A stretch of DNA of 64,000 nucleotides from Paenibacillus sonchi (GTDB taxonomy: Bacteria > Bacillota > Bacilli > Paenibacillales > Paenibacillaceae). The stretch is from the NCBI RefSeq assembly GCF_016772475.1, contig NZ_CP068595.1, positions 3,410,001 to 3,474,000 of the forward strand. The letters are read 5' to 3'. This document shows positions 1-64,000 of the stretch, piece by piece (positions within the stretch are counted from its first letter, which is position 1; each line of letters begins with the position of its first letter). The notes below the pieces were generated by a model. That model was given only the letters and a program-made list of their open reading frames with translations, had not been told where the DNA came from and did not search any database. The translations under genes were made by a program, and so were the position numbers.

Positions 1-174
1 CGCGGCAAAGGGGTTATATGCTTTTTTCCGTCCAAAGCTGTACACCTCACTCAGCTCCCTGTCAAAAGCAATCGAAGCGTGATTAAGTTCCGCTCTGGTA
101 AACCATTTAATAATTCCGCTAAAAGCAGTGCCCGTTCCGGTAAGCACAACATAGATATTTCGGTTTGCATTCAT
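1..174 (-). CDS. N-terminus of an uncharacterised protein, possibly permuted papain-like (partial)
   Basis: The first 58 codons are visible; the gene runs off the left edge. It starts at an ATG (complement of 172-174) behind an AAAGGGA ribosome binding site at about 181-187. The translation opens MNANRNIYVVLTGTGTAF and continues with LNHASIAF and VYSFGRK motifs. This pattern resembles Firmicute proteins of the YiiX/permuted NlpC/P60 type, in which the His of NHAS would belong to the active site. That assignment comes from memory of the family and is uncertain because the rest is missing. It is transcribed away from tkt. Confidence 0.65.
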   Translation of the reverse strand, partial: MNANRNIYVVLTGTGTAFSGIIKWFTRAELNHASIAFDRELSEVYSFGRKKAYNPFAA

Positions 175-562
175 CTTTGAGATCCCTTTCTGCTGGAAAT
201 AGTGTTATCCGGTTAATCGCTTGCTTAAGTAATTCCATCTTACTGTATATTCCAGCGTTGTAAAACAAACTTTAGTCTTATTCAGTTACTGGACCAAAGG
301 CTAAGTCGGAAACTGGTCCTATGCACGTTGCAGGGATTATCAATGGGTTATGAATGAGTCAGGTATAGTTCAAAGTACAGCGCTTTCATTATTTCTATCA
401 TACTCTACATTTGCTGAAGCGGCTTTTTATTTTCATAGGAACGGGCTGTTTTTTTGCTGCAATCAGGATTAGCCCGCTGCAAGGACTCTGGGAAAATAAA
501 TGAATAGATTCGGCTGAAGCCGCAAAAAATAAGCTGTTCTAACATGGGGTCTGTAAAAACAA

Positions 563-592
563 TTGGAATTGCTTCCACATTAGTGTTACAAT
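563..592 (+). promoter_or_regulatory. Candidate sigma-A promoter of tkt
   Basis: TTGGAA (563-568) and TACAAT (587-592) are separated by 18 bp and lie 44 bp before the tkt start codon. The rest of the 460 bp between the left-edge gene and tkt holds no gene I can support. It contains one short inverted repeat, GGACCA (291-296) and TGGTCC (314-319), of unknown role. Confidence 0.45.
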
Positions 593-635
593 AATAGTCA
601 AAATGACATTCTTGATTACGAGGAGGATTATTTTC

Positions 636-2684
636 ATGACTGAACAGGCAAAAGAACAAGCAATCCATAAAGAAGAAAACTCCACCGTGGATAACCTGGC
701 CATCACGACGATCCGCACGCTTGCCATTGACGCGATTGAAAAAGCAAATTCCGGTCATCCGGGAATGCCGATGGGTTCAGCTCCAATGGGGTATCAGCTG
801 TTTGCGAAGACTATGAATCATAATCCGGAGCACCCGACTTGGGTCAACCGTGACCGTTTTGTGCTGTCCGCAGGACACGGTTCCATGCTGCTGTACAGCC
901 TGCTGCACCTTAGCGGCTATGATCTGCCAATGGAGGAACTGAAGCAATTCCGCCAATGGGGAAGCCTGACACCGGGACATCCGGAGTTCGGTCATACTGC
1001 AGGTGTTGATGCAACTACAGGTCCGCTTGGACAAGGTATCGGTATGGCCGTAGGGATGGCGATGGCTGAAGCCCAGCTTGGCGCTACCTACAATAAAGGT
1101 GATCATAATGTAATTGACCACTATACGTACGCAATCTGCGGCGATGGCGATTTAATGGAAGGGATTTCCTCCGAGTCTGCTTCGCTTGCCGGTCATTTGA
1201 AGCTTGGCAAACTGATTGTGCTCTACGATTCCAATGATATTTCGCTGGACGGGAAGCTGAACCTGGCATTCTCCGAAAATGTAGCCAAACGTTTTGAAGC
1301 TTACGGCTGGCAAGTTCTGCGTGTGGAAGACGGCAACGACCTTCCGGCCATCAGCCAAGCGATTAGCGAGGCACAGGCCGAGAGCGGCAAACCAACCTTG
1401 ATCGAAGTGAAGACCGTCATCGGCTACGGCAGCCCGAACAAGCAAGGTAAAGGCGGCCACGGCGGTACTCACGGTTCTCCGCTGGGAGCAGAAGAAGCGA
1501 AGCTGACGAAGGATTTCTACAAATGGGTGTACGAAGAGAATTTCTATGTGCCGGATGAAGTCCGTGTACGTTTTGCTGAAGTGAAGGAAAAAGGCATTGC
1601 AGCCAACAAGGCCTGGGACGAGAAATTCGCTGCTTACAAAAAAGCATACCCAGAGCTTGCGGCTCAACTGGAAAGAGCGCTGAACGGCGAGCTTCCTGAA
1701 GGCTGGGATGCCAATCTTCCGTTCTACAAAGCTGAAGACAAAGCGGTTTCCACGCGTGTTGCTTCCGGTAATGCTCTGAACGGGCTTACGGCTGGTGTTC
1801 CGCAGCTGGTGGGCGGTTCCGCCGACCTCGAAAGCTCGACAATGACCCATCTGAACGGTCTTGACCAATTCACTCCGGATTCCTACGGTGGCCGCAATAT
1901 CTATTTCGGCGTCCGCGAGTTCGGTATGGCTGCGGCGATGAACGGGATTGCCCTGCACAGCGGCCTTAAGGTATTTGGCGGCACCTTCTTCGTATTCACT
2001 GACTACCTCCGTCCGGCGGTTCGTCTGGCTTCAATTATGAAGCTGCCGGTAACTTACGTGCTGACGCATGACAGTATCGCTGTCGGTGAAGACGGTCCTA
2101 CCCATGAACCGATTGAGCAGCTTGCATCCCTGCGCATCATTCCGGGTCTTACGGTTATCCGTCCGGCTGACGGCAATGAGACTTCTGCAGCCTGGGCATA
2201 TGCGATGGAAAATACATCAAATCCGGTAGCGCTGGTGCTTACCCGCCAAAACCTGCCGATCCTGCAGGGCACCGTGGACGGAGTACGCGACAACATCAAA
2301 CGCGGCGGTTATGTGATTTCCGATTCCAAGAACGGAACACCGCAGGCACAGATTATCGCAACAGGCTCTGAGGTTCAATTGGCCGTAAAAGCACAGGCCG
2401 CTCTTGCCGAAGAAGGCATCGATGTCCGTGTCATCAGCTTGCCGAGCTGGGATCTGTTCGAGAAGCAGGATAAAGCTTACCGTGATTCCGTTATCCTCCC
2501 AGAGGTCAAAGCCCGTCTGGCTATCGAGATGGCGCAGACCTTCGGCTGGGAACGTTACACTGGCGATCAGGGCGATATTCTTGGCATTACAACCTTCGGT
2601 GCTTCTGCACCTGGCGATACGGTAATCAAAGAATACGGCTTTACCGTGGAAAATGTAGTCAGCCGCGTCAAAGCCCTGCTATAA
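636..2684 (+). CDS. tkt: Transketolase
   Basis: Thiamine-diphosphate enzyme of the non-oxidative pentose phosphate pathway, moving two-carbon units between ketose and aldose phosphates. At 682 residues it has the usual length. Visible motifs are GHPGMPMG near the N-terminus, the ThDP signature starting GDGDLMEG with its downstream N, the glycine-rich [19 protein letters not shown] in the pyrimidine domain, and the substrate loop [18 protein letters not shown] 636 is preferred over upstream codons because AGGAGGA (621-627) lies 8 bp before it. ppnP follows 34 bp downstream, so the two are probably cotranscribed. The product is cytosolic. Confidence 0.97.
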
Positions 2685-2718
2685 TAGACGGATTAAGGAC
2701 AAAGGGGAGAATAAGCAG

Positions 2719-3036
2719 ATGAGTCAGTTCACCAACGCGACAATTCAAAAAGCAGCTAATATTTATTACGATGGAAAAGTTACCAGCCGCACGGTTACTT
2801 TGCAGGATGGCACTAAGGTGACGCTTGGCATCATGCTGCCTGGAGTATATGAGTTTGGTACGGAAGGTCCAGAGACGATGGAAATTCTGTCCGGCGAGCT
2901 GAAAGTACTGCTTCCCGGTACAGATGTCTGGAAGGAAATCAAAGGCACAGATACCTTTCACGTTCCCGGCAACTCCAAGTTTGCGCTGGAAGTATTTGCA
3001 TTAACTGATTATTGCTGTTCTTACCCGGTTTTGTAA
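2719..3036 (+). CDS. ppnP: Pyrimidine/purine nucleoside phosphorylase PpnP (DUF1255)
   Basis: Small cupin-fold protein of 105 residues, the full family length. Members split nucleosides with phosphate into free base and ribose 1-phosphate. Family hallmarks are [16 protein letters not shown], followed by MEILSGEL and the C-terminal FHVPGNS.F.L segment. An AGGGGAGA ribosome binding site lies just upstream. The gene sits 34 bp after tkt and before a strong terminator, so tkt-ppnP looks like a two-gene operon. Ribose released from nucleosides could enter the pentose phosphate pathway through transketolase; that link is inferred from position. Confidence 0.9.
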
Positions 3037-3059
3037 TTAAATCTATAGGATGAAATGAT

Positions 3060-3095
3060 GTCCCGGCAGCTTCGGCTGCTGGGACACTTTTTTTG
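3060..3095 (+). terminator. Rho-independent terminator of tkt-ppnP
   Basis: A perfect 11-bp stem, GTCCCGGCAGC / GCTGCTGGGAC, with a TTCG tetraloop is followed by ACTTTTTTTG. It lies 23 bp after the ppnP stop codon. Confidence 0.92.
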
Positions 3096-3215
3096 ATCAC
3101 ATAGATGAATCTACCAATTATTAATATTGACGGCTTAAGTTACGTTCTCATATACTTCCACTAGCTACTAGAGAGAATTAACACTTCTCAGGCAGATTGA
3201 ATGGGGGATGGGAAT

Positions 3216-4814
3216 GTGGTAAGGTTACGCTTTTGCAAGGAAATACATAGGGTTAGGCTAGTTTTTTTCAGTTTTATGTTACTAGGCTCATTATTCACCA
3301 TTACAGGATCAGTACAGGCAGCGGCAAACATTGTAAACCCCAATCAGGTATATTCCTATACTGTGATGCAAAGGGATATTGAAAGATTAGTGAAGGAATA
3401 TCCTGATCTGGTATCTTCAGAATCGCTGGGACAAACTGCTTATGGACGGCAGCTGTGGGCGGTGAAGCTAGGCCGGGGAGAATCCGTACTGTTTCTTAAC
3501 GGGTCGCATCATGCCAGAGAATGGATGACAAGTGCGTTGCTGATGAAAATGATCGATACATATGCCCAAGCCTATTACAGCAATGGCAAAATTGCGGATT
3601 ATAACGTACGAAGCTTATTGGACGAAGTCAGCATCTGGGTCGTTCCGATGGTAAACCCGGATGGTGTTACTTTATCCCAGCAGGGTACAGCGGGGCTGCC
3701 GGTGAATCTGGCCCAAACGCTGCGCCGGTATAACGGAAACAGCACTAATTTTAACCGCTGGAAAGCAAATATGCAGGGAATTGACCTTAACCGCCAATAT
3801 CCGGCGAGCTGGACTACGATTCAGGATGCGGTCAAGTATCCCTGGTATCAGAACTACAAAGGACAGAAGCCGGGGCAAGCTCCTGAAGTGCAGATGATGA
3901 TGGATTTTACACATAAGGTTGATCCGGAAGTTACAATTTCCTACCATAGCTCCGGGGAAATCATATTTTGGCACTTCAACACTTTGAACAGCAATCTGGT
4001 CCGTGACAAAACCATGGCCCGGGCCCTTGGCAGCCTGACGGGATACTCTCTGGTGACTCCACAGAAGAATCCTTCAGGCGGCGGTTATAAAGACTGGTTC
4101 ATTCAGGAGTATGGCCGTCCCGGATTTACGATTGAAATTGCAAATTATGCCGGTGAGAGCAGTGTTCCGTTAAGGCAGTTTAGCGGAATCTGGTCTGAGA
4201 ATAAGGAAGTTGGGCTTTATTCTGCGCTGCAGTCCTATTCGTTATGGCTGGGGAAGCAAAAGATCCAATATCTGCAGCAAACCATGAGCCTGCTGGGAGG
4301 AACGGAATTCTATACTAAAATCGGGGCTGCAGCCGGCGGGACCACTCTACAACCGCAAAATCTTCAGGTTATTGCACGGAAGGGCGACTGGTATCAGGTA
4401 CAAGCAGATAAAGGGCCGGGATGGATTCATCCCTCACCGGGAAAGCTGGCAATCATCGAGGAGATTACGGCAACTGCTGAATTGAAAGTGAGCGCACCCG
4501 CTTATAAATATCCGGATGCCTTCTCTCCTAAGGTGACCGTTCTTACTCCGCAAACCGTCCAGGTATCAGGAAGATGGGGAAGCTGGCTGTTAGCCTCGAC
4601 CCCAGGCGGGCAGTGGTGGATTGACGGGCGAAAGGCAGAACTCAAATGGCCAATAATAGAGGAAGCTGCACAAAATACAGCAACCGATGCTGATACAACA
4701 GATACCGATACAACCGATGCTGATACAGCGGGTGCTGATACAACGGGTGCTGATACAGCGGCCGATGTTGAGCAGCCCGGGCAAACACCGCCAGCTGCTG
4801 CAACTACCCCATAA
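3216..4814 (+). CDS. Secreted M14-family zinc carboxypeptidase with SH3-like tail
   Basis: Signal sequence, then an M14 metallopeptidase domain (about residues 50-345 counted from ATG 3201). Zinc ligands are H104 and E107 in HHAREW and H249 in ISYHSSGE; the catalytic glutamate is E312 in FTIEIAN; DLNRQYP carries substrate-binding residues. Two small SH3/GW-like segments follow at about 370-415 and 430-475, then a Thr/Asp/Ala-rich tail of pentapeptide repeats. A role in trimming peptidoglycan stem peptides is plausible but not shown. The start is uncertain: GTG 3216 has GGGGGA seven bases upstream, while ATG 3201 has no good site. A terminator follows. Confidence 0.85.
   Translation: MVRLRFCKEIHRVRLVFFSFMLLGSLFTITGSVQAAANIVNPNQVYSYTVMQRDIERLVKEYPDLVSSESLGQTAYGRQLWAVKLGRGESVLFLNGSHHAREWMTSALLMKMIDTYAQAYYSNGKIADYNVRSLLDEVSIWVVPMVNPDGVTLSQQGTAGLPVNLAQTLRRYNGNSTNFNRWKANMQGIDLNRQYPASWTTIQDAVKYPWYQNYKGQKPGQAPEVQMMMDFTHKVDPEVTISYHSSGEIIFWHFNTLNSNLVRDKTMARALGSLTGYSLVTPQKNPSGGGYKDWFIQEYGRPGFTIEIANYAGESSVPLRQFSGIWSENKEVGLYSALQSYSLWLGKQKIQYLQQTMSLLGGTEFYTKIGAAAGGTTLQPQNLQVIARKGDWYQVQADKGPGWIHPSPGKLAIIEEITATAELKVSAPAYKYPDAFSPKVTVLTPQTVQVSGRWGSWLLASTPGGQWWIDGRKAELKWPIIEEAAQNTATDADTTDTDTTDADTAGADTTGADTAADVEQPGQTPPAAATTP
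4683..4757 (+). repeat. Five 15-bp tandem repeats inside the carboxypeptidase gene
   Basis: Five in-frame 15-bp units encode TDADT, TDTDT, TDADT, AGADT and TGADT. The DNA units are close to each other (ACCGATGCTGATACA type), so the array could gain or lose units without shifting frame. It codes for a flexible acidic C-terminal tail outside the enzymatic domain. Confidence 0.85.
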
Positions 4815-4847
4815 ACCGCAAACAAGTTCATAATGGATGTATTTCTA

Positions 4848-4876
4848 GAGTCCTGCTATTAGCGGGCTCTTTTTGT
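4848..4876 (+). terminator. Terminator after the carboxypeptidase gene
   Basis: The stem GAGTCCTGCT / AGCGGGCTC has an ATT loop, one G-T mismatch and a TTTTTG tail. The remaining 240 bp up to the next gene are AT-rich and hold nothing else I recognise. Confidence 0.75.
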
Positions 4877-5120
4877 TTTAACGTATACAATATATGCTGA
4901 GCGCTGCATTGCATCCTTCCATTTCTTGCTGAAACAGGACCCGCTATCTTTGAAGGAACATGAAGCCGCGTTTACTTGTTATGCATGTATATGTACTTGC
5001 CAGTCAAACCGAAATTTGTTATTCTGTAATAAGAACATATGTTTGCGTTGCGGTTATAGAAAATATTATTTCTTTCAGTTGTTTTGGTCCTAATATTCAA
5101 ATGTGCGTAGGAGTGAGATC

Positions 5121-5942
5121 ATGCTGTATTCGGATAATTACATAACGTTTAACTATGAAGAGGCCGGAGAGGGCAAGCCGATGCTGATCCTTCATGGTAA
5201 CGGCCCGGATCACCGAATGATGATGAGCTGTATGGAACCTCTATTCTCCAGTCAAGACCAATATAGGCGGATCTACGTTGATTTGCCTGGGATGGGAATG
5301 TCACCTGCCGCAGAATGGATCCGTTCTTCGGATGATATGCTGCGTGCGGTCAAGATGATGATTGAAGCGTTAATACCCAATGAACGTTTTCTTTTTGTGG
5401 GCCAATCTTACGGCGGCTATCTGGCAAGAGGACTGCTGGGAGAATATGCGGAGTTAATCGATGGTTTGTTTCTGCTCTGTCCCTGTGTAATTGCTGAATC
5501 CTCCAAAAGGGAGCTTCCGCCGCACCAGGTGATGGTCCAGGATGCTGAATTGCTGGAAGAGCTGAGTGCAGCGGACAGAGAGGAATTCGTCTCCATTGCA
5601 GTTGTGCAGGATAGAACTGTATGGGAGCGGTTCAGCCGTGAGATACTATGCGGCCTCCAACTGGCGGATGAAGCCTTTATGGAGCGGATAAAAGCGGATG
5701 GTGGCTATCCCTTCAGCTTCGAGGCAGATGCTATCGCTCCCTTTGAGAAGCCAAGTCTGATCATAACAGGAAGGCAAGATTCAATGACAGGATATAAGGA
5801 TGTCTGGAAGCTATTGGATTTCTTGCCGCACGCGACGTTTGCGGTTCTGGACCGTGCCGGTCATAATCTGCATCTGGAGCAAGATGAGCTGTTTAAGGCT
5901 ATGGCAAGAGAATGGCTCTCAAGAGTAAGCAGCGAGACCTGA
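5121..5942 (+). CDS. Alpha/beta-fold hydrolase
   Basis: A 273-residue cytosolic protein of the alpha/beta hydrolase superfamily. LHGNG (24-28) forms the oxyanion region, GQSYGG is the nucleophile elbow with S96, D220 in TGRQDS is the likely acid, and H248 in RAGHNLH is the catalytic histidine. All triad residues are present, so it should be active; the substrate cannot be told. ATG 5121 is chosen over ATG 5103 because AGGAGTGAG lies just before it. It stands alone, converging on the GNAT gene downstream. Confidence 0.85.
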   Translation: MLYSDNYITFNYEEAGEGKPMLILHGNGPDHRMMMSCMEPLFSSQDQYRRIYVDLPGMGMSPAAEWIRSSDDMLRAVKMMIEALIPNERFLFVGQSYGGYLARGLLGEYAELIDGLFLLCPCVIAESSKRELPPHQVMVQDAELLEELSAADREEFVSIAVVQDRTVWERFSREILCGLQLADEAFMERIKADGGYPFSFEADAIAPFEKPSLIITGRQDSMTGYKDVWKLLDFLPHATFAVLDRAGHNLHLEQDELFKAMAREWLSRVSSET

Positions 5943-5962
5943 ACATTAGCTTGGTCTGAACA

Positions 5963-6445
5963 TCAGCCTGAATGCTGCTCCGTCCGTTCATATTGAATAA
6001 GCGTTATACCGCTTTCCTCGATTTGAACTTCAGCGGTCTGCACAAAGCCCAGCTTCTCATAGAAGTAGTGGTTCCTGACCGCCCAGGAGGGGGTGTCCAG
6101 TGTCCATTTATGGGCGTTGGGGAAAGTGCTGAATAAGAAATGAAAGACATCCTGGCCATACCCCCGGTTCTGATACAGCGGGTCAATAAAGATTCGGCCC
6201 AGATGGTATTCCTCTCCACCCGGTGAAGGGAAAATTATCATTCCGCCGATGATGTGCTCATCAGCAAGCAGCTTGTAGTATAGGCCTTTTTCCATCATTT
6301 CACTCTGCCACGAACTGGAGCTGTATCCTGGAGGCCCGTCTTCGGCCTTGTTCTGGAACCGGCGCGCATCTTCATCGAAGGTTCTTTTTTGGACTTCCGC
6401 CAACAGGCCGGCATCCTGAGGTTCGGCTATAAGAATAGACAGCAT
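5963..6445 (-). CDS. GNAT-family N-acetyltransferase
   Basis: A 160-residue single-domain acetyltransferase. The acetyl-CoA loop reads NRGYGQ around residue 94, preceded by the beta-4 strand GRIFIDP, and NHYFYEKLGF is the usual C-terminal motif. It begins at ATG 6445 behind AAGGAGG. The acceptor substrate is unknown. It follows the dehydrogenase gene on the same strand, but 179 bp separate them, so cotranscription is uncertain. Confidence 0.85.
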   Translation of the reverse strand: MLSILIAEPQDAGLLAEVQKRTFDEDARRFQNKAEDGPPGYSSSSWQSEMMEKGLYYKLLADEHIIGGMIIFPSPGGEEYHLGRIFIDPLYQNRGYGQDVFHFLFSTFPNAHKWTLDTPSWAVRNHYFYEKLGFVQTAEVQIEESGITLIQYERTEQHSG

Positions 6446-6553
6446 GTAATGGTCCTCCTTGGTGTTTTATGTAAATTCCATATTGCTCTGCTGAAGGCAA
6501 ATGGGCGAAGCATCCGGTTGGGCAGATCAGCTGCGGCAGCTTCTGCAGCAGAA

Positions 6554-6579
6554 GACGCAGCCTACACTGCGGCTGCGTC
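6554..6579 (-). terminator. Hairpin downstream of the dehydrogenase gene
   Basis: GACGCAGCC / GGCTGCGTC forms a perfect 9-bp stem with an 8-nt loop, 46 bp past the stop of the minus-strand dehydrogenase. There is no clear U-run, so a terminator role is only possible. Confidence 0.3.
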
Positions 6580-6624
6580 CGATTCACTTTGCTTGGGTTT
6601 CAACTTAGGCGGGAGGCCGGGAGC

Positions 6625-7527
6625 CTATTCCTTGCTTGCGCCCCCGCCGATCTTCTGGCCAATCCATTCCTCATAGGATTTGACCACTGCAGACAGATCC
6701 TCATCCCCATAGCCGTGGTTGAACCCGGCCTGGAACATGCTTTTGGCCACGCCAAGCATGGGGGAAGGCACGCCTGTGGAGTCGCTGAGCGAGGAAGCCA
6801 GCTTGAGGTCCTTCAGCATCAGCGCAAGGGAGAACTGGTTGCTGAAATCATTGTCTATGATCTTCTGGCCTTTCAGTTCAGCTTGTTTGCTGCCCGCCGA
6901 ACCGTTCTTCACCAGCTCCAGGAACTTGTCTGCGGGCACGCCCGACTTCACGGCGATGGAGAAGCCTTCGGCGAGCGCGACATTATGAATGCCGACCATG
7001 GCGTTGTGGGCCAGCTTAGCGACAGCGCCGCTGCCGTTGCCGCCCATATGCAGGAGCAGCCTGCCCATGGAGTCGAAGATATCACGGTGCTGATCAATGA
7101 CCCCGGTGCTGCCGCCAACCATGAACACCAGCGTGCCTTCGATGGCCGCAGGTTTGCTGCCGGTTACCGGCGCATCCAGGAAACTTCCGCCCCGCTCCTC
7201 CACGGCTGCGGCAATTTCCTTTGCCAAACCGGGGGAAATCGTGCTGGAATCCACAACCGTTGTCCCCGGCTGAAGGACAGCCAGGATGCCGCCGGTGCCG
7301 TAGAACACCTCGCGGATGGAATCATCGTTGCTGATCATGGTAATAATAACATCCTTGCCTTCGGCGGCATGTTGCGGCGTTGCAGCCACCCGGGCACCCT
7401 CTGCTCTCAGAGGTTCACTTTTGCTTGCTGTCCGGTTGTACACGGTAACCTCAAATCCGCTGCGCAGCAGGTTGGAAGCCATAGGTGCCCCCATCGTTCC
7501 GAGTCCGATAAAGCCGATCTGTTTCAT
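6625..7527 (-). CDS. NAD(P)-dependent beta-hydroxyacid dehydrogenase (3-hydroxyisobutyrate dehydrogenase family)
   Basis: A 300-residue oxidoreductase with an N-terminal Rossmann domain (GLGTMG, residues 9-14), the family substrate motif DAPVTGSKPAA near 119, and the catalytic lysine K171 in GAVAKLAHN. Relatives oxidise 3-hydroxyisobutyrate, tartronate semialdehyde or succinic semialdehyde-type compounds, and the sequence alone does not separate these. The start at ATG 7527 has AAGGTGGA upstream. A long open frame on the opposite strand (6589-7551) is treated as a shadow. Confidence 0.87.
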   Translation of the reverse strand: MKQIGFIGLGTMGAPMASNLLRSGFEVTVYNRTASKSEPLRAEGARVAATPQHAAEGKDVIITMISNDDSIREVFYGTGGILAVLQPGTTVVDSSTISPGLAKEIAAAVEERGGSFLDAPVTGSKPAAIEGTLVFMVGGSTGVIDQHRDIFDSMGRLLLHMGGNGSGAVAKLAHNAMVGIHNVALAEGFSIAVKSGVPADKFLELVKNGSAGSKQAELKGQKIIDNDFSNQFSLALMLKDLKLASSLSDSTGVPSPMLGVAKSMFQAGFNHGYGDEDLSAVVKSYEEWIGQKIGGGASKE

Positions 7528-7776
7528 TGCGTTTCCACCTTCGCTCTTTGAAATTGCATGCTTTTATATATTCTATCACGGCACCCTGGCTTGTTCCACA
7601 AAACGGTCCTTTGCTCTGTGCAGCAAGCGTTTCCACGAAACTTCCGAAAACATGGTTCAAAAGCCCGGGATGTGCCTAATGACCTTGCCAGTCAAGGCAA
7701 ATTAAAGTATCCTAATTATAAAGTTGTAACAAACGGTGTCAAATCCAAAGAGATAAACAGGAGGTAACCATTACCG

Positions 7777-9132
7777 ATGTCCAAGAAGATTAATTTTGAC
7801 TACACCAAAGCTCTCTCCTTCTTCAGCCAGCATGAGATTGACTACTTTGCCGCTCCGGTGAAGCTGGCCCACGAGCAGCTTCATAACAAGAGCGGAGCAG
7901 GCTCCGATTACCTGGGCTGGATCGATCTGCCTAAGGCTTATGACAAGGAAGAGTTCGCCCGTATCCAGCAGGCGGCCAAGAAGATTCAGAGCGATTCCGA
8001 TGTGCTCATCGTTATCGGTATCGGCGGCTCTTATCTGGGTGCGCGTGCAGCCATTGAGGCGCTCTCGCATTCCTTCTACAACAACCTTTCCAAGGACAAA
8101 CGCAAAACACCGGAAGTTTATTTTGCAGGGAACAACATCAGCTCTACATATATCACACACCTGCTTGACCTTGTAGAAGGCAAAGACTTCTCCGTGAACG
8201 TCATTTCCAAATCCGGTACAACTACTGAACCGGCTATCGCTTTCCGTATCTTCCGCGCAGCGCTGGAGAAGAAATACGGCAAGGAAGAGGCACGCAAGCG
8301 TATCTACGCTACCACCGACAAGGAAAAAGGCGCACTCAAGAAGCTTGCCAATGAAGAAGGCTATGAGTCGTTCATTATCCCTGACGATGTAGGCGGACGC
8401 TACTCGGTACTGACACCGGTAGGACTTCTGCCGATCGCTGTAGCGGGAATCAACATTGAAGAAATGATGCAAGGGGCCGCAGCCGCAGCGGATGAGTTCA
8501 ACAACCCGGATGTGGCTACCAACCAGAGCTATCAATATGCAGCTGTCCGCAATGCCTTGTACCGCAAGGGCAAAACAACAGAAATCCTCGTCAACTACGA
8601 GCCTTCCCTGCACTTTGTATCCGAATGGTGGAAGCAATTGTACGGCGAAAGCGAAGGCAAGGATTTCAAGGGCATCTATCCATCCTCCGTTGATTTCTCC
8701 ACGGATCTGCACTCCATGGGCCAATTCATTCAAGAGGGGAACCGCAACATTTTCGAAACGGTAATCCAGGTTGAAAAGGTCCAACATGAAATTTCGATCG
8801 AGAATGATCCGGATGATCTGGACGGCCTGAACTTCCTGACCGGCAAGACCATGGATTTTGTCAACAAAAAAGCGTTCCAGGGCACAATGCTGGCCCACAC
8901 TGACGGACAAGTTCCGAACCTGATTGTGACCATCCCGGATCAGACGCCTTATACCTTCGGGTACCTGGTGTACTTCTTTGAAAAAGCCTGCGGTATCAGC
9001 GGATACCTGCTGGGCGTCAACCCATTCGACCAACCGGGTGTAGAAGCATACAAGAAGAACATGTTCGCCCTGCTCGGCAAACCGGGCTACGAGAAAGAAA
9101 AGGCAGAGCTCGAAGCCAGACTTACCGAATAG
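7777..9132 (+). CDS. pgi: Glucose-6-phosphate isomerase
   Basis: Interconverts glucose 6-phosphate and fructose 6-phosphate in glycolysis and gluconeogenesis. The 451-residue length matches the short Firmicute form. Signatures seen are [19 protein letters not shown] in the sugar-phosphate site, [15 protein letters not shown] (PGI signature 1), and [15 protein letters not shown] with the catalytic lysine (signature 2). AGGAGGTAA precedes ATG 7777. It is probably monocistronic, with a strong hairpin after it. Confidence 0.97.
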
Positions 9133-9176
9133 CACTGCCGGACACCGCAGATCATTCATACTAGTATAGCCACCAG

Positions 9177-9214
9177 GGAGCAGACCAGAGGTAATCCATA
9201 CCATGGCCTGCTCC
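9177..9214 (+). terminator. Bulged hairpin after pgi, possible terminator
   Basis: GGAGCAG, CCA and GGTA pair in order with TACC, TGG and CTGCTCC, giving 14 pairs with small bulges. The following TAATATATATC is AT-rich but not a U-run, so termination is likely but not certain. Confidence 0.5.
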
Positions 9215-9256
9215 TAATATATATCAAGATATTATTTGGATGTAAGGAATGGAATA

Positions 9257-9892
9257 ATGATGCTGGAACAATACCGGACGGTGCGCTCTCCCGGTTCCCG
9301 GGAAGTCGTAATCCGTAAGTCACGCTTCATCGGCCACGTAATGCCGGTGGAGACCGAAGAAGAAGCGGTGCAATTTATCGAGAACATCAAGAAGCAGCAT
9401 TGGAATGCCACACATAACTGCTCTGGATATATGATTGGCGAGCGGGACGAGATCCAGAGACAGTCGGATGACGGGGAGCCGAGTGGAACGGCCGGTAAAC
9501 CGATTTTGGAGGTAATTCGCAGCCAAAACGTTAAAAATGTCGCAATTGTTGTTACCCGTTATTTCGGAGGCATTATGCTGGGCGCAGGCGGATTAATCCG
9601 GGCCTATACGGACGGCGCTGTCCTGGCACTCGAAGCTGGAGAAGTAATCACCCGTGTGCTGAGGCGTGAGGTATTTGTGGAAATTGACTATACCTGGCTG
9701 GGCAAGGTTGAGAATGAGCTTAGAGGAAGAGGCATACAGACTGGTGAAACTTTGTTTACGGATAAAGTTACGCTGCTGTGTCTGCCGCGCAATGATGAGG
9801 GAGACGCATTTATGGCATGGATAACGGATCTTACCCAGGGGCAAGCGCTGGTTACAGAAGGGCGGCGGCTTTACTACAGCGAAGGGGAATAA
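9257..9892 (+). CDS. yigZ: YigZ/IMPACT-family protein (UPF0029)
   Basis: A 211-residue member of the IMPACT family. The conserved core includes SRFIGHV, THNCSGYMIG, the acidic SDDGEPSGTAGKPIL and VTRYFGGIMLGAGGLIRAY, followed by a ferredoxin-like C-terminal domain. The bacterial role is unclear; a link to translation or ribosomes is proposed for relatives. ATG 9257 is preferred over 9236 because TAAGGAATGG lies just ahead of it. The TetR gene begins 3 bp after the stop, so the two share a transcript. Confidence 0.88.
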   Translation: MMLEQYRTVRSPGSREVVIRKSRFIGHVMPVETEEEAVQFIENIKKQHWNATHNCSGYMIGERDEIQRQSDDGEPSGTAGKPILEVIRSQNVKNVAIVVTRYFGGIMLGAGGLIRAYTDGAVLALEAGEVITRVLRREVFVEIDYTWLGKVENELRGRGIQTGETLFTDKVTLLCLPRNDEGDAFMAWITDLTQGQALVTEGRRLYYSEGE

Positions 9893-9895
9893 GAT

Positions 9896-10477
9896 ATGGC
9901 AAGAAGAGCAGTCGAGCAGGAGTTGTCGAGGGAAAGAATTTTGGAAGCGGCCAGGCATTTATTCATTACCAAAGGATACCGGGCAATATCGATGCGCAGC
10001 ATTGGCCAGCATCTGGGGTACAGCCATGGGTCGCTCTATTATCATTTCAAAGAGAAGGCGGAGCTGTTCTACGCCATTGTTGTCGAGGATTTCAATCATG
10101 TTGCCACATTGCTGAATCAGGTTATGCATACGCCGCCTGAACCGGGAATGACGCGGGTGGAACAGCTGATTCTGGAATTTATCCGGTTTGGACTGGATCA
10201 TCCTTATCAGTACGAGATTATGTTCATGATCCGTGACGAAGAGCTTCTGGCTTATTGCCGTGCGGAACAGGGCCGATGTTTTGAGTTATTCGCAAGCATT
10301 GTGCGTTCGCACATGAAAGAAGAGGGTTATGTATCCGAGGACTGGCAGAGCATACCGCTCACCTTGTTCTTGTCCGCACACGGTTTTATTTCTTATTATA
10401 TCCAGGATAAAGTATCGTTCGAGGATGTCAGACAGGCAGCTGTTATGCATGTCAAGGTATTAAGCCGCAGTTTATAG
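9896..10477 (+). CDS. TetR/AcrR-family transcriptional regulator
   Basis: A 193-residue regulator with an N-terminal helix-turn-helix: ISMRSIGQHLGYSHGSLYYHF, in two overlapping helices at about 33-53, is typical of TetR. The C-terminal ligand domain has no recognisable specificity. GAAGGGGAAT overlapping the end of yigZ serves as ribosome binding site. Close coupling to yigZ suggests cotranscription, not control of a divergent target. A terminator follows. Confidence 0.9.
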   Translation: MARRAVEQELSRERILEAARHLFITKGYRAISMRSIGQHLGYSHGSLYYHFKEKAELFYAIVVEDFNHVATLLNQVMHTPPEPGMTRVEQLILEFIRFGLDHPYQYEIMFMIRDEELLAYCRAEQGRCFELFASIVRSHMKEEGYVSEDWQSIPLTLFLSAHGFISYYIQDKVSFEDVRQAAVMHVKVLSRSL

Positions 10478-10569
10478 AGGCTGTGCTTTTTTTAACATTT
10501 CCCGGTTTAGCGCGTTGCATTGGTATAACTTTGAATGGTGAAAGTGTGAAGAGGTTTATCCTTGTTATA

Positions 10570-10603
10570 AAAGACGGCCCCGCAAGAAGTGGCCGTCTTT
10601 TTG
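10570..10603 (+). terminator. Terminator after the yigZ-tetR pair
   Basis: AAAGACGGCC / GGCCGTCTTT is a perfect 10-bp stem with an 11-nt loop and TTTTT tail. The A-run on the 5' side means it could also serve the convergent yjbQ gene. Confidence 0.88.
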
Positions 10604-10649
10604 CTGCAGCAAGGACTATTTTATAGAAGCGGTACGTGAGTACGTAAGT

Positions 10650-11051
10650 TTAGCCTTCTATAATTTTCAGATAACATTGCCGGCGTCTCGGCCCGTCAAA
10701 TTCGCAGAAGTAAATGCCCTGCCAGCGGCCCAGCAGCAGTTCGCCCTCATGGATGATGATGCTCTGGGAGGGACCGGCAGTGATGGATTTCAGGTGAGAA
10801 GCCGTATTGCCTTCCGCGTGGCGGTATTTGGGATGCTCCCAAGGATAAACCTCGTCAAGCCGCATCAGCACATCATGTTTGACGTCCGGGTCAGCATTTT
10901 CATTAATAGCTATTCCCGCAGTGGTGTGCGGACAGTATACAATGATGATGCCATTCTGAACACCGCTTTTTTTGACATAGGAAATGACTTCTCTGGTGAT
11001 GTCCCTCAGCTCATCCCGTTTGCTGGTACTGATCTCCATGGTGTGCAGCAT
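10650..11051 (-). CDS. yjbQ: YjbQ family protein (UPF0047)
   Basis: A 133-residue protein of the YjbQ fold. Conserved residues include CPHTTAGI with the active-site histidine, NENADPDV, the YRHAEGN block and LLLGRWQGIYFCEFDGPR near the end. A weak thiamin phosphate synthase activity has been reported for the family; the physiological role is not settled. ATG 11051 is chosen over the longer 11126 start because GAGAGGGGATAAC lies just before it and the family normally begins there. Confidence 0.9.
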   Translation of the reverse strand: MLHTMEISTSKRDELRDITREVISYVKKSGVQNGIIIVYCPHTTAGIAINENADPDVKHDVLMRLDEVYPWEHPKYRHAEGNTASHLKSITAGPSQSIIIHEGELLLGRWQGIYFCEFDGPRRRQCYLKIIEG

Positions 11052-11113
11052 AATGTTATCCCCTCTCTTTACAATAAATATACTATAGTTTACCCCAAAT
11101 CGAACGAAAGTAA

Positions 11114-11181
11114 TTGACGAGCGCAAGCGGCATTTGGTAAAGTAGTGATAACTTTAAACCAAGTATATTAATAGGAATAAT
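11114..11181 (+). promoter_or_regulatory. Promoter of the sulfate ABC operon with a downstream TAGGAATAAT motif
   Basis: TTGACG (11114-11119) and TAAAGT (11138-11143), with an 18-bp spacer, make a plausible promoter. TAGGAATAAT (11172-11181) begins 29 bp past the -10 box, where a bound repressor would block elongation. The same ten bases sit 30 bp past the predicted -10 of metQ (18073-18082). It resembles the GGAAT half of operators described for the cysteine-metabolism repressor CymR, as I remember them. Confidence 0.5.
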
Positions 11182-11231
11182 TATGGCTGTAAAGGCGAGT
11201 ATACCGACCGGTAAGCCGGAGGTGGGGGGAT

Positions 11232-12053
11232 TTGTTCTTGAATACGCTGCTTAGACACAAGGGCTGGACCTGGGGATTCCGCACGACTATTCTGCTGTAT
11301 TTTGTGGTACTGATTGTTCTGCCGATACTGGGGGTCTATTACAACTCGTTTTCGCTTGGCTTCAGTAATTTTGCCGAGAGTATCAGTGATCCGATAGCCT
11401 GGAAGTCTGTACTGCTGACGCTAAAATTAGCGGTGATGGCTACGGTCATTAATGTGCTGCTTGGGACGATGATTGCCTGGGTGCTGATCCGTTATCAATT
11501 TCCCGGGAAGGCGCTGCTGAACAGTCTTGTTGATTTGCCCTTTGCGCTGCCGACGGCAGTCGGGGGGCTGATGATTCTGCTGCTGCTGGGTCCAGGCAGT
11601 CTGATTGGCGGCATGGCGGAAGCCCTGGGATTTGAAATTGTATTTCACCAGCCGGCGATTGTGATTGCCATGGTTTTTGTCACCTTTCCCTTTGTGATCC
11701 GCGCGGTGCAGCCGCTGCTGGAGGAGCTGGACGCTTCGGAGGAAGAAGCAGCTTATACGATGGGAGCCACGCGCAGCCGCGTGTTCCGGCAGGTCATTCT
11801 GCCCTCCATGGCTCCTGGAATGATCAGCGGCGGCATGCTGGCCTTCTCCCGGGCGCTTGCCGAATTCGGAGCTGTTGTACTCGTAGCGGGCAATATTCCG
11901 GGACGTACGCTGGTATCCTCCGTGTTCATTTTCGGTGAAGTGGAAAGTGACAATCCGGTCGGGGCTGCGGCGGTATCCGTCATTCTCTTAACCTTGTCCT
12001 TCCTTATTCTCTGGCTTATTAACCTTCTGCAGATGAGGGGGAGAAGAGCATGA
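11232..12053 (+). CDS. cysT: Sulfate/thiosulfate ABC transporter permease CysT
   Basis: A 273-residue integral membrane subunit with about six or seven hydrophobic helices. It carries the EAA loop, EEAAYTMGATRSRVFRQV near residue 175, which contacts the ATPase. TTG 11232 is taken as start because GGAGG (11218-11222) is well spaced and no later start has a better site. It forms a heterodimer with CysW, whose gene overlaps by ATGA. This is the first gene of cysT-cysW-cysA-sbp. Confidence 0.92.
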   Translation: MFLNTLLRHKGWTWGFRTTILLYFVVLIVLPILGVYYNSFSLGFSNFAESISDPIAWKSVLLTLKLAVMATVINVLLGTMIAWVLIRYQFPGKALLNSLVDLPFALPTAVGGLMILLLLGPGSLIGGMAEALGFEIVFHQPAIVIAMVFVTFPFVIRAVQPLLEELDASEEEAAYTMGATRSRVFRQVILPSMAPGMISGGMLAFSRALAEFGAVVLVAGNIPGRTLVSSVFIFGEVESDNPVGAAAVSVILLTLSFLILWLINLLQMRGRRA

Positions 12054-12847
12054 GAAAGCTGTGGATCGGACTTACTTATCTTGTATTTTTCCTGCTGATT
12101 GCCGCACCTCTCGGGAAAATGACGATCGGCGCCTTCAGCGAAGGCTTCGGCGGCTTCTGGAATGCACTAACCCGCCCGGAGGCGCTGCACGCACTGATGA
12201 TGACAGGGTTCGTCGTTGTGGTGGTTACGCTGCTCAATACGCTGTTCGGCATTATGATGGCCTTGTATCTGGTAAGGGCAAGCTGGTTGGGCAGCCGGGT
12301 CAAGGGGCTTCTGAACAGTATCGTCGATCTGCCCTATGCGGTGTCGCCGGTAATCGGCGGCCTGATGATTGTGCTGCTGCTTGGTCCGGAAAGTGCGCTG
12401 GGGGCTGTGTTTGAACAAATTGGGCTGAAAATTGTCTATGCTTTTCCGGGAATGGTAATTGCCACACTTTTCGTGACCTTCCCTTTGATGGTCCGCGAGA
12501 TCATGCCGGTGCTTCAGGAGATCGGCTCGCAGCAGGAGGAGGCAGCTTCAACGCTGGGTGCGTATGGCTGGACCACCTTTTGGAAAGTAACCTGGCCCTC
12601 CATCCGCTGGGCTGTCATTTATGGTGTGATTCTGACGGTTGCGCGCTCGCTGGGTGAATTCGGGGCAGTGCTGGTCGTTTCGGGCAATATCATGAACAAA
12701 ACCCAGACTGCGACCACGCTGGTCTATCAGGATGTCGAGAACTTCAATGTAACGGCTGCGGGCGGTATAGCGCTGGTGCTGGCCGCATTCTCCGCGGGTC
12801 TGCTGCTGCTTATGGAATGGAGCAAAAGAAGAAAGGAAGTGCATTAA
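12050..12847 (+). CDS. cysW: Sulfate ABC transporter permease CysW
   Basis: A 265-residue second permease subunit, homologous to CysT, with six or so transmembrane helices. The coupling loop reads EEAASTLGAYGWTTFWKV around 165. Its ATG overlaps the cysT stop (ATGA), indicating translational coupling, and cysA starts 1 bp after its stop. Confidence 0.93.
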   Translation: MRKLWIGLTYLVFFLLIAAPLGKMTIGAFSEGFGGFWNALTRPEALHALMMTGFVVVVVTLLNTLFGIMMALYLVRASWLGSRVKGLLNSIVDLPYAVSPVIGGLMIVLLLGPESALGAVFEQIGLKIVYAFPGMVIATLFVTFPLMVREIMPVLQEIGSQQEEAASTLGAYGWTTFWKVTWPSIRWAVIYGVILTVARSLGEFGAVLVVSGNIMNKTQTATTLVYQDVENFNVTAAGGIALVLAAFSAGLLLLMEWSKRRKEVH

Positions 12848-12848
12848 T

Positions 12849-13910
12849 ATGCATGTGGAGGTCCGGGGACTCAATAAGCATTTCGGAGATTTTCACGCGG
12901 TGAAGGACGTCAATTTCGGCATTACCAAAGGCCATCTGATCGGGCTGCTCGGTCCAAGCGGCGGGGGCAAAACCTCAATTCTGCGCATGCTGGCGGGACT
13001 GGAGACGCCGGACAGCGGCGAGATTGTTTTTCATGGCAGGACGGTCAATAATCTTCCTCCCCAGGAGCGCGAAATCGGCTTTGTGTTCCAGAACTATGCG
13101 CTGTTCAAGCATATGACGGTGTATGAGAATATTGCGTTTGGCCTGAAGGTGAAAAAAGCAAACAAACACACTATCCAGAACCGGGTGGCTGAGCTGGTGG
13201 AGCTTACGGGTCTCAAGGGTTTTGAAAAACGTTACCCGCATCAGCTCTCAGGGGGTCAGCGCCAGCGTGTTGCCTTTGCCCGGGCGCTTGCGCCTGAGCC
13301 GCAGCTGCTGCTGCTGGATGAACCGTTCGCAGCCATTGACGCCAAGATCCGCCAGGAGCTGCGTTCGTGGCTGCGTGAGCTGATTGAGCGTGTCGGCATC
13401 ACCTCCATTTTCGTAACCCACGACCAGGATGAAGCGATTGAGGTAGCGGATGAGATCATGATTATTAATCAGGGCCGGCTGGAGCAGAAGGGCACGCCTT
13501 GGGACATCTATAAGGAGCCGAAGACGCCGTTTGTGGCGACCTTTATCGGGGAGTCTACCCTGATCGAGAGCGCCGCAGAGCTGAAGGGCTTCCACAACAC
13601 CGGAGGTAAGCCGACTAAGGCGCTGATCCGTCCGGAATATATCGAAGTAGGCCACCTGAATGAATTCAAAATGGCTTCGGCTACGGAGCAGGGCATCGTG
13701 AAGCATCTGCATTTCCGCGGCAGCGAATGGCTGGTTGAGGTGGAAGTGAACGGCCATAAGCTGGTCACCTACCGCTCGCTGGAAAAAGAAACCCTGACCC
13801 CGGGCCAGGAAATCGCGGTGCTTGTCCACCGTGCTTATCTTTTTAACGACGAGCGGAGCTGGATTCAAGAGAACGGGTTGAAGGAAGACCCAATGCCTGT
13901 CTTTATCTAA
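12849..13910 (+). CDS. cysA: Sulfate ABC transporter ATP-binding protein CysA
   Basis: A 353-residue ATPase. Walker A is GPSGGGKTS near 38, the signature is LSGGQRQRVAFARA, Walker B is LLLLDEPFAAID and the switch histidine lies in VTHDQDEA. Residues beyond about 240 form the C-terminal regulatory TOBE-like domain. It powers sulfate or thiosulfate import through CysT/CysW. AAAGGAAGTG precedes the ATG. Confidence 0.94.
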   Translation: MHVEVRGLNKHFGDFHAVKDVNFGITKGHLIGLLGPSGGGKTSILRMLAGLETPDSGEIVFHGRTVNNLPPQEREIGFVFQNYALFKHMTVYENIAFGLKVKKANKHTIQNRVAELVELTGLKGFEKRYPHQLSGGQRQRVAFARALAPEPQLLLLDEPFAAIDAKIRQELRSWLRELIERVGITSIFVTHDQDEAIEVADEIMIINQGRLEQKGTPWDIYKEPKTPFVATFIGESTLIESAAELKGFHNTGGKPTKALIRPEYIEVGHLNEFKMASATEQGIVKHLHFRGSEWLVEVEVNGHKLVTYRSLEKETLTPGQEIAVLVHRAYLFNDERSWIQENGLKEDPMPVFI

Positions 13911-13930
13911 CTAAAGGATGTGTCGCCGGG

Positions 13931-14998
13931 ATGAGGCTTTTCAAAAGGAGCAGACAACTGCACGGATGGCTAGCTGCCCTAATGCTGGCAGTACTCGCGC
14001 TGGCGGTGGCCGGGTGCGGAAATGGAAAAGAAAGCACTGCGGCTGAAAAGCCACAGCAAGGTGATCTTACGCTGGTGGTAGGAGCCTATAGTGTGGCGAA
14101 GGATGCCATGGGCGAAATTCTGCCCCTGTTCGCGGCAGAGTGGAAGGTCAAAACGGGGCAGACGCTCACGTTCCAGCAGTCTTATGAGGCATCGGGAACC
14201 CAGGCCCGGGCCATTGCCGGCGGATTTGAAGCCGATGTGACGCTGCTGGCGATGGAAGGCGATGTCGACAAGCTGGTGAAGGCGGGACTGGTTGAAGCGG
14301 ACTGGAAGGACCGGGGCGTGAACGGGATGGTGACCCGCTCGGTAGTGGCGCTCGGTACCCGCGAGGGCAACCCCAAGGGCATCCATGATTTTGCCGACCT
14401 GGCGAAGCCGGGAGTGAAGGTGCTGTATCCGAACCCTAAGACTTCCGGGGGAGCGCAATGGGACATCAATGCCATCTATGGGGCAGGCCTGAAGCTGTCT
14501 GAGGAGCAGGAAGGGGCAAAGAACCCGGCTGCCGCCAAAGCTTTTTTGGAGAGCGTACACGCCAATGTAGAATCTCTGGATAAAAGCGGGCGGGCGTCCA
14601 TGGCGGCTTTTGAATACGGGGTGGGCGATGTGATTGTCACCTATGAAAATGAGCTGCTGGCCCGGATCGCACAAGGCGTCAAGTATGAAGTGATTATCCC
14701 CAGGAACACGATCCTGATCGAAAATCCGGCAGCGGTCGTGAATAAGTACGCTAAGGAACATGGCACCAGCGAAGCTGCGCAAGCCTTAGTGGATTATTTG
14801 ACTACGCCGGAGGCACAGCAGGTTTTTGCCAAATACGGTTTCCGGCCGGTTGACGAGCAGGTGTATGCAGAGAATAAAGCCCGCTATCCGGTGCCTGCGG
14901 GTCTGTTCGATATTTCGTATCTGGGCGGCTGGGATGAGGTTCGCACAACACTGTACTCTAAGCGGGGCATCTGGTATCAGGTGCTGGCCGGAATCTAG
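13931..14998 (+). CDS. sbp: Sulfate-binding lipoprotein Sbp
   Basis: A 355-residue extracellular binding protein. The signal peptide ends in the lipobox LAVAGC, so it is lipid-anchored. YSVAKDAMGEILP and the sulfate-binding signature NPKTSGGAQWDI (around 159) identify the Sbp/CysP family. The operon order with the binding protein last differs from the enterobacterial arrangement but is common in Firmicutes. A terminator follows about 50 bp on. Confidence 0.94.
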   Translation: MRLFKRSRQLHGWLAALMLAVLALAVAGCGNGKESTAAEKPQQGDLTLVVGAYSVAKDAMGEILPLFAAEWKVKTGQTLTFQQSYEASGTQARAIAGGFEADVTLLAMEGDVDKLVKAGLVEADWKDRGVNGMVTRSVVALGTREGNPKGIHDFADLAKPGVKVLYPNPKTSGGAQWDINAIYGAGLKLSEEQEGAKNPAAAKAFLESVHANVESLDKSGRASMAAFEYGVGDVIVTYENELLARIAQGVKYEVIIPRNTILIENPAAVVNKYAKEHGTSEAAQALVDYLTTPEAQQVFAKYGFRPVDEQVYAENKARYPVPAGLFDISYLGGWDEVRTTLYSKRGIWYQVLAGI

Positions 14999-15047
14999 GG
15001 CACGGAGTGATGGGGGAACTGGAGTATGGATAAGGGATTGGATGGAC

Positions 15048-15101
15048 AAAAAGAGTTGTCTCATCGGCAGGCGGGCCTGCGGAACGGGATGGCTCTTTTT
15101 T
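15048..15101 (+). terminator. Terminator after the sulfate operon
   Basis: AAAAAGAG pairs with CTCTTTTTT around an inner hairpin (GGCAGGC / GCCTGC). The T-run at 15096-15101 supports termination. Confidence 0.65.
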
Positions 15102-15148
15102 CGGTTTTTGTGTCTGACCTGGCGTGTGCAGTGGATTGAGCTGGAATG

Positions 15149-15319
15149 TTGTACAGAATGCAGGTAATGCGGCGAATTTAAGGCGGGAATGCCCGGATTC
15201 TTGTATAGAATGCAAGATTTAGGGTGAGATCAGGATGGAATGAGCAGAGATGTTGTACAGCGTGCAAGATTTGGAGTAAATGTGGGGTAGGGCGAGAAGA
15301 AATGTTGTACGGCGTGCAG
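15149..15319 (+). repeat. Dyad repeat element, family 1, four units at exact 52-bp spacing
   Basis: Four near-palindromes of the form TTGTAC-N3-RTGCAR start at 15149, 15201, 15253 and 15305, exactly 52 bp apart. A trailing GATTT-like segment is shared and the DNA between units is unrelated. Most of the 480-bp gap between sbp and the next gene is this element. See the findings for the other members. Confidence 0.8.
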
Positions 15320-15480
15320 GATTACCTCAGGTTGTTGCTCAAGGTGCCTAGTCTAACGGTGGTGTGTAGGAAAAACGAGTCCTCTCCTTCACTAACAGGA
15401 TGCAATCGATCGCTGAGCTGTTCTATAATGGTAAAGTGTTTTTGGAACAACCGTGACGATATTAGAAGGAGGTCTGGCTT

Positions 15481-16263
15481 GTGGACACATTGGTATTTTT
15501 GGGAACTGGGGATGCCATGGGCGTACCCCGGGTATATTGCAGCTGCGAGACCTGCATGGAAGCAAGAAGCAGCGGCGACAACGCCCGGCTGCGTTCCTCC
15601 GTGCTTATCGATAATGGCAGTGATTTCTGGGTTATTGACTGCGGGCCGGATTGGCGGCGGCAGATGGAGCTGCAGGGACGGCGCAGCATGCGCAGGCTGC
15701 TGGTGACTCATCCCCACTTCGATCATATCGGCGGATTGCCGGAATGGGCCGACAGCTGCCGCTGGATGGGGTACAGAGGGGAGCTCTACGCTCCGGCGGA
15801 GGTGATTCCTGTGATTCAGCGGCAGTATCCGTGGCTTGGCGGGCAGATCGATATGATTCCTTGCGATGACGGTCTTGAGCTGGATGGCTGGCAGATCCGC
15901 ACCTGGCGGGTTAACCATGGCAAGAATGGCTATTCCTACGCCTACAGGCTGGAAAAGGACGGCTACACCTGGGTCTATTGCCCGGATTCCATTTCACTGG
16001 GACCGGAGGAGACGAAGCATATGCATGGAGCAGATCTGCTGGTGCTGGGGACAAGCTTTTATTATGAATCCGCCGAGCTGTCCACCCGTTCAGTGTATGA
16101 TATGACTGAAGCGGCAGAGCTGCTGGACATCGTACAGCCAGTCCGTGCGGTGTATACGCATATGTCGCATGATGTGGATATGAGAAAAGACTACATTCTG
16201 CCGGGCAATGTGACGCTCGCGGTAACAGGACTGAAGCTGCGGCTGGGTCACGTCGAAGGCTGA
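15481..16263 (+). CDS. Metallo-beta-lactamase-fold hydrolase, PhnP-like
   Basis: A 260-residue protein that opens LGTGDAMGVPRVYCSC followed by CETC; these cysteines resemble the structural zinc site of PhnP-type phosphodiesterases. The metal motif THPHFDHIGG gives HxHxDH at about 76-81, and later histidines (NHGKNG, THMSHDVD) complete a two-metal site. A cyclic phosphodiesterase activity is likely, but there are no phn genes nearby and the substrate is unknown. GTG 15481 has AGAAGGAGGT seven bases upstream, and TATAAT at 15424-15429 may be its -10 box. Confidence 0.85.
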   Translation: MDTLVFLGTGDAMGVPRVYCSCETCMEARSSGDNARLRSSVLIDNGSDFWVIDCGPDWRRQMELQGRRSMRRLLVTHPHFDHIGGLPEWADSCRWMGYRGELYAPAEVIPVIQRQYPWLGGQIDMIPCDDGLELDGWQIRTWRVNHGKNGYSYAYRLEKDGYTWVYCPDSISLGPEETKHMHGADLLVLGTSFYYESAELSTRSVYDMTEAAELLDIVQPVRAVYTHMSHDVDMRKDYILPGNVTLAVTGLKLRLGHVEG

Positions 16264-16367
16264 GGCTCATAGAAGGAGTTCCAGGCCCCTGCGGAGAGCA
16301 GCCGGATAGCCGGATTAGAACTCCTATTTCGGGCTATGGCTTGCGTAGAAGCAGATGAGCAGGTGCT

Positions 16368-16552
16368 AGTTGGAAAAAGGGAACTTATTTCTTCAAAAAA
16401 TCAATAATTGAGAGACTTAAGTGGAAAAAGGGAACTTAATTGGGCAGGATTATCTCCACAGGAGCGAAATGAGCTGAATTAGTGATCCTTTTTCCACTTC
16501 GCCTGGGGAGTACAGGGTGTTCAAGCGAATTAGTGCCCCTTTTTCCAATTAA
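16368..16552 (+). repeat. Four-unit inverted repeat element, family 2
   Basis: Two forward units of TGGAAAAAGGGAACTTA type (cores at 16371 and 16422, 51 bp apart) are followed by two reverse units with CCTTTTTCCA (16487 and 16538, 51 bp apart). The middle centres are about 61 bp apart. It fills most of the 405-bp space between two convergent genes. Confidence 0.8.
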
Positions 16553-16611
16553 CCAAGGGGGACTTCCGCAGGTTTCATGTAGGGCCCCCGGACAATAGTA
16601 AACTGAAATCT

Positions 16612-16654
16612 AAAACGGCTACGCCGTCCTTCACCGGACAACGTAGCCGTTTTA
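16612..16654 (-). terminator. Terminator of luxS-SDR (minus strand), bidirectional
   Basis: AAAACGGCTACG / CGTAGCCGTTTT is a 12-bp stem with T-runs on both sides, just past the stop of the minus-strand dehydrogenase. It can end transcription from either direction. Confidence 0.85.
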
Positions 16655-16668
16655 TTCTGTCGTGCCCG

Positions 16669-17439
16669 TTAATTCATCGTCATGCCGCCGGTCACGTTAA
16701 TGGCCTGGCCCGTCATATAGGAGGACAGCGGGCTGGCGAGGAACAGCACTACATTGGCTACATCCTCCGGCTCGGCTGTCCGGCCCAGCGGCACCTGCGA
16801 GCGGTCCTCAGCGAGAATATCCTCCGGCTGCATGCCGCGCAGGACAGCGCCTTCTACACGCTCGCGCCGCTTCATGTCCGTCTCGACGATGCCGGGACAG
16901 ACGGCGTTCACCAGGATTTGCGCCCGGGCCAGCTCCAGCGCCATCACCTTGGTGAAGCCAAGCACGGCATGCTTGGACGCGACATAGTTGCCCATGCAGC
17001 GGTAGCCGTTTTTGCCTGCCTGGGAGGCAATGTTGATGATGCGGCCGCCTCCGCCCTGGCGCAGCATCTGTCTTGCTCCCGCCTGGGAGACCAGATATAC
17101 GCCCTTGGCGTTGATATCCATGACCTTATCCCAGTCTTCCTCCCGGATATCCACGGCGTAATCCATCGTCGAGGTCCCGCTGTTGTTCACCAGAAAGTCG
17201 ACTCCGCCAAAAGCCTCCACAGCAGCGTCAATCAGCCGCGCAGCGTCCGCACTTACGGTGACATCCATCTGAATCTGTACCAGCCGGTCATGGATACGTT
17301 CAAGGCCGGGGCGGCAGGCGATATCTCCGATAACTACATTTGCTCCGGCCTTAAGGAATAAATCTGTGATTCCCTTGCCGATTCCGGTAAGCCCTCCGGT
17401 TACAACAAGGGTTTTACCGGCAAAGTCAATATTCAGCAT
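16669..17439 (-). CDS. Short-chain dehydrogenase/reductase
   Basis: A 256-residue classical SDR. The cofactor motif is TGGLTGIGKG (residues 15-24), NNSG replaces the common NNAG, and the catalytic YVASK sits near 159 after a conserved serine region. The C-terminus NVTGGMTMN is typical. The substrate is not evident. It starts 21 bp after luxS on the same strand with AAAGGAAC upstream, so it is probably cotranscribed with luxS and may act on a compound from that pathway; this is inference. Confidence 0.88.
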   Translation of the reverse strand: MLNIDFAGKTLVVTGGLTGIGKGITDLFLKAGANVVIGDIACRPGLERIHDRLVQIQMDVTVSADAARLIDAAVEAFGGVDFLVNNSGTSTMDYAVDIREEDWDKVMDINAKGVYLVSQAGARQMLRQGGGGRIINIASQAGKNGYRCMGNYVASKHAVLGFTKVMALELARAQILVNAVCPGIVETDMKRRERVEGAVLRGMQPEDILAEDRSQVPLGRTAEPEDVANVVLFLASPLSSYMTGQAINVTGGMTMN

Positions 17440-17460
17440 CGTATGAAGGTTCCTTTCAGG

Positions 17461-17916
17461 CTAGCTGCGGAAGGGATCATCGCTGATGCCGGCTTCCAGC
17501 ACAAGTCTGGCGTATTCCTTGGCGCTGAACAGGGAGTGGTCTTTATAATTGCCGCATTCCAGCGCAGACACAGCCGGCACATGCTCGGTTTCCAGTACCT
17601 TATGCAGGACCTTGGTCAGTGCAGCGGCGACATCGGCCGGCTCATGCTCATCCCAGATAATCAGATAAAAGCCGGTTCTGCACCCCATTGGAGAGATGTC
17701 GATGATCCCTTCCAGCTCGTCACGCAGATAGGTAGCCAGCAGATGCTCCAGCGTATGGACGGCTGCCGTGGGCAGGGCGTCGGCATTCGGCTGGAGCAGG
17801 CGGAGATCATATTTTTGCACCGTGCTGCCCTTCTCATTTTTCTCTGTACCTGCAACCCGCACATAGGGGGCTTTTACCTTCGTATGATCCAATTGGAAAC
17901 TTTCAACTTTTGCCAT
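17461..17916 (-). CDS. luxS: S-ribosylhomocysteine lyase LuxS
   Basis: Splits S-ribosylhomocysteine into homocysteine and DPD, the precursor of autoinducer-2. The 151-residue length is normal. The zinc site HTLEH gives H54 and H58 with catalytic E57; PMGCRTG holds the active-site cysteine C79, and [10 protein letters not shown] supplies the third ligand C121. It is encoded divergently from the methionine cluster, whose last gene, mtnN, makes its substrate. GGAAGAGGAA precedes the ATG. Confidence 0.97.
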
Positions 17917-18014
17917 GTTCCTCTTCCTTTCGGCCTTTTCATATCAAACTATCACAATGAATAAGAGAAGTAAATAGTTAATCCGAGTATACTAATCTGC
18001 TTAATTAAAATGTG

Positions 18015-18082
18015 TTGACACGTATATTAATGCATTGTAAGATATGAATCAAATTAAATCACATCAATTTACTAGGAATAAT
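18015..18082 (+). promoter_or_regulatory. Promoter of the methionine cluster with a downstream TAGGAATAAT motif
   Basis: TTGACA (18015-18020), a 17-bp spacer and TAAGAT (18038-18043) form a good sigma-A promoter. TAGGAATAAT (18073-18082) lies 30 bp further on and runs into the AGGAGG ribosome binding site of metQ. Motif and distance match the sulfate operon. The leader is too short for a SAM riboswitch. Confidence 0.6.
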
Positions 18083-18100
18083 AGGAGGAGAAACATCCGT

Positions 18101-18952
18101 ATGAAGAAAAAATGGATTCATTCAACGTTGCTGGTCGCCGCCGTCGCTTTATTTACTGCCGGATGCGGCAATGACAAGGAAGCTTCCGGTGCTGGCAGCG
18201 ATTCCTCCGCACAAGAGAAGAAGACACTGAAGATCAGCTTTAATCCCGGACCTTACAGCGATCAGTTCAAGAACGGCGTTGCGCCTTATCTGGAGAAGAA
18301 GGGCTATACCATTACCTATAAAGAGTTCACAGACGGCATTCAGCCCAATGTGGCGGTAGCGAACGGCGAAATTGATGCCAACGTGTTCCAGCACTCCTTA
18401 TACCTGCAGTCCATTAATGAACGGGAAAAAATAGATCTGGTGGGTGTAGTGCAGGTGCCGACTCCGCCAATGGGGCTGTATTCCAAAAAACATAACAGCC
18501 TGGATGAAGTGAAGGACGGCGATCAGGTCAATCTGCCGAATGAGCCGGTGAATATGCTCCGCGCCCTGAATGTGCTGAAGGATGTGGGCTGGATTACTCT
18601 GAAAGACAACATTGATCCTTTGCAGACTTCGCTTGCTGACATTACCTCGAATCCGCACAACCTGAAGTTTATTGCCACCGAGCCGGCACAGGGACCGCGG
18701 GCGCTGGAGGATGTGGATTACGCTGCGATTCAGGGGAACTTCGCTGTATCGAATAACATCAAGCTGACCACGGCACTGCAGCTGGAGAAAATGACCGATC
18801 CTTTCACAAATATCGTAGCAGTGGACAGCAAGAACAAGGATGCTCAATTTGTCAAAGACATCATTGAAGGGTATCATTCGGATGAATTCCAGAAATACAT
18901 CAAATCGAACCCGGATTATGAAGGCTATAAGCTGCCGGCTTATTTTAAATAA
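18101..18952 (+). CDS. metQ: Methionine ABC transporter binding lipoprotein MetQ
   Basis: A 283-residue NlpA-family solute-binding protein. The signal peptide ends at the lipobox FTAGC, so it is anchored outside the membrane. Family motifs are FNPGPYSDQF, NVFQHSLYL, VPTPPMGLYSKKH and NLPNEPVNMLRAL. ATG 18101 is chosen over 18044 because AGGAGGAG lies about 10 bases upstream and the signal peptide begins properly there. It leads the cluster that also encodes MetN and MetI. Confidence 0.93.
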   Translation: MKKKWIHSTLLVAAVALFTAGCGNDKEASGAGSDSSAQEKKTLKISFNPGPYSDQFKNGVAPYLEKKGYTITYKEFTDGIQPNVAVANGEIDANVFQHSLYLQSINEREKIDLVGVVQVPTPPMGLYSKKHNSLDEVKDGDQVNLPNEPVNMLRALNVLKDVGWITLKDNIDPLQTSLADITSNPHNLKFIATEPAQGPRALEDVDYAAIQGNFAVSNNIKLTTALQLEKMTDPFTNIVAVDSKNKDAQFVKDIIEGYHSDEFQKYIKSNPDYEGYKLPAYFK

Positions 18953-18964
18953 TAATCCCTTTCC

Positions 18965-19002
18965 GATCTGTCATTCCTCTGTAAGCGGGGGAGTGGCAGA
19001 TC
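18965..19002 (+). other. Intercistronic hairpin between metQ and the aminotransferase gene
   Basis: GATCTG / CAGATC plus inner pairs (CATTCC with GGAGTG) make a stem of about 13 pairs with no U-run. A hairpin after a binding-protein gene often protects the upstream mRNA, keeping MetQ in excess over the membrane subunits. That role here is inferred. Confidence 0.5.
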
Positions 19003-19042
19003 ATTGTCTATTCCAAAGAATGTGCAAAGAGGTGCAATGAGC

Positions 19043-20257
19043 ATGGATTTTATACCCTCCAGAATCGTCACGGAGCTTCCAGGTAATTATTTCAACGCTA
19101 TGAAAGCCAAAATCGCCTTATACCGCAGCAGAGGAATCGACGTTATTGATCTGGCCAGCGGCAATCCCGATCAGCCGACGCCGGAGCATATTGTTGCCGC
19201 CTTGAAGGAGGCGGTAGACAAGCCGGAGAATCAGGGCTACCCGCCCTTTTATGGCAAAAGCGCTACGCTTGAGGCCATCGCTGTTTTTTATCAGCGTGAA
19301 TATGGGGTGGCCCTTGACCCGGAGACGGAAGTCGCAGTGTTCAGCGGTTCAGGAATCGGGGTGGTCGGCATTCCGCAGAGCCTGCTGAATCCGGGAGATC
19401 TGCTGCTGACGGTCGATCCCGCCTATCCGGCCTATCACGCGGCCGCCGCCTTAGCCGGAGCCCGTGTTCACACGATCCCCGCCTATGAAGCCGAAGGCTT
19501 CCTTCCTGATTACGGGACAGTTCCGGAGGAATTAGCCCGTCAGGTCAAGCTGCTGATGCTGAACTATCCCAATAATCCGACGGGGGCGGTGGCTACGGCG
19601 GAATTCTTTGAACGGACGCTCGATTTTGCGGCCCGCTATGGATTTGCGGTGCTGAACGATTTTGCTTACGGCGCCTTTGGCTTCGACGGCCATAAGCCGG
19701 TCAGTCTGCTGCAGCAGCCGGGCGGCAAGGAATACGGCATCGAAATCTATACCGCCTCCAAAACGTTCAACATGGCCGGCTGGCGCTTCGGCTTTGCCGT
19801 GGGCAACGCCTCGATTATCGCGGCACTGAAGCATTATCACACCCAGGCGTACAGCACGGTGTTCGGTGCAGTGCAGGATGCGGCGGCGGCTGCGCTGCTG
19901 GGTCCCCAGGAGGGGGTTGCAGAGCTTGGCAGACTGTATGAGCGGCGGCGTGACGTGCTGGTTGCCGGACTGCGGGAGCTGGGATGGGAGATTAAGGCTC
20001 CGCAGGGCACCTTTTTTGCCTGGTTCAGAGTCCCGGAAGGCTATACAGCGGCGTCTTTTGCAGCATGTCTGCTGGATGAGGCGCAGGTTGCCGTCGCTGA
20101 AGGCGGCGGTTTTGGAGTGCAGGGCCGCGAATATGTGCGGGTCAGCCTCGTGAACAGCGAGGACAAGCTGAACGAAGCCGTTGACCGGATCGCGGCAGCA
20201 GGCATATTCAAACGGGTCAAGTTAACGGCCGGTCAGGAGGCGGTGCGCCATGATTGA
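19043..20257 (+). CDS. mtnE: Class I/II aminotransferase, MtnE-like
   Basis: A 404-residue PLP aminotransferase. The Schiff-base lysine lies in TASKTFNMAGWRFGF, and LNYPNNPTGAVATAEFF and the opening NPDQPTPEHIV match B. subtilis MtnE as I recall it. MtnE transfers an amino group to 4-methylthio-2-oxobutyrate, the last step of methionine salvage. The neighbours (metQ, metN, metI, mtnN) fit this. ATG 19043 is favoured because AAAGAGGTG lies 8 bases upstream. Its 3' end overlaps metN by 8 bp. A different substrate within the same subfamily is possible. Confidence 0.8.
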   Translation: MDFIPSRIVTELPGNYFNAMKAKIALYRSRGIDVIDLASGNPDQPTPEHIVAALKEAVDKPENQGYPPFYGKSATLEAIAVFYQREYGVALDPETEVAVFSGSGIGVVGIPQSLLNPGDLLLTVDPAYPAYHAAAALAGARVHTIPAYEAEGFLPDYGTVPEELARQVKLLMLNYPNNPTGAVATAEFFERTLDFAARYGFAVLNDFAYGAFGFDGHKPVSLLQQPGGKEYGIEIYTASKTFNMAGWRFGFAVGNASIIAALKHYHTQAYSTVFGAVQDAAAAALLGPQEGVAELGRLYERRRDVLVAGLRELGWEIKAPQGTFFAWFRVPEGYTAASFAACLLDEAQVAVAEGGGFGVQGREYVRVSLVNSEDKLNEAVDRIAAAGIFKRVKLTAGQEAVRHD

Positions 20258-21269
20258 GATTAAAAATGTATACAAAACCTTTGAACGCAAAGGCCAGTCC
20301 ATTGAAGCCCTGCGCGGGGTAAGCCTGAGTATTGCCAGAGGGGACATTTACGGCGTTATCGGCTACAGCGGTGCCGGCAAAAGCACGCTGATCCGTCTGG
20401 TCAACGCGCTGGAAAGGCCCACTGCCGGGGAAGTGCTGGTGGAAGGCCAGGATCTTGCGGGCTATAATCCGGCAGAGCTGCGGCAGGCCAAAAAGAACAT
20501 CGGGATGATCTTTCAGCATTTCAATCTGCTGGAATCCAAAACCGTATTCGACAATATCGCCATTCCGCTGGTGCTGCTGAAGCGGAGCAAACAGGAAATC
20601 CGCGAGCGAGTGACCGAACTGCTTGAATTCACGGGACTCGGGGATAAAGCGAACAGCTACCCCAAGGAATTATCGGGCGGGCAAAAGCAGCGGGTCGGCA
20701 TTGCCCGGGCGCTGGCGAGCAATCCCTCGATTCTGCTCTGCGATGAAGCAACTTCGGCGCTTGATCCGCAGACCACCAAGTCGATTCTGGAGCTGCTCCA
20801 AAAAGTTAACGAAGAGTACAACATTACGATCATGATCATCACCCATGAAATGGCTGTCATTCAGCAGATCTGCAACAAGGTGGCTGTCATGGAGCGTGGG
20901 GAAATCATCGAACAGGGCAATGTGCTGGATATGTTCGGGAGTCCGCATCATCCGACTACGCAGAGCTTTGTGCAGACGGTCATACACAACAGTGTGCCGC
21001 AGAGCGTGCTGCATACCCTGAAGGCGGAAAGCGGGCGGCGGCTGTTCAAGCTGAAATTTGTCGGCGGGGCGGCCTCGGAGCCGATCATCAACAGCCTCAT
21101 CCGCAGGTATGAGGTGGATGTAAATATTCTGTTCGCCAATATGACGGAGATCCAGAATACAACGCTGGGCAATATGATTCTGCAGATGCACGGCGACCAT
21201 ACAGTGATTGACCGGGCAGCCGATTTTATCACCAGCCAGGGCGTTGAGATTACGGAGGTGGAAGCTTAA
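20250..21269 (+). CDS. metN: Methionine ABC transporter ATP-binding protein MetN
   Basis: A 339-residue ATPase with Walker A GYSGAGKST, signature LSGGQKQRVGIARAL and Walker B ILLCDEATSALDP. Residues from about 265 form the C-terminal NIL/ACT-like domain (LKFVGGAASEPIINSLI), which in MetN binds methionine and inhibits transport when internal methionine is high. The start overlaps the aminotransferase gene by 8 bp and metI begins directly after the stop. Confidence 0.94.
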   Translation: MIEIKNVYKTFERKGQSIEALRGVSLSIARGDIYGVIGYSGAGKSTLIRLVNALERPTAGEVLVEGQDLAGYNPAELRQAKKNIGMIFQHFNLLESKTVFDNIAIPLVLLKRSKQEIRERVTELLEFTGLGDKANSYPKELSGGQKQRVGIARALASNPSILLCDEATSALDPQTTKSILELLQKVNEEYNITIMIITHEMAVIQQICNKVAVMERGEIIEQGNVLDMFGSPHHPTTQSFVQTVIHNSVPQSVLHTLKAESGRRLFKLKFVGGAASEPIINSLIRRYEVDVNILFANMTEIQNTTLGNMILQMHGDHTVIDRAADFITSQGVEITEVEA

Positions 21270-21929
21270 ATGTTCGATTCAGTGATTACTTCGGAGCAGC
21301 TGTTTCAGGCACTGAGGGAAACCGTGGTTATGGTGGGCGTATCTTTGTTTTTCGGGGCGCTGCTGGGGATTCCGATTGGTATTATTCTGGTCATTACGCG
21401 TCCGGGCGGGGTGCTGGAGAACCGGTTTGTGTATGCGGTCCTTAATCCGGTCATTAACATCATCCGTTCGCTGCCGTTTATTATTCTGCTTGTGGCCATT
21501 ATTCCTTTTACAAGACTTCTGGTGCATACATCGATCGGTACCAGCGCGGCAATTGTGCCGCTGGTTGTATATGTTGCTCCTTATATAGCGCGGCTGGTGG
21601 AGAACTCTTTGCTTGAGGTCAGCCCTGGAATCATGGAAGCTGCTGAAGCGATGGGCGCGACTACCTTTCAGGTCATTTGGCATTTTCTGCTCCCCGAGGC
21701 TTTTGGTTCATTGATTCTGACGATGACAACCGCGACGATCGGACTGATCGGGGCTACCGCAATGGCAGGCACAGTGGGCGGCGGGGGGATTGGCGATTTG
21801 GCCATCTCCTATGGCTATCAGCGTTTTGATACCTTTGTGATGATTGTGACTGTGGCGATTCTGATTATATTTGTCCAGGGCATTCAGTCCGCAGGGAACC
21901 GGCTCGCCCGCAAAGCCCGCCGCGATTAA
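21270..21929 (+). CDS. metI: Methionine ABC transporter permease MetI
   Basis: A 219-residue membrane protein with five or six helices. The coupling loop EAAEAMGATTFQVIWHFLLPEA is split around residue 130-150, and GATAMAGTVGGGGIGDLA is a MetI hallmark. It dimerises and works with MetN and MetQ. Its ATG touches the metN stop codon. Confidence 0.94.
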   Translation: MFDSVITSEQLFQALRETVVMVGVSLFFGALLGIPIGIILVITRPGGVLENRFVYAVLNPVINIIRSLPFIILLVAIIPFTRLLVHTSIGTSAAIVPLVVYVAPYIARLVENSLLEVSPGIMEAAEAMGATTFQVIWHFLLPEAFGSLILTMTTATIGLIGATAMAGTVGGGGIGDLAISYGYQRFDTFVMIVTVAILIIFVQGIQSAGNRLARKARRD

Positions 21930-21950
21930 GCGCGGAACACGGAAGGGGAT

Positions 21951-23078
21951 ATGCCAGTGGAACCGCAAATTATTGTACGCGCCGCGCCGCAGGAGTTCGT
22001 TTGCAGGCCGGACAGCTGGGGCAGCCTGGAACAGCACCTGGAGAGAAGAGGAATCCATCGTGTGCTGGTGGTGCGCGGGAACAGGTCTTGGACGGCGGCT
22101 GCACCATATTGGCCGGAGCTAAAAGAGACAGAGGTGCACTATCATGTGTACAGCGGAGAATGCAGCTACCGCGAGCGTGATGCCATTGCCGGCTATGCGT
22201 CAGAGCATCAGCTTGAGGCGGTCATCGCCGTAGGCGGCGGGAAGATTACCGATCTGGTAAAATCGGCAGCGGCCAGGCTGAATCTGCCGGCTATAATTCT
22301 TCCGACCCTGGCTGCGACCTGTGCAGCCTGGTCCTCGCTCAGTGTGATGTACGATGAGCGGGGGGCGTTCATCCGCTTTGAGGTTTTTCCGCGCAGCAAT
22401 GCGCTGGTGCTGCTGGACCCGGCGGTCATCGCCGCTTCGCCGCCAGAGCTGCTGGCCGCCGGAATCGGTGATACTCTGGCGAAGTGGTATGAGGCGGATG
22501 TCATCATCAGACATCTGGAGGCACCGCCGGTTGAAGTGGAGCTGGCCTGGGATGCGGCGCGGAAATGCCGCGAAAACCTGCTGCGCTACAGCAGCGCGGC
22601 GCTTGCTGCTGTGAGGTCAGGAGAGCTGAATGATGCCCTGACCCGGACAGCCGAAACGATTATTATGGTCGCCGGGCTTGTAGGCGGGTTCGGTGAGGAT
22701 TATGGCCGTACCGCAGGGGCCCATTCGGTGCACGATGCATTGACAGCCCTCCCGGAGACACACGGTCTGCTGCATGGCAGCAAGGTAGCTTACGGTGTGC
22801 TGGTGCAGCTGGCGCTGGAGGGGAACTGGCCGGAGATTGACGGGCTGCTGCCGTTCTATGAAGAGCTGGGCCTGCCGTCCAGTCTGAGAGCCATGGGGCT
22901 GGATCACCTGACGCGGGAAGAACTGCTGGAGCTGGGCGAAAGGGCGGCTGTGCCCGAAGCCTCCATCCATATGATGCCCGGCGTAATTACCGCCGAAGCG
23001 GTGGCGGATGCAGTGGCGGAGCTGGAGGAATACATAACGGCTGGCCAGAATCAGACAAAAGGAGAAGGCATCTTATGA
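21951..23078 (+). CDS. Iron-containing alcohol dehydrogenase family oxidoreductase
   Basis: A 375-residue protein of the glycerol-dehydrogenase-like superfamily. VIAVGGGKITDLVK (about 85-98) binds NAD(P), and metal ligands are likely D169 in AAGIGDTLAKW plus the histidines of AGAHSVHDAL and THGLLHGSKVAYG. It resembles E. coli HcxA (YbdH), a 2-oxoacid reductase encoded next to the methionine aminotransferase YbdL. Placement between metI and mtnN, with mtnN overlapping it by ATGA, suggests work on a methylthio oxoacid; this is inference. GTG 21957 is an alternative start with better spacing from GGAAGGGG. Confidence 0.82.
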   Translation: MPVEPQIIVRAAPQEFVCRPDSWGSLEQHLERRGIHRVLVVRGNRSWTAAAPYWPELKETEVHYHVYSGECSYRERDAIAGYASEHQLEAVIAVGGGKITDLVKSAAARLNLPAIILPTLAATCAAWSSLSVMYDERGAFIRFEVFPRSNALVLLDPAVIAASPPELLAAGIGDTLAKWYEADVIIRHLEAPPVEVELAWDAARKCRENLLRYSSAALAAVRSGELNDALTRTAETIIMVAGLVGGFGEDYGRTAGAHSVHDALTALPETHGLLHGSKVAYGVLVQLALEGNWPEIDGLLPFYEELGLPSSLRAMGLDHLTREELLELGERAAVPEASIHMMPGVITAEAVADAVAELEEYITAGQNQTKGEGIL

Positions 23079-23794
23079 GTATAGCGATTATCGGAGCCAT
23101 GGAAGAAGAGGTAGCCCCGCTGCTGCCGAAGCTGCGGGATGTGCGCAGCCTGAAGGCTGGCGGCGGTAAGCTGTATGCCGGAGTGCTGGACGGACAGGAG
23201 GTAGTACTGCTTCAATCAGGCATCGGCAAGGTCAACGCGGCGGTGACCACCACGCTGCTGCTGGAGCGGTTCCACTGTGAGCTGATTATCAACACCGGAG
23301 CGGCGGGCGGTCTGGCTGCTGACCTGAAGGTTGGCGATGTGGTCATCGCTGAGGAACTGGTCTACAGCGATGTGGATGCTACGGCCTTCAGTTATGCCTA
23401 CGGGCAGGTGCCGCAGATGCCGCAGCGTTATCCGGTTGCGGCCGGGCTGCTTGCACAGGCGCGGAAGCTCGTCCGGCGCGGCGTAAGGCAGGAGCAGATT
23501 GTCACCGGGCTGATTACGACAGCCGATTCTTTTATCAGCGATCCGGAACGGGCGGTGTCCATTGTCAGCCGGTTCCCGGAGGCGAAAGCGACCGACATGG
23601 AAGGTGCGGCGATTGCCCAGGCGGCCTATCAGTTCGGTGTTCCTTTTCTGGCGGTCCGCGCCATATCGGATATTGCCGGCTCCGATGCCGCCGGATTGTT
23701 CAAATCCCATCTGGAGCTGGCTGCTGCAAACTCGGCTGAGGTGGTGCTGGAGATTCTCTCCCGGTGTAAGCCGCCCGAAAGCTTTGAAATCTAA
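23075..23794 (+). CDS. mtnN: 5'-methylthioadenosine/S-adenosylhomocysteine nucleosidase
   Basis: A 239-residue enzyme that removes adenine from methylthioadenosine and S-adenosylhomocysteine. IGAMEEEV holds catalytic E12, GLITTADSFI lies in the purine site, TDMEGAAIAQAAY carries the ribose-binding Met-Glu pair, and the catalytic aspartate is in AISDIAGSDA. Its product S-ribosylhomocysteine is the LuxS substrate, and luxS is encoded 5 kb upstream. ATGA overlap with the dehydrogenase shows coupling. A terminator follows at once. Confidence 0.95.
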   Translation: MSIAIIGAMEEEVAPLLPKLRDVRSLKAGGGKLYAGVLDGQEVVLLQSGIGKVNAAVTTTLLLERFHCELIINTGAAGGLAADLKVGDVVIAEELVYSDVDATAFSYAYGQVPQMPQRYPVAAGLLAQARKLVRRGVRQEQIVTGLITTADSFISDPERAVSIVSRFPEAKATDMEGAAIAQAAYQFGVPFLAVRAISDIAGSDAAGLFKSHLELAAANSAEVVLEILSRCKPPESFEI

Positions 23795-23798
23795 AGAG

Positions 23799-23832
23799 AC
23801 CGTCTTTCATTCACTTGGGAGACGGTTTTTTA
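23799..23832 (+). terminator. Terminator of the methionine cluster
   Basis: ACCGTCT / AGACGGT with a 14-nt loop is followed by TTTTTTATTTTG. Confidence 0.82.
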
Positions 23833-23852
23833 TTTTGTATGCGCGTAATGAA

Positions 23853-24031
23853 GCGGACTCAGGAGGCCTTATTTCAGGAAAATACCGTTTTTTTTCGCTC
23901 ATGCGGACTCAGAATACGCTATTTGCTCATTTTCAGTCCAACCTTATCCTTGTTGAACCATTTAGCGGCTCGTGTGTCCGCATGGCCCGAAAAATGGGCT
24001 GCTGGCGCGGAATAACGTTTTTCCTGAATTA
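23853..24031 (+). repeat. Four-unit inverted repeat element, family 3, cut by an IS3 element
   Basis: Forward units with GCGGACTCAG at 23853 and 23903 (50 bp apart) are followed by a reverse unit ATTTAGCG...GTCCGC (23960-23981). A fourth, AATAACG...TCCTGA, starts 50 bp later (24010) and stops at the left end of the insertion sequence. GTCCGCAT reappears just past its right end (25310). Middle centres are about 57 bp apart. Confidence 0.65.
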
Positions 24032-24089
24032 GACTAAAAAGTGGACACGGGAAACACCCCCATAGATAATAGAATAAACTTTAGAAGAG

Positions 24090-24392
24090 GTGGTAACCGT
24101 GGTCGAACGGAAGCGATATAACAAAGAGTTCAAAGAAGAAACCGTAAAGTACATCCAAGAACAACGGAAATCCATGGACGAGATTGCCCTAGAACTCAAC
24201 ATTCCGAAAGGAACGCTCAAAGATTGGATGATGAAGTTTCGGCAGTTCCCCAATGAACCGTTTGTAGGGAGCGGGAAACTGCGTGCCCAAGAACAACAAA
24301 TTGCGGATCTCGAGCAAAAGAATAAGGATCTGGAGGAGGAGGTCGCCATCCTAAAAAAGGCGATGCACATCTTCAGCAAAGACCGGGACTGA
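24090..24392 (+). CDS. IS3-family transposase OrfA
   Basis: A 100-residue DNA-binding protein. Residues 1-50 form a helix-turn-helix (RKRYNKEFKEETVKYI, then IPKGTLKDWMMKF). Residues 65-92 are a leucine-zipper-like coiled coil (QQIADLEQKNKDLEEEVAIL). The slippery A6G site lies near its end, so most ribosomes would make OrfA and some OrfAB. GAGGTGGTAACC is a weak ribosome binding site. Confidence 0.9.
   Translation: MVTVVERKRYNKEFKEETVKYIQEQRKSMDEIALELNIPKGTLKDWMMKFRQFPNEPFVGSGKLRAQEQQIADLEQKNKDLEEEVAILKKAMHIFSKDRD
24353..24359 (+). other. Programmed -1 frameshift site (A6G) of the IS
   Basis: AAAAAAG is in the phase A_AAA_AAG relative to orfA. A -1 slip enters a frame that is open without a stop into orfB (KGDAHLQQRPGLKFQFIEEH and on). 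This is the standard way IS3 elements make the OrfAB transposase. Confidence 0.75.
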
Positions 24393-24421
24393 AGTTCCAG
24401 TTTATTGAGGAACATCGCTCC

Positions 24422-25272
24422 GTGTTCCGTATTGAGAAGATGTGCAGCGTACTCGGAGTCTCCCGAAGTGGATATTACAAGTGGCGGGCGACCCCTCCCA
24501 GTGAGCGCATGAAGCATCGGGAACGGCTCGTACAGCGCATTGAATACCACTTTCATGACAACGGTGAAATTTACGGTAGCCCCAAAATCACAAAGAAGCT
24601 CCAGCAAGAAGGGTTTACCGTGGGGAGAAAACGGTAGGCCGACTCATGCGAGAGCACAATCTTCGTTCCCAAGCAATGGGGAAATTTAAAGTTCAGACGA
24701 CTGATTCGAACCACGACTTCCCGATTGCCCCGAATTGGCTAAACCAACATTTCGACGTGTGTACTAGACCCAACCAAGTATGGGTCACGGATATTACCTA
24801 TATCCGAACACGCCAAGGCACGATCTATTTGGCGAGCGTTTTAGATTTGTACACACGCAAGATTGTCGGCTGGCAGCTCGGCAACCGAATGAAAGTCGAA
24901 TTGGTTTCAGCGGCCCTGGACAAGGCCTACAACGCACAGAAGCCCGGGAAAGGACTGATCCACCATTCCGACCGCGGAAGTCAGTACGCCTCTGTAGAGT
25001 ACCGGAAGAAGCTCAAGGGATACCATATGATTCGCAGCATGAGCCGCCGAGGGAACTGCTACGACAATGCTTGCATTGAATCGTTTCACAGTATTCTCAA
25101 ACGAGAACTCATCTACCGCAGAAAATTCCAAACGCAAAAAGAAGCACAGAACCAGTTGTTCCGGTATATTGAGTTCTTCTACAACCGAAAACGAATACAC
25201 AGTAAGCTGGGTTATCTTTCACCGGATCGCTTTGAGGCATTATATTACAGCAATCTTGCACTCGCAAACTGA
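24422..25272 (+). pseudogene. IS3-family transposase OrfB, one-base frameshift
   Basis: The catalytic integrase-like domain is complete: WVTDITYI (first Asp), HHSDRGSQYAS (second Asp) and ACIESFHS (Glu) form the DDE triad, and an N-terminal HTH_21-type region reads RSGYYKWRA. The frame breaks at AAAA (24628-24631): the sequence gives GRKR-stop, whereas one more A would give GRKTVGRLMREHNLRS in line with the family. Either this copy is dead or one base was lost in sequencing. Confidence 0.85.
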
Positions 25273-25306
25273 TTTTACTGTGTCCACTCTATTGACAGAA
25301 GCACAT

Positions 25307-25420
25307 CCAGTCCGCATACTTGAGTCCACCTACTCCAGTACGTATACCCCGCAAATCCAGTCCACCTACTCCAGTCCGTCTAAACCTATTCTAGTTCGGA
25401 TAAACCTGCTCCAGTCGAAT
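25307..25420 (+). repeat. Degenerate tandem repeat, about 20-bp unit
   Basis: CCAGTCC-type units recur at 25307, 25335, 25357, 25371, 25391 and 25411. The last three are exactly 20 bp apart, with consensus CCAGTCCGTATAAACCTACT. The array directly follows the IS right end and contributes to a 298-bp gene-free stretch. Confidence 0.6.
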
Positions 25421-25571
25421 GAAGGGGGCTAAGATGGTCCTTGGGCCTTCAAGGTTTTGTAATTTTGCGTATTAATCCGCATTTCCAAGATAGATAACTG
25501 CCATTATAATGGGAATATTCTGTTGAAAAGTTGAATTCCATACTTAATTGCGCAGGAGGCTGAATACTGTC

Positions 25572-26156
25572 ATGAAGTCAGATCCATTTATCCCGGTCTT
25601 GTTTGACTTTCCCGAGTTCTTTGAGACCGAACGCCTGCTGGTGCGCGCCCCGCAGTGGGGTGACGGGAGGGCAGTGAATGAGGCGATCCGCGAGAGTCTG
25701 GAAGAGCTGAAGCCATGGATGCCTTTTGCCCAAAGCATGCCGGCATTAGAGGAATCCGAAATATACGTCAGAGATTCCAGGCTGAAATTTCTGAACCGGA
25801 CTGTGCTGAATATGCTTATTTTTCATAAGACAGAGGGGACCTTTCTCGGGTGTACCGGCCTGCATCATATTGACTGGGAGACCCGCTGTTTTGAAGCCGG
25901 ATACTGGCTGCGGACCACCTGCACAGGCAAGGGATACATCACGGAGGCAGTGAACGGAATTACCCGCTTTGCCATACAGGAGCTTGCGGCGAACCGGATT
26001 GAAATCCGCTGCAGCGCACGTAATGCCAGAAGTGCAGCCGTCGCTGAGCGTGCGGGTTTTTTACTGGATGGCATTCTGCGTCTTAACACCCTCGGCCTGG
26101 ATGGAGAACTGCATGACTCCAAGGTATACGCCAAGGTACGGGGAGCCGAATTTTAG
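25572..26156 (+). CDS. GNAT acetyltransferase, RimJ/RimL-like
   Basis: A 194-residue acetyltransferase. FETERLLVRAPQWGD near the start, FEAGYWLRTTCTGKGYITEA with the acetyl-CoA loop around 120-135, and NRIEIRCSARNARSAAVAERAGF follow the RimJ/RimL pattern. Relatives modify ribosomal proteins or other small acceptors. ATG 25572 has AGGAGG twelve bases upstream, rather long; an upstream TTG at 25548 lies ahead of the binding site and is unlikely. The 262 bp after it hold no gene I can support. Confidence 0.85.
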   Translation: MKSDPFIPVLFDFPEFFETERLLVRAPQWGDGRAVNEAIRESLEELKPWMPFAQSMPALEESEIYVRDSRLKFLNRTVLNMLIFHKTEGTFLGCTGLHHIDWETRCFEAGYWLRTTCTGKGYITEAVNGITRFAIQELAANRIEIRCSARNARSAAVAERAGFLLDGILRLNTLGLDGELHDSKVYAKVRGAEF

Positions 26157-26418
26157 AGGATGTTGGAGCATTAATGCCGGAGCGATGAAGCGGGCCCGGA
26201 TGCATGATGAAGAACTAGGGGAGAGTTATGATAAACGTTAGTTACTTAGAAACGAGGCCATCCGGTAGATATGGATATAGAATCAGATATTGTAGAATGG
26301 AGCAACATTAAGGTAGCGGGCAGCAATAATAAACTTGATATCGGACCTTATGGGAAACTATAAATATGCAATTGAAAGTGCTGTGGGAGTTGAATAGTTC
26401 AGCTTAGGGGGAGAAGGC

Positions 26419-27066
26419 GTGCAAATGAATCACAACATTCTACCAAAGGATAAGCAGGATTTTAAAAGTGTTGAAGCCCTGGCCCGCTTAGAAAGATCAA
26501 TGATCATTCCCTTATTGCCGGAATTGTTAGAATGGCTGCAGGATATGAATTGGCCTATAGCCGCAGAAATTGTAGACCTTTTGTCAAAGTATACGTCCGA
26601 AACTATCCCGCATATTAAAACTATTTTTTCTCAAAGCGACACCGGTTGGATATACAACATCCTTGCATATTTGATTAATAAATGGGATACGGATCTTGTC
26701 TCAAGATTGTCTTCAAGCCTAGGGGAACTGGCGCACACGATAGACATTTATGAAGATACTGATTTGCTGTCTATTGAAATTTTATGGAAGCATCAGTTGA
26801 TTGCCTTAAATGAAGCAACCGCACTTTTAGCAAGGAAACGGAGTCACATAGAGAACTCTCTCCTTACCTTTACAGCAGAACAAAAAGTCATGTTCTCAGA
26901 GTTGGAAAATGAACAGCAACATATCCTCAACACAGACGTTGGACAAATCGTTAATTATTGCGAAAGAAATAACAAATCGTTAATGCAAAAAGACCAGTAC
27001 GACAATTCGCTCCGCCGTTATGAAGAAATTGAGGCAACGATAAGGAGGATATCTGCTTTTACTTGA
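26419..27066 (+). CDS. DUF5071-domain protein
   Basis: A 215-residue cytosolic protein. Residues 7-120 match DUF5071 in pattern: LPKDKQDFKSVEAL, then LPELLEWLQDMNWPIAAEI and IPHIKTIF. The remaining 95 residues are a helical, charged extension with no family known to me. The function of DUF5071 is unknown. GTG 26419 and ATG 26425 are both possible starts behind GGGGGAGAAGG. The stretch from here to 27.6 kb is more AT-rich than its neighbours, which may reflect acquired DNA. Confidence 0.75.
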   Translation: MQMNHNILPKDKQDFKSVEALARLERSMIIPLLPELLEWLQDMNWPIAAEIVDLLSKYTSETIPHIKTIFSQSDTGWIYNILAYLINKWDTDLVSRLSSSLGELAHTIDIYEDTDLLSIEILWKHQLIALNEATALLARKRSHIENSLLTFTAEQKVMFSELENEQQHILNTDVGQIVNYCERNNKSLMQKDQYDNSLRRYEEIEATIRRISAFT

Positions 27067-27111
27067 TTGGCCCCTATCCGATTGCGTTATGGGGATGGAA
27101 TGGAGGATGAT

Positions 27112-27589
27112 TATTATCGATAAACGGCTAACTTTTAATGAAGATGTGGAGAATTACGATAAATGGAGACCAACCTATTGTGAAGAATTATTCAAAGATA
27201 TCATAGCGTACTCTCATCTTGAACGAGGCCGAAAAGCAATTGAAAATACACAAAATTAAAATTCCGGGAATATAAAAAATTTACGATATACAATACTGCA
27301 TTTGAAGAGTTTGCATGTCCGGACAGCAGTATAGATCTCATTTATTCGGCTACCGCATTTCATTGGATTCCGGAAAAAACAGGGTATCTAAAAGCCTCCA
27401 ATTTTTTAAAAACCGGCGGAACCCTGGCGTTATTTTGGAACCGGCCGTTTGTATCACGGGAAAATCCATAGAAGCTTGCCGTCCCCTGCGAAAGAGCAGT
27501 TTGAAGATGAGATTAAAGAATCCATTAAAAAATTTGGCGATGTCCTAAATGTATATGATACTATCGACTTGTATTTAGCAAAAAAATAA
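27112..27589 (+). pseudogene. Remnant of a class I SAM-dependent methyltransferase
   Basis: Three pieces of one protein appear in different frames. The N-terminal piece has RLTFNEDVENYDKWRP and ends at LERGRKAIE. A middle piece reads FEEFACPDSSIDLIYSA, then TAFHWIPEK and LKTGGTLALFWNRPF. The last piece is the C-terminus (FEDEIKESIKKFG, ending DTIDLYLAKK). The SAM-binding glycine motif and about half the protein are missing. Several deletions, not just one base, have occurred, so this is a true pseudogene. Confidence 0.8.
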
Positions 27590-27662
27590 GTTGGACTTGC
27601 GGTAATACCAGAGCAAGATAGTTAAATAAGCGGATCGGAGAAACAGACACAAGGAGGCCAAC

Positions 27663-28007
27663 ATGCAGCCGATAACCCCCGAAGACATCCAAATCCGGAT
27701 CGATCAGCTAGCCGGTCAGGATCTATACGTACACCTTGAGCTCACGACAGGCGCCTACGCCAGTCACTTGGACAGTACCCGGCACCCGGCGTCGGCATTC
27801 ATTTCCAATGCGGCGGTCCGTTATACACAAGGCTCCATTTCCGGCACGGGACCCTACAGGGTGGGCTTAAAGACAACTCAGGGCTGGATTTATGCCGAAG
27901 GCCTTACACATGTTGATGAGACGGAAAAGGAACGGCTAATCTTGGCCGGGCATGACAGTCAAGGCAAGCTGATCGTTGCATTGCAGCTGAGCCGGGAAAC
28001 GTTCTGA
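27663..28007 (+). CDS. yojF: YojF family protein (DUF1806), partner of the bacillithiol deacetylase
   Basis: A 114-residue protein with the family motifs YVHLELTTGAYASH, GPYRVGLKTTQGWIYAEGLTH in two adjoining blocks, and LAGHDSQGKL. In Bacillus it is encoded directly before bshB2 (yojG), the same order as here with a 22-bp gap. Its biochemical role is not known. ATG 27663 lies 9 bases after an AAGGAGG ribosome binding site. Confidence 0.9.
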   Translation: MQPITPEDIQIRIDQLAGQDLYVHLELTTGAYASHLDSTRHPASAFISNAAVRYTQGSISGTGPYRVGLKTTQGWIYAEGLTHVDETEKERLILAGHDSQGKLIVALQLSRETF

Positions 28008-28029
28008 TGAAAGCGGAGGAATACACACC

Positions 28030-28704
28030 ATGAAGAATCAACAAACGGAACACCAGCGCATCTTAGTTGTGTTCCCCCATCCCGACGATGAAGCTTTCGC
28101 GGCATCAGGGACGCTGGCGATGTACATAGACAGCGGCGCTCAAGTCACTTATGCCTGTCTGACCCTGGGGGAGATGGGGCGCAACATGGGCATCCCGCCG
28201 TTCGCGAGCCGGGTTACTTTGCCGGCAATCCGCAAAGAGGAACTGGCAGCATCTTGCCTTGCAATTGGCATCCAGGACTTAAGGATGCTCGGCTTCCACG
28301 ATAAAATGATCGAGTTCGAAGACCAGCAGCGGCTGGACAATGAGATTATGGCGCTGCTCCAGGAGCTGCGTCCGTCGCTGGTGATCACCTTCTATCCGGG
28401 GTACAGTGTGCATCCTGACCACGATGCCACCGGAGCCGCTGTCATACGTACGGTTGGCCGGCTTCCCGCAGCAGAGCGGCCGCTTGTACACTGCGTCGCG
28501 TTCGCAAGCAACCACGAGCGGGCGATCGGAAAGGCGGATGTGATCGTAGATGTGACCGCCTTCCTTGAGCAAAAAATGGCGTCGATACGCGCGCACCGTT
28601 CGCAATTCCAAGCGGCGGAGCTGGTCGGGAATCAGGAGCTGACGGATGAAGAAATCCGGGCCCGGTTCGGAACGGAACCGTTTTGGACCTATAGGTTCGA
28701 TTAA
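28030..28704 (+). CDS. bshB2: Bacillithiol biosynthesis deacetylase BshB2
   Basis: A 224-residue LmbE-like zinc N-deacetylase. FPHPDDEAF holds the first metal ligands with catalytic Asp, and VHPDHDATG the remaining histidine. The family removes acetate from GlcNAc-malate in bacillithiol synthesis, the second step to the main thiol buffer of many Firmicutes. It follows yojF closely, and AAAGCGGAGG lies before its ATG. Confidence 0.92.
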   Translation: MKNQQTEHQRILVVFPHPDDEAFAASGTLAMYIDSGAQVTYACLTLGEMGRNMGIPPFASRVTLPAIRKEELAASCLAIGIQDLRMLGFHDKMIEFEDQQRLDNEIMALLQELRPSLVITFYPGYSVHPDHDATGAAVIRTVGRLPAAERPLVHCVAFASNHERAIGKADVIVDVTAFLEQKMASIRAHRSQFQAAELVGNQELTDEEIRARFGTEPFWTYRFD

Positions 28705-28813
28705 TCCCGGGATATGGAACATGAAGCTCTATAGAGCCGATGGAATCAAGTTGAAATGGCTATGCCGTCCTTAGAAGGATAATCTATAGCGCGAAGCATA
28801 TGGTTATATTTGG

Positions 28814-28861
28814 AAAAAAGGGTGCCTTACCGCCGGATCAGTTGACCGGCGTAAGGCACCC
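28814..28861 (-). terminator. Terminator of the HAD phosphatase gene
   Basis: On the minus strand GGGTGCCTTAC / GTAAGGCACCC, plus inner GCCGG / CCGGC pairs, is followed by TTTTTT. On the plus strand it has only a short T-run after bshB2. Confidence 0.85.
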
Positions 28862-28893
28862 TTTGTGCTGCTGGAGAGCAAGCTTATGCTTCT

Positions 28894-29697
28894 CTATTGG
28901 GCAGTTTGCAGGATGAATTTATCGATGGCGTATTTCACGCCGTCTTCATTGTTGCTGAGGGTGACGAAGTCAGCAATGTCCTTCAGCGCCGGGATGGCGT
29001 TAGCCATGGCTACGCCAAGGCCGGCGGCTTCCAGCATTTCGTGATCGTTCCAGGAGTCGCCGACTGCGATGGTTTCGGACAGCTCGCAGCCGAAGTGGGC
29101 TGCCAGGAATTCCAGCGCCAGTCCTTTGGTACCTTCCTTGTGCATAATTTCCAGGAAATGCGGCTTGGATTTCGTAATATGCACGGAATCCCCCAGCAGC
29201 TCACGCAGAATAGGCGACAGCTCGTCCAGGAAATCGGGATCGTCGATGATCAGCATTTTTGGTGTTTTTTGCGGGACAAGCTTCTCCCAATCCGGCTCGA
29301 TATAATATTTAGTTCCATTAAGGGTGGCATAATCGACCAGCTTCTGGTTCTCTTCACGGGCATACAGCTTGTCATCAATATAGGTCTGCAAGTGCAGGTT
29401 ATGCTCCACGCAGTAGTTGAACAGCTTGCGTACGGCATCCTGCGGCACATAACGCTCGTAGAGCACTTTTTCATCCATCAGATTCTTTACGAGTGCCCCC
29501 TGGTAAGTGATGATCGGCACATTCAGTCCGGTCTGGCGGGCGATGGCCTGGGCGGAAGCATAGGCACGTCCGGTAGCCAGAGTAACCACAACGCCTGCGG
29601 CAACGGCCTGTTCCAGCGCTGTTTGTGTGGCAGGGGTAACTTCCTTGTCATCGTTAATCAAGGTGTCGTCAATATCGATTGCAATCAATTTGTACAT
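28894..29697 (-). CDS. Cof-type HAD-superfamily sugar phosphatase
   Basis: A 267-residue HAD hydrolase of the Cof/YidA type. Motif I IDIDDTLIND carries the nucleophile D8 and acid D10; motif II is TLATGR; motif III and IV appear as the conserved K and GDSWNDHEM with the Mg-binding Asp pair. The C2 cap lies between about 85 and 190. The likely substrates are small phosphorylated sugars or nucleotides. GGAGAG precedes ATG 29697. The gene stands alone. Confidence 0.9.
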   Translation of the reverse strand: MYKLIAIDIDDTLINDDKEVTPATQTALEQAVAAGVVVTLATGRAYASAQAIARQTGLNVPIITYQGALVKNLMDEKVLYERYVPQDAVRKLFNYCVEHNLHLQTYIDDKLYAREENQKLVDYATLNGTKYYIEPDWEKLVPQKTPKMLIIDDPDFLDELSPILRELLGDSVHITKSKPHFLEIMHKEGTKGLALEFLAAHFGCELSETIAVGDSWNDHEMLEAAGLGVAMANAIPALKDIADFVTLSNNEDGVKYAIDKFILQTAQ

Positions 29698-29913
29698 GTA
29701 GGTTCTCTCCTATTGGGTGAGCTTAGCTTCCTGAATAGCTTCGTACCAATGCTTCGGAAGCCTAAGCTTAAATTTGGGGAGCCTGTGCGGAAGGCATGGC
29801 TCTTGTCTCTGAACAAGCTGGTAGTGCGCTGTGGATTCCAAATGGGCAGCTTCCGAAGGGCCAGCGCTTGGATTCTACAATTAAAAGACTGATGCTGTAC
29901 TAGGCCCAAAAAA

Positions 29914-30858
29914 TCATGGATCAGATGAAAGCAGAAGGCTTGGTTCTTCGTCCTTTTGGGCTGTAAGGGCTGGCCCGGGGCTGAGTTCGGCCATCAGCAT
30001 GGCCGCAAGAATGCAGAGACAGCCCAGCAGCGCCGATACGCCGAGCGTTTCTCCGCCGAACACCAGACCTGTCAGGGCGGCGAATACCGGCTCTGTGGCA
30101 AAAATAACCGCCACCCGGGAAGGCGTGGTGTATTTCTGGCAGGCCGTCTGAATCCAGAAGGCAAAGGCGCTGGTCGGGCCGATGGAAACAAGCAGGGCCC
30201 ACAGCACATCCGGCTTCAGGATCAGGGTCCCGCTGTGCGCAAGCGGGGCCGGCCCATCCACAAGCAGGGAGGCGAAGGCGCTGAGCAGCCCGACACAAGC
30301 AAGCTGCAGCGCAGCCAGCGGCAGCGCCGGATATCGCGGAGCATATACGCCGGTATAGGCGACCTGCAGGGCAAAGGCGACAGCACATATCAGCACCAGT
30401 GCGTCTCCCTTGTTCAGGGACAGCGCGGAGCCGGTAAAGGTGAGCAGGTAGAGGCCTGCCACCGCGAGTCCCGCGCTGAACCAGGTATACCGTGAGATGG
30501 CCGTCTTAAGCAGGGCCAGGGAGAGGAAAGGGACGAGCACGACCGACAGTCCCGTGATAAAACCGGTGTTGGAGGTGGTGGTATAGAGCAGTCCCAGCGT
30601 CTGGAAGCCATAGCCCAGAAACAGAAAGAGGCCCAGCAGCAAGGCGTGTCCTGCCATACGCCAGTTCAGCATTCTCCATTCCCTGCGGTAAAAAACGGCG
30701 GTAATCAGCGCCAGCAGCAAAGCTGCGCCGATAAAGCGGATGCTGTTGAAAGCGAGCGGCGGCAGCACCTTGACCGCGCTTTGCACAATGAGAAACGTAC
30801 ATCCCCACATCATCGCCACCAGCAGCAGACTGAGGCCGGCTATTCGGGAGCGATTCAC
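29914..30858 (-). CDS. EamA/DMT-family transporter
   Basis: A protein of about 314 residues with ten predicted transmembrane helices in two EamA repeats; the repeats begin with MMWGCTFLIVQSAV and ALQVAYTGVYAPRY-type segments. GPTSAFAFWIQT and RVAVIFATEPVFAAL in the second half are typical. The family exports amino acids or metabolites; the substrate is unknown. GTG 30858 is preferred because AGAAAGGATG is well spaced before it, whereas ATG 30867 overlaps that site. Confidence 0.87.
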   Translation of the reverse strand: MNRSRIAGLSLLLVAMMWGCTFLIVQSAVKVLPPLAFNSIRFIGAALLLALITAVFYRREWRMLNWRMAGHALLLGLFLFLGYGFQTLGLLYTTTSNTGFITGLSVVLVPFLSLALLKTAISRYTWFSAGLAVAGLYLLTFTGSALSLNKGDALVLICAVAFALQVAYTGVYAPRYPALPLAALQLACVGLLSAFASLLVDGPAPLAHSGTLILKPDVLWALLVSIGPTSAFAFWIQTACQKYTTPSRVAVIFATEPVFAALTGLVFGGETLGVSALLGCLCILAAMLMAELSPGPALTAQKDEEPSLLLSSDP

Positions 30859-31101
30859 AGAGGTCATCCTTTCTTGATACGACAAATATTTTGTAAAATC
30901 AAGTTCTCCAAATTGTAGCTTAAAACAGGGGGAGGACAAGACAGAACTCTGCTCCGGAACGTCCGTTGAAGGGCTGAAGCCTCTGAAATACTGCCGGAGG
31001 CTGGACAAAAAAGCCGGCACTTGGTATACTTCGAGAACCGTACACTTGTTCTTATTTTTGCACTTCGAAGTCCCTACACCTTAGAAAGGAGCGGGTGCAC
31101 C

Positions 31102-31821
31102 ATGATGGGCAAATCCCATTTAATCATCAGCACCGGGGTTACCCTATCCGTTATGAGCCTGCTCGGCCATGAAATTACGATTCCGGCAGTTGCTGTGGCA
31201 GGGCTCAGCGCCCTCTTGCCTGATATCGATGAGCCGAATTCGCTGCTGGTGCGCAAAGCCGTGCCGGAATCCCTGCTGCGGATTTTGCAGGTATCGCTAA
31301 TCGGGGCGGCCATTTATCTGTATTTTGCCGGAATCGCCGCGCCTCCCTGGAATATCGCGCTGGCGCTGCTTGTCGGGAGCGTATCCTTCCTGCCGGGCCG
31401 CAGGCTCCGGCATCTCGTGATGCTGCTGCTGGCACTGGCGCTGTTCGCGTTCGCGGATGCCTACGATCCGTGGAACTACATAGCCGCCTGCGTGCTTGTC
31501 GTATCCTCGGTTGTTCCGCACCGCGGACTGACGCATACGCTGTACGCGGTGGCCGGCTGGGGAGCCTTGCTCTATTTCGCTTCGCTCGGCATGAATGACG
31601 GCGGCAGCCTGTGGATTGCCGGCGGCATGTCTTATGCGCTCCATCTGCTGGCCGATTCCCTGACCCAGCGAGGCATTACTCCGCTGCCTCCGCTGCCCTT
31701 CAAGCTTCGCCTGAAGCTGATGAGCACAGGCACGAAGAAGGGCAGTGCGGTGGAGAAATTCTGCATCGTGCTCACACTGGTGCTGGTTATGTATGTATTT
31801 GTGCTCACCCCCAATCTGTAA
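31102..31821 (+). CDS. YdjM-like membrane protein (predicted membrane-bound metal-dependent hydrolase)
   Basis: A 239-residue protein with several transmembrane helices. MGKSHLIISTG holds the first conserved His, LPDIDEPNSLL the acidic motif, VVPHRGLTHT two further histidines and YALHLLADSLTQRGI the last, matching the YdjM family (PF04307). In E. coli ydjM belongs to the SOS regulon, but no LexA/DinR box is evident here. ATG 31102 follows AGAAAGGAG. Divergent from the DMT gene. Confidence 0.88.
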   Translation: MMGKSHLIISTGVTLSVMSLLGHEITIPAVAVAGLSALLPDIDEPNSLLVRKAVPESLLRILQVSLIGAAIYLYFAGIAAPPWNIALALLVGSVSFLPGRRLRHLVMLLLALALFAFADAYDPWNYIAACVLVVSSVVPHRGLTHTLYAVAGWGALLYFASLGMNDGGSLWIAGGMSYALHLLADSLTQRGITPLPPLPFKLRLKLMSTGTKKGSAVEKFCIVLTLVLVMYVFVLTPNL

Positions 31822-31905
31822 AAAGCTGCTGCCCCATCTTGAAGACGCTCTGCTGCATGCTGCTGCCGGGAGTCTTTGAGACAGGCGAAGCCCCTCCAGG
31901 GCACC

Positions 31906-31942
31906 AAAGGCTCTCCGCTGCTTGCCAGCGGGGGGCCTTTTT
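31906..31942 (+). terminator. Terminator after the ydjM-like gene
   Basis: AAAGGC and CCGCTG pair with CAGCGG and GCCTTT, closed by a short loop and followed by TTTTT. The following 500 bp contain the family 1 repeat element and the tetR operator region. Confidence 0.75.
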
Positions 31943-32093
31943 AAAAATATTACGCCAGAATTTAAATGTTTTAGGGGAAGCGAAGCTTATCCCTTAATTA
32001 ATTTGTATAGGAAATTATGCTGTCTCTTTCTTGCAGATTGAACTAGAAATCCGTAGTCTTAATGTGAGATAACACAGTGGATTCTTTGCATGA

Positions 32094-32279
32094 CTGCATT
32101 TCGTGCAATAGAATTTATATGGTTTTGCGCCGAACCGCCTTCTGCTGTATTTTCTGCAATAGATTTTCGGATATCGCGTCCAAAACAGCTTTTCTAAGGG
32201 ATTCTAATGTACAGAGTGCAACAGATGGAGCTGTTCGGCTGGTTTATGGGTTATTCTGCTGCAGAGAATGCAATAGAAT
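32094..32279 (+). repeat. Dyad repeat element, family 1, spacing 51-62-52
   Basis: Four dyads begin at 32094, 32145, 32207 and 32259. The best read CTGTAT-TTT-CTGCAA followed by TAGATTTT, and ATGTAC-AGA-GTGCAA flanked by ATTCTA and CAGAT, so the full symmetric consensus is ATTCTR-YTGYAY-N3-RTRCAR-YAGAAT. The sequence between dyads is not shared with other copies. Confidence 0.8.
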
Positions 32280-32412
32280 GTGAGTTCTGGCCTAAGTAGA
32301 AAGAAATCCTTACTCAGTCATGGACGGCGAGGCCGTTTTGTTCATCCCGATACGATCTTGAGCAGGATGTTATTTATCACAGACACTACCCGGAAGCACC
32401 TGCTACATTAAA

Positions 32413-32431
32413 CATACCGACGGTCGGAATG
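32413..32431 (+). promoter_or_regulatory. Palindromic operator of the TetR regulator
   Basis: CATACCGACGGTCGGAATG is a 19-bp palindrome with one mismatched pair flanking CCGAC-G-GTCGG. It ends where the GGAGAG ribosome binding site of the tetR gene begins, nine bases before ATG 32440. Such CCGAC/GTCGG dyads are typical TetR-family sites, so autorepression of the whole tetR-ABC operon is expected. Confidence 0.75.
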
Positions 32432-32439
32432 GAGAGAGA

Positions 32440-33018
32440 ATGATGACAAAAAAACAGTTAAAAGAACTTAGAGTGGAGTCCTTGCTTACGGCCGCAGTGG
32501 AAGAATTTCTCGAAAAGGGTTATGCCGGCGCATCTGTAGATGCCATAGCCAAAAGAGCCGGTGTCAGCAAGGGCGGCGTGTACCATCACTTTCCCAATAA
32601 GGAAGCGCTGTTGATGGAGGCGAATCAGAAGCTCTCGGAGCCGGTCATGGAAATGGCGGAAAGGGCATACCTGAACAGCAGTGCGATGGAGGGATTAAGG
32701 CAATACATTCAAGAATACCTGAGCTATTGGGTAAGCAGGCCAAGAGAACTGAGCTTTTTTTTCTTATCGATGTCCAAATCCTTGGAAGCTCCGGCCCTTA
32801 TGGAGTATTACAGAGAATATGTACAGCAAAGCACCGCTTTCTTTGTGGGCATGTTCCAAAAAGCGGTTGAATCAGGGGAGTCCGATCTGACGGACCCTGA
32901 GGCGTATGGGATTTCCTTGATGGGGGCATTAGACGGGGTCGTTTCCTATGCGATGATTCATCCTGAAGAGGATATTCAGCTTCTGGCCGAGCGTTGCGGT
33001 CAGGTCTGGCTGAAATAA
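32440..33018 (+). CDS. TetR/AcrR-family repressor of the adjacent ABC exporter
   Basis: A 192-residue regulator. The helix-turn-helix covers ASVDAIAKRAGVSKGGVYHHF (in two helices, about 31-51). The C-terminal part resembles TetR_C domains of drug-responsive regulators. It is the first gene of a three-gene unit with an ABC-2 exporter, and an operator-like palindrome lies directly upstream. Inducer unknown. ATG 32440 and 32443 are both possible. Confidence 0.92.
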   Translation: MMTKKQLKELRVESLLTAAVEEFLEKGYAGASVDAIAKRAGVSKGGVYHHFPNKEALLMEANQKLSEPVMEMAERAYLNSSAMEGLRQYIQEYLSYWVSRPRELSFFFLSMSKSLEAPALMEYYREYVQQSTAFFVGMFQKAVESGESDLTDPEAYGISLMGALDGVVSYAMIHPEEDIQLLAERCGQVWLK

Positions 33019-33038
33019 GCGAAAGGAGCAATCAAGGT

Positions 33039-33986
33039 ATGGAGCATGAGAACTTTCTCGCTGTTGAAGGGTTATGCAAAAAATATGGCGAACTGTCCGC
33101 TGTAGACGATGTAAGTTTCTCGGTTCGCAAGGGAGAGGTATTCGGGCTGCTCGGACCCAATGGTGCCGGTAAAACGACTACAATAAGAATGCTATGCGGT
33201 CTATTAAAAGCGGATGGCGGCCAAATTACTGTAAATGGGGTCTCCATATCCTCCGGTTATGAGCGTATCAAAGCTATGATCGGGCTGTGCCCGCAGGAAA
33301 TTATTATTTGGGAGCTGCTCACATGCCTGGAACAATTGAAATTTGCCGGGATGTCCTACGGGCTAACCTCCAGAGCAGCCGGTAATAAGGCAGAAAGCCT
33401 GCTGCAATCGCTGGGACTCCGGGATAAAAGAAATAAGCTTGCCAAGACGCTGTCAGGCGGTATGCAAAGAAGGCTGAATATAGCACTGGCACTGGTTCAT
33501 GACCCCAAGCTGATTATATTGGACGAACCTCAGGCAGGGCTTGATCCTCAGAGCAGGATACTTGTACGCGACTTCGTCAGACAGCTGGCTGAGGAAAGAA
33601 CGGTGATTCTTACCACCCATGACATGGATGAAGCCGACAGGCTTTCAGACCGGGTAGCGATCATGGACCACGGGAAGGTTCTTTTAATAGATACTCCTGA
33701 GAAGCTGAAGGAAAAATCCGGGGCGGGAGAGCTGCTGCAAATACGGGTAAACGGGGTAAGCCAAGACTTGGCCCGTCAGGTCTTGAACTCGCTGCCCGAT
33801 GAATGTACAGAGAAACAATATTCGGATGGACTGTTTCTGCTTGGAGCAAGCGGAGTTCTTGAGCTTATACCGAAGGTAAGCCAGAGATTGAAAGCTTTTA
33901 ATATACATATAGAGGATATGACCCTCCGCAAGCGGACACTTGAGGATGCATTCATTGCTGTGACTGGAAGGGGGCTCAGCGAATGA
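33039..33986 (+). CDS. ABC-2 type exporter, ATP-binding protein
   Basis: A 315-residue ATPase of the DrrA/CcmA type. Walker A GPNGAGKTT, signature LSGGMQRRLNIALAL, Walker B LIILDEPQAGLDPQ and switch TTHDMDEAD are all present. The C-terminal 90 residues are the DUF4162-like extension common in drug exporters. ATG 33039 with AAGGAGC upstream is chosen over the longer 32994 start, which would overlap tetR. The permease start overlaps its stop (ATGA). Confidence 0.93.
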   Translation: MEHENFLAVEGLCKKYGELSAVDDVSFSVRKGEVFGLLGPNGAGKTTTIRMLCGLLKADGGQITVNGVSISSGYERIKAMIGLCPQEIIIWELLTCLEQLKFAGMSYGLTSRAAGNKAESLLQSLGLRDKRNKLAKTLSGGMQRRLNIALALVHDPKLIILDEPQAGLDPQSRILVRDFVRQLAEERTVILTTHDMDEADRLSDRVAIMDHGKVLLIDTPEKLKEKSGAGELLQIRVNGVSQDLARQVLNSLPDECTEKQYSDGLFLLGASGVLELIPKVSQRLKAFNIHIEDMTLRKRTLEDAFIAVTGRGLSE

Positions 33987-35125
33987 AACTGGCCGCCTCC
34001 GTTACCAAATCTTTTAAAGAAAATATAAGGGATTGGAAAGTCCTTCTGATGGTTTTGATGTTCTCTCCCTTCTTTTTAATCCTGATGAACCTGTTTTACG
34101 GGGGAGCGCCTGCTGCCTATCATGTAGGGGTTCTGAATTTGGATGCCGGCCGTGCTTCGATCGAATTAATCAACAGCCTGGAGACGATGGAGGGGCAGGA
34201 CAACTCGCGGATATTTAAGTTAACCGCCTTCAGCAACGAGGGGGAATTAAAGGCAAAGGTAAAAGAAAAGGACATGGATCTAGGCATTGTTATCCCTGAA
34301 GATTATTCTGACAAATTAGCCATCAAGTCTCCCGGAAACCACGGCAATCCAGCTCTTGTAGACTTTTATGGGAGCATGGGAAATATGAGGTATTCCGTTG
34401 CAGCAGTACTCACGGCAGATGGGGTATATAAACAAGGCATGGATGTGGCGAATATCACGTTGCCCTCAAAGATCAGCGAAACTTTTCTCGAAAAGAAACA
34501 GCCCTTGAATGAATTTGACGGCTATGTTCCGGGCTTAATCGCTTTGGCTGTTTTAATGATTCTTTTTACGGCATCCGCCTCCATTGTGAAGGAAAATGAC
34601 CAAAAAACACTGTTAAGATTAAAGCTCAGCCGTCTTGGAGCGTTCAACTTCCTTGCCGGTATATGTATCACGCAAGCCATAGTAGCAGCAGGAGCCCTTG
34701 CCCTTTCGTATTGGACGGCACTTGGGTTAGGCTACAGGCCGGCAGGAGAATTTGGCGCTGTATTTGCTGTTGGGCTCCTGTCGAGCTTCTCCATGGTTGC
34801 GGTAAGCTTAGTGGTTGCAAGTTTCCTGAACACCGTTTTTGATGTTTTGACTATCGGGTGTTTTCCTTTCTTTATGCTCATGTTTTTTTCAGGGAGCATG
34901 TTCCCCCTGCCGAAGATGAATGTATTTACAATCGGGGGGCATTCCTTTGGAATAACAGATCTGTTGCCGCTTACACATACCGCGAATGCATTTAATCAAA
35001 TCTTGAATTATGGGGCTGGCCTAGAGGACGTCCTGTTTGATTTTGTTATGATTGCACTGCTCACCGTAATCTATTTTGCAATGGGATTGAGGTTATACCA
35101 ACAGCGCAAGCTTTCCAGAGCATAG
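33983..35125 (+). CDS. ABC-2 type exporter, permease
   Basis: A 380-residue membrane protein. One helix near 20-38, an extracellular domain of about 140 residues, then five or six helices from about 185 to 370. This layout matches ABC2_membrane_3 (YhgE/Pip-like) permeases. FSGSMFPLPKMN is a typical late-loop motif. It forms the export channel for the ATPase; the substrate is probably a drug, peptide or lipid-like compound. The operon ends 40-90 bp later at a terminator. Confidence 0.9.
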   Translation: MKLAASVTKSFKENIRDWKVLLMVLMFSPFFLILMNLFYGGAPAAYHVGVLNLDAGRASIELINSLETMEGQDNSRIFKLTAFSNEGELKAKVKEKDMDLGIVIPEDYSDKLAIKSPGNHGNPALVDFYGSMGNMRYSVAAVLTADGVYKQGMDVANITLPSKISETFLEKKQPLNEFDGYVPGLIALAVLMILFTASASIVKENDQKTLLRLKLSRLGAFNFLAGICITQAIVAAGALALSYWTALGLGYRPAGEFGAVFAVGLLSSFSMVAVSLVVASFLNTVFDVLTIGCFPFFMLMFFSGSMFPLPKMNVFTIGGHSFGITDLLPLTHTANAFNQILNYGAGLEDVLFDFVMIALLTVIYFAMGLRLYQQRKLSRA

Positions 35126-35171
35126 CCGGATATGAAGTGAGGAAGGAACAGCTTGACGCCCCTTGCTGCAA

Positions 35172-35214
35172 AAAACCAGCCAGTTCCCGGGTCCAGGGAG
35201 ATTGGCTGGTTTTT
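35172..35214. terminator. Bidirectional terminator between the exporter and lipoate ligase genes
   Basis: AAAACCAGCCA / TGGCTGGTTTTT, an 11-bp stem with a 20-nt loop and T-runs on both strands, lies between convergent genes. Confidence 0.85.
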
Positions 35215-35237
35215 GTGTACATTTTATAACAAGAGAG

Positions 35238-36239
35238 CTATTCCTCCAGAAAAATCAGCCCGATGAAGTCCTCCGGCTCAATGCGGCCGAAATAATGCTT
35301 CAGGTCCAGTCCGGCCAGGGCTTCTCTGACCTCAGCGTTTTCGTAGCGTTTGCCGCGCAGCGCATTCTCCACATCCGCCACATCGCCTACACCGAAGAAA
35401 TCGCCGTAGATTTTGATATCCCTGATGTAGGAATCTTCAATATCCATGCGGATGTCGACGAGTCCTGCCGGGAATTTGCGGGTGTGCTTTACATTGCTTT
35501 TTGGCGACAGGCCGTAGTTCCAGTCCCAGTTCTGGTAGTGCTCTTTGGAAATTTCATTGATCCGCACCCAATCGTCCATAGTCAGCTTATACTGCGGAAC
35601 CTCGGAAGGCTCCATGCCGAAGATGGAACGCAGCAGGCCCGCACGGAATTCCTCAATCGTCATCTCTTTTCCGAGCAGGTCTTTGATATTGGCGACACGG
35701 CTGCGCACGGATTTGGTGCTCTTGGATTTGAATTTCTCCGGGTTCACATTCAGCGATGCCTGCACATCGTCCAGATTGAGGTCAAACATCAGGGTGCCGT
35801 GGCTGAACATGCGTCCGCGCGTGGAGAATTGGGCGTTGCCGGAAATTTTTTGCTCACCGACCTGAAGATCATTGCGTCCGCTGAGTTCGGCGTTCACCCC
35901 CATGGATTGCAGGTAGTCGATGACCGGCTGGGTGAATTTCAGAAAATTATGAAAAGACTGCCCGTCGTCCTTGGTAATAAAGCTGAAGTTAAGGTTGCCC
36001 AGATCGTGATAGACTGCCCCGCCGCCGGATAACCGCCGTACGACCTGGATATTATGGTCCTTCACATATTCCTGGTTAATCTCTTCAATGGTATTCTGAT
36101 GTTTGCCTATGATAATGGACGGGCTGTTGATATAAAAAAGCAGATAACTGTCGTCCATCGGCAGATTTTTCAGGGCAAATTCCTCAATCGCAAGATTGAT
36201 CGAAGCGTCTGTAATTCCGGTGTTATCGATAAAAAGCAT
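35238..36239 (-). CDS. lplJ: Lipoate--protein ligase
   Basis: A 333-residue enzyme that activates free lipoate with ATP and attaches it to lipoyl domains of dehydrogenase complexes. RRLSGGGAVYHDLGNLNFSF (about 70-89) is the lipoate-binding loop; GRNDLQVGEQKISGNAQ contains the catalytic lysine. The C-terminal accessory domain of the LplA/LplJ type runs from about 245. ATG 36239 is used instead of 36341 because GGAGGAATT lies just ahead. It has no operon partner. Confidence 0.92.
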   Translation of the reverse strand: MLFIDNTGITDASINLAIEEFALKNLPMDDSYLLFYINSPSIIIGKHQNTIEEINQEYVKDHNIQVVRRLSGGGAVYHDLGNLNFSFITKDDGQSFHNFLKFTQPVIDYLQSMGVNAELSGRNDLQVGEQKISGNAQFSTRGRMFSHGTLMFDLNLDDVQASLNVNPEKFKSKSTKSVRSRVANIKDLLGKEMTIEEFRAGLLRSIFGMEPSEVPQYKLTMDDWVRINEISKEHYQNWDWNYGLSPKSNVKHTRKFPAGLVDIRMDIEDSYIRDIKIYGDFFGVGDVADVENALRGKRYENAEVREALAGLDLKHYFGRIEPEDFIGLIFLEE

Positions 36240-36569
36240 GGTGAATTCCTCCGCTTGTGCATGATTTACTGCTCTATATAGATTGAACTTGAAAAATGAA
36301 CAAAAGGGAAAGCCCCAACCATTCCATGCAGTCACGGCCAAATCCCCAATCGTAGATCACTAGTTCAAGCTATATAGTTATTTTAAACCAAAAGTAAAGT
36401 TTGCACAAAAAGAACAAGCAGCGCCCGGGCAGAATTCCGCCTCCCGCCAAACGGCAATATCCTGTTTCGCTCGGGGAGTGAAATCATTGACGTACCTCCT
36501 GCAATGGGGCAATAATGGGGTCAATGAGTCACACAGAGTTATAATCGACAGGTTAAGAGGAGTGTAGGC

Positions 36570-37664
36570 ATGCTTGAAAAATACGGCCACGGCGGCGACC
36601 TGCTGACAGCGGCGGAATTGTATGGGAACGGAAGCGGCGGCGCTTTTGTGGATTTCAGCGCGAATATCAATCCTCTCGGTCCGCCACCCGGCGTGCTGGA
36701 TCTGCTGCGGGAGGCAGTCTCAGCCGTGACGGCTTATCCTGATCCCGGTCACCGCAGGCTGAAATCCCTGCTGGCGGAGAGTCTGGGCGTAGACCGCGAA
36801 TGGATTACGGTCGGCAACGGAGCAGCGGAATCGATGGCCCTGCTGCTGCTGGCTGCGGCTCCGCGCAGGGTAGGGATCGTCGAGCCCTGCTTCTCCGAGT
36901 ACCGCCAGCTCGCCGGGCAGTTCGGTGCGGAAGTCCTCCCGGTCCGGGGGACGAAGGAGCAGGGCTACCGGGCCCGTGTGCAGAGCATTGCCGGCCTGCT
37001 GGAACAGGTGGACCTGCTGTTCCTCGGACAGCCGAACAACCCGAATGGCGTCCAGTATGCGCTGGACGACCTCCGGCTGCTGGCGCAGCAGGCGGAGCGC
37101 TGCGGGACGGTGCTGGCGGTAGATGAAGCGTTCATCGACTTCATCCCGGAAGAGCGGCGGCAATCACTGCTGCCGGAGCTTAAGAGTTACCGTCATACGG
37201 TGCTGATCCGCTCGATGACGAAGTTCTACGCCATTCCGGGGCTGCGGCTCGGCTTCACCCTCGCCGCCCCGGAGCTTGCTGCAGCCATGAGCGGCAAGCA
37301 GGTGACCTGGAGCGTGAACGGCCTGGCCCTGCTGGCCGGGGAAGCCTGCCTGCGCAGCGGGCGCGGTTACGAAGAGCGCACGCGCGGGCTGATTGCCGCA
37401 GAGCGCGAAGCGCTGCGGGAGGGCCTGCTGCGGCTCGGCTGCGAGGTGCCGCCGGGCGAAGCGAACTTCCTGCTGCTGGGCCTGCCCGCGCCCTGGAGCG
37501 CGGCGGTCCTGCAGGAGAGGCTGGGCCGCCGCGGCATTCTCGTGCGCAGCTGCGCGATGTACCCGGGCCTTGCGCCGGGACATATCCGCGTCGCGGTCAA
37601 AGGCCGCGAAGACAATGCCCGCCTGCTGCGGCAGCTGGAGGAGATTATCGCGGCGGGGGTCTGA
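36570..37664 (+). CDS. cobD: L-threonine-O-3-phosphate decarboxylase CobD
   Basis: A 364-residue PLP enzyme related to histidinol-phosphate aminotransferase. It makes (R)-1-aminopropan-2-ol phosphate, the linker joined to adenosylcobyrate by CbiB. YGHGGDL and DFSANINPLGPP at the start, QPNNPNGVQ, the VDEAFIDF block and the Schiff-base lysine in RSMTKFYAIPGLRLG are seen. AAGAGGAG precedes the ATG. It is first in the cobalamin region, but no cobalamin riboswitch was found upstream; TTGACG at 36488 may be a -35 box. It is separated from cbiZ by 965 bp of repeats and IS debris. Confidence 0.9.
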   Translation: MLEKYGHGGDLLTAAELYGNGSGGAFVDFSANINPLGPPPGVLDLLREAVSAVTAYPDPGHRRLKSLLAESLGVDREWITVGNGAAESMALLLLAAAPRRVGIVEPCFSEYRQLAGQFGAEVLPVRGTKEQGYRARVQSIAGLLEQVDLLFLGQPNNPNGVQYALDDLRLLAQQAERCGTVLAVDEAFIDFIPEERRQSLLPELKSYRHTVLIRSMTKFYAIPGLRLGFTLAAPELAAAMSGKQVTWSVNGLALLAGEACLRSGRGYEERTRGLIAAEREALREGLLRLGCEVPPGEANFLLLGLPAPWSAAVLQERLGRRGILVRSCAMYPGLAPGHIRVAVKGREDNARLLRQLEEIIAAGV

Positions 37665-37772
37665 CGCTGAAATAAAGCCAAAGCGTGCAGCCGTGATGGC
37701 AAAAGCCGCAGCAAAACGCAAGACGTGGAGGCGGGTGTGCTGAGTAGCTGGGAGCACGCAGTGGAAGCGGTG

Positions 37773-37992
37773 GTAGTAACTAGAGGATGGCGTGCGGAGT
37801 AGACCAACAGTAGTAAGTAGAGGATGTCGTGCGGAGTAGACCAACAGTAGTAAGTAGAGGATGTCGTGCGGAGTAGAAGCGGTAGTAGTCAGTAGAGGAT
37901 GTCGTGCGGAGTAGAAGCAACAGTAGTAACTAGAGGTTGTCGTGTGGAGTAGAAGCAGCAGTAGTAAGTAGAGGGTGTCGTGCGGAGTAGAT
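37773..37992 (+). repeat. 37-38-bp tandem repeat, six copies
   Basis: TAGAGGATGTCGTGCGGAGT-type units start at 37781, 37818, 37855, 37893, 37931 and 37969 (steps of 37, 37, 38, 38, 38 bp). Copies differ at a few positions, most in the segment after GGAGTAGA. The whole unit is repeated with no variable spacer, so it is a minisatellite and not a CRISPR. It fills much of the gap between cobD and the IS256 remnant; the flanking 37993-38104 shows nothing further. Confidence 0.92.
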
Positions 37993-38104
37993 GTGTTAAA
38001 TAAAACAGTTGCACCAATACTCTGGCAGCATCAGCGTTCCAAATGCTGTTGCACAAGTTGAGGTTCTTCAATATTTTTGACTAATCTGCCCTTGTGAAAA
38101 ATTT

Positions 38105-38573
38105 AAGTGGAATTAGTAAACTTATTTTTTTGAATTACAGCTCAGAATGGGGATTAGTGGGATTTTGTACACTTAATTTGAGGTGAATTCCCAAATATGG
38201 ATGGCGTAAAATAAGTTGTGTACCAAGATTTGGGGCCTAGTAGGCAACAAAAAAGTAGGGTATTCTCGGGATTACGACACCACCAAGAAAGGAACCCTAC
38301 TCAATGACTATTGTACCCGAAAATATGCTGAATAATCTATTTGAAAATCTTGTTACTCAATTTGTGAAAGAGAACTTAGAGTCCATCATGCGAGCAGAAA
38401 TCCAAGAATTCATGGCTACGGAAGAGTCCGGTCCAAGCAACAGTCGCAATGGATATTACCCGCGCAATCTGCACACGAAATACTGCGGATGTAGCCTAAT
38501 TAAGTGTACTTTTTCCAACTAACATTTGCAGGAACAGCATTTGGCCCCGATTAGGTGGAGAAATTCCACTTAG
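38105..38573 (+). repeat. Four-unit inverted repeat element, family 2, split by an IS256 remnant
   Basis: Forward units with AGTGG...ACTTA lie at 38105-38124 and 38155-38175 (50-51 bp apart). Reverse units with TTTTTCCAACT (38510-38520) and AATTCCACTTAGG (38562-38574) are 51 bp apart. The transposon remnant lies between the second and third units. Removing about 285 bp would restore the 61-bp middle distance of the intact copy at 16.4 kb. Confidence 0.65.
38206..38486 (+). mobile_element. Truncated IS256-family (mutator type) element
   Basis: From ATG 38304, behind AAGAAAGGA, the frame encodes about 59 residues of an IS256-type transposase N-terminus: LVTQFVKENLESIMRAEIQ, then EFMATEESG, NSRNGYY and NLHTKY. 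Homology stops at about 38483, and everything after, including all catalytic residues, is missing. Boundaries are estimated from the interrupted repeat element. The fragment cannot move by itself. Confidence 0.75.
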
Positions 38574-38629
38574 GACAGCTGCGAGGTCATGGATAGCTGT
38601 TGATTATGAGTGAAGGGAGAGGAAATACA

Positions 38630-39553
38630 ATGACCGATGCGCGAAATCCTTTTAATCTCAAGGATGGGGAGACAATGTATGCTTCTGCTGTCTGGCCTGG
38701 GCTGATGCTGGAGTGGAAGCCGGGGCATCTGCTGCTGGAATTTCCGGCTGAAGCAGAGGGGCTTTCGAGCGCGGTGTACGGCGGAGGCATGGTCCGCCTG
38801 AAACGGGCCGTCAACCAGTTCGTCAGCCGCGATTATGAGTGCAGCAATCCGGTGCGCGATATGGAGAACAAATTGCGCGAATGGGGGTACCCGCTGGAAG
38901 GCTGCGCCGGACTGATGACGGCGGTGCCGCTGGAGCATGCTGCTGTTGCGGAGGAGGATACCGGCTCGGCGGGGATTTTCTGCTGCGTGACCGCAGCCTC
39001 CGGCAATGCCGCGCGCGCCGGAGTGGCGCGCAACGTGCTGGCGGCATACCGCCCCGGCACGATCAACATCATGCTGGGCATTGACGGCCGCCTGACTCCG
39101 TCCGCGATGGTCAATGCCGTCATGACGGCAGCCGAAGCGAAGGCTGCCGCGCTGGCCGATCTCGGGGTCACAGACCCCGAGAATGGCCTGATTGCAACCG
39201 GCACCACTACGGATGCAGTTGTACTCGCAGTGAGCGGGAGCGGGCGCTACGGCGCGGAGCATGTCTACGCCGGAACGGCCACCGACCTGGGCGGAGCCAT
39301 CGGCCGGCTGGTGTACGCCGCTGTAACGGCGAGCCTCGGTTCAGTAGCGGCAGCCCAAACGGAGAAGGTAAGCGAGAGGCCCAGCGGGGTGGTAAGCGGG
39401 AAGGTAAGCGGGAAGACAAGCGAGAAGCCAAGTGAGAAGCTAAGCGGAAAGGTTAGCGTTTGGAGCTCTGCGCCGGAGCCGGTGGATTCACAGCCAGGTC
39501 CCGGCGCTGGCTGTTCCCCCGCAGCGGAGCCGGCAAGGAAGGGCAGCCAATGA
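38630..39553 (+). CDS. cbiZ: Adenosylcobinamide amidohydrolase CbiZ
   Basis: About 307 residues. The CbiZ domain (about 25-225) contains YGGGMVRLKRAVNQFV, GLMTAVPLEHA and the C-terminal GTTTDAVVLAVSG and YAGTATDLGGAIGRLV. The enzyme cleaves the aminopropanol arm of adenosylcobinamide to give adenosylcobyrate, letting the cell remodel scavenged corrinoids through CbiB. Beyond residue 240 the protein carries a repetitive Ser/Lys-rich tail not normal for the family. ATG 38630 has GGGAGAGG eight bases upstream. cbiB follows 37 bp later. Confidence 0.9.
   Translation: MTDARNPFNLKDGETMYASAVWPGLMLEWKPGHLLLEFPAEAEGLSSAVYGGGMVRLKRAVNQFVSRDYECSNPVRDMENKLREWGYPLEGCAGLMTAVPLEHAAVAEEDTGSAGIFCCVTAASGNAARAGVARNVLAAYRPGTINIMLGIDGRLTPSAMVNAVMTAAEAKAAALADLGVTDPENGLIATGTTTDAVVLAVSGSGRYGAEHVYAGTATDLGGAIGRLVYAAVTASLGSVAAAQTEKVSERPSGVVSGKVSGKTSEKPSEKLSGKVSVWSSAPEPVDSQPGPGAGCSPAAEPARKGSQ
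39368..39451 (+). repeat. Seven 12-bp tandem repeats inside cbiZ
   Basis: Seven in-frame 12-bp units of GTAAGCGGGAAG type encode VSER, PSGV, VSGK, VSGK, TSEK, PSEK and LSGK. Two central units are identical. They form a flexible basic tail after the catalytic domain. Confidence 0.88.
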
Positions 39554-39590
39554 GCGGTTTGAATCGTAAGCCGCTGCCCGGTGAAGGCCG

Positions 39591-40556
39591 GTGAAGCTTG
39601 CTGTTATATTACTTGCAGCCTATGTGCTGGACCGGATAATAGGCGATCCGCGCAGTATTCCCCATCCGGTGGTGCTCATGGGAAAAGCGGTTACCGCCAT
39701 TGAGCGGCTGATCCGCCGCTTTTGCTCGCAGCCGCACGCGCTGAAACTTGCGGGAGTGCTGCTCCCGCTGCTGGTAGCAGGCGGAGCCTGGGGGGTGACC
39801 GCAGTGATCCTCTTGCTGCTGTCCCGCATCGCGCCTTGGCTGGCCTGGGCGGCAGAGGTCTGGCTGATCTCTACAACGATTGCCTCCAAGGGGCTTAAGG
39901 ATGCCGGGATGGCTGTATATGCCGAGCTGCGCAAGGGGGATATCCCGGCAGCCCGCACAGCGCTCGGCATGATCGTCGGCCGTGACACCACCAAGCTGGA
40001 GAGCCCGGATATTGTCCGGGGCACGGTAGAGACAGTGGCGGAGAATATCGTGGACGCGATTATATCGCCGCTTTTTTTCGCGCTGCTGGGCGGAGCGCCG
40101 CTGGCCATGGCTTACCGTGCGGTGAATACGCTGGATTCCATGGTCGGCTACAAAAATGATAAATACCGCAATCTCGGCTGGGCCTCCGCCCGGCTCGATG
40201 ATGCCGCCAATTACATACCGGCCCGGATGACGGCGCCGCTGTTAGTCCTATGCGCCTGGCTGCTGCGTCTGGACTGGCGCAGCAGCTGGCGCATTGTGCG
40301 GCGCGATGCCCGCCTCCACCCCAGTCCCAACAGCGGGTTTCCCGAATCGGCTGTAGCCGGAGCAATCGGCATCCGCTTGGGCGGCGAGAATGTATACCAC
40401 GGCGTGGTCTCGTTCCGCGCCTACATGGGCGATCCCCTGCGGACGATGGAGCCGGAGGATATTATTGTGACTTCACGGATAATGATGCTGTCTTCCGCCA
40501 TATTTGTCTGCTTGTGTGCAGCCGCTGCCATGCTGTGGCACGGGATCGGGGGCTGA
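39591..40556 (+). CDS. cbiB: Adenosylcobinamide-phosphate synthase CbiB
   Basis: A 321-residue integral membrane protein that joins adenosylcobyrate to aminopropanol phosphate, the CobD product. Motifs are AYVLDRIIGDPRSIPHPVVLMG at the start (split between helices), RDTTKL, VETVAENIVDAIISPLF, NTLDSMVGYKNDKY and HPSPNSGFPESAVAGAIG. Start GTG 39591 follows GGTGAAGG. It ends 5 bp before cobC. Confidence 0.93.
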   Translation: MKLAVILLAAYVLDRIIGDPRSIPHPVVLMGKAVTAIERLIRRFCSQPHALKLAGVLLPLLVAGGAWGVTAVILLLLSRIAPWLAWAAEVWLISTTIASKGLKDAGMAVYAELRKGDIPAARTALGMIVGRDTTKLESPDIVRGTVETVAENIVDAIISPLFFALLGGAPLAMAYRAVNTLDSMVGYKNDKYRNLGWASARLDDAANYIPARMTAPLLVLCAWLLRLDWRSSWRIVRRDARLHPSPNSGFPESAVAGAIGIRLGGENVYHGVVSFRAYMGDPLRTMEPEDIIVTSRIMMLSSAIFVCLCAAAAMLWHGIGG

Positions 40557-40561
40557 GCGGA

Positions 40562-41380
40562 ATGGAGACTGACAATTCCGATCACGTGAATGATACTTCT
40601 CTGGAAGATCACCGGATAAAGAGTAAGCTGGTACACGACCCCATAGAGCTGGAGCTGGTGCTTATCCGCCATGGGTCTACGCAGTGGAACAAGGAGCGCC
40701 GTTATTTGGGCTACACGGATCTGCCGCTGCTCCCGGCGGCGCTGCAGCAGCTGTCTGCAATAAGGGACCACTCTGCACTCAGCGGGGAGTTCTGGCGCGT
40801 CTGCTGCAGTGACCTGCGCCGATGCCGGGAGACTCTGGCAGCGGCGGCCCCAGCCCTGGAGCCCCAGGCAATCTATGATTCCCGGCTGCGGGAGATGAAT
40901 TTCGGGGCCTGGGAAGGCTGCACGTATGAGCAACTGAAGGATAACAAGCATTACCGCAGCTGGATCGACGACCCCGAGTCGGTAACACCGCCGGGAGGTG
41001 AGGCGTGGGAGGAATTTGCGGGCCGGATAGATAATTTCTGGACTCAGCTCCAGCGGGAAGCGGAAGCAGCAGCAGGAGTAGCAGAAGTAGCAGGAGTAGC
41101 AGGAGTAGGATCAGTAACACCCCTGATTGATGCGGATTCTATGGGTCCGGGAGGGTGTAATGCAAAGACTGACGCATCGGAGCCAGAGTCAGCCCAAGGT
41201 TCCGCGATTCTTCGTGTACTCTTGGTAACGCATGGCGGCGTCATCCGGCAGCTGTTGGCGCGGATCGTCGAAGGAATGACGTTCTATACCGCAGCGGCCC
41301 CGGCTCCAGGTGAGGTTACTGTAATGAACCTTCGGAGGCATGAGGGAACTTGGAGCAGGATAGCACGCGAAGTCCAGTGA
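40562..41380 (+). CDS. cobC: Histidine phosphatase, probable alpha-ribazole phosphatase CobC
   Basis: A 272-residue phosphoglycerate-mutase-like phosphatase. LIRHGSTQWNKERRYLG gives the phosphorylated His, DLRRCRETL and REMNFGAWEG follow, and the second His is in VTHGGVIRQ. Between the halves, at about 168-212, lies an Ala/Gly/Val repeat and a spacer absent from normal CobC proteins of about 200 residues. Position after cbiB supports dephosphorylation of the cobalamin lower-ligand intermediates. A conserved-family extension of about 30 residues precedes the RHG motif. Confidence 0.85.
   Translation: METDNSDHVNDTSLEDHRIKSKLVHDPIELELVLIRHGSTQWNKERRYLGYTDLPLLPAALQQLSAIRDHSALSGEFWRVCCSDLRRCRETLAAAAPALEPQAIYDSRLREMNFGAWEGCTYEQLKDNKHYRSWIDDPESVTPPGGEAWEEFAGRIDNFWTQLQREAEAAAGVAEVAGVAGVGSVTPLIDADSMGPGGCNAKTDASEPESAQGSAILRVLLVTHGGVIRQLLARIVEGMTFYTAAAPAPGEVTVMNLRRHEGTWSRIAREVQ
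41072..41107 (+). repeat. Four 9-bp tandem repeats inside cobC
   Basis: GCAGGAGTA, GCAGAAGTA, GCAGGAGTA and GCAGGAGTA encode AGV, AEV, AGV and AGV. They lie in the extra segment between the two conserved halves of the phosphatase. Confidence 0.85.
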
Positions 41381-41416
41381 GCATCTTGAAGGGTCTGGCA
41401 GACAATTGTCAGCTGA

Positions 41417-41709
41417 TTGTATTATGTACAGCAGAATCAGGGAAAATGGACTCCAAAACGCATTCTGCTGTATTTCCTGCAACAGATTTTCGGAAATTGG
41501 CCCTATTAAGGTGGAATTCCAAAATTCTATCCTGAAATAACGATGTCCGATTCATACGACATGGTTATGGAAGCCAAATTGAGGGCCTTCTCCGAGATTG
41601 CATCGTCTGAAGTGCCGCCAATGGGCGGCATGAATGTCTATTGTACGTAGTGCAACAGAACACGAAAAAGGATAATTTCACCCTAATTCAACTGTACAAA
41701 ATACAACAG
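41417..41709 (+). repeat. Dyad repeat element, family 1, two 51-bp pairs
   Basis: Dyads start at 41417 and 41468 (51 bp) and at 41641 and 41692 (51 bp). The second, CTGTAT-TTC-CTGCAA-CAGATTTTCGG, is nearly identical to one at 32145. The pairs are 173 bp apart instead of about 61, as if about 112 bp had been inserted between them. Confidence 0.75.
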
Positions 41710-41720
41710 ATCATCCAGGG

Positions 41721-41816
41721 TAGCCCTGATTACGTTGGGTAGTCCCGATCACGTTCGATAAGCCCTGATTACGTTGGGCAGTCCCGGTCAAGCCCGGTAA
41801 CCCCGGGTCACGGCCG
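41721..41816 (+). repeat. 19-20-bp tandem repeat, five copies
   Basis: Units start at 41721, 41740, 41759, 41779 and 41798. Units 1 and 3 (TAGCCCTGATTACGTTGGG type) and units 2 and 4 (TAGTCCCGATCACGTTCGA type) alternate, giving a higher-order period of 38 bp, the same as the minisatellite at 37.8 kb. Confidence 0.85.
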
Positions 41817-41829
41817 CTTGTCCCTCCAT

Positions 41830-41874
41830 AGAACCACAGCGGGAAAAAAATCCCGGGGCTGTGGTTCTTTTTTT
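41830..41874 (+). terminator. Terminator before ddlR
   Basis: AGAACCACAGC / GCTGTGGTTCT with further GGGA / TCCC pairs in the loop is followed by TTTTTTT. It probably ends transcription from cobC. It lies only 44 bp before ddlR. Confidence 0.85.
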
Positions 41875-41917
41875 ACGAAGAAGACTGTGCCATGATAGCT
41901 ATGGGGGCGATTGAAGC

Positions 41918-43378
41918 ATGTTCAAGGATTTCAGGCTCATTGCCGGCCGGCCGGTATATATACAAGTTAAGGATTACATGAAGCATCTTATGATCAAGGG
42001 CGCCCTTCAGGGGGGCCGAAAGCTTCCGTCGACCCGCGAACTCAGCACTTTGCTGGGCGTCAGCCGCAATTCGGTTATTTCCGCCTACGAGGCACTTGCG
42101 GACGACGGCTTCACGTATGCGGTGCAGGGCCAGGGAAGCTATGTGGCACAAGGTGCAGCGGCCCAGGCCGGGAACACGGGGGAAGCCGCGTGGACTCTCG
42201 ACTGGACAGTACGGTTAAGCAGCCAGGCCAAGCTTGCCGAAGAGCTGGATATCATGAAGCGCGGGATACGTGCGGCGAAGGGGACGATTTCTTTTACCAG
42301 CATCGCGCCTGATGAAAGCCTGTTCGATCTGGATAATGTGAAACGGGCGTTTCTGGAACGCATGGCGGTGGAAGGCAATGTGCTGCTGAACTATGGCTAT
42401 GCCAAGGGGTATAAGCCTTTAATAGACTATTTGAAGCAATATATGGAGCACAAAGGCGTGGATATGCGGGGCAAGGACCTGTTGATTACGAACGGGTTTA
42501 CGGAAGGGTTTGATGTGGTGTTGTCGGCGCTCGGCCGTAAAGCCGGGGCAGTGGTGTGTGAGAATCCTACACATCATACGGCGATTAAGAATATGAAGCT
42601 GCACGGCTTTGAGATTGCGGGCGTGTCCATGGAGCGTGACGGCATCCATCTGGGAGAGCTGAAGCGGGCGCTGGAGGCGCGGGAATATGATTGCGCGTAT
42701 TTTGTTCCCTCTTATCACAATCCAACGGGCATCGTCATGTCTCCCGAAAAAAGGCAGCGGCTCATGAAACTGATGGCCGAATACAAGGTGCCGGTAATCG
42801 AGGACGGCTTCAACGAGGAGCTGCGGTATTCGGGTTCCCACGTGGCTCCTCTGATTGCCGCGGCGGGCGGCGGGAACGGTGTGATCTATCTGGGCAGCTT
42901 CTCCAAGGTGCTGTTTCCCGGATTGCGGGTCGGCTGGGTGCTTGCGGATCAGGAGCTGATTTACTACCTGGAAAGTGTCAAAAGAGCACGCAGCATCCAT
43001 ACCTCGACGCTGGATCAATCGATTCTGTACCAATATCTGCTCGGCGGCAATCTGGAGAAATACCTGAAGCGGGCCAGAGCGGAATATAAGCGCAAATACG
43101 AGCTGACTCTGGCCTGCTGCCAGGAGCATATTCCGTATGCGTCACTCACCGGGGATGGGGGCCTGCATCTTTTTGTGACATTTGCTGACGGTTTCAGCAC
43201 AAGAGAGCTGCTGGGCGCATGCCGGGAGCAGGGAGTTATTTTTACGGCGGGGGATATGTTTTATACGAATGGGCAAGGGCAAAACACGCTGCGGCTGGGC
43301 TTTTCCAGGGTGGCTGATGGGGATATCCTCAAGGGCATTGAGATTATTGGCAGGACCGCACGGCAACTACTGGGATGA
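41918..43378 (+). CDS. ddlR: MocR-family regulator, probable DdlR
   Basis: A 486-residue fusion: a GntR winged helix at about 10-75 (LPSTRELSTLLGVSRNSVISAYEAL) joined to a class I aminotransferase-like domain. The PLP lysine is in GSFSKVLFPGLRVGW. MocR proteins use PLP as a ligand to control transcription. In Brevibacillus and Clostridioides a member called DdlR regulates the D-Ala-D-Ala ligase gene; ddl follows here 15 bp downstream, so the same role is likely. It may also regulate its own operon. Confidence 0.88.
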   Translation: MFKDFRLIAGRPVYIQVKDYMKHLMIKGALQGGRKLPSTRELSTLLGVSRNSVISAYEALADDGFTYAVQGQGSYVAQGAAAQAGNTGEAAWTLDWTVRLSSQAKLAEELDIMKRGIRAAKGTISFTSIAPDESLFDLDNVKRAFLERMAVEGNVLLNYGYAKGYKPLIDYLKQYMEHKGVDMRGKDLLITNGFTEGFDVVLSALGRKAGAVVCENPTHHTAIKNMKLHGFEIAGVSMERDGIHLGELKRALEAREYDCAYFVPSYHNPTGIVMSPEKRQRLMKLMAEYKVPVIEDGFNEELRYSGSHVAPLIAAAGGGNGVIYLGSFSKVLFPGLRVGWVLADQELIYYLESVKRARSIHTSTLDQSILYQYLLGGNLEKYLKRARAEYKRKYELTLACCQEHIPYASLTGDGGLHLFVTFADGFSTRELLGACREQGVIFTAGDMFYTNGQGQNTLRLGFSRVADGDILKGIEIIGRTARQLLG

Positions 43379-43393
43379 AGAGGGGTTAGGAGA

Positions 43394-44476
43394 ATGAAAA
43401 AAGTAGGCGTGATTATGGGCGGGGTATCCTCGGAATATGAGGTGTCGCTGAATACGGGCAGGGAAATGCTGAAGCATCTGGACCGCAGCAAATATGAGGG
43501 CGTTCCGATTGTCATTCATTCGCGGGAAGAGCTGGTTGATGCGGTAAAAGGCCTGGATTTCGCGCTGCTCGCCCTCCACGGAGCCTACGGCGAGGACGGA
43601 ACGGTGCAGGGAACACTGGAGACGCTGGGTATTCCCTATTCCGGAAGCGGCGTGCTCGCAAGCAGCCTGTGCATGGATAAGCATCTGTCCAAGACCATTA
43701 TCCGCAGCAAAGGTGTGCACACCCCTGCCTGGCTCTGCCTCGACCGGATGGAGGATTTATCGCCTGAAGCGGTGGAGGCTCTTGGTTACCCGGTAATGGT
43801 TAAGCCGAACTCAGGCGGCTCCAGCATCGGCATGACAAAGGTGAACAGCAGTGCGGAGCTGCGAAGCGCGGTGGAGAAGGCTTTTGCCGCGGATTGTTCG
43901 GTGCTGATTGAGGAATATACCGAGGGCCGGGAAATTACCTGCCCCATTCTCGGAGGAACGCTGCTGCCGGTCATCGGCATCCGTTCGCTTGGAGCGGATT
44001 GGTTCGATTACAGCGCCAAATATGAGCTGGGCGGTGCAGAAGAGCGGGTGATTCAGCTGCCTGCAGAGCTTGAGGAACGGGTGCATGCGGCGGCCTTGGC
44101 CTGCTATCAGGCGCTGAAATGTACGGTATACGCCCGGGTGGATATGCTGGTGAAGGACGGCATTCCATATGTGCTTGAGGTAAATACACTGCCGGGCATG
44201 ACCGAAACCAGTCTGCTGCCAAGAAGTGCGCTTGCTGCCGGATATACCTTCAGCGGGCTGCTGGATGAGATCATCTCCGGTTCGCTTGCAGAGCGGCGGG
44301 GGATGGAGGCTGCGGTAGACAAACAAGGCCTATTAGGAACCCGAGGCATACAGGGAGAAGACCGAAACCTGGAAGTGCAGAGCAATCAGGGTTTGCGGGA
44401 AACCATTCAGGAAGCCATGCAAGAAACCATGCAGGAAGAGCTGACAACGAGGCAGGGAGTGATCAACTATGTATAA
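43394..44476 (+). CDS. ddl: D-alanine--D-alanine ligase with a C-terminal extension
   Basis: A 360-residue ATP-grasp enzyme that makes the D-Ala-D-Ala end of the peptidoglycan stem. GGVSSEYEVSLNTG, ALHGAYGEDGTVQG, MVKPNSGGSSIGM and LEVNTLPGMTETSLLP are intact. The family ends near residue 305; the remaining 55 residues are a Gln/Glu/Met-rich tail with 12-bp repeats (44397-44441, QETM type). TTAGGAG precedes ATG 43394, close to the start. The next gene overlaps its end by 8 bp. Confidence 0.93.
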   Translation: MKKVGVIMGGVSSEYEVSLNTGREMLKHLDRSKYEGVPIVIHSREELVDAVKGLDFALLALHGAYGEDGTVQGTLETLGIPYSGSGVLASSLCMDKHLSKTIIRSKGVHTPAWLCLDRMEDLSPEAVEALGYPVMVKPNSGGSSIGMTKVNSSAELRSAVEKAFAADCSVLIEEYTEGREITCPILGGTLLPVIGIRSLGADWFDYSAKYELGGAEERVIQLPAELEERVHAAALACYQALKCTVYARVDMLVKDGIPYVLEVNTLPGMTETSLLPRSALAAGYTFSGLLDEIISGSLAERRGMEAAVDKQGLLGTRGIQGEDRNLEVQSNQGLRETIQEAMQETMQEELTTRQGVINYV

Positions 44477-45674
44477 AATGAAGCCGTTCCTGCCACAGGA
44501 TAACAGCGCCCTGCTGAGTGAGCGGATTGCTCCGCGTGTGCGGGAGATTGCGCCTTCGGGCATCCGGGCTTTTTTTGACCTGAGTGCGGGTAACAACGAT
44601 ATTATATCACTTGGGGTGGGTGAGCCCGATTTCACCACGCCTGAGCATATCCGTGCCGCCTGCATCCGAGCCCTGGAACGGGGAGAGACAATGTATACCC
44701 CGAATGCGGGCCTGCCGGAGCTGCGGGAGGAGATTGCCCGCTATCAGCAGGAGAGCTTTGGACTGGCGTATCATTCGCAGGACGAGGTGATGGTAACGGT
44801 AGGCAGCAGTGAAGCCCTGGATCTGGCGCTGCGTGCCTTTACCGCTCCGGGGGATGAGGTTATCATTCCTTCTCCGAGCTATATTGCTTATTCGCCCATC
44901 GCCTATTTGAACGGAGGAACGCTGGTGGAGGTCGAGGCTGCTGCGGAGCAGGGCTTCAAGCTTACTGCCGAGGCATTGCAAAAAGCCATAACCCCGCGTT
45001 CCAAGCTGCTGATGGTGAACTTTCCGAATAATCCGACGGGAGCGGTCATGTCTTATGAGGACTGGATGCCCATTGCGGAAATTGTAAAGGCCCATAATCT
45101 GATCGTCCTGTCGGATGAAATTTATGCCGAGCTGACCTATGACAGCAGACATGTCAGCATCGCCTCGCTTCCCGGCATGAAGGAACGGACGATTGTGATC
45201 AGCGGCTTCTCCAAAGCCTTCGCCATGACCGGCTGGCGGGTCGGCTATGCCTGCGGGAACCGCGAGCTGCTGGCCGCGATGCTCAAAATCCATCAATATA
45301 CCGCAATGTGCGCACCGGTCCTGGGCCAGATTGCCGCGGTGGAATCGCTGCGTCATGGATTGCCCGACAAAGATTATATGAAGGAATGCTTCCGGCAGCG
45401 CCGTTCGCTGTTCGTTGAAGGGCTCAGATCCATCGGGCTGCATTGCCATGAGCCGCAGGGGGCATTTTATGCCTTTCCTTCCATCAGGCATACCGGAATG
45501 AAGTCGGAGGATTGTGCGCTGCGGCTGCTGCGGGAAGCAGGAGTTGCAGTTGTGCCGGGCCATGTGTTCGGAACGGGCGGCGAAGGCCATCTCCGCTGCT
45601 CCTATGCGGCTTCCCCCGCAAAGCTGACCGAAGCGCTGGAGCGGCTGGAAGGTTTCATGAAGGTAAAAATGTAA
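44469..45674 (+). CDS. PatA-like class I aminotransferase
   Basis: A 401-residue PLP enzyme. SLGVGEPDFTTPEHI, VNFPNNPTGAVMS, LSDEIYAELTYD and the lysine site SGFSKAFAMTGWRVGYA are typical of the PatA/aspartate aminotransferase I-gamma group. It overlaps ddl by 8 bp and so belongs to the ddlR-ddl operon. A role in supplying or recycling amino acids for cell-wall precursors is possible, but the substrate is unknown. Confidence 0.87.
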   Translation: MYKMKPFLPQDNSALLSERIAPRVREIAPSGIRAFFDLSAGNNDIISLGVGEPDFTTPEHIRAACIRALERGETMYTPNAGLPELREEIARYQQESFGLAYHSQDEVMVTVGSSEALDLALRAFTAPGDEVIIPSPSYIAYSPIAYLNGGTLVEVEAAAEQGFKLTAEALQKAITPRSKLLMVNFPNNPTGAVMSYEDWMPIAEIVKAHNLIVLSDEIYAELTYDSRHVSIASLPGMKERTIVISGFSKAFAMTGWRVGYACGNRELLAAMLKIHQYTAMCAPVLGQIAAVESLRHGLPDKDYMKECFRQRRSLFVEGLRSIGLHCHEPQGAFYAFPSIRHTGMKSEDCALRLLREAGVAVVPGHVFGTGGEGHLRCSYAASPAKLTEALERLEGFMKVKM

Positions 45675-45754
45675 TTGTAAGATCAATCTCTATCCCCTAT
45701 AATCCTTAAGGAAGAAATAGGGAGTTGTGACGGAATAGCTGGCGCAGCCGCAGC

Positions 45755-45788
45755 AGAGTGCCCTCTTCTTCAGGGAAGAGGGCACTCT
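45755..45788 (+). other. Perfect 14-bp hairpin between the aminotransferase gene and cobT
   Basis: AGAGTGCCCTCTTC / GAAGAGGGCACTCT with a 6-nt loop, followed by GCTACGTTAG with no U-run. It may end the ddl operon or act in the leader of cobT, 65 bp downstream. Confidence 0.6.
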
Positions 45789-45853
45789 GCTACGTTAGTT
45801 GTATGTATGGGTTGGAACCCCATTTTCAATGCAAAAAATACTCAGGAGGCTAT

Positions 45854-46918
45854 ATGATGATCTCAGCAATTGAAGAAGTAACGGGGCCGATTGCTCCGCC
45901 GGATGAACAAGCGGCACTGCGGGCGGTGCTACGTCTGAACAGTCTGACCAAGCCCCCGGGAAGCCTCGGGCAGCTGGAAGCGCTGGCCGTCCGCCTGGCG
46001 GGCATTTCGAAGACGGAGCAGCCCAGCTATGGGACACGCACTGTTGTTGTAATGGCTGCCGACCATGGGGTGTGCTGTGAGGGGGTCAGCGCTTTTCCGC
46101 AGGAGGTTACGGTGCAGATGGCCTATAATTTCCTCAGCGGAGGGGCGGCGGTGAATGTGCTGGCCCGCCAGGCCGGGGCAAGCGTGAAGTTCGTCGATAT
46201 CGGTATCCATGCAGAGCTTGAACACCCGGAGCTGATCAACCGTAAAGTACGGCCGGGAACGGACAACATGGCCGCAGGACCGGCCATGAGCCGGGAAGAG
46301 GCTCTTGAGGCAGTACTTGTGGGTGTAAGAATTGCCCAGGAAGCGATAAAAAGCGGAACGGAGATTTTGATCACTGGTGAAATGGGCATCGGCAACACCA
46401 CAGCCAGCGCTGCCATTCTGTGCGCTCTGGGAGGCCTCCCGCCGGAGGCGGCGGTTGGACGCGGAACAGGGATCAACGATGAACGGCTGCTGCACAAAAT
46501 TGAAGTTGTGGAGCGCGCGCTGCGGGTGAACGCCCCGAATCCGGCAGACCCGGTCGATGTGCTCTCCAAAGTAGGCGGACTTGAGATTGCCGGGTTGGCC
46601 GGGCTTATTCTTGGGGCCGCTGCCGCCCGCGTTCCCGTCATTCTTGACGGGTTCATCTCCGGCGCAGCCGCATTGGTCGCCAAAGCCATTGCCCCCGAGT
46701 CCACAGCGTATATGATCGCTTCCCATGTATCGAATGAGCAGGGCCACAAGCTGATGCTGGAGTGCCTGGGACTGGAAGCGCTGCTTGATCTGGGGCTGCG
46801 GCTGGGTGAGGGGACGGGAGGCGTGCTCTCTCTTCACCTGATTGAAGCGGTCAGCCGCATCATGACTGAGATGGCTACCTTCGAAAGCGCCGGAGTTTCG
46901 GGGGCTGAGGGGAAATGA
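45854..46918 (+). CDS. cobT: Nicotinate-nucleotide--dimethylbenzimidazole phosphoribosyltransferase CobT
   Basis: About 354 residues. It activates the lower ligand base of cobalamin to alpha-ribazole phosphate. LTKPPGSLGQLE, VVVMAADHGV, the base-binding SAFPQEVT, GEMGIGNTTASAA, VGRGTGI and the catalytic-glutamate region near EGTGGVLSL identify it. AGGAGG (45844-45849) serves ATG 45854 or 45857. It begins a tight cobT-cobU-cobS-cobQ run; cobU overlaps by ATGA. Confidence 0.95.
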   Translation: MMISAIEEVTGPIAPPDEQAALRAVLRLNSLTKPPGSLGQLEALAVRLAGISKTEQPSYGTRTVVVMAADHGVCCEGVSAFPQEVTVQMAYNFLSGGAAVNVLARQAGASVKFVDIGIHAELEHPELINRKVRPGTDNMAAGPAMSREEALEAVLVGVRIAQEAIKSGTEILITGEMGIGNTTASAAILCALGGLPPEAAVGRGTGINDERLLHKIEVVERALRVNAPNPADPVDVLSKVGGLEIAGLAGLILGAAAARVPVILDGFISGAAALVAKAIAPESTAYMIASHVSNEQGHKLMLECLGLEALLDLGLRLGEGTGGVLSLHLIEAVSRIMTEMATFESAGVSGAEGK

Positions 46919-47463
46919 GCATTCTTGTAACCGGCGGGGCGCGCAGCGGGAAAAGCGGTTTTGCCGAGCGGCTGGTGCTCTCCCTGGCGGATCAGGCCGT
47001 ATATGTGGCTACCGGACAAGCCTTCGATGAAGAAATGAAGGCCCGGATTGCCCTGCACCGCAAGCATCGTGAAGAGAGCGGCGGCGCATGGGAGATGCTG
47101 GAGGAGCCGCTTGAGCTGCCTGCACTCCTCGACCGCCTCTCCGGCGGCAAGGCGGTGCTTGTGGATTGCCTGACGCTGTGGCTCTCTAATGTCCTGCTGG
47201 CCGTGGAGGATCAGGAAGACAGACAGGAACGGGTGGAGCGGGAACTTTCCCGGCTGGAGCGGAGTGTAGCTTCCTTTCGCGGTACGCTGGTGCTGGTGAC
47301 GAACGAGGTGGGTGACGGCATTGTGCCGGAATACGCGCTTGGCCGGCTGTACCGGGATTTGGCCGGGCGGATGAATGCGCTGCTGGCCCGGCAGTGCGGG
47401 CAGGTTTTTCTGGTTACTGCCGGGATTCCGGTTGAGCTGAAGAGCCGGGAGTACCGGTTATGA
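46915..47463 (+). CDS. cobU: Adenosylcobinamide kinase/guanylyltransferase CobU
   Basis: A 182-residue bifunctional enzyme that phosphorylates adenosylcobinamide and attaches GMP. The P-loop is GGARSGKSGFAE; the family motifs YVATGQAFDEEMKARI with HRKHR (catalytic His region), DCLTLWLSN and TNEVGDGIVPEYALGRLYRD follow. ATG and TGA overlaps with cobT and cobS show translational coupling. Confidence 0.95.
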   Translation: MSILVTGGARSGKSGFAERLVLSLADQAVYVATGQAFDEEMKARIALHRKHREESGGAWEMLEEPLELPALLDRLSGGKAVLVDCLTLWLSNVLLAVEDQEDRQERVERELSRLERSVASFRGTLVLVTNEVGDGIVPEYALGRLYRDLAGRMNALLARQCGQVFLVTAGIPVELKSREYRL

Positions 47464-48265
47464 GCGCGCGGGGGATGCTGCGGCTGCTTTTCAGTTTCTT
47501 TCACGCTTCCCGGTTAAGGGGGGCGGGGATTTCTCCCGCGAGCTGCTGCAGCGCAGCGTGGTGTATTACCCTGCGGTTGGTGCAGCCATCGGGTTAAGTG
47601 CGGCATTAGGCGCAGGCGTTGCGGCCTGGCTGCTGCCTGCCTGGCCTGCCGCCGTCATCACCCTGATCCTGTGGGTGTGGCTGACGGGCGGCTTGCATCT
47701 GGACGGCTGGATGGACTGTGCGGATGGGCTGCTCAGCTACCGCACGCGGGAGCGGATGCTGGAGATTATGAAGGACAGCCGCGTTGGGGCCATGGGGGTG
47801 CTGGCCTGCATGCTGCTCCTGCTGCTGAAGGCCTCGCTGCTGGCGGCATTCCTCGAAGGCGGCTCCTGGAGGGAGCTGCCGCTGCTTCTGCTGCCGCCGG
47901 TCTGGAGCCGCTGGTACATGGTGCGGGTCATGGTCCGCTACCCGCTTGCCCGCGGCGATGACGGCCTGGCCGCCAGCTTCAAGGGCGTGCCTGCCCGGCA
48001 GGAGCGGCGCACGCTGCTGCTGGCGGCGCTGCTCTCGCTGGCCGCAGCCGCCGCGCCGCTGGCGCTGGGCGCGGGCGATGTCTGGCCGCAGCTGCTGGCA
48101 GCGGCCATCCTGGCCCCGGCGCTGGCGCTGGCCTGCGGCACGCTCGCTGCGCGGCGGGTCCGCAGCCGGCTCGGCGGGCTCACCGGCGACGTGTACGGCG
48201 CGCTGAACGAGCTGCTGGAGGCGCTGCTGCTGCTCCTGCTGGTGCTGCTGCAGCATAACCTGTAG
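47460..48265 (+). pseudogene. cobS: Adenosylcobinamide-GDP ribazoletransferase CobS, apparent frameshift near the start
   Basis: CobS is the membrane enzyme that joins adenosylcobinamide-GDP and alpha-ribazole. From 47558 on the frame is intact: GGLHLDGWMDCADGLLSYR, RVGAMGVLA and GLTGDVYGALNE, in a protein with many membrane helices. The natural start is ATG 47460, overlapping the cobU stop. That frame gives MSARGMLRLL and then leaves the family, while the next frame gives FQFLSRFPVKGGGDFSREL. One extra T in TTTT (47488-47491) would join them. Without it, only a GTG at 47558 is available and the conserved N-terminus is lost. See findings. Confidence 0.85.
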
Positions 48266-48368
48266 CGCGCGCCAAACCACGGGATAAGCTATACCGGTGA
48301 CCGCTTATCCACATATACAACTGCTTCGCCTGTACGCCGGCAGCAGGAATATAACAAGGAGGCTTGGC

Positions 48369-49981
48369 ATGGAAGATCAAGCAGCAGCAACACAAAGGAA
48401 GCCGCAGCCTGCGGCCGTGCTGATGATCCAGGGCACGGCCTCGGATGTCGGGAAGAGTCTGGTGACCGCGGCCATCGGGCGGATTATGACCCGGGACGGA
48501 TACCGCACGGCACCGTTTAAGTCGCAGAACATGGCGCTGAATTCCTATGTCACTGAGGACGGCAGGGAAATTGGCCGTGCCCAGGGCATGCAGGCCGAAG
48601 CGTTCGGCATTACCGCCACCACGGACATGAATCCGATTCTGCTGAAGCCCTCAGGCGAGATGAGTGCCCAGATTGTGGTGCACGGCGTGCCGCATACAGC
48701 GCTGAGTGCGCGCGAATACCGGGAGAAGTTTCTGCCCGAAGCTAAAAACACGGTGATGGATGCGCTTGGGCGGCTGCGGGCGGCCTATGATATCGTGCTG
48801 ATGGAAGGCGCAGGCAGTCCGGCGGAGATCAATCTGAAGGCCAGGGACATTGTCAATATGAACCTCGCAGGCTGGGCGGGTGCTCCGGTACTGCTGGTTG
48901 CCGACATCGATAGAGGGGGTGTGTTTGCCTTTCTGGTCGGCACGCTGGAGCTGTTGGAGCCGCATGAACGGGCCCGTGTCAAAGGCTTCATCATCAATAA
49001 GTTCCGCGGCGACCTGTCGCTGCTGCAGCCCGGACTCGATTGGCTGGAGCAGCGGACAGGCATCCCGGTGCTCGGGGTGCTGCCTTTTCTTCCGCGCCTG
49101 CGGATTGAAGCCGAAGATTCCGTGGTTCTGGAAGGAACCTCGGGCCGTCTGCATGCGGAACGGGGAAAGAGCTGGATATCGCCGTTATCCGCTACCCGAG
49201 AATCTCCAACTTCACCGATTTTGATCCGCTGGAGGATGAACCGGATACGGCTGTGCGTTATGTAAGCACCGCTGTAGAGCTGGGGACACCGGATGTCATC
49301 ATCCTGCCGGGCACGAAGAACACAGCCGCCGATCTGGATTATCTGCGGGAGCAGGGCTTCCCGGAAGCTATCGCAGCCGCGCTGAACCGGGGAACCCGGC
49401 AGCTTGCGGGAATTTGCGGAGGATACCAGATGCTGGGCTTGAAGCTTCTTGATCCGCATGCTGTAGAAAGTGCAGAACCCGGCGAAAGGGAGGGTCTTGG
49501 GCTTTTGCCGCTGTCGACCTCTTTTCTGCGGCAGAAGACTACCGTCCGTGCCAGCGGCCTGCTGGCTCAGGATCATCCGCTGCTACTCTACGGCGGGGAA
49601 GCGGCTTCCGCTACGGCAGCAGAGCTGCCCGTGGAAGGATACGAAATCCATATGGGCACAACCACAAACCATGACCCTGCTTCGGTCAGAAGCCTCTTCC
49701 AGCTGAAAGGACCGGATGGGAGTATGCAGCAAGAAGGCTGGGGAACGCCGGAAGGGCGGGTCTGGGGAACCTATCTGCATGGATTGTTTCATAACGATGC
49801 CTTGCGCAGAGCCTGGCTTGACGGCCTGAGGCAATCTAAAGGACTTGCGCCGCTGGGGCAGACTTTCTCGGCAGCGGCGCTGCGCGAGCAGGAGTTCGAC
49901 CGGCTGGCGGATACCGTGCGCGCGAGCCTTGACATGGCTGCCATCTATGAGATCATGGGTGTATCTCAGCAAGGGAGGTAA
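48369..49981 (+). pseudogene. cobQ: Cobyric acid synthase CobQ, apparent one-base frameshift
   Basis: CobQ amidates four side chains of adenosylcobyrinic acid diamide. The N-terminal dethiobiotin-synthetase-like domain (QGTASDVGKSLV, FKSQNMALNSY, MEGAGSPAEINL, DIDRGGVFA) and the C-terminal glutaminase domain (AGICGGYQMLG with the catalytic Cys, YEIHMGTT, GTYLHGLFHN) are both complete. They are in different frames: at GGGGAAA (49162-49168) one A is missing, after which ELDIAVIRYPRISNFTDFD would continue the family. ATG 48369 follows AAGGAGG. The intact protein would have about 537 residues. Confidence 0.88.
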
Positions 49982-49983
49982 CC

Positions 49984-50373
49984 ATGATCATTGCGATTCT
50001 GCTCTTTATTGTTGCCGGCCTGGCCGAAAATGGCGGCGGCTACCTGGTCTGGCTGTGGCTGCGGGAAGCACGGCCGCTCTGGTATGGACTGGTTGGAGCG
50101 CTGATCCTCGTGGCGTACGGCATCATTCCCACCCTGCAGAAGTTTCCTTTCTTCGGCAGGGTCTATGCCGCCTATGGCGGGGTGTTCATCGTGCTGGCCG
50201 TGCTGTGGGGCTGGCTGGTCGATAAAAAACACCCGATCTCTATGACTGGCTGGGTGCCGGCGCTTTTCTTCGTTCGCCGCTCCCATGCTATAGATTGGCT
50301 TTGTGTAGTCTACACCCTGAGAGTGCATCATTTTGGTGAAGCCGCGAAGCGGGGACGCTGGTCCACATACTAA
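49984..50373 (+). CDS. ynfA: YnfA-family small membrane protein (UPF0060), frameshifted C-terminus
   Basis: The first 80 residues match UPF0060: [39 protein letters not shown] and LWGWLVDKK with three helices. The frame then departs: AAAAAA (50224-50229) with one more A would give [14 protein letters not shown], the family continuation. Even in that frame the last helix does not follow, so the gene may also be truncated. UPF0060 resembles small multidrug-resistance transporters; its role is unknown. It starts 2 bp after cobQ. Confidence 0.75.
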
Positions 50374-50417
50374 AGGCTGCAATAATCTACTAAGTCCAAT
50401 TACTGAGACTGCAATAG

Positions 50418-50456
50418 AAACGGGTGCCGCTTCCTGCATGGAGCGGCACCCGTTTT
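50418..50456. terminator. Bidirectional terminator between ynfA and the chemoreceptor gene
   Basis: AAACGGGTGCCGCT / AGCGGCACCCGTTTT, a 14-bp stem with T-runs on both strands, between convergent genes. Confidence 0.88.
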
Positions 50457-50493
50457 ATACTTGCTGTTGCGGCGGACTCGCGGGTACGCCGGA

Positions 50494-52182
50494 CTATATT
50501 TTGAACTGCTGTACGGCTTGCTGAAGCTTCACGGCCTGTTGGTACAAATGCTCTACGGTTTGCGCATGAACCTCCAGCTCCTGGCGCTGGCGTTCGGAGT
50601 TGGCCGCAAGGGTATCGGCATTTTGCCGGGATTTGGAAGTGATCTGGGCCGTTTCCTCTACAGAGGCGCTGACCTCCTCGGTGCCTGCCGAAATCTGCTG
50701 TGTGGCGGCGGATACGGACTGAATGCTGTGGTTAATGCTCTGAATCAGAATCAGCAGATGGCTAAAAGCATTTCCGGCTTCGGCCACTTTGCCCACCCCG
50801 GAAGCCACCTCGGCATTCACGTGATTCATTTCTTCCACCGACCGGTTCATATCCTCCTGCAGGCTGAGCAGGAACTCTCGGATTTGCTCATTGGATTCCT
50901 TGGATTGTTCGGACAGTTTGCGGACCTCCCCGGCAACCACCGCAAAGCCGCGGCCATGCTCGCCCGCCCGCGCGGCTTCTATCGAAGCATTCAGCGAGAG
51001 CATTTGAATTTGCTTGGTGATTTCCGTAATGCCTTGGACAACCTCACCGATCTGCAGCGAACGCTCGTTCATGATGCGGAACTGCTCCAGTGATTTCACG
51101 GAAGCCTCTGCCACCTGGCGCATCTGTTCGACGGCGCTTTGGGCTATGTCGTTTCCGCCTGTTGCCTCTTCAGAAGCCTCGATAATCTGTTCGGTAACCT
51201 CACCGGCTGCTGAAGCGATATGCTGGATGCCGGTATTAATCTCATCCATGGCCCGGGAATTATCCTGCGCACTGCCCGCAATGGCAGCACTGCCTTTGCC
51301 GATCTCCGCAACGGACAGGGAGGATTGTTCAGCCATTCCGTTCAGAATGTCGGTGCGGCCCTTCAGATCATTGGAGTCTGCGACCACGATGCTGGAGGTA
51401 TCCAGCACCTGTCCGATCATCTGCTTCAGCTGCTGGCTCATGGTCCGGAAGCTCTCGGCGAGCTGGCCAACCTCGTCACTGCCTTTAATCTCCAGCTGCT
51501 GGGTGAAATCGCCGCCTGCCAGCTTGTTGCTGTAGGCCGCAAGCTGTGTGATCGGGCGGGTAATTCTGCGGGTCATAAGCAGCGCAGAACCCACACCGAC
51601 GATCAGTACGGCCAAAGTGATTCCGGCGCTGGTCCACAGGATACTGCTCATTTTATCTTTGACAAAAGCAACATCCGAACTTGCCCCGATGACCATTGTA
51701 GTGCCGGGAACACCGACATACGCGGTCTTATGTATACCATGACTGTCACTATAGATTTCACTGAGTCCGGCCTTTCCTTTGGCGGCCTGTTCCATGGCTG
51801 GCTGGACCTCGATGCTCTCATCCGGCTTCAGCCCGGCTCCGTGATCTGCGGTCAGCACGGTGGCTTTGCCTTCCTTTAAATCGATGAGAAAGATGGTTTC
51901 CAGATCATGCTGTTTTCGTTTATCCTGGAAATAAAATTCGATTGTTGTTCTCGATTGCTCGTTTTTGTTCAGAGTCTGCTGGGCATGTGCCGCATTCATA
52001 TTTTTATAGATGTCCTGGGCGGCGGATGTCAGAAGCTTGTTGATCTGCGGCATGACATAGTTGTTGATGGTATTGATGGATATGAAATAAAAGCTGGTAC
52101 TTAGCAGAACAGACGAGAGCAGCAGAACGACGAACAGCAAACGTGTAAATTTACGGCTGATTGATTTCTTGACTTGAAACAT
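50494..52182 (-). CDS. Methyl-accepting chemotaxis protein
   Basis: A 562-residue transmembrane receptor. TM1 at about 13-35, an extracellular sensor of about 145 residues (IFLIDLKEGKATVLTADHG suggests a Cache fold), TM2 at 183-203, HAMP at about 204-258, then a long coiled-coil signalling domain. The CheA/CheW contact tip is IEAARAGEHGRGFAVVAGEV near 400-420. The ligand is unknown. It is an orphan: no other chemotaxis genes are in the window. Confidence 0.93.
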   Translation of the reverse strand: MFQVKKSISRKFTRLLFVVLLLSSVLLSTSFYFISINTINNYVMPQINKLLTSAAQDIYKNMNAAHAQQTLNKNEQSRTTIEFYFQDKRKQHDLETIFLIDLKEGKATVLTADHGAGLKPDESIEVQPAMEQAAKGKAGLSEIYSDSHGIHKTAYVGVPGTTMVIGASSDVAFVKDKMSSILWTSAGITLAVLIVGVGSALLMTRRITRPITQLAAYSNKLAGGDFTQQLEIKGSDEVGQLAESFRTMSQQLKQMIGQVLDTSSIVVADSNDLKGRTDILNGMAEQSSLSVAEIGKGSAAIAGSAQDNSRAMDEINTGIQHIASAAGEVTEQIIEASEEATGGNDIAQSAVEQMRQVAEASVKSLEQFRIMNERSLQIGEVVQGITEITKQIQMLSLNASIEAARAGEHGRGFAVVAGEVRKLSEQSKESNEQIREFLLSLQEDMNRSVEEMNHVNAEVASGVGKVAEAGNAFSHLLILIQSINHSIQSVSAATQQISAGTEEVSASVEETAQITSKSRQNADTLAANSERQRQELEVHAQTVEHLYQQAVKLQQAVQQFKI

Positions 52183-52565
52183 TTCATTCTCTCCTTATCC
52201 TTCAATTGCATCCTTCTAACCCATGTCAATGCTTTGTGGGCCGGTAAGCAGCGATATATTCCGTAGGTATTGGTCATATATAAGGCTATCATTTCCGGGA
52301 ATGTGATTGATAACTATTCTATAGAATTAACCTCCGGTTGAATAGTGAAAATTTGCTTAATCCTGAAGAATTTTCAGAAAATATATGAATAAATGACGAA
52401 TCCTTTGATTATTTAGCGAAAAAAGATGAATCATACGGTTTTTCATGAAAATTTAAAATTTCATAGCATGTTAGCTTTGATTGTGGTAGAGTAAACTTTT
52501 GTTCATATAGAACAGTTATACGTTCTTTGAAGGACGGTTTAATTGTTTCTGCTTGTCAAAAGCGG
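52183..52565. other. AT-rich divergent intergenic region
   Basis: This 380-bp stretch between the divergent chemoreceptor and transporter genes is much more AT-rich than its surroundings. It must hold promoters for both, but I cannot place them with confidence. No gene is visible. Confidence 0.5.
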
Positions 52566-52569
52566 AACG

Positions 52570-52609
52570 CCGCGGTTCGTAACCATCCCGCGTAACCAAA
52601 ACTAGGAGG
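52570..52609 (+). promoter_or_regulatory. preQ1-I riboswitch
   Basis: Stem P1 pairs CGCGG (52571-52575) with CCGCG (52588-52592) around the loop TTCGTAACCATC. An A-rich tail, AAAACTA, runs directly into GGAGG (52605-52609). This matches the class I preQ1 aptamer: the loop TAACC and tail AAAAC pattern is shared with the Thermoanaerobacter tengcongensis example. The ribosome binding site is part of the pseudoknot, so preQ1 should repress translation of the transporter. Confidence 0.82.
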
Positions 52610-52621
52610 AGTTACTGATTC

Positions 52622-53347
52622 ATGTTTAATTTGTTGTGGGGAATTTTGTTTGTAGTTGTCAACTTTGGGTTTTATCTGCTCTGCTACCGGCTTTTCGGCA
52701 AAAAAGGCCTGTATGCTTGGGTCGGCGTGGCAACGGTCATCGCCAACATCCAGGTCGCCAAAACTATTGCCATGCCGTTCGATATTGTAATGACGCTGGG
52801 CAACACTATGTATGTCACGCTCTATATGACCAGTGACCTGCTGAATGAGAAATACGGGCGTGCCGAAGCGCGGCATGCGGTATGGTTTGGCTTTTTCACA
52901 CTGCTGATGACCACCGCGATTATGCAGATGGTGCTCCTGTTCGAGCCGCAGGAAACGGATATCGCCCAGTCTTCGCTGGAGACCATCTTTGGTCTGATGC
53001 CGCGGCTGGCGCTGGGCAGCCTTACCGCCTATTTTATCAGCCAGTTCCTCGATGTCCGGCTCTATGCCTGGATTCGCAAATATTACAGCAGCTCGCGCCA
53101 GCTCTGGGTCCGCTCCAACGGCAGTACGATGGTCAGTTCTTTTGTCGATACGCTGGTCTTCTGCACGATTGCCTTCGCCGGAACCTATGACCTCAGAGTG
53201 TGGACAGAGATTTTGCTGACTACTTATGTTGTAAAATTCCTTCTTACCGGGGCTGGAACGCCAATTTTGTACATTGCCCGTTCCTTCAAATTTGCGGAGG
53301 ACGATCTGCCTGTTCATACATCCCCAGATACACGCAGCGTTTCCTGA
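52622..53347 (+). CDS. Queuosine precursor transporter (YhhQ/VUT family)
   Basis: A 241-residue membrane protein with six or so helices. VGVATVIANIQVAKT, TSDLLNEKYGRAEARHAV, YFISQFLDVRLYAWI and SNGSTMVSSFVDTLVF are family landmarks. Members import preQ0 or preQ1, precursors of the tRNA base queuosine. The preQ1 riboswitch overlapping its ribosome binding site confirms the pathway. Monocistronic, with a terminator after it. Confidence 0.92.
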   Translation: MFNLLWGILFVVVNFGFYLLCYRLFGKKGLYAWVGVATVIANIQVAKTIAMPFDIVMTLGNTMYVTLYMTSDLLNEKYGRAEARHAVWFGFFTLLMTTAIMQMVLLFEPQETDIAQSSLETIFGLMPRLALGSLTAYFISQFLDVRLYAWIRKYYSSSRQLWVRSNGSTMVSSFVDTLVFCTIAFAGTYDLRVWTEILLTTYVVKFLLTGAGTPILYIARSFKFAEDDLPVHTSPDTRSVS

Positions 53348-53385
53348 GGATTTGCTCGAGAAGCACCGGTTTAATTGGTCAAAAT

Positions 53386-53432
53386 AAAAAGCAGCAGCCC
53401 GCTCTTTACGGAGCCGGTCTGCTGCTTTTTTT
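53386..53432. terminator. Terminator after the queuosine precursor transporter gene
   Basis: AAAAAGCAGCAG / CTGCTGCTTTTTTT, a 12-bp stem with a 21-nt loop, lies between convergent genes and can act both ways. Confidence 0.87.
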
Positions 53433-53512
53433 GATATAACTTGCATACTCAACATATAAGGGCGGACGCTGGAAACGTATTGACTGCGGGGAAACTGTGT
53501 CCGGGCCGCTAA

Positions 53513-54607
53513 CTATAAATGCAGCACCGTCAGCGCTTTGGACATGGTTGTCAGCGTCTGCGGGCCATCCGGCGTAATCCAGACATCGTCTTCGATCCGC
53601 ACACCGCCCAGACCGGCCACATAGATGCCCGGCTCCACGGTGAATACATTGCCGATGTCAATGTATTCACCGTTCATGCCGTGCAGCGAAGGGTACTCAT
53701 GCGTGTCCATGCCGAGGCCGTGACCGACCCGGTGCATGAAATACTCACCGTAACCGGCCGCTTCAATTACATCACGTGCTGCACGGTCCACCGAGCCGAA
53801 GGTCGCGCCAGCGCGGGAAGCGGCGATGCCCGCTTCATTGGCTGCGAGTACTGTGTTGTAGATTTCAACCAGCTTGGGATTCGCTTCTTCCACAGCGAAG
53901 GTGCGGGTGATGTCCGAAGCGTAGCCAGCGGCGTATACACCCAGGTCGAACATCAGAAAGTCTCCCGGCTGAATAATGCGGCTGCCCGGCACACCGTGCG
54001 GCAAGGCAGTATTCGGTCCGGAGAGAACCATGGTGTCGAAGGAGGGTCCGGAAGCCCCCACCTTTTTCATCAGATACTCCAGCTCGGCAACTAGCTCGAT
54101 TTCACTAACCCCCGCTTTGACATGGGTGAGGCCTTGGCGGAGCACCTCCTCCACCAGCTCGGCGGCATGCTTCATCCGGCTGACCTCATCCGGCGTTTTT
54201 TTCGCGCGCATGGACCGCAGCAGATGGCCGATATCGCGGAAGGCATCCGCAGGAACCGCTTCGGCCAGCTGCTCATAACGGTTAACTGTGAAGTGCTCCT
54301 TCTCAATGCCCACAGTTCCCGGCTTAGAGCCTGCAAAACATGATTTCAACAGCTCATACGGGTTGTCCGTGTCGCTGTGCGTCAGAATCTTAGTTACCGA
54401 GGAGGCGGCATGAGCGGCTTCGGCATCAAGTGCCGGAACGATCAGCATCGGCTCCCCGCCGCGGATCAGCAGCAGTCCCAGAAAACGCTCATGCGGATTG
54501 CTGGCAAATCCGGTCAAATAATAGACATGCTTCGGATCGGTAACGAGCAGCGCATCCAGGCCTCCGCCGGCCATTCCCTGCTCCAATGTGGATAGAGCCT
54601 CATTCAT
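53513..54607 (-). CDS. pepQ: M24-family Xaa-Pro peptidase
   Basis: A 364-residue metallopeptidase with a creatinase-like N-terminal domain (residues 1-130) and a pita-bread catalytic domain. Metal ligands are present: Asp in FDLGVYAAGYASDITRTF (two), His in HRVGHGLGMDTHE, Glu in FTVEPGIYV and Glu in VRIEDDVWI. It cleaves peptides before proline. It resembles YqhT/PepQ of Bacillus. The start ATG 54607 has AAAGGGG upstream. Confidence 0.92.
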   Translation of the reverse strand: MNEALSTLEQGMAGGGLDALLVTDPKHVYYLTGFASNPHERFLGLLLIRGGEPMLIVPALDAEAAHAASSVTKILTHSDTDNPYELLKSCFAGSKPGTVGIEKEHFTVNRYEQLAEAVPADAFRDIGHLLRSMRAKKTPDEVSRMKHAAELVEEVLRQGLTHVKAGVSEIELVAELEYLMKKVGASGPSFDTMVLSGPNTALPHGVPGSRIIQPGDFLMFDLGVYAAGYASDITRTFAVEEANPKLVEIYNTVLAANEAGIAASRAGATFGSVDRAARDVIEAAGYGEYFMHRVGHGLGMDTHEYPSLHGMNGEYIDIGNVFTVEPGIYVAGLGGVRIEDDVWITPDGPQTLTTMSKALTVLHL

Positions 54608-54841
54608 TTCAGTTGTTCCCCTTTCGGATTCACGTTACAAAGCAACGCTCTCATTATAGATCATAACCCGGTAGGGTGCACGCGCAGGAAAATGAGGTGG
54701 TCCCTGGTTTATGACCAGGGGGTGCGGGGTAATAGGTGCCACAATCGTTTTACGGCCAGGGCAGTGGCGAGAGCTGAATTATGCATATTGATGCCGAATG
54801 AGCTGTTGGCTTTTTTACTATCCGTCTGTGTCTAGTCGTAA

Positions 54842-55019
54842 CTGTATTCCATACAACTAAAGTGAATGTTTTTATGTCCAAACCAGAGTTTATTGCACTT
54901 CGTACAATTAAAAAGCCTCCAATGGGCTGAAATCAATCCAAACGCTATTTTAGTTGTACGAAATACACTTAGCGCTGTCATGAGGCGGTTTTGCCTTCTT
55001 TTAACTGCACATAATACAC
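54842..55019 (+). repeat. Dyad repeat element, family 1 subtype, spacing 51-61-51
   Basis: Dyads at 54842 (CTGTAT-TCC-ATACAA), 54893 (TTGCAC-TTC-GTACAA), 54954 (TTGTAC-GAA-ATACAC) and 55005 (CTGCAC-ATA-ATACAC). The flanks read YTAAA instead of YAGAA, so this is a variant. The rest of the 540-bp gap holds only a short GC hairpin (CCCTGGT / ACCAGGG, 54702-54720). Confidence 0.8.
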
Positions 55020-55146
55020 ATAATACATTTAGCATACCTGCGTGAAAGGTTTGGGTTCCCATCTGCATTTCATTTGTTTCCTGTACAATCTCATTCCGTA
55101 CGGGCTCCATCCGCACCCGGAATTTTATCCTGTGGGAGGTTATATT

Positions 55147-56424
55147 ATGTTTCGTAAAAAATGCCTTACCCGCATGTGGCTGCTAGGCGGCTCATGCATT
55201 ATAGGGGTTGGACTGCTGAGCGCCTGCATGAATTCTGCCTCACCGGAGGTTAACGAAACCGGAATGGGCGCCGGGGGCAACCACCCTGCGATGACACCTG
55301 CCGCATCCGCTAATTCTAAGCCAGTGCCATCAGCAGCCGAACCGTCAGAAGGCGGAGGGGGGAACCCGGAGAATACGCAGCCTGCCTTATCTTCTTCGGC
55401 CTTTCCGTACACGGCCCAAACATTGGCCAGCGGTTTGAATGTTCCATGGGAGATGGCCTTCGCGCCGGATGGGCGGATCTTTTTCACCGAACGGCCCGGC
55501 ACCTTGCGTGTATTTGAAGAAGGTGAGCTGAGGAAGAATCCGCTGCTGGAGCTCCCGGCGCCTTTTATCAGCGAAGGCGAAGGCGGGCTGTTGGGCTTTG
55601 CGCTGGATCCGGCTTTTGAAGACAACGGTTTCGCTTATGCCTACCATTCATACCGCAGTGACAGCGGCGGCGTGGAGAACCGGGTGCTGCGGTTAAGCAT
55701 CAGCGGGAGCAAGGCCGGGATCGACAAGGTTCTGCTGGACAGCATTCCCGGTGATGCCAACCACAACGGCGGACGGATCAAATTCGGGCCTGACGGTTAT
55801 CTGTATATCACTACCGGCGAAAGGTATGAGCCGGAGCTGGCGCAGGATCAGGAGAGCCTGGGCGGCAAAATCCTGCGCATTTCCAAAGACGGCTCCATCC
55901 CGGCGGATAATCCGTTCCGTGATTCTCCCGTCTACAGCCGGGGGCACCGCAATCCGCAGGGGCTGGCCTGGCAGCCGGAGAGCGGAGTTCTCTACAGCTC
56001 GGAACACGGCCAATCGAGCCATGACGAGATCAACATTATTGAGGCCGGGAGCAATTATGGATGGCCGCTGATCGAAGGCGATGAGGCCGGAACCGGGAGG
56101 GGGGAGCAGATGAAGCTTCCGCTGCTGCATAGCGGGGAGGAGACTTGGGCGCCGTCAGGAATGGCTTTTATTACCCAGGGGCCATGGAGCGGCGAACTGC
56201 TTGTGGCGAATCTGGCCGGACAGCAGCTGCTTCATGTTTCACCGGGTACGGGAGATAAGAAACCTTCGGCGGAAGCTTTGTTTCAGGGAAAATGGGGGCG
56301 TATCCGCAACGTGGCCGAAGGGCCGGACGGCACGCTCTACGTGATGACCAATAACCGGGATGGCAGAGGCAGCCCTGGCACAGCGGACGATCAGCTGATC
56401 GCTTTGAAGCCCAATTGGAAGTGA
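55147..56424 (+). CDS. Glucose/sorbosone-type dehydrogenase lipoprotein (PQQ aldose dehydrogenase fold)
   Basis: A 425-residue exported protein. The signal peptide ends in the lipobox LLSAC, followed by a Ser/Pro/Gly-rich linker to about residue 90. The beta-propeller contains LNVPWEMAFAPDGRIFFTER, DPAFEDNGFAYAYHSY, GRIKFGPDGYLYITTGE, RGHRNPQGLAW and SEHGQSSHDEIN, as in soluble aldose sugar dehydrogenases of the YliI type. It probably oxidises sugars outside the cell with PQQ; no pqq genes are nearby. ATG 55147 has GGGAGGT upstream. Confidence 0.88.
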   Translation: MFRKKCLTRMWLLGGSCIIGVGLLSACMNSASPEVNETGMGAGGNHPAMTPAASANSKPVPSAAEPSEGGGGNPENTQPALSSSAFPYTAQTLASGLNVPWEMAFAPDGRIFFTERPGTLRVFEEGELRKNPLLELPAPFISEGEGGLLGFALDPAFEDNGFAYAYHSYRSDSGGVENRVLRLSISGSKAGIDKVLLDSIPGDANHNGGRIKFGPDGYLYITTGERYEPELAQDQESLGGKILRISKDGSIPADNPFRDSPVYSRGHRNPQGLAWQPESGVLYSSEHGQSSHDEINIIEAGSNYGWPLIEGDEAGTGRGEQMKLPLLHSGEETWAPSGMAFITQGPWSGELLVANLAGQQLLHVSPGTGDKKPSAEALFQGKWGRIRNVAEGPDGTLYVMTNNRDGRGSPGTADDQLIALKPNWK

Positions 56425-56448
56425 GCAGTTCAGCTGCTCTCTTTTTTT
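56423..56448 (+). terminator. Terminator after the sugar dehydrogenase gene
   Basis: GAGCAG / CTGCTC with a 5-nt loop, overlapping the stop codon, is followed by TCTTTTTTT. The next 290 bp are AT-rich and hold the unplaced promoter of the SLH protein gene. Confidence 0.75.
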
Positions 56449-56739
56449 GCTAAATTGATAGAAATTTCAATAGTCCTTCTCTTTTATGTACATTCAGGTC
56501 TTAAGTCCTGGTTCCATGCTTGATAATATGGCGAAATGTGACAAAATATCTTTATTTACGCTAAATTAAGAGATTCTCCGGTCTATTGTTAAGGAATTGA
56601 TTGACATTAAATAGGTCCTTAGATAGGATGCCATTATGTCTATCTGAATTTTGACAATTCTGCTGGGGGAGGAGTCAAGGATAGATTCTGGATTGTAGGA
56701 TGGGATGGAATGACTATCTTTGGTGTAAAGGAGACAATT

Positions 56740-59700
56740 ATGTATTCAAAAAGGTTGAGAAGTGCAGTATCCATGGTATTGGTTTTCATTTTATCTTTTA
56801 TGGGTGTGCTGGAGGTATCGGCTGCATCGCTGAAAGCGACGGTGGTAACCTCGGAGAAAATGCTGAACGGGACACAGAAGATCTCCGTCAACAGCGTGCT
56901 GGATGTAACCTACGGAGACTACAACAAGCTTAACGAAGTGAAGTTCTCTCTTAGTAAAGACGGCAATGTATTGGCAACCCAAATCAAGCAAAAAGATCAG
57001 GGAGAACGCCTATCTGCAGCGGATTCCGTATATTCGCTCAAGTACCCTGATATCTCATTTGAGGGACTTACCGCCGGCGAGGAGGTTGTGCTTCAGGCAG
57101 AATATCAAGGGGAGTCGGGGTTAATAGTTACTGACCCGCAGAGCATAAAGGTTCCTGCTTCATCTGAAATACAAATTGTTGTGGAACGGATGACTAAGGA
57201 TTCCGATACATACATAAATTCACCAACCGGAGAAGTCCGCAGCGATGATAAAAATATCAGGCTGACGATTTTAAGCAAAGGCGTGCCGCTCGCCAATGAA
57301 GCGATTTCGGTTGGAACTTACTCCTCCTACAACAATCTGACTACAGATGAGGCTGGCCAGGTACAGATCATAGGGAACCCGAGAGTTTCGATGACAAGTC
57401 CGGTGCTTTTTGTGTCTGTTCGTCAAGGAAAACCAGACTATGAGGCTACGCCTCTATATGTCAATAACCTGATGAAAGAAGGTACATACACAGCGGCTAT
57501 CCGTTACCTTGACGGGAATGGAAAACTGATTCAGCAGCAATCGGACAATACTTCCCTGCCGAGTGGGGTAAGCCAATCCTTTGGCACTTCAGGGCTGGAT
57601 GTGCTGGTGCTCAAAACAGGTGAAATTTCGGACTCTTATCCGGCGCTGATCAGATCCGTAGAAAATGAAGTGTACATGTTCCAGACAAGCCAGACCGCAT
57701 TGTATTCAGCCGCAGACGGGGCTCATCTGGAGATTGTACAGGACAGCAGCGAATACAGCCGCTTGGGCTTTGAGTATTCATGGGAAGGGGCACCTGTTGA
57801 GATTGAGTCCTTCTCCATTGTTCCCAACAATCAGTACAAACAAGTCAATTTATCCAATCCGTTCAAGAACATAACCTCTAATTCATTATATGTGAAGAAA
57901 AATGTGGAATATGATATTACAGCAGTTGCAGGTATCCCCGGAACAAACAGCAAGGTTGTACTGAGAAACCAGGTCAAACCTGCCGAAGACCAGTTCACTG
58001 TGCAATATGCAGCCAACGCTGCGGACTTCAGCGCCCTGAAGGTTCAGGTGCCGGATCGCGGACAAGGGCTGGGGGATCTATTTATTTCCTATTTGAATAA
58101 TAAATTTAATTACAATGAGCTCAGCCTGAAGGTTCAGGCTGCTGATTCAACCTTGTATGTACGGAAAGGTGAAGAAATTCACCGTTTAACTACTACAGTT
58201 TCCGGCGCAGCCAAGAACAGCAGCTATAATGATGAAATCGTGCTGAATTCCTTTTTCACCCCGGCGGATAATGAGTATGTATTCAAGGGAGGAAGCAAAT
58301 ACACGTCTCAAGTCATTCTGAAGGTCCTTAGTTCCGACTACTATGACCAAGACGAAGTCCGCAATCAAATTGTATTGGGTGAGAACCTGCAGTTGCGGGT
58401 GGACATGAAGGACGAGTACGATAACGCGATAGATTTGACAAGTGACTACACCATTCAAATTCTGGATGCCTCTGGAGCAATCGTTGAAGACAACGGGCTG
58501 AGCTGGACATCTGAAGAAGAAGACGGCAAGCTGATGCGTATCAGCCAGCGGCAATGGAAGCCTGCGAAGTCCGGCGATTACACTATTCAATTTCTGCCGC
58601 ATCACTACGTAAGCGGGACCGGGTACGTTAAGGGGGCAGTGATTGCCGAAACCGCCCTCAAGGTTCTGCCGAAGCAGGAGCTAGAAGTCGAAATCCGTGA
58701 TAAGTCCGGAAATTTGGTGGACCTGGTGAATAAGCCTTATATGACCATAGACCAGGCTGAGAAGGTAACTGTTACTGTACGCGAGCATATTACAGGCGGG
58801 CTTGGAAAAGTTCTGCCAGGTGTAAAGGTGACCCGGTACGGTGAAGACATCGGAGTAACAGATGAGCAGGGCCAACTGGTTCTGCCGGCAAGACTGGGTA
58901 CGTATCTCGGCGAATTCTTTTTCAAGAAAACGGATTATTTATCCAGAACGGAATCTGTTGCCGTTATCGATCCGAAGAATCAAGCTGTAGTCCGGGTCCG
59001 GGGATTGGATAAGGCTGAAGGTGCTTATGACGGTGGAGTTCCGCTGGACTACGCTTATGTTCAAGCCGTAATCCAAAAGAGTGATGACAGCTACACCCGG
59101 CAGTCGAAGTTCATCGGCACCGGGGCGAGCAGACATTTCTGGTTGTAGAATCGCCATCGACGGTCGGAGTAGATTTCATGCGCTATAACCGCAGCCATCT
59201 GGGGGTGGAATCTAAATACGGTTACTACATGTATGGTTCCATTCATACCGAGCCGGGTAAGGATTATTCCCTGCTGCTTGATGCAAGAGAACCGCTGCAG
59301 GCAGTCAGCAAAGTCAACCTGACTAAATATATGGAGGAATTATCGGTTATCCGCAAGGATTTGCCGGGCGTTGATTATGTGCCTTATGTAATCGACAGCA
59401 ATACCAGTGAAGATAATTATTTTTATGCCACAGAAGGAACTTATAGCGTTCTTGCCCACACCAAGGGAGACATCTTTATTTACCGCGATGATGTTGCTGT
59501 AAATGCAGGAGATAATATATGGGATTATAATGACAGTGCCGCCGGATTAGCGACGCTGCTTGCCCCGGACTCGGGAAGCATTTACGGTGTAGAGTACATT
59601 ACACCAGCCCGGTCGCAATTAAGAGGCTACTCCTACGATGCCAGACAGATCCAGTTGACCCCGGGGGAAGTCATCGTTAAGGTGGACCAATTGGTCGGCA

Positions 59701-61987
59701 GTCTTGAATATCAGTTCAATATTCATTTTGCAGCGGGAGCATTGAAAGCAGGAACTATATCGGAACTTGTGCCGGGAGCTATTGCCGGATTGGATATTTT
59801 TGGACTGCAGAACGGCAAACTGGTTCGCACCTCCGGCAATGAACAGATGCAAATCGGATTAGTTGATACCGCAGGAAACCATATTGGACAACTTAGTAAA
59901 CCCCGGATTCTGGTTACAGACTATGGATCATCCCGGGATATAAACTTCTGTACCCTGAAGCGGCATCTTATGAGATCCAGGATGAGGCCGGAATGAAACT
60001 GTATGAAGGAACTTCTACCGGCTATCCAATTAACGTAAATAGAATTTTCCCAAATGGAACCTATGTGCTTAAAGCTTCGGTAACGATTGAAGGAAAAACC
60101 TATAGCTTGGACAAGAAATTTGTTTTGGACACAGCTGCGGGAACCGTTATTGATCCTGGTGTGCCTGTTCCGGGCGGAAACGGCGGCAGCGGGGGTACAG
60201 ATCCGGGGAACGGCAGCAATCCCGATAATGGAAGCGGTAATGGCAGTGGTAACGGAAACGGAAATGGTAATGGTAACGGCGGTGTAACGGCACCTGTAAC
60301 CACAACGCCGGTAAATGTGAACGTAAATGAACAGAATACGAAGCTTCAGGACTTGGTAAAAAATACAACCGGGACACAGGCAGAACGGGCAGCTGCGGCG
60401 CAGAAAGCGCTGGGCAGCATTGCCGAATCCCTGAAGTCCGGGGCCACCGCCCAAGAAGCGGAACAGAACAGCAAAAGCATGTCTCAAGCCCTGGACAGTG
60501 CGGCCCAATTGCTGGCAAGCATTCAAGATCCTGCAGAGAAGCAAAAGATTGTCAGTTCAATCCATACCTTAATAGACAGCGCACCGTATGTATTGAACAA
60601 GCTGGATACTGCTGACAAAGCACTTGCCTTTGCACAGACTCTCATACAGAATGCGGCAGCAGTTCTGAATAACACACAGGGTGTTGCGGCAGCAGAGATC
60701 GAGCAATTGAAACAAAGCATAGTGACATCGAGCCAGGCAGCCCTGAATAAAGCCGGCGAAGTTTCAATCTCTAAGGAGCATGTGACTCTGGAGGGGAACA
60801 CAGTTTCCTCACAATTGACGGAAGAACTCGTCAGCAAGCAGATTGAAGCCTCCAAAAAGGCTTTGGCTGCGGTATCAGAGCAGCTTACTGCCAAGCTGGG
60901 GGCAGGTCTGGCCAGTGAACTTAAGGTTTCCCTGACCGTTGAGGTTCCGGCGATGGGCAATGGTGTGAACAAGCTGAACACCTCGCTGCCTTCTGAGATT
61001 CTTAAGGTGATTCAGGACAATGATATTGACGGTCTCAAGCTTCAGATGGGGACAACCGCATTCACCATTGAGCCGGATACATTCGGCACGGTGGAAGCGG
61101 GGCAGAAAATAACCCTGGCGGCTGAGGTAGTGGAGAATGCTGTGATCGGCAAGCCGGGTCAGGCAGAGCCATTGGCTACCCTGCCGGTGATGGAATTCCG
61201 CGCAACGGTAGGAGATAAGGCGGTTAAGAAATTCGAGAAGCCGGTTAATGTGACCTTTGATGTCTCCGCAATTGATACATCCAAATACTCAGCAGAGAAC
61301 CTTGAGCGTCTCACAGTGTATGTGCTCAATGAGACCAGTCTGACCTGGGAAGCTGTTGGCGGTAAATATGATCCGATTACACAAACAGTAAGTGCGCTTA
61401 GAGGGCATTTCAGCCGTTATACCGTAATGATCGGGTCAGCCGCATTTAAGGATGTAGCAGACAATCATTGGGCGAAAAAAGAGATCAATTACCTGTTAAC
61501 CAAGGGTATCCTGGAGCAGACAGCGGAGTTTAATCCTTCGGGCAAGGTGACCCGTGCACAGTTCGCCAACTGGATTTCCAGAGCCTATGGTTTGGACGGC
61601 AACGGGCTGACCCTGCCATTCAGCGATGTTGCAGAAGGAAGCGCCGGCTATAATGGAGTTGCCGCTGCTTATGAAGCCGGAATTATTACAGGCAAATCTT
61701 CTACGGTTTTTGACCCTGAGGCTACAATCAGCCGTCAGGAGATTGCTACGATGCTGGCACGCGCCCTTACGCTCTATAACGGGGCGAAGACAGCTGCCGA
61801 TCCCGGAGCATTGAACGCCGCTTATACCGATGGCGGTAAAATTGCCAAGTGGGCAGCAGCAGGCGTTGCTCTGGCTAAACGCACCGATCTTTTCAAAGGT
61901 TTTGAAGACGGGACTTTCCGTCCGGCACAAACGGCAACCAAAGCGGAAGCCGCCGCACTGATTTACAGACTTTATCAACTGAAATAA
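56740..61987 (+). pseudogene. Large secreted S-layer-homology protein, interrupted by two one-base frameshifts
   Basis: Start ATG 56740 follows AAAGGAGA and opens a signal peptide (SMVLVFILSFMGVLEVSA). A long beta-rich region with Ig- or carboxypeptidase-regulatory-like repeats follows, then a Gly/Asn-rich linker (about 60175-60285), a helical segment, and three SLH domains (AFKDVADNHWAKKEI, LPFSDVAEGSAG, AYTDGGKIAKWA starts) that hold it on the cell wall. The frame changes at GGGG (59122-59125) and near TATGG (59922-59926), each by one missing base; restored, the protein has about 1,750 residues. The middle (59178-59996) and last (59993-61987) parts are otherwise open. A surface adhesin or structural role is likely. 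Confidence 0.85.
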
Positions 61988-62013
61988 AGTGAACAGTCTG
62001 TGTTAAACCCTTA

Positions 62014-62062
62014 AAGGCTGGCCTGTACGCAGATTCTGAGTCTGTGAAGGGCCAGTCTTTTT
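62014..62062 (+). terminator. Terminator after the SLH protein gene
   Basis: AAGGCTGGCC pairs with GGCCAGTCTT around an inner CAGA / TCTG hairpin and is followed by TTTTTG. Confidence 0.72.
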
Positions 62063-62186
62063 GTGTCCGGTGAGACCGGCTTTTCTTCATCCCCTGATAT
62101 GATGTAACATAATCTTAGATATGTGCTTTTAAAAGGCCGGGCCAGGCTGAAGCTGGCGGGTTCAGTGTGAAGAGAGGGGAATGCCC

Positions 62187-62504
62187 ATGGTAGGGAAGAC
62201 AGTACTGGTGACCGGAGGCAACTCCGGGATGGGGCTGGCGACAACCATTGCAATGGCCCGCCGGGGAGCAGCGGTAATTATGGCCTGCCGCAGCCGTACG
62301 CGGGGAGAGGAAGCACTGGCGGAAGCCAAGCGGCCGAGCGGGTCGGACAACATCAGGCTGATGCTGTGCGATCTGGATTCATTCGATAGCGTGCGCGCTT
62401 TTGCAGAGGAATTTGCGGCCGGTTATCCGGTGCTTGATGTCCTGATCAATAATGCGGGCGTCGTTGCAGTTGGAAATTCGTATAATTGCAGGAGGAATGG
62501 ATGA
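62187..62504 (+). pseudogene. Truncated short-chain dehydrogenase
   Basis: Only the N-terminal cofactor half of an SDR is present: VLVTGGNSGMGLATTIAMA, DLDSFDSVRAF and LINNAGVV, about 105 residues. The Tyr-x3-Lys catalytic region is gone, and the frame ends in unrelated residues just where a ribosome binding site for the next gene begins. GAGAGGGG precedes ATG 62187. A deletion, not a frameshift, explains it. Confidence 0.82.
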
Positions 62505-63008
62505 ATGACAGCGCAGAATTACAGCATTGAAGATGCGGCAGCCGGGGATTTGGCGGCGATCGTGGATATTTATAACTCGACGGTTGCAGGCAGGATGGTG
62601 ACCGCCGATCTTGAGCCGGTGAGCGTTGCGGACAGAGAGAAGTGGTTTCAGGAGCATAACAGTCATCACAGGCCGCTCTGGGTGCTGAAAAAGGACGGAG
62701 AAATCGCAGCCTGGTTCAGCTTCCAGTCCTTTTACGGCCGTCCGGCCTATAACGGCACTGCGGAAATCAGTGTCTATGTAAATGAAAAATTCCGCGGCAC
62801 AGGGGCAGGAAGCCTGCTGCTGGCCAAAGCTCTGGAGGAATGCCCCCGCCTTGGTCTGCAGAATCTGGTCGGCTTTGTGTTTGGCCACAATGAGCCAAGC
62901 CTGTCGCTGCTGCGGAAATTTGGTTTTGAAGAGTGGGGCCTGCTGCCGGGTGTGGCCGAAATGGACGGCGTTCTGCGTGATCTGGTGATTATCGGCCGCA
63001 AGCTGTAA
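62505..63008 (+). CDS. GNAT acetyltransferase, phosphinothricin-acetyltransferase type
   Basis: A 167-residue enzyme. [20 protein letters not shown] near the start, [22 protein letters not shown] with the acetyl-CoA loop, and [20 protein letters not shown] match the PAT/YncA group, which acetylates amino-acid-like compounds such as methionine sulfone or phosphinothricin. GGAGG lies 9 bases before ATG 62505. It directly follows the SDR fragment. Confidence 0.9.
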
Positions 63009-63051
63009 TCCATGGGAAGGCTCTTCCGGCGTCAGCGGCGCTTCCCGGTGC

Positions 63052-63396
63052 TTAATGCGGGCGGATGGGTTCAGGCTGGCACTCTTCGGCGGTAATCCAT
63101 GAATCCGACCACTGCTGCAGGTCACGGATCACAGATTCCAGTGCGCGCCCCTTATCCGTCAGAGAATATTGGATGCGGACGGGGGTCTCCGGGAATACCT
63201 CACGGAGAACGATCCCTTCCTGCTCAAGTTCCTTGAGCCGTTCGGAGAGCAGTCTGCCGCTGACCGGCAGGGCGGCTTCAATGACACTGAACCGCTGCGG
63301 TCCCTGGAGAAGCTGGTAGATGATTAAGCCCGTCCAACGTCTGCCGATGATATCCATGCTTTTTTGTAACCGTGGACACAAATCTGTAGATTTCAT
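63052..63396 (-). CDS. HxlR-family transcriptional regulator
   Basis: A 114-residue winged-helix regulator. LCPRLQKSMDIIGRRWTGLIIY holds the conserved cysteine, which in HxlR-type proteins often senses aldehydes or redox state. SVIEAALPVSGRLLSERLKELE is the DNA-binding helix region, and RIQYSLTDKGRAL the wing. ATG 63396 has AGAGGTGAG upstream. It is divergent from yqkE. Confidence 0.92.
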   Translation of the reverse strand: MKSTDLCPRLQKSMDIIGRRWTGLIIYQLLQGPQRFSVIEAALPVSGRLLSERLKELEQEGIVLREVFPETPVRIQYSLTDKGRALESVIRDLQQWSDSWITAEECQPEPIRPH

Positions 63397-63486
63397 AAGG
63401 CTCACCTCTTAATTAACATTATAAACAAAAAGACCTGCAGCTAAAACAAATTTGATATACTGACCGCCCCGAAAGGATGATAAACA

Positions 63487-63747
63487 ATGGCTAAGAAGAA
63501 AAAAGCAGCCCCTGCACCGCGCCCCGCGGCTTCGGATGCTCCGGCAACCCTGAAGGATCTGCTGAGCAGCGATGTGCTGGATAAGCTGAAGGCGCAATCG
63601 GACGCGCTGAAGGCTGAGGAACACGAGAAAAAAGAAGCCGCCAGAAAGGCAGTGGAAGACCAGCGGAAGGCGGAGCAGAAACGTCTGGAAAACGATTTTG
63701 CCCATTTGCTGGAGAACAGCAGCCAGGATTGGCACAAATTTAAATAA
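63487..63747 (+). CDS. yqkE: YqkE family protein (DUF3886)
   Basis: An 86-residue, highly charged, mainly helical protein. TLKDLLSSDVLDKLKAQ and the Lys/Glu-rich middle ending in DFAHLLENSSQDWHKFK match YqkE of Bacillus. Its function is unknown. AAAGGATGA precedes the ATG. Confidence 0.85.
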   Translation: MAKKKKAAPAPRPAASDAPATLKDLLSSDVLDKLKAQSDALKAEEHEKKEAARKAVEDQRKAEQKRLENDFAHLLENSSQDWHKFK

Positions 63748-63767
63748 CCGCATTTCCAATAAAAGGG

Positions 63768-63915
63768 TTGACACGGAGCGGAACTGGCGTTTATTATTGG
63801 TTTTATCAAATTGAAGGGAGGCCGATGAGTCATGATTGGAAATATACAGCTTACAACCGCATATGGAAGATCTGATCTCATCGGCCCCGTCCGGGCAACA
63901 TGATGTGCATCGGCC
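63768..63915 (+). promoter_or_regulatory. Promoter and structured leader of an off-window gene
   Basis: TTGACA (63768-63773), a 17-bp spacer and TTATTA (63791-63796) form a promoter. The ribosome-binding region GGCCGATGAG (63820-63829) is perfectly complementary to CTCATCGGCC (63877-63886) and, over 8 bp, to CATCGGCC (63908-63915). These two pairings exclude each other, as in attenuators and riboswitches. It does not match a class I recognise. Confidence 0.5.
63832..63903 (+). CDS. Possible 23-residue leader peptide
   Basis: An ATG 10 bases after GAAGGGAGG (63813-63821) opens a short frame, MIGNIQLTTAYGRSDLIGPV and three more residues, ending at TGA 63901. A second ATG at 63825 opens a 16-codon frame. 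Both lie in the structured leader. Whether either is translated is unknown. Confidence 0.35.
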   Translation: MIGNIQLTTAYGRSDLIGPVRAT

Positions 63916-64000
63916 TGGCCTGCTGAGTAGTGCGGTCCGGGTCTGTGTGGCATGTGTTCTTAACCTTAACCAGGTGATATGTACGGAATCTCTGCGAAGA

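Follow-up and report, generated by a model that had tools for sequence, protein, structure and literature searches.

Intergenic repeats of the REP, BIME and REPIN type are dispersed palindromic units that often stand as inverted pairs (PMC6379681, PMC3733652), and in REPINs a GTAG or CGTC head lies beside a short palindrome, as described in PMC3733652. Other systems hold DNA in a curved path. In the accounts given of the Lrp/AsnC family, one dimer occupies each site, and the DNA, with its sites aligned on one face, is wrapped around the protein (PMC4046817, PMC2995911); archaeal Lrp sites are spaced by 2 or 3 turns, with ~100 bp wrapped (PMC2995911), and Ss-LrpB of Sulfolobus has the 15-bp consensus TTGCAAAATTTGCAA (PMC4046817). 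According to PMC8481266, RemA of Bacillus forms a ring of eight, perhaps 16, subunits, round which AT-rich DNA is proposed to be wrapped; protection comes in stretches of 7 bp that recur every ~10 bp, and the sites, which lie upstream of promoters, are poorly conserved. Gyrase sites of E. coli are presented in PMC6379681 as a degenerate motif of ~130 bp with a GC periodicity of 10.75 bp, likened to nucleosomes, and BIME-2 elements are enriched in them. LytTR proteins are described as recognizing direct repeats 11-12 bp apart (PMC6193735).

The DNA studied here (the window) is a stretch of 64,000 nucleotides from Paenibacillus sonchi, which carries four intergenic clusters of the dyad TTGYAYNNNRTRCAA. 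Judged from its sequence, the underlying unit is a dispersed Paenibacillus element of about 190-200 bp, with four predicted protein-binding sites and phased A/T tracts. It is intergenic, palindromic, dispersed and inverted in arrangement, like the REP, BIME and REPIN units described, but it places four dyads on one face at 5-6-5 turns, its A/T is phased and it comes in two matched arm classes. The dyad is close to that of Ss-LrpB (TTGCAAAATTTGCAA), including a length of 13-17 bp and an AT-rich centre, yet the sites are 5 and 6 turns apart over ~190 bp and mostly off promoters, compared with the 2 or 3 turns reported for Lrp. With the model published for RemA it shares the ~10-bp repeat of AT-rich DNA to be wrapped by a ring, whereas RemA sites are described as promoter-upstream and poorly conserved (PMC8481266). 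A long motif with helically phased composition, as published for gyrase over ~130 bp, is also seen in the quartet; the gyrase motif, however, is reported as degenerate, with a 10.75-bp period (10.1 bp in the quartet), a central cleavage site and no invariant dyads. A search of the literature on Paenibacillus repeats, palindromes and curvature, which had most subscription journals outside its coverage, found no description of such an element.

Results

Spacing of the dyads in the window and on the home chromosome

A sequence-only reading of the window had listed 16 dyad start positions, and every one of them holds a dyad with at most two mismatches to TTGYAYNNNRTRCAA. The steps that it gave (52-52-52; 51-62-52; 51 and 51; 51-61-51) were likewise recovered (Table 1). 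Taken by itself, the window offers a weak count, hardly beyond chance (30 two-mismatch matches for 22.7 expected, with 30 or more in 2 of 100 shuffles), and the test was therefore needed at whole-genome scale. In the home genome of P. sonchi (G000), exact TTGYAYNNNRTRCAA occurs 61 times, compared with 3 times for the same pattern read backward.

Using 51 exact dyads as anchors and partners with at most two mismatches within 250 bp, we collected 159 dyad-dyad distances on the home chromosome, the 7.48-Mb molecule that bears the window. As many as 134 fell at 50-53, 61-63, 103-105, 112-114, 155-157 or 163-166 bp; the other 25 were scattered above 100 bp, and none lay at 1-49 bp. This test requires a single exact dyad as anchor and is unaffected by the step limits of the quartet search described below. 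The genome-wide scan and plot of neighbour distances that had been proposed beforehand thus yielded preferred spacings, with 50-53 and 61-63 bp among them. The backward pattern gave 78 distances with peaks of its own at 6, 46, 58, 98 and 110 bp, which we read as real dyads matched 6 bp off, so that this control is not a clean one. The spaced dyads are real.

Table 1. Positions of the dyad clusters and associated features in the window.
Feature	Position	Strand	Remarks
Class B tandem array	15149..15319	+	four dyads (15149, 15201, 15253, 15305); 52-bp steps
Quartet 2, dyad 1	32094..32108	-	15-bp core, arms ATTCTR/YAGAAT, class A1; PWM 27.2
Quartet 2, dyad 2	32145..32159	-	PWM 27.3; 51 bp from dyad 1
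Quartet 2, dyad 3	32207..32221	+	PWM 26.4; 62 bp from dyad 2
Quartet 2, dyad 4	32259..32273	+	PWM 26.9; 52 bp from dyad 3
Quartet 2, spacers with A/T phased at ~10 bp	32109..32258 (range takes in dyads 2 and 3)	.	z 4.0, p 0.0002 vs shuffled spacers
Quartet 3, dyads 1 and 2 (starts 41417, 41468)	41417..41482	-	class A1
TCTA (TAGA on other strand) flanking second repeat	41526-41529 and 41637-41640		
Second repeat between quartet 3 dyads 2 and 3	41530..41636	-	173-bp step = 62 + 111
Quartet 3, dyads 3 and 4 (starts 41641, 41692)	41641..41706	+	
Quartet 4, dyads 1 and 2 (starts 54842, 54893)	54842..54907	-	class A2 arms (TTA/TAA)
Quartet 4, dyads 3 and 4 (starts 54954, 55005)	54954..55019	+	spacer phasing z 3.7

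Architecture of the quartet and of the tandem arrays

Most loci resolve to four dyads with steps of 51-62-51 bp. The dyads of this unit stand at 0, 51, 113 and 164 bp. With orientation called from the T-tract or A-tract at the dyad centre, the leading pair is reversed and the trailing pair forward, and this order, --++, is two-fold symmetric. At 10.25 bp per turn the 164 bp put the dyads at helical turns 0, 5, 11 and 16. Each half-site reads RYTGYA, and the core is TTGYAY-N3-RTRCAA with an A/T centre. Among 76 chains of at least two dyads in stretches of the genomes G000, G001, G009 and G011, 28 were exactly --++ with 51-62-51 and another 22 were --++ with a single step off by 1 bp; the other 26 were partial, were longer arrays, had two steps off or had one dyad called on the opposite strand. 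A collection of 140 quartets was obtained by a search that allowed steps of 50-52, 61-63 and 50-52 bp only, so that its invariance and step figures, including the 94 of 140 that are exactly 51-62-51, arise partly by selection. The dyads at 41417/41468 and 41641/41692 had been taken for two separate pairs; the dyads stand, but they form a single quartet with 111 extra bases.

Window site 1 belongs to a second type, class B, made of tandem dyads in one orientation with 52-bp steps. The F plasmid carries a centromere-like locus, sopC, of tandem repeats that each contain a dyad, at near-integral helical spacing. Class B arrays resemble it, the difference being that sopC is one plasmid locus and the dyads described here occur at no fewer than 81 dispersed chromosomal places.

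Several longer arrays were seen. Nine class B dyads with 51-52-bp steps and near-identical spacers (L028/L080, G000:C1:5319441-5319870) adjoin a gene that by eye resembles an IS4-family transposase. Two quartets 63 bp apart, with eight dyads at 51-62-51-63-51-62-51 (L078, G000:C1:2029078-2029484), lie between hisA-like and hisF-like genes of an apparent histidine operon, again by eye. Tandem-amplified quartets are present in G001 (four full copies plus one without a dyad at L075, three at L076 and three at L077) and in P. endophyticus, as an 18-dyad array (L206).

The arms ATTCTR/YAGAAT that had been proposed for all the dyads are right for sites 2 and 3; they do not apply to site 4, where the arms are TTA/TAA, nor to site 1, where they are of a third, non-palindromic type. 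Positions -2,-1 and 17,18 define two classes, CT...AG (A1) and TA...TA (A2), to which 64 and 63 of the 140 quartets belong, 13 being unassigned. Two dyads of the same quartet share their class in 657 pairs and differ in 4, where chance would make half of them differ. Spacers of A1 and A2 quartets are 0.303 identical, close to the 0.295 expected from the common A/T profile alone, which argues that the matching of classes is not simple copying. Exact A1/A2 dyads number 77/10 in the window genome, 84/8 in G015, 4/49 in G001 and 10/0 in G003. One A2-type match each was found in G006 and G010, two genomes without matches to the half-quartet model R1 (see below); with backward controls in 30 genomes, A1 gave 0 in all and A2 gave one, in G028. 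That the classes are hardly ever mixed in one quartet would imply at least two related proteins of different specificity in one cell.

Helical phasing of the A/T content of the spacers

The DNA between the dyads had been described as not conserved, with the spacing itself under constraint. As to letters, the first statement is correct, but an A/T phase of ~10.1 bp is kept through the whole element; spacing is indeed constrained, though not as the sole constraint, the phased spacers having been missed. We aligned 76 quartets that are less than 80% alike by their dyads and masked the dyads and arms. The A/T content of the spacers oscillates with a period of 10.1 bp and an amplitude of 0.255, compared with 0.035 and 0.038 in the two flanks at their best period and with a maximum of 0.033 in 1000 permutations within spacers. 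Phase agreement between elements was R 0.954, and the period ranged from 10.05 to 10.1 bp across the phasing analyses. The amplitude was still 0.239 after thinning to 30 quartets with spacers less than 42% alike, and by class it was 0.251 (A1), 0.196 (A2) and 0.282 (unassigned).

Element by element, z exceeded 2 in 75 of 76 quartets (lowest 1.4). Spacer phasing played no part in the selection of any locus, and the reference profile was built without the window elements; scored against shuffled spacers, window quartets 2 and 4 each gave p 0.0002, and site 3, on its two intact spacers only, gave z 3.2 and p 0.0004. The same phasing was found in 19 class B spacers from seven arrays, window site 1 among them (amplitude 0.207, p 0.0005).

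The dinucleotides of the spacers are of the A-tract type, with AA at 0.267 (0.186 expected), TT at 0.249 (0.182 expected) and TA depleted to 0.077 (0.184 expected). Dyad centres share the phase of the A/T peaks. By eye, 17 such peaks run from position 8 to position 172, that is, over 16 turns of 10.25 bp, and the phased A/T stretches stop at the outer dyads.

Phasing of this kind raises the possibility of a topological site, at which gyrase or another topoisomerase wraps the element as it does on E. coli BIME-2, with the dyads binding a helper. The ~130-bp motif with its 10.75-bp GC periodicity and the enrichment on BIME-2, in the account of PMC6379681, suit such a site, as does the frequent position of quartets in convergent gaps or at gene 3' ends. 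Yet the quartet has a period of 10.05-10.1 bp, the degenerate gyrase motif contains nothing like its four nearly invariant dyads, and gyrase leaves the arm classes unexplained; we regard a topological site as improbable.

Independence of the two half-sites

A stem of 12 bp with a loop of 3 nt can be drawn for any of the dyads, which might therefore be hairpins of a transcript, in the manner of BOX, REP or riboswitch elements. To distinguish RNA from DNA reading, we counted Watson-Crick pairs at the variable paired core positions of 531 distinct dyads from the 140 quartets. Observed and expected numbers were 269 and 265.0 at positions 4/12, 211 and 213.2 at 1/15, 252 and 256.4 at 0/16, and 188 and 192.3 at 6/10, and A-C mismatches at paired core positions were as frequent as expected. 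Positions 4 and 12 vary only between C and T and between G and A, respectively. Some of the invariance stems from the choice of 80 of the loci by an exact triple (see below); in 88 home-genome dyads position 4 was Y in 86 and position 12 was R in 87.

Complementarity is strong in the arms, with 370 pairs at -1/17 (210.2 expected) and 395 at -2/18 (236.3 expected), but this coupling is accounted for by the two discrete arm classes. Furthermore, two of the four dyads have the opposite orientation, so that the wobbles of one strand are the mismatches of the other, and Rfam at the gathering threshold gave 0 matches in the 64000 bases of the window. The hairpin reading, largely refuted by half-site independence, is in our view extremely improbable. 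The paired core positions vary independently, which points to a dimer that reads two half-sites separately and which a hairpin does not explain.

A second repeat inserted in dyad arms

The extra bases of quartet 3 contain a second short repeat, 5'-CATTCATGCCGCC...TTATTTCAGGA-3', of 107 bp in the window (41530-41636) and ~124 bp in its closest copies. It has 12 matches in the home genome, the window copy and 11 other places, and nine of the 12 copies sit exactly in the right arm of a dyad, directly after TRCAAYAGA. TAGA is found on both sides in 8 of the 12. In two copies where the dyad arm reads CAGA, the far side is still TAGA, so TAGA may be part of the second repeat rather than a target duplication. 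The second repeat appears to target A1 dyads.

Distribution, genomic context and dispersal

The half-quartet was represented by a sequence model, R1, for which 34 of 44 half-elements were used (39 of them had 84 bases, and five of those were omitted); the 51-bp step is built into it and the 62-bp step is not. At E 0.1 it gave at least 152 half-element matches in the home genome, where 150 of 2676 first-look candidates were scored. All of the matches listed are chromosomal, and in most cases a minus half is followed ~111 bp on by a plus half. The matches listed mark at least 81 places on the home chromosome, with 5-16 per chromosome eighth and no single pole (Rayleigh p 0.64).

R1 found a match at E 0.001 in 15 of 30 genomes. 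The 19 congeners, home genome included, comprise 11 with 14-141 half-element matches, one with 1 and seven with 0; with eight of the 19 having one match or none, the element is dispensable. A match at E 1e-6 was present in 50 of 246 genomes of the order, representing 8 of 46 genera. Among the matches listed, 80 named loci, chosen by an exact 51-62 triple of TGYA-N5-TRCA, belong nearly all to Paenibacillus, the others being from Cohnella faecalis, one 'Bacillus sp.' and one uncultured Paenibacillaceae. One protein encoded next to the element is 80-85% identical to that of the home genome in the five other carriers compared and 64-67% identical in six low- or non-carriers, which indicates that presence of the element follows clade. 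The pepQ-like gene of window site 4 had no adjoining quartet in 13 relatives (11 congeners and 2 from other genera).

The dyads stand outside genes: of 122 quartets, not one falls within a called gene, and two partly overlap a called reading frame (genes were called with a simple caller, and neighbour genes were named mostly by eye). For 111 quartets with both neighbours, tandem and orthologous copies being counted separately, the flanking genes ran -- at 40, +- at 38 and ++ at 27, and diverged at 6. Most quartets are not promoter elements and lie mostly at gene 3' ends. With 27 of the 111 in ++ and 40 in -- gaps, some are upstream of a gene. Neighbour genes are mostly orthologues or tandem duplicates of one another.

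These counts bear on the possibility that the dyads are operators of a transcription factor, whose regulon members would each carry four of them. The dyads do look like operators, and the 15-bp Ss-LrpB consensus given in PMC4046817 (TTGCAAAATTTGCAA) is similar. However, only 6 of the 111 quartets are in divergent gaps; in the home genome such gaps hold 4 of 42 chains while making up 44 of 162 background gaps (at least 150 bp, same stretches). LacI-type regulators, as judged by eye, form the biggest cluster among the genes next to quartets; it adjoins 7 quartets, some of them mutually orthologous, and some quartets lie within operons (hisA/hisF and hemC, by eye). An operator function for the quartets as a set is thus very improbable.

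Three home copies have 85-88% of their spacer letters in common, whereas their ungapped flanks are 25-41% alike; in gapped alignments the similarity continues in some subfamilies for another 30-45 bp, at one end or at both. Since spacers are alike and flanks are not, copies disperse as a unit, which agrees with the earlier suggestion of a mobile repeat with fixed internal geometry. In 11 pairs of quartets found between the same orthologous genes, spacers differ at 458 of 979 positions and invariant positions at 3 of 264, the latter a lower bound on change because both copies had to be detectable, and two of the pairs come from one locus. Y/R positions differ at 59 of 176 in the same pairs, and 57 of these differences are transitions. 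In three of the 11 pairs the two copies differ in arm class and probably inserted separately. That quartets are kept at orthologous places speaks for some benefit; their dispersal and patchy occurrence speak for mobility.

Five aligned groups of copies showed no recognizable terminal inverted repeat or target duplication, the marks of a MITE; in these copies the outer dyads, 1 and 4, are inverted relative to each other, and the ends of the unit vary by subfamily. Nor was a transposase gene recognizable by eye between quartets that lie 2.7-2.9 kb apart at three loci (L149, L151 and L207).

A predicted wrapped particle

We propose, with a probability of roughly 0.6, that the quartet is a dispersed, non-autonomous, non-coding element that wraps ~16 helical turns round a sequence-specific protein oligomer. 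A dimer of the protein would bind each dyad through two major grooves, those on either side of the A/T minor groove at its centre. Four such dimers, or one oligomer offering four dimer sites, would hold the DNA on one face. The phased A-tracts would allow the full 16 turns to curve about the protein core in the fashion of a nucleosome, giving a particle of ~190 bp. It had been suggested beforehand that a dimeric protein binds and that the dyads all lie on one face; the present data fit this suggestion, which is strengthened by the independence of the half-sites and the 10-bp phasing of A/T. The role of the particle would most likely be either architectural, as a fixed wrapped or topological node between genes, or the spreading of the element itself.

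A purely selfish element is the alternative that the dispersal data bring up. The wrapped complex would then be a transposition complex, through which a protein encoded elsewhere copies or moves the quartet, the phased spacers would be needed for mobilization and the host would gain nothing. Dispersal as a unit, the range from 0 to 141 half-element matches among 19 congeners, the tandem amplification in G001 and P. endophyticus, and the small number of quartets between divergent genes would all be accommodated. On the other hand, neither ends of the usual kind nor a transposase gene was recognized in the copy groups and loci described above, and quartets stay intact at orthologous places while their spacers drift, which selection for mobility alone would not maintain. 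We therefore consider this alternative unlikely, though it deserves to be kept in mind.

The proposal of a wrapped particle can be taken further, on a more tentative footing. It is possible that a bacterial chromosome has ~80 wrapping sites encoded in its sequence, each 195-bp element specifying, by four dimer sites of matched class and by an A-tract in phase at each of the 16 turns, one particle like a nucleosome, and that at least two orthogonal protein specificities operate per cell. By analogy with the 16-mer proposed for RemA, a span of 16 turns would correspond to two gyres of an eightfold ring, and the element might form a fixed two-gyre superhelix between genes. If this is true, bacteria would possess, in dispersed elements, a DNA sequence code for positioned wrapped particles, in which the letters drift while the geometry stays, and positioned wrapped nodes between genes of bacterial chromosomes could be directly tested. 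The element could serve as bait for the wrapping protein, and the two matched arm classes should read out its specificity.

Candidate proteins

Searches of the Lrp/AsnC, RemA, LytTR and Y1 transposase families did not establish a cognate protein. Each of 30 genomes encodes 1-6 Lrp paralogs. The best-scoring one (75-78 bits) is found in 6 of 11 carriers and in 0 of the 8 other congeners, and a paralog with a CYW motif, followed at 20 selected places, is found in 9 of 11 carriers and also in G014 and G005; strict co-occurrence with the element was seen for none of the Lrp paralogs examined. No quartet stands beside the 30 Lrp paralog loci or the 20 selected ones, where single weak dyad matches were seen in L281, L308 and L318. 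RemA was rejected as a discriminating partner, being present in all 30 genomes, carriers and non-carriers alike.

The sequence-only reading had also offered a REPIN-like repeat as an alternative, a likeness that is not supported. For a REPIN mobilized by a RAYT, one could invoke its intergenic, palindromic and inverted arrangement and the presence of PF01797 (Y1_Tnp) in 4 of 6 carriers searched, part of a distribution over 7 of 19 genomes. But carriers G001 and G011 lack the family (zero hits), whereas G010 (5) and G002 (1), both without quartet matches, have it. Moreover, each arm of the element has two dyads, and the dyad logos contain no invariant GTAG or CGTC head, GTAG appearing in some A1 arms (CAGTAGA) as an R/Y variant. 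Having failed on the transposase test, mobilization by a RAYT was rejected, and we give it practically no chance.

A stand-alone LytTR gene of 109-112 aa occurs in 10 of 11 carriers and in G013, a congener without matches, but not in carrier G016; its absence elsewhere was judged from the lengths of the frames listed. Its locus has no quartet, and one single dyad match each was found in L322 and L324. We read the co-occurrence with carriers as shared ancestry. The locus itself (L319-L329; G000:C1:6889500-6897500 and relatives) is conserved in the 10 carriers and G013 and contains, in this order, a multi-spanning membrane protein, a peptide of ~40 aa ending by eye in PKELRK and the LytTR protein of 109-112 aa. 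We take it to be agr-like, the ~40-aa peptide presumably resembling the precursor of a cyclic autoinducer.
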